Part shown: positions 1 through 10,587 of the stretch, one piece after another
Position numbering within the stretch: position 1 is the stretch's first letter
Layout: every line of letters begins with the position of its first letter
NCBI GenBank assembly: GCA_021731215.1
Contig: JAKFXU010000260.1
Location: forward strand, 1 to 10,587
Source of the DNA: Rhodoferax sp.
Lineage (GTDB): Bacteria > Pseudomonadota > Gammaproteobacteria > Burkholderiales > Burkholderiaceae_C
Length of the DNA stretch: 10,587 bases
Direction: 5' to 3'
Made by a program: the position numbers and the translations under genes
Notes under the pieces: model-generated
What the model was told of the DNA's origin: nothing
Database searches by the model: none
What the model saw: only the letters and a program-made list of their open reading frames with translations

Positions 1-1
1 C

Positions 2-52
2 CGCAAGATTCGCTTCAAGAAAATTCCGCGTCCCGACTTGCGCTCCTCTTGA
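2..52 (+). CDS. possible C-terminal tail of an upstream gene (partial)
   Basis: One plus-strand frame reads through the left edge for 16 codons and stops with TGA at 50-52. The tail is short and basic (it ends in PRPDLRSS). It is followed by an 84-base gap with a GC-rich palindrome before the next start. The composition suits a protein end, but 16 codons are too few to identify a family, and the frame could be open by chance. Sequence to the left would decide. Confidence 0.22.
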   Translation, partial: RKIRFKKIPRPDLRSS

Positions 53-136
53 GCGAGCGCCGGCCGGCGCCGCAAAATAAACGACGCCGCGCGGGCGTTG
101 ATCGCTGCCCTTGGGGATGGCGGTATCATTTTCCCC

Positions 137-1057
137 ATGAAAACTATTCTTCCTACGCGTTTACTGATTGCCCCTGACCGAAACGACCCGCAGCCGCTGG
201 TCATCTACCACGGGCGCAACTGCCCGGATGGCTTTGCGTCGGCGCTGGCGGCCTGGCTTTATTACGAGGGCCAGGCCGAGTTTTTGGCGCTCGACCATGG
301 CGACATCAAGTCGGTCGATCAGTTGCCCGCGCTGGCCGGGCGCGCCGTCTACATTCTGGACTTTTCGTTTGCACCCGAGATCATGCGCGGCATTGAGGAG
401 CGCGCCGCCAAGCTGGTGCTGCTGGACCACCACAAGAGCGCGGCCGACCAGTTGAGCGGCTTTGACTGCCGCTGTGGCATCGTGCATTTCGACATGCACA
501 AGTCGGGTGCCCGATTGGCCTGGGAGTTCTTCCACCCCGAGCAGCCGCTGCCCGATCTGGTGCGCTTTGTCGAAGACCGCGATATCTGGGTCTGGCAATA
601 CCCCGAAAGTGCCGGCTTTCTGGCGGCGCTGGACATGGAGCCGTTCGAGTTTGCGCGCTGGCAAGCAATCGCCTCGTTCGATGCCATGCAGTTGGCCATC
701 TACGTCGAACGCGGACGGGCCATGGACGAGAAGTTCACCAAGCTGGCAGCGGGCATCGCCGAAGGGGCGCAAGCCCTCGCGTTCAACGGCGTGCACGGGC
801 TGATGGTCAATGCACCGGGCGTCTTCCACAGCCTGGTCGGCGACATGCTCTCCAAGCAGAGCGGCACCTTTGCCTTGATGTGGAGCGCCGACAAGAGCGG
901 TCTGATCAAGGTCGGCTTGCGCTCACCGCGCAGCTTTGACTGCATTGCGCTGGCGAGCAGCATGGGCGGTGGCGGCCACGCGCAGGCCTGCGGCTTCAAG
1001 ATGGGGGTGGAGCGGCTGCCCGCCCTGCTGGGCGGTGTGCTGGATGCCAACCCGTGA
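137..1057 (+). CDS. DHH-family phosphoesterase (DHH/DHHA1 domains)
   Basis: The 306-residue protein has the two-domain layout of the DHH superfamily, whose members hydrolyse phosphodiester bonds with divalent metals (RecJ, NrnA/NrnB and GdpP-like enzymes). Visible metal-binding motifs are H25-x3-C29-P-D31-G near the N-terminus, D75 in ILDFSF, the diagnostic D97-H98-H99, and D147/D149 in VEDRD. The DHHA1 substrate-binding motif GGGGH lies at 277-281. The layout resembles short oligonucleotide or cyclic-nucleotide phosphodiesterases more than RecJ, but the substrate cannot be read from sequence. I chose the ATG at 137; an in-frame TTG at 98 adds 13 unconvincing residues. No strong Shine-Dalgarno is seen, only G-rich sequence at 113-120. 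No membrane segment or signal peptide is present. The gene converges on cbbR and is probably a housekeeping neighbour, not part of the carboxysome operon. Confidence 0.85.
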   Translation: MKTILPTRLLIAPDRNDPQPLVIYHGRNCPDGFASALAAWLYYEGQAEFLALDHGDIKSVDQLPALAGRAVYILDFSFAPEIMRGIEERAAKLVLLDHHKSAADQLSGFDCRCGIVHFDMHKSGARLAWEFFHPEQPLPDLVRFVEDRDIWVWQYPESAGFLAALDMEPFEFARWQAIASFDAMQLAIYVERGRAMDEKFTKLAAGIAEGAQALAFNGVHGLMVNAPGVFHSLVGDMLSKQSGTFALMWSADKSGLIKVGLRSPRSFDCIALASSMGGGGHAQACGFKMGVERLPALLGGVLDANP

Positions 1058-1068
1058 GCCGCGCACCG

Positions 1069-1986
1069 TCAGTCGGCCAGACCGGCTGATGCGGGGCGAT
1101 GCGCGAACAGCCAGGCCTTGAAGGCGGTGGCGGCGGCCGAGAGCTTCTTGCCCTTGGGATAGACCACGTGCCAGTGCCGGATCAGGGGGAAGCCCTGCAC
1201 CTCCAGCAGCACCAGTTCCTTGAGCGCCAGCTCCGACACCACGGTGGTGCTTGAGAGCACCGCCAGCCCCAAGCCGCCGGCCACGGTTTGCTTGATGGCC
1301 TCGTTGCTGCCGACTTCCAGCCGGTTCCTGAGTGTGATGCCGTGCGTGGCAAAAAAGCGCTCGGTTGTCAGCCGCGTGCCGGACCCCGGCTCGCGCAGAA
1401 TGAAGGGCTCGCCCGCCAGGCGCTGCGGCGCCACGCGGCGCTGGCCCACCAGCGGGTGCGTTGGCGGGGCCACCAGCACCAGCGGGTTTTCTGCGAAATC
1501 CTCACTTACCACGTCCATCTGCTGCGGCGGCTGACCCATGATGTAGAGGTCGTCCTGGTTGCTGGCCAGGCGCTGCAGCAGGGTTTCGCGGTTGCCGACA
1601 AACATGGCCACCTCGATGCCCGGGTGCGCCGCGCAAAACCCGCCCAGCAGCTTGGGCACGGTGTATTTCACCGTGGTCAAAATGGCGATCTTCAGGCTGC
1701 CTTTTTTGATGCCACGCAGGGCTGCCAGGTCTTGCGACAGGCGCTCCATGCGGTTCTCGATGTCCTGACAGGCATCGGCCAGCGTGCGCCCGGCAGCGGT
1801 CAGAAAAATCTTCTTGCCCAGCTGTTCAAACAGCGCCTCCCCCACGGTTTCAGACAGTTGCTTGACCTGCAGCGACAGCGTGGGCGGCGACAGATGCAGC
1901 TCTTCGGCGGCGCGCGCAAAGCTGCTGTGGCGGGCCACCGTCAGAAAAATTCGCAACTGGTGCAGCGTGGCATGACGAAGGTTCAT
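1069..1986 (-). CDS. cbbR: LysR-type transcriptional regulator CbbR
   Basis: The 305-residue protein has an N-terminal winged helix-turn-helix (about residues 8-67, core SFARAAEELHLSPPTLSLQV) and a C-terminal periplasmic-binding-like effector domain. REPGSGTR, near residue 195, is typical of the effector cleft of CbbR proteins. CbbR activates Calvin-cycle operons in response to metabolites such as RuBP, PEP or NADPH; which effector acts here cannot be read. It is transcribed away from cbbL, the classic arrangement for a LysR regulator and its target. The ATG at 1986 is the only sensible start because it leaves a normal-length HTH. No Shine-Dalgarno lies upstream of it, and the best promoter places the transcript start only a few bases away, so translation may be nearly leaderless. 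It could regulate another operon too, but position next to cbbL makes CbbR by far the likeliest identity. Confidence 0.92.
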   Translation of the reverse strand: MNLRHATLHQLRIFLTVARHSSFARAAEELHLSPPTLSLQVKQLSETVGEALFEQLGKKIFLTAAGRTLADACQDIENRMERLSQDLAALRGIKKGSLKIAILTTVKYTVPKLLGGFCAAHPGIEVAMFVGNRETLLQRLASNQDDLYIMGQPPQQMDVVSEDFAENPLVLVAPPTHPLVGQRRVAPQRLAGEPFILREPGSGTRLTTERFFATHGITLRNRLEVGSNEAIKQTVAGGLGLAVLSSTTVVSELALKELVLLEVQGFPLIRHWHVVYPKGKKLSAAATAFKAWLFAHRPASAGLAD

Positions 1987-1999
1987 GGAGGGAAAATGA

Positions 2000-2028
2000 T
2001 TTATAAAAATCTACCGTAATGGTATGAA
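2000..2028 (-). promoter_or_regulatory. candidate cbbR promoter (sigma-70 type)
   Basis: Read on the minus strand, TTCATA (2028-2023) and TATAAA (2005-2000) are separated by exactly 17 bases, a good sigma-70 layout. A start about 7 bases downstream of the -10 would fall near 1993, leaving only about 7 bases before the cbbR ATG. The T-N11-A box at 2012-2024 lies between the two hexamers, so bound CbbR would block this promoter. That is the usual negative autoregulation of LysR genes. Confidence 0.5.
2012..2024. promoter_or_regulatory. LysR-type operator (TACC-N5-GGTA, T-N11-A), likely CbbR site
   Basis: TACC GTAAT GGTA is a perfect interrupted inverted repeat that fits the LysR consensus T-N11-A exactly. 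It sits in the divergent cbbR-cbbL spacer, inside the candidate cbbR promoter and upstream of the candidate cbbL promoter. That is the expected recognition-site position for CbbR. A second, weaker activation site would be expected nearer cbbL, in the AT-rich stretch 2030-2070 with its repeated TTTAC words, but I cannot define it. Confidence 0.55.
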
Positions 2029-2037
2029 CATTTTACT

Positions 2038-2065
2038 TTTACAAATCAATTTAGGCGGACACAAT
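2038..2065 (+). promoter_or_regulatory. weak candidate cbbL operon promoter
   Basis: TTTACA (2038-2043, five of six matches to the -35 consensus) is followed after 16 bases by CACAAT (2060-2065, four of six matches to the -10). The start would fall near 2072 and leave a leader of about 86 bases. A poor -10 is normal for activator-dependent CbbR promoters. A second TTTACA at 2065-2070 offers an alternative. This is a pattern match only. Confidence 0.3.
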
Positions 2066-2157
2066 TTACACAACTTCAAAGTGAGGTGCCTCGAATCGGA
2101 TCAAAAAGGCGCCCAGATGGATGTGTAGGTAACCTCAATCAGCAATCAGGAGCAATT

Positions 2158-3579
2158 ATGGCAGTCAAGAGCTACAGCGCCGGGGTCAAGGAATATCGCC
2201 AGACCTATTGGACCCCCGAATACACCCCACTGGATACCGATCTTTTGGCGTGTTTCAAGATTACCCCTCAAGCCGGCGTGGACCGTGAGGAAGTGGCCGC
2301 CGCCGTGGCGGCCGAGTCCTCCACCGGCACCTGGACCACGGTGTGGACCGATTTGCTGACCGATCTGGATTACTACAAGGGACGAGCCTATCGCATTGAG
2401 GATGTCCCCGGCGACGATACCTGCTTCTATGCGTTCGTGGCCTACCCGATTGACTTGTTTGAGGAAGGCTCCGTGGTCAATGTGCTGACCTCGCTGGTCG
2501 GCAATGTGTTCGGTTTCAAGGCCCTGCGCGCCCTGCGCCTGGAAGACGTTCGCTTTCCAATTGCCTATGTCAAAACCTGTGGCGGCCCGCCTCTGGGGAT
2601 CCAGGTCGAGCGCGATATTTTGAATAAATATGGTCGTCCCATGCTGGGTTGCACCATCAAGCCCAAGCTCGGTCTGTCGGCCAAGAACTACGGCCGCGCC
2701 GTGTACGAATGCCTGCGCGGTGGTCTGGACTTCACCAAGGACGACGAAAACGTCAACAGCCAGCCCTTCATGCGCTGGCGCCAGCGCTTTGACTTTGTGC
2801 AGGAAGCCATCGAAAAGGCGGAGCGCGAGACCGGCGAGCGCAAGGGCCACTACCTGAACGTGACCGCACCCACGCCCGAAGAGATGTACAAGCGCGCCGA
2901 ATACGCCAAGGAAATCGGCACGCCCATCATCATGCACGACTACATCACCGGTGGCTTCTGCGCCAACACGGGGCTGGCCAACTGGTGCCGTGAGAACGGC
3001 ATGCTGCTGCACATTCACCGTGCCATGCATGCGGTGATCGACCGCAACCCCCATCACGGCATCCACTTCCGCGTGCTGGTCAAAATCCTGCGTCTGTCCG
3101 GGGGCGACCATCTGCATACCGGGACCGTGGTGGGCAAACTGGAAGGCGACCGCGCCTCCACCCTGGGTTGGATCGATCTGTTGCGTGAATCCTTTATTCC
3201 TGAAGATCGTTCGCGCGGCATCTTCTTCGACCAGGACTGGGGTTCCATGCCCGGCGTCTTTGCGGTGGCGTCTGGCGGTATTCACGTGTGGCACATGCCT
3301 GCTCTGGTGACGATTTTTGGCGATGATTCCGTGCTGCAGTTCGGTGGTGGCACCTTGGGTCACCCCTGGGGCAACGCCGCCGGCGCCTGTGCCAACCGGG
3401 TCGCGCTGGAGGCTTGTGTGCAAGCGCGCAATGAAGGTCGCCCAGTTGAAAAAGAAGGCAAGGAAATTCTCACCTCAGCCGCCAAGCACAGCCCGGAACT
3501 CAAGATCGCCATGGAGACATGGAAAGAGATCAAGTTCGAGTTTGACACGGTGGACAAACTCGATGTCGCCCACAAGTAA
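2158..3579 (+). CDS. cbbL: RuBisCO large subunit, form IA, carboxysomal
   Basis: The 473-residue protein is the catalytic subunit of ribulose-1,5-bisphosphate carboxylase/oxygenase, which fixes CO2 onto RuBP inside the carboxysome. All active-site features are present: K168 in TIKPKLGLS, the carbamylated lysine K194 with D196 and E197 in [11 protein letters not shown], the HFRV segment at 303-306, and loop-6 K327 in GTVVGKLEG. Length is standard for form I. The ATG at 2158 is chosen because AGGAG (2148-2152) lies 5 bases upstream and [10 protein letters not shown] matches form IA N-termini; an in-frame GTG at 2086 would add 24 residues with no family match. It is first in the operon, directly followed by cbbS and csoS2, which marks it as the carboxysomal form IA enzyme, not a free cytosolic one. 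Confidence 0.98.
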
Positions 3580-3588
3580 TTCTCTCGT

Positions 3589-3618
3589 GCGGGACGGCGC
3601 AAATGGTGACTTTCCCGC
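3589..3618 (+). other. possible stem-loop between cbbL and cbbS
   Basis: GCGGGA (3589-3594) and TCCCGC (3613-3618) can pair as a 6-bp stem over an 18-base loop, 10 bases after the cbbL stop. A short T-run follows at 3630-3634, but 11 bases beyond the stem, which is too far for a standard terminator. It may stabilise or mark a processing point in the mRNA, or it may be chance. Confidence 0.25.
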
Positions 3619-3657
3619 TGCGAACCATGTTTTTAATTTAATCGTTTGGGGTTCAAC

Positions 3658-3981
3658 ATGACTGTTCAAGCTTACAAGGCTTCTCGTAAATACGAAACCT
3701 TTTCATACCTGCCGCCCATGACGCCCGACCAGGTTCGGCGTCAGATCGGATACGCCATCAGTCAGGGCTGGAACCCTGCCGTCGAGCACACCGAGCGTGA
3801 CAACGCGGGGGGTAATTATTGGTACATGTGGAAACTGCCTTTGTTTGGCGAGCAATCGGTGGATGCTGTGCTGGCTGAAATTGAGTCCTGCCACCGCGAG
3901 TTTCCTGACCAGTTGGTGCGCTTTATTGCCTATGACAACTATGTCCAGAGTCAAGGCGCTGCATTCGTGGTGTACCGCTAA
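3658..3981 (+). CDS. cbbS: RuBisCO small subunit, form IA
   Basis: The 107-residue protein caps the CbbL octamer to form the L8S8 holoenzyme. Family features include [10 protein letters not shown] near the N-terminus, the GWNPAVEH segment, [11 protein letters not shown], and RFIAYDN near the C-terminus. The ATG at 3658 follows a G-rich Shine-Dalgarno (about 3647-3651) and gives the usual form IA N-terminus; a TTG four codons upstream is unlikely. It lies 78 bases after cbbL and 74 bases before csoS2. In alpha-carboxysomes the CsoS2 N-repeats bind at the CbbL-CbbS interface, so this subunit forms part of the cargo-recruitment surface. Confidence 0.97.
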
Positions 3982-4055
3982 ACCGGTTTCGCTGTTGCCG
4001 CCAAACGCAGCCCTCGGATTTCAACCATCCACCAACCTCAATCAAGGTTTCAGCG

Positions 4056-6191
4056 ATGAATTCAGCCACACTCTCTAGCGCATCGGCTACCTTGTCAGGC
4101 CGAGAACTGGCGCTCAAGCGCCGCCAAGCCATGGCCCTCAATGGCAAAGCAGCCCTGTCCAGGTCTCAGGCCACTGCGGCAACGCCCTTGGCCTCAGCAG
4201 CCAATGCTCGGGCGTCGGCTGACGCAAAGCCAGAACCTCAGGCTTGGTTGACTACGCCGCTGCTCAATCGCAGTGCGGGCCGCTTGCGCCGGGAGGCACT
4301 TAGTCAGCACGGAAAAGCCGCCATGGCAGACCCCGCCCGGGCTCCAACTGGCCAAGGGCGGCCGTTGCGCCAGCCGATCACCGCACCTGCTGCACAGGAG
4401 CTCGGTCACGGGCAAGCTAGCGCCTTGAGCCCGGTCGCTGTCGGGCTGGAGCAGTCCAGCGCTCGGGCGTTTGCCCGTGCGCGCCGCGCCGCCATGGCAC
4501 AGGATGGCAAAGGCGCTCTCAAGCGTCTGGTGCCCGCCCAAACGGGGCGTCCTGCGACCAGCAGTGCCGACAGTTCGGGCGCAAGCCGCCGACCTGTGGG
4601 TCGTGTGCGGCCCCAAGTGAACCCAGTTGCGAGCGCCCCTGAGAAGGTTGAAGGAGGTCATGCGCTGCAGGGTCGAGCGCTGACTGCAAGCCGGGCCGAA
4701 CGCAGCCTGAAGGTGACCGGTAGCGAGCACGGGGCCGGCCGCGCAGTCACCGGCACTGAGTACATAGGTGCCGAACAAGTTGACAATCTGCGCGAGCGCC
4801 GGTCCAGTCCGGCACCGGCCAAGGTGGCCGTCAGTTCAACCCTGGGTGAGCAAAAAGTGACCGGGATCGAGGTCGGGCGCTCAGCCAACGTCACCGGTGA
4901 TGAGTTGGGTGCCTGCCGCGGCATCACGGGCACCGAATATTTGTCGGCCGAACGCTATGACGAGTTTTGCGTCTCGCGCCCCGACCCGGCACCGAAAAAA
5001 GTAGAACAGACCCACACGGCGGCGGGCAAGCTCGTCACCGGCACCCGATTCGGCCAAAGTGAAAACGTATCAGGCGGCGAGGCGGGCGCGTGCCGCGGCA
5101 TCACAGGCACTGAATATTTGTCCCAGGAGCAGTTCATCAGTACCTGCGCTACGCAGGCACCGGTTCGGCCGCTCAAGGTCAGTGTGATGTCCTCGCGCGG
5201 CCAGCAGACGGTGTCGGGCACGGAGGTCGGCCGCTCTGCCAACGTAACCGGGGACGAGCCCGGTTCACGCCAGCACATCACCGGCTCGCAGTATTACAGC
5301 GCCGAAGGTTTGGACGCCCAGCGGGCTGCCAGGGTAGCTGCCAAGGCGCCCACCCTGTGTGGCTGCGCAGGGCGAGGTCGGCCTGGTCCAGCGGATTGCG
5401 CACCCCCAAAGTCAATCGGTGACGGCGGCGCCGGGTGTTTGTCCGTCACCGGAAGTTATTTTGAACCCACGTCGAAAGTGACCGGAAACGATTTTGGCGG
5501 CTCCGCTCAAATCAGTGGTTCACAGTACGCAGGACCACGCTCGATGAGCCATTTGGGTGAACAGTCGAGCGTCATGGCTCAGTCCGAGCCGGTACGCCCG
5601 ACGGCCGTGATTTCAGCCGCGACGGTGACGGGGGATCGACCTGGCGCCGGTGCTGTCAGTGGTCGCTTTCTGCCGCGCCAGAGTTCGGTGGAGGCGACCG
5701 AGCCCAATCCGGCGCCTCTGGCGTTCAGTATTCAGTCACCGGCGCGGGTGGCGCATGATCAAACGCTCGATCAGGTGACCGGCAGTAGTTTTGGGATTGA
5801 CCGAATCACGGGGGCGGCCAACAAGGCCGGTGGTTTGATTACGGGTACGCCAGAGTTTCGTCACCAGGTGCCGCCGCGGCCCCTGGCAGCGCCGGCACCG
5901 TCGGCAACTCCCGCTGGCAAAGTGACCGGCGAAGGCAGTCAGGCCGGGCGCGCGGTGACCGGCGACGCATGGCATGCCACGCGCCGGGTAACCGGCACGG
6001 AAGGCGCCTCAAGTCTGATGCGCAACCCTTCTGCCAAAGGTACTCCTCGCGGCATGGGCGTGAATGCACAGGTATTTCGAACCATCGAGAAGCCTGCAAT
6101 ACCGGTCCAGCCGGAGAGTCGCATCACTGGTTCGGCTGGTAGTTCTGGCAAGGGCGCATCGGTGACCCTGTCCGGTGGCGCTCGGGGCTGA
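4056..6191 (+). CDS. csoS2: carboxysome scaffold protein CsoS2 (full form CsoS2B; short form by -1 frameshift)
   Basis: This 711-residue, mostly disordered, basic, Gly/Ala/Ser/Thr-rich protein links RuBisCO to the shell and is essential for alpha-carboxysome assembly. The N-terminal region has three helical RuBisCO-binding repeats ending GKAAL, GKAAM and GKGAL (about residues 15-34, 72-90 and 136-155); Halothiobacillus CsoS2 has four. The middle region (209-423) has four M-repeats of exact 59-residue period, each with three V/I-T-G modules 11 residues apart. The C-terminal region (462-711) has further triplets at 464/475/486, 574/584/595 and 623/634/645, and a conserved tail starting RITGS. 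It is shorter than the roughly 870 residues of the Halothiobacillus protein, with fewer repeats. The ATG at 4056 has AAGG 8 bases upstream. A -1 frameshift signal at 5405-5451 should also give a 455-residue CsoS2A lacking the C-terminal region. Confidence 0.96.
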   Translation: MNSATLSSASATLSGRELALKRRQAMALNGKAALSRSQATAATPLASAANARASADAKPEPQAWLTTPLLNRSAGRLRREALSQHGKAAMADPARAPTGQGRPLRQPITAPAAQELGHGQASALSPVAVGLEQSSARAFARARRAAMAQDGKGALKRLVPAQTGRPATSSADSSGASRRPVGRVRPQVNPVASAPEKVEGGHALQGRALTASRAERSLKVTGSEHGAGRAVTGTEYIGAEQVDNLRERRSSPAPAKVAVSSTLGEQKVTGIEVGRSANVTGDELGACRGITGTEYLSAERYDEFCVSRPDPAPKKVEQTHTAAGKLVTGTRFGQSENVSGGEAGACRGITGTEYLSQEQFISTCATQAPVRPLKVSVMSSRGQQTVSGTEVGRSANVTGDEPGSRQHITGSQYYSAEGLDAQRAARVAAKAPTLCGCAGRGRPGPADCAPPKSIGDGGAGCLSVTGSYFEPTSKVTGNDFGGSAQISGSQYAGPRSMSHLGEQSSVMAQSEPVRPTAVISAATVTGDRPGAGAVSGRFLPRQSSVEATEPNPAPLAFSIQSPARVAHDQTLDQVTGSSFGIDRITGAANKAGGLITGTPEFRHQVPPRPLAAPAPSATPAGKVTGEGSQAGRAVTGDAWHATRRVTGTEGASSLMRNPSAKGTPRGMGVNAQVFRTIEKPAIPVQPESRITGSAGSSGKGASVTLSGGARG
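4680..5324 (+). repeat. CsoS2 M-repeat array, 177-bp period in coding DNA
   Basis: The first hydrophobic residue of each unit falls at residues 209, 268, 327 and 386, an exact 59-residue (177-base) period. Within each unit the V/I-T-G modules are 11 residues apart (for example 268, 279 and 290). The first module of unit 1 has decayed to LTA. Cysteine pairs 18 residues apart occur in unit 2 (C287, C305) and unit 3 (C346, C364). The matching positions in unit 1 are G228 and R246, and in unit 4 R405 and R423. The DNA copies have diverged, so this is old duplication kept in register by selection. M-repeats are known to contact the shell. Confidence 0.85.
5405..5451 (+). promoter_or_regulatory. 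-1 programmed ribosomal frameshift signal in csoS2
   Basis: The heptamer C_CCA_AAG (5405-5411) fits X_XXY_YYZ and lies in the correct reading phase: codons CCC (P450), CCA (P451), AAG (K452). After 5 spacer bases, CGGTGACGG (5417-5425) pairs perfectly with CCGTCACCG (5443-5451) as a 9-bp, GC-rich stem with a 17-base loop. A slip to -1 reads AAA GTC AAT CGG TGA, ending at 5422, so the short product has 455 residues: N-repeats plus all M-repeats and no C-terminal region. Programmed frameshifting in csoS2 giving CsoS2A and CsoS2B is known from other alpha-carboxysome operons. The specific element here is read directly from sequence; its efficiency is unknown. Confidence 0.8.
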
Positions 6192-6202
6192 GGGCGCTTA
6201 CC

Positions 6203-7713
6203 GTGGATACACGCAAACGACTCGCTGCCATGCGCACGGTGCGCCAGGAAAACCCGGCCGCGCCGGGCCCGGCCAACCCGGCGTGCGTCATCGGTCCGGG
6301 CCAGAGTTGCGAGCATGCGCTGGTAAATCAGGACATTAATCAGAGCCTGTACCAGTATGAAGTCGCGGTGTCGGGCCGATTCAATGTCATCGTCGAGACG
6401 CTCAGGCAGGTGTCGGCGCTGCAGCACGAATCCAACTTCACCCAGGCTGCCCAGGCCATCGCGATGGCCAAATTGGGCTATCAATTGCCAGCACGAATTC
6501 TGGATGAGGCTTGGGTGAGTGGTCTGGATCTGCGCTCCTTGTATTCGCACTGCGTGATCCGGTCTTTCAAAATAACGGTGGACCAAGCGGCGCACGATCA
6601 GCAAGCCCTGCGCGAGCGCACGCCGCTGAACCAGCGCTTCTTTCTTTCCTGTGGCTACCACACCATCGATGTCAGCCCGTGCGCTGACGGGCGGCTGCAG
6701 GGCGCATTGCCCTTCGTTTTTCGCTTCGCGCCTAACGATTCTGTTTGGGTCAAGGCTTATGCTGGCGCACTGTTTGACGTCGAGTCCGATATAGGCGACT
6801 GGTCACAGCGCGAGCTCGACCGGCTCAGCGGGGCTATACCCGGCGGCGAGCAAGCCAACTACCTGAGGTGGCTGTGTATCACTTCAGCTCGTCCAAGCCG
6901 GCACAGCAGGGTTGTGCGGCGCACGGCAGTTGTGACAGCGTGGCGACGCAATCAGCGCTGGAGCGACTGGTGGAACTGCAGTCGGCCATCGAGAACCGCT
7001 TTGGTCGGGGTGCCGCGCCCGATGTGCTGTTGATCGGTGTGGATACCGACACCGATGCCATTCGCGTACACCTGCCCGATGAACTCGGTCACATGAGTCC
7101 GTACCGTTATGCCGACAGCGCCGTGCTGTACCGGGACACTTTGGGCATGGCGACACCGGCGGCGCGCGCGGCGGTTGACGCCGCGGTCTCCAGCGTGGAG
7201 CGGGCCGACGGCTGGGGTCAGGGCGTGGGTGTCATGCAGCCGGGGATGCGCCAGTTGGTGATGGCCTTGCTGGAGGCCAATTTGTCCCAGATCGAATACG
7301 TCATACAGCACCATGACGGGCGCTATGCCGACATCGGCCACAACGAGCGGTTCATTTGTGTCGGCGAGTCCTTGAGCGAGGTGCAGTTTCGCAATATGTT
7401 TTATTTTGCACACCTGAGCACCGTGGAAGATGGCGCCGCCGATGTCGATATTGGGGTGAAGATTTTCACCGGTTTGAATGTTGCCCGGGGCTTGCCCATG
7501 CCGGTGCTGGTTCATTTTCATTATTCGTCCAAGTTGCCGGGCTCACGCGTGCGGGCGCTGGCCCGCTGCCGGCGCGTCAAAAACGCCATCGAGGCGCGTT
7601 ACCAATCCTTGCAGCAACGCGGTTTTCTGCACTGCTGCACGGCCGTGTCCGACACGGAAGGCTCGGAACGTTGCACCTTGCTTGAAGATCAAGCCATCGA
7701 ACCCGCTCATTGA
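6203..7713 (+). pseudogene. csoSCA: carboxysomal carbonic anhydrase CsoSCA, frame broken near 6866
   Basis: CsoSCA (CsoS3, an epsilon or divergent beta-type zinc carbonic anhydrase) makes CO2 from bicarbonate inside the carboxysome. One frame runs from GTG 6203 through GEQANYLR (residue 222, codon 6866-6868); homology then continues in the -1 frame with VAVYHFSSSKPAQQGC from 6868. Joined, the protein would be 503 residues, close to the roughly 514 of Halothiobacillus. Zn ligand C160 and dyad D162/R164 (CADGR) lie before the break. Ligands H227 and C238, 11 apart like H242/C253 of Halothiobacillus, lie after it. Without correction the first frame ends at 7033 after an Arg/Trp-rich nonsense tail. 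The sequence CTGAGGTGG suggests one G lost from an AGGG run. GTG 6203 is preferred because MDTR resembles family N-termini and TGAGGG lies upstream. Either a sequencing error or a true loss of function. Confidence 0.88.
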
Positions 7714-7723
7714 AGGTGAACTC

Positions 7724-7975
7724 ATGAAGATCATGCGCGTTGAAAAAACTTTGGTCAGCAGCAACCGTATCGATGGCTTTGGTCATCGTCCCTTGCTGGT
7801 GTTGCAGGAAAAGGTGGGTGGCTCCAGGAGCGTGGCGGTGGATGCGATTGGCTGCATTCCGGGTGACTGGGTGATTTGCGTCGGATCGTCGGCGGCCCGG
7901 GAGGCCGCAGGAAGCAAGGAGTTTCCATCCGACTTGACCATCGTCGGAATCATCGATCACTGGAAAGAAGGCTGA
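7724..7975 (+). CDS. csoS4A: carboxysome shell vertex protein CsoS4A
   Basis: The 83-residue protein belongs to the BMC pentamer (CcmL/EutN, Pfam BMV) family and caps the icosahedral vertices of the shell. It starts MKIMRVEKTLVSS and ends with the family signature LTIVGIIDHW; GDWVICVGSSAAR in the middle is the typical turn near the pore. The ATG at 7724 has AAGG at 7713-7716 and lies 10 bases after the csoSCA stop, so a longer in-frame start inside csoSCA is rejected. It is 6 bases from csoS4B, implying coupled translation of the two minor vertex proteins. Only a few dozen copies per shell are expected, yet loss makes shells leaky in other species. Confidence 0.95.
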   Translation: MKIMRVEKTLVSSNRIDGFGHRPLLVLQEKVGGSRSVAVDAIGCIPGDWVICVGSSAAREAAGSKEFPSDLTIVGIIDHWKEG

Positions 7976-7981
7976 TCGGCC

Positions 7982-8245
7982 ATGGAAATCATGCGCGTGC
8001 TCGATGACCTGGTGTGTTCCCGCCGGATCGGCGGTTTGCAAGCGGCGTCGTTGCGCTTGCTGCAAAACCAGGCCGGGGATTGGCAAGTGGCGACCGATCC
8101 GGTGGGGGCGCCGGTCGGTAAATGGGTGTTTACCACGACTGGCAGTGCGGCCCGCGTCGCCATGCCAGACCCCAGGGTGATGACGGACTTGACCATTTGC
8201 GGAATCATTGATCACTGGGTTGACGAGGCTGCGGATGCGGCGTGA
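7982..8245 (+). CDS. csoS4B: carboxysome shell vertex protein CsoS4B
   Basis: The 87-residue protein is the second BMC pentamer paralogue. It shares MRV near the N-terminus, the GSAAR turn and the LTICGIIDHW signature with CsoS4A, but differs through the middle and carries a short acidic/Ala tail (VDEAADAA). Gene order (A then B) and the weaker central motif support CsoS4B. The ATG at 7982 follows the csoS4A stop by 6 bases. AAGAAGG inside the csoS4A end (7964-7970) is a possible, somewhat distant Shine-Dalgarno, so translational coupling is likely. No membrane segment or signal peptide is present. Confidence 0.94.
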   Translation: MEIMRVLDDLVCSRRIGGLQAASLRLLQNQAGDWQVATDPVGAPVGKWVFTTTGSAARVAMPDPRVMTDLTICGIIDHWVDEAADAA

Positions 8246-8306
8246 ATCTGGTTTTCAGGTAGTTGGTTTGATGGATGTTTTTTTTATTAACTTTTAGGAG
8301 TAAATG

Positions 8307-8603
8307 ATGGCTGAACGCATTGGTATTGCATTGGGAATGATTGAAACGCGTGGACTGGTGCCCGCTATTGAGGCGGCTGACGCCATGACCAAGGCGGCGG
8401 AAGTGCGCTTGATTGGCCGGCAATTTGTCGGCGGCGGCTACGTGACGGTTTTGGTCCGGGGTGAAACCGGTGCTGTCAACGCCGCCGTGCGGGCTGGCGC
8501 CGATGCGTGCGAGCGCGTCGGCGACGGGCTGGTGGCGGCTCACATCATTGCCCGGGTTCATTCGGAAGTGGAAAGCATTCTGCCCACCACCCTGAGTGCC
8601 TGA
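8307..8603 (+). CDS. csoS1C: major shell hexamer protein CsoS1 (CsoS1C position)
   Basis: The 98-residue single BMC-domain protein forms flat hexamers that tile the shell facets. GMIETRGLVPAIEAADAMTK is the BMC start, and FVGGGYV (residues 40-46) lines the central pore through which bicarbonate and other small anions are thought to pass. It differs from the next two copies only in the first seven and the last dozen or so residues. Of tandem ATGs at 8304 and 8307, the second is preferred: AGGAG (8296-8300) is then 6 bases away and the length becomes the family-standard 98. The 61-base gap before it holds an 8-T run (8278-8285). The paralogue letter is assigned by gene order only. Confidence 0.95.
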   Translation: MAERIGIALGMIETRGLVPAIEAADAMTKAAEVRLIGRQFVGGGYVTVLVRGETGAVNAAVRAGADACERVGDGLVAAHIIARVHSEVESILPTTLSA

Positions 8604-9222
8604 AGTTTTTTATAGCGAAATTCGTGTCAACCAAGGAGAACAGAATGGACAACGTGACTGGTGTTGCATTGGGAATGATTGAAACGCGTGGCCTGGTGCC
8701 CGCCATTGAGGCCGCTGATGCCATGACCAAGGCGGCCGAGGTGCGCTTGATTGGCCGGCAATTTGTCGGCGGCGGCTATGTCACCGTTTTGGTGCGCGGT
8801 GAAACCGGCGCCGTCAACGCCGCGGTGCGCGCTGGTGCCGATGCGTGCGAGCGCGTGGGTGATGGCCTGGTGGCGGCCCACATCATCGCCCGCGTTCACA
8901 GCGAAGTGGAGAGCATTTTGCCCAAGGCGCTCGGCGCCTGACCCTTGCAATCAACGGAGAATTAAGCATGGCACAAGTAACTGGAATCGCCTTAGGCATG
9001 ATCGAGACCCGCGGTTTGGTGCCCGCGATCGAGGCAGCGGATGCCATGACCAAGGCGGCCGAAGTGCGTCTGATTGGCCGGCAGTTCGTGGGCGGCGGCT
9101 ACGTGACGGTGCTCGTTCGGGGTGAAACCGGCGCTGTCAACGCCGCGGTGCGTGCCGGTGCCGATGCCTGTGAGCGCGTGGGTGACGGCCTGGTAGCTGC
9201 ACACATCATCGCGCGGGTACAC
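8328..9222 (+). repeat. three 234-bp direct repeats within the csoS1 genes
   Basis: Units 8328-8561, 8666-8899 and 8989-9222 encode an identical 78-residue block (residues 8-85 of each protein). Copies one and two share long exact DNA runs, for example 38 bases starting GTGCGCTTGATTGG; copy three differs at many third codon positions. Protein identity with synonymous divergence points to strong purifying selection, with possible partial gene conversion between the first two copies. Such repeats can recombine and can confuse short-read assembly. Confidence 0.85.
8645..8941 (+). CDS. csoS1A: major shell hexamer protein CsoS1 (CsoS1A position)
   Basis: The 98-residue BMC-domain hexamer starts MDNVTGVALGM and ends SILPKALGA, very like Halothiobacillus CsoS1A. 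Residues 8-85, including the FVGGGYV pore loop, are identical to those of the neighbouring copies. The ATG at 8645 is chosen from a strong AAGGAGA Shine-Dalgarno just upstream and from the family length; the frame is open upstream to 8507, but that stretch overlaps csoS1C and has no homology. Having three near-identical genes raises dosage of the most abundant shell protein and allows mixed hexamers. The A/C naming rests on order, not on a diagnostic residue. Confidence 0.95.
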   Translation: MDNVTGVALGMIETRGLVPAIEAADAMTKAAEVRLIGRQFVGGGYVTVLVRGETGAVNAAVRAGADACERVGDGLVAAHIIARVHSEVESILPKALGA

Positions 9223-9306
9223 GACGAAGTCGAAAGCATATTGCCTTCCCAACCCGAGTCCGGGGGCGGCGGACGCGACGGCGAGATTTGTCCTGTCATC
9301 AGCTGA
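8968..9306 (+). CDS. csoS1B: shell hexamer protein CsoS1B with C-terminal extension
   Basis: The 112-residue BMC-domain protein is identical to the other two copies over residues 8-85, but after SILP it has a longer tail, SQPESGGGGRDGEICPVIS. The added length and third position match CsoS1B, which has about a dozen extra residues in Halothiobacillus. The tail is a Gly-rich flexible linker ending in a short hydrophobic segment with one Cys, so it may contact another shell or cargo protein. The ATG at 8968 has GGAGA 8 bases upstream. Ten bases separate its stop from the ferritin-like gene. Its codon choice is the most diverged of the three copies. Confidence 0.94.
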   Translation: MAQVTGIALGMIETRGLVPAIEAADAMTKAAEVRLIGRQFVGGGYVTVLVRGETGAVNAAVRAGADACERVGDGLVAAHIIARVHDEVESILPSQPESGGGGRDGEICPVIS

Positions 9307-9316
9307 GGCGCCGCCG

Positions 9317-9769
9317 ATGAGCACTGACCCTCGCACCATCGGCTGGCTCTCGCGTGCGCTGACGCACGAGCTGGGCGCGGTGCAGCAGTATTTGGCGCAA
9401 GGCGTGCTGGCTCGGCTGTGGGGTGATGACGGTCTGGCTCAGAGCCTGGAGAAAAATGCACAGGACGAGTTGCGCCACGCCCAGGTGCTGATGGAGCACT
9501 TGATTTATGCCGGTGTGGCGCCAGCGGCGGGGCAAATAGCGCCCGCGCGCCTGGGGCGCACACTGTCTGATTTCATGGAGTCCAACCGGCTTCTGGAGAC
9601 GCAGGCAGTGCGGCTGTATCAACAGGCGCTGGCCCATGCGCAACGGGTTCGGGATGCTGGACGCGCAGCAGTTTTTGAGGGGCTGCTGCGGGAAGAACTC
9701 GAGCATTTGCATGTTATCAATGACCAAAATCCGCAGTCTGGCGGTGGCTTGGAGAAAAATCATGATTGA
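9317..9769 (+). CDS. bacterioferritin-like di-iron protein of the cso operon, heme ligand absent
   Basis: The 150-residue protein folds as a ferritin-like four-helix bundle. All six ferroxidase ligands fall at exactly E. coli bacterioferritin numbering: E18, E51, H54, E94, E127 and H130. The heme-bridging Met52 of Bfr is Leu52 here, so the dimer-interface heme is probably lost. It is a little shorter than Bfr (158 residues) and ends in a polar Gly-rich tail. Ferritin-like genes recur next to alpha-carboxysome operons, but their role (iron storage, oxygen or peroxide handling, or a structural part) is not settled. The ATG at 9317 is preceded by GAGG at the csoS1B stop. The stop overlaps the acRAF start by 8 bases, implying coupled translation. 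Confidence 0.85.
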   Translation: MSTDPRTIGWLSRALTHELGAVQQYLAQGVLARLWGDDGLAQSLEKNAQDELRHAQVLMEHLIYAGVAPAAGQIAPARLGRTLSDFMESNRLLETQAVRLYQQALAHAQRVRDAGRAAVFEGLLREELEHLHVINDQNPQSGGGLEKNHD

Positions 9770-10034
9770 CGTTCCGACCGGGTGGGAATCCAGGGGAAAG
9801 CCCGCCGCACTGTTCCGTCGTTTCGAATTTGACCGGTATGGCCAAACGCGTGATTTTTTGGACGCACTGGCTGCTCTGAGCGAGAGCTCCGGCGTCCATC
9901 CCCAAAACATCAATTTTGGTAGCAAGTACGTCAACATTACGCTTGATGCCCAGGAGCCGACGCTCACGGGTGCGGCCAATCCGGTACTGGCCGAGCAAAT
10001 CAATGGTTTGTACACAAGCGCTGCCAGGCAATAG
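9762..10034 (+). CDS. alpha-carboxysome RuBisCO assembly factor acRAF (PCD-like)
   Basis: The 90-residue protein resembles pterin-4a-carbinolamine dehydratase (PCD/DCoH), the fold of acRAF, a chaperone that aids assembly of form IA RuBisCO without keeping dehydratase activity. The segment GVHPQNINFGSKYVNITL (44-61) matches the PCD strand that carries the catalytic HHP motif, but only one His (H46) remains, as expected for a non-enzymatic member. The ATG at 9762 overlaps the ferritin-like stop (ATGATTGA) and has GGAG 8 bases upstream; a longer frame open from 9636 overlaps the previous gene and is rejected. It ends two bases before the McdA-like ATG. Context and fold agree; a working PCD is the main alternative. 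Confidence 0.85.
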   Translation: MIDVPTGWESRGKPAALFRRFEFDRYGQTRDFLDALAALSESSGVHPQNINFGSKYVNITLDAQEPTLTGAANPVLAEQINGLYTSAARQ

Positions 10035-10036
10035 CC

Positions 10037-10587
10037 ATGTCTACGCTGGTCGTTGCGGTCATCAACCAGAAAGGTGGCGCTGGCAAAACCACCCTGGCGA
10101 TGAATTTGGCGGTCGGACTGGCCCAGCGTGGCGAGACCTTGCTGCTCGATCTGGACCCGCAAGCCTCATGCATCCAATGGGCGAGTCAGGGCATTGCGCC
10201 CTTTCCGGTGCCAGTCAAGCAAATTCACAAGCGCTGGGACGGGGCCAGTCTGCGTCGCGACTACCGGGCCTACCCGCATCTGGTGCTCGACTGCCCACCT
10301 TCGCTGGACCACCCGGCATTTGCCCAAGCCTTGCGCGCCTGTGATGTAGCGCTGATTCCCGTGTTGCCGTCGCCGATCGACCTGTGGGCCAGCGTGCGTT
10401 TGCCGCAGGAAATTGCCCAGGCGAGAAAGACCAACCCGCGCTTGCGCGCACACCTGGTACTCAATCAGCTCGAACCAAAAAGTGCTTTGTCCGCTGCCAT
10501 GCGCGATGCCCTGGCCGGGTTTGGCGTGCCGGTGCTGGCCTGCGAGATTCGCCGCCGGTCTGTCTACCGCAACTCTGCGCTCAGCGC
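10037..10587 (+). CDS. mcdA: ParA-family ATPase, McdA-like (partial, runs off right edge)
   Basis: The first 183 codons encode a ParA/MinD-type ATPase. The deviant Walker A is KGGAGKTT (12-19) with signature lysine K12, Walker A' is LLDLDPQAS (36-44) and Walker B is LVLDCPPS (82-89). In alpha-carboxysome loci this protein is McdA, which binds nucleoid DNA with ATP and, with McdB, spaces carboxysomes evenly in the cell and at division. The absence of an N-terminal HTH fits the small McdA/Soj type more than plasmid ParA with its long N-terminus. The ATG at 10037 starts 2 bases after the acRAF stop; the Shine-Dalgarno is weak, so coupling is likely. The frame is open to the window end; mcdB should follow. 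An unrelated ParA is unlikely given this context. Confidence 0.9.
   Translation, partial: MSTLVVAVINQKGGAGKTTLAMNLAVGLAQRGETLLLDLDPQASCIQWASQGIAPFPVPVKQIHKRWDGASLRRDYRAYPHLVLDCPPSLDHPAFAQALRACDVALIPVLPSPIDLWASVRLPQEIAQARKTNPRLRAHLVLNQLEPKSALSAAMRDALAGFGVPVLACEIRRRSVYRNSALS

Follow-up and report, generated by a model that had tools for sequence, protein, structure and literature searches.

Our analysis of the csoS2 gene on a 10,587-nt stretch of DNA from Rhodoferax sp. (the whole stretch is called the window here) indicates that a short cassette within the gene is very probably a programmed −1 ribosomal frameshift element, which would make a short protein, CsoS2A, beside the full-length CsoS2B. 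The cassette is homologous to the published csoS2 signal, and frameshifting is already known in related bacteria; slippage in the window's own organism is what we infer here. An earlier note on this DNA had read the site as a −1 frameshift signal, and both the sequence evidence and the homologous published case of Halothiobacillus neapolitanus support that reading. Points against it are an ordinary folding energy, thin covariation, the lack of a needed residue in five of the seven nearest protein relatives, the lack of the heptamer in five of ten family genomes, a CUU tRNA-Lys in three congeners and a split csoSCA gene.

The gene lies in an alpha-carboxysome operon context, as a Pfam CsoS2_M gene with the Rubisco large subunit, CsoSCA and BMC as neighbours. 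The gene, its predicted products and the parts of the cassette are as follows (window positions):

4056–6191, + strand: csoS2, zero-frame product CsoS2B, 711 aa (open reading frame; Pfam CsoS2_M, 301.6 bits; PDB CsoS2B sequences match)
4056–5422, + strand: predicted CsoS2A reading, 455 aa (452 zero-frame residues, V-N-R from the −1 frame and TGA; from sequence)
5343–5453, + strand: remnant of M-repeat 6 (residues 430–466), which houses the cassette (alignment; upstream half 5–6 of 21 identical to outgroups P0009, P0011 and P0033)
5405–5411, + strand: slippery heptamer C_CCA_AAG in zero-frame phase (C_CCA_AAR at the same place in 29 relatives)
5412–5416, + strand: 5-nt spacer (equal length in 28 hairpin-bearing relatives)
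5417–5425, + strand: 5′ arm CGGTGACGG of the presumed stimulatory hairpin (alignment and pairing across relatives)
5420–5422, + strand: −1 frame stop TGA, within the 5′ arm (TGA here in 29 of 30 M6 sites, an early stop being a selection criterion)
5426–5442, + strand: 17-nt loop, which opens with the self-complementary CGGCGCCG at 5426–5433 (folding)
5443–5451, + strand: 3′ arm CCGTCACCG of the hairpin (alignment and pairing across relatives)
5454–5537, + strand: rest of M-repeat 7 (residues 467–494), missing from CsoS2A (alignment)
5724–6188, + strand: C-terminal region (residues 557–711), missing from CsoS2A (PDB comparison, alignment)

The zero frame across the site reads GCA CCC CCA AAG TCA ATC GGT GAC, with CCA as residue 451 and AAG as residue 452, and the −1 frame reads AAA GTC AAT CGG TGA, i.e., V-N-R and then a stop, which makes three −1 residues. 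The stem is a perfect 9 bp formed by 5417–5425 and 5443–5451. Direct reading of the sequence confirmed what the earlier note had described, namely C_CCA_AAG in the right phase at 5405–5411, a 5-base spacer with a perfect 9-bp stem, and a −1 frame TGA at 5420–5422 that gives a 455-residue CsoS2A. Its placement of the site at the M/C boundary was imprecise, as the site lies inside a decayed M-repeat 6 and M-repeat 7 comes after it. The proposal that the self-complementary loop motif adds structure held in part: the motif is predicted to pair within the loop in the window sequence, but is not conserved in relatives.

In the proposed mechanism, the hairpin would pause ribosomes with CCA in the P site and AAG in the A site, and both tRNAs would re-pair one base back, from CCA to CCC and from AAG to AAA. 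Slipped ribosomes would then read GTC AAT CGG and terminate at the TGA inside the hairpin. The released CsoS2A of 455 aa would comprise the N-repeats and M1, M2, M4 and M5, and the 711-aa CsoS2B alone would bear M7 and the C-terminal region; in the window CsoS2, a linker and M7 stand between the frameshift site and the C-terminal region. The predicted masses are 46.8 kDa for the 455-aa and 72.3 kDa for the 711-aa product. Trypsin would leave VNR as the C-terminal peptide of CsoS2A, which is too small to be detected routinely. We discounted transcriptional slippage because the runs here, five C and three A, are short.

Next to csoS2, the csoSCA gene (carboxysomal carbonic anhydrase; window 6203–7713) occupies two overlapping frames with a net one-base change near 6868; in L002, L004 and L005, the relatives used for comparison, the gene is one uninterrupted frame. 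No slippery heptamer was seen by eye at this frame change. Either the change is genuine and inactivates the gene, which could point to a decaying operon, or the assembly contains a mistake here.

A programmed −1 ribosomal frameshift in csoS2 of H. neapolitanus was reportedly described by Chaijarasphong et al. in 2016 (J Mol Biol 428:153). In the available text of PMC5009743, CsoS2A of this species has 570 residues, three of them from the −1 frame, and frameshifting reaches ∼50% with a 3′ stem-loop; the same text gives 79 of 162 species having csoS2 as predicted to frameshift, and in it csoS2 appears without a 5′ Shine-Dalgarno stimulator. Excerpts of three other articles put the frameshift site in the sixth M-repeat (PMC11481516; PMC12918739; PMC11365436), and the first of them associates CsoS2A with larger, more heterogeneous shells (PMC11481516). 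The H. neapolitanus CsoS2B of PDB entry 9ly8 (869 residues) reads ...DHAPKMSGDERGGCMPVTG, with P566-K567 at the homologous point. Since a CsoS2A of 570 aa with three −1 residues places the slip at P566-K567, P451-K452 of the window coincides with the published slip point. Compared via the protein and published figures, the two cases share the gene, the P-K of M6, three −1 residues, a 3′ hairpin and a short CsoS2A beside a long CsoS2B, and they differ in that M6 of the window is decayed and its predicted short form has 455 instead of 570 aa.

Outside csoS2, the dnaX signal of E. coli consists of an X_XXY_YYZ heptamer ending in A_AAG and a 3′ structure. The same two elements make up the −1 signals of IS911/IS3, and these genes, like dnaX, are unrelated to csoS2. 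According to PMC4066793, C_CC.A_AA.G topped a set of 64 heptamers compared for frameshifting in E. coli and reached 54% when combined with the IS3 pseudoknot. The same paper expects a CUU tRNA-Lys to make A_AAG motifs in IS elements less usable, though not to preclude their use. The window's genome (85% complete) has a confirmed tRNA-Lys(UUU) gene (L146), and no CUU match was found in it. Three congeners match both tRNA-Lys types, and ARAGORN confirms both in G121, G284 and G214, although it does not call one of the two CUU matches of G214 (L147) as a tRNA. That the last heptamer base (AAG or AAA) tracks tRNA-Lys(CUU) is unsupported, as the AAG users G457 and G578 match the CUU-type pattern; these two matches come from the pattern alone, which is incomplete, with no match in 5 of 26 genomes (G379, G1045, G952, G842 and G963).

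To place the cassette among its relatives we used the PF12288 profile, which matched in 12 of 299 genomes of the family draw (11 above the cut-off), 44 of 399 of the order draw and 72 of 369 of the class draw, the window's genome being counted in each; within the genus, csoS2 was found in 1 of the 89 genomes searched, namely the window's own. After addition of four further named loci from contig searches, the set held 129 non-redundant best frames, window included and some of them partial. Two records of a plasmid collection with a distant csoS2 stand outside this set. In 35 of the 129 frames, an in-phase C_CCA_AAR is followed within six codons by a −1 stop, and in 30 of those 35 (window included) it sits at the same P-K of M-repeat 6, a site absent from the other 99 frames. 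The remaining five (L074, L088, L111, L115 and L122) lie outside M6 without a matching hairpin and were dropped; seven more in-phase C_CCA_AAR sites with a late −1 stop were left out as well. In the family draw, the M6 site is found in 5 of the 10 other genomes above the cut-off, and the heptamer is missing in the other 5.

Conservation of the heptamer and stem had been named in the earlier note as a check, and among the 29 heptamer-bearing relatives, 28 align with the window without gaps from the heptamer through the 5-nt spacer and the TGA to the hairpin, in which 6 or more of the 8 core pairs form; these 28 had been chosen by heptamer and early stop. Their hairpin is of the type CGGTGACG ... 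CGTCACCG. Among the seven nearest protein relatives the same check came out mixed, with two compatible with an intact cassette and five not. The remaining heptamer-bearing relative, L055 (1420–1468, − strand), still has the heptamer, but its hairpin is degraded, with 3 of 8 core pairs, and its −1 stop comes a codon later. These two differences kept it out of the covariance model; the alignment, covariation and codon-choice counts include it. One csoS2 with a full cassette, L003, is on a contig filed as a Nitriliruptoraceae (Actinomycetota) MAG and groups with proteobacterial genes; this contig is probably mis-binned.

The covariance model, built from the 28 relatives without the window and L055, finds the window's cassette at 5405–5453 with 39.2 bits (E = 5e-8), the next-best place in the window scoring 11.9 bits. 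Over 100 sources (the window and 99 loci outside the model) it gives 112 matches at E ≤ 1, other repeats among them. No Rfam family matched at its gathering score; two matches at E ≤ 1 in 5000–6000 were both far below their gathering scores.

The other repeats of the same genes served as an internal control, with 412 repeat sites of the same motif and spacing against the 30 M6 sites. All 8 core pairs are formed in 22 of the 30 M6 sites vs 0 of 412, and at least 7 in 28 of 30 vs 14 of 412; as the rows are related, neither these counts nor those that follow are independent. The Gly codon is GGT in 29 of 30 M6 sites vs 89 of 412 elsewhere; this count in part, and those of heptamer and early stop, carry ascertainment because heptamer and early stop were the criteria for choosing the 30. 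The 3′ arm with its Val and Thr codons played no part in that choice, and here the Val codon is GTC in all 28 Val codons at M6 vs 91 of 246 elsewhere. The slippery sequence is likewise restricted, with no C_CCA among 61 other P-K dipeptides of the same genes (one not scorable). These numbers bear on an explanation in which the hairpin is a by-product of coding, made by the complementary G-D (GGTGAC) and V-T-G (GTCACCGG) of the M-repeats, with a coincidental heptamer. In its favour, other repeats are among the weak matches of the model, and the window repeat at residue 277 forms 7 of 8 pairs and also has a −1 TGA; but the full set of pairs, the codon choice and C_CCA set M6 apart from all these repeats. 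The repeat-site comparison largely refutes such a by-product, to which we give hardly any credence.

Across the aligned rows, 88.8% of the cells are paired, as against 50.9% for the best slid structure, and the covariation score exceeds that of all 500 shuffles. Double changes occur in 3 of 11 stem pairs, a number that 39 of 500 shuffles reach, and pair 21–39 is unformed in 18 of 26 rows; since most core pairs hardly vary, covariation is weak evidence here.

Chance was assessed by permuting synonymous codons within csoS2, with the amino acids and the codon pool fixed. Anywhere in the gene, 31 of 20,000 shuffles produced an in-phase X_XXY_YYZ heptamer with a stem of at least 9 bp (starting 4–9 nt further on) and a −1 stop no more than 6 codons away; with the stop condition dropped, 171 of 20,000 did. 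At the exact site, the heptamer, 8 of 8 core pairs and TGA came together in 29 of 200,000 shuffles. With the cassette also conserved in relatives, the earlier judgement that chance is unlikely is borne out. Folding energy is unremarkable for base composition in 5412–5471 (z −0.79; 41 of 200 shuffles equally stable) and likewise not exceptional in 5405–5460 (z −1.71; 11 of 200), so that the case rests on position and conservation and not on stability.

Four genes have the hairpin and the −1 TGA without C_CCA_AAR:

L060 1027–1075, − strand: C_CCT_CAG (model match)
L131 1758–1806, − strand: C_CCT_CAG (model match)
L132 1819–1867, − strand: C_CCT_CAG (model match)
L092 1924–1972, − strand: C_CCC_AAG (model match)

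All four outscore the window in the model (51.7 to 54.9 bits). The first three belong to one family, and CCT makes up 12 of 181 Pro codons in them. Such genes could mean that the hairpin acts otherwise, as a pause for co-translational assembly or in mRNA processing or stability, and that frameshifting is incidental. Yet they retain a C_CC.Y tetramer and the same −1 stop, and according to PMC4066793 tetramers of this class are shifty in E. coli, where they supply the A-site codon. Moreover, heptamer and hairpin occur together in 28 relatives, though these were chosen by the heptamer. We consider a role of the hairpin apart from frameshifting very improbable. The tetramer would sit 8 nt upstream of the hairpin, and these four genes may represent a csoS2 frameshift that relies on a tetramer. 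Among the matches lacking the heptamer, weaker ones at ∼30 to 38 bits include L129 (38.4), L089 (37.8), L082, L090, L085 and others; L129 has no −1 TGA at the corresponding place.

We built a tree of 56 CsoS2 proteins by a quick method, with SH-aLRT support and midpoint rooting. In it, the window and P0002–P0008 make up one clade (support 100, branch 0.68) within a mostly cassette-bearing group; this clade's neighbours are six cassette genes, of which five come from the same family (support 88). Horizontal transfer is suggested by L006 and L049, csoS2 genes from different families (two in all) that come out as sisters in this tree (support 100). In the window's clade M6 is hardly recognisable in its front half, which in the window is identical to P0009, P0011 and P0033 at 5–6 of 21 positions and to P0002 at 13 of 21, and M2, M4 and M5 retain 31–41 of 49–50 identical positions in the same comparison. 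M7 has diverged too (11–16 of 28 identical to outgroups), and in the window a gap fuses the last part of M6 with the first part of M7.

Within the clade, P0002 and P0003 group with the window (support 95) and, at the protein level, keep P-K, G-D and V-T at exact spacing; the cassette is possibly retained in both. All five members of the sister subclade, P0004–P0008, miss at least one cassette requirement, again as judged from protein: P0004 has no stop-compatible residue after Gly, P0005 and P0008 lack the Pro, P0006 lacks the segment, and P0004, P0005, P0007 and P0008 have no V-T for the 3′ arm. These proteins could use another slip site. On a plain reading, the cassette was inherited from a frameshifting ancestor, retained in one subclade and decayed in the other.

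From this pattern we propose, at a little less than even chances, that the cassette has outlived its protein repeat: M6 would have lost its shell-binding motifs, and selection acting on the RNA would maintain heptamer, spacing, stop and hairpin in one subclade while its sister is losing them. The decayed M6, the losses in all five sister proteins and the split csoSCA would also fit a relict cassette, which would have come from a frameshifting ancestor and would now see little or no use, the more so as a passage of PMC11365436 calls CsoS2A non-essential in H. neapolitanus. On the other hand, the heptamer is intact and all 8 core pairs form despite the large protein divergence and the long branch, P0002 and P0003 also retain each needed residue, and the rarity of the combination under synonymous shuffling (29 of 200,000) speaks against such a remnant, which we regard as unlikely.

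A functional −1 frameshift element in the window's csoS2 would add a further lineage to the known csoS2 frameshifters, one in which the RNA signal and its host protein repeat have come apart. The analysis also supplies an alignment and a covariance model for an element whose site no Rfam family matched at gathering score. Comparing lineages with and without the cassette could help to settle the role of CsoS2A, and if the cassette has indeed outlived its repeat, the two subclades would be a natural experiment on whether CsoS2A matters.
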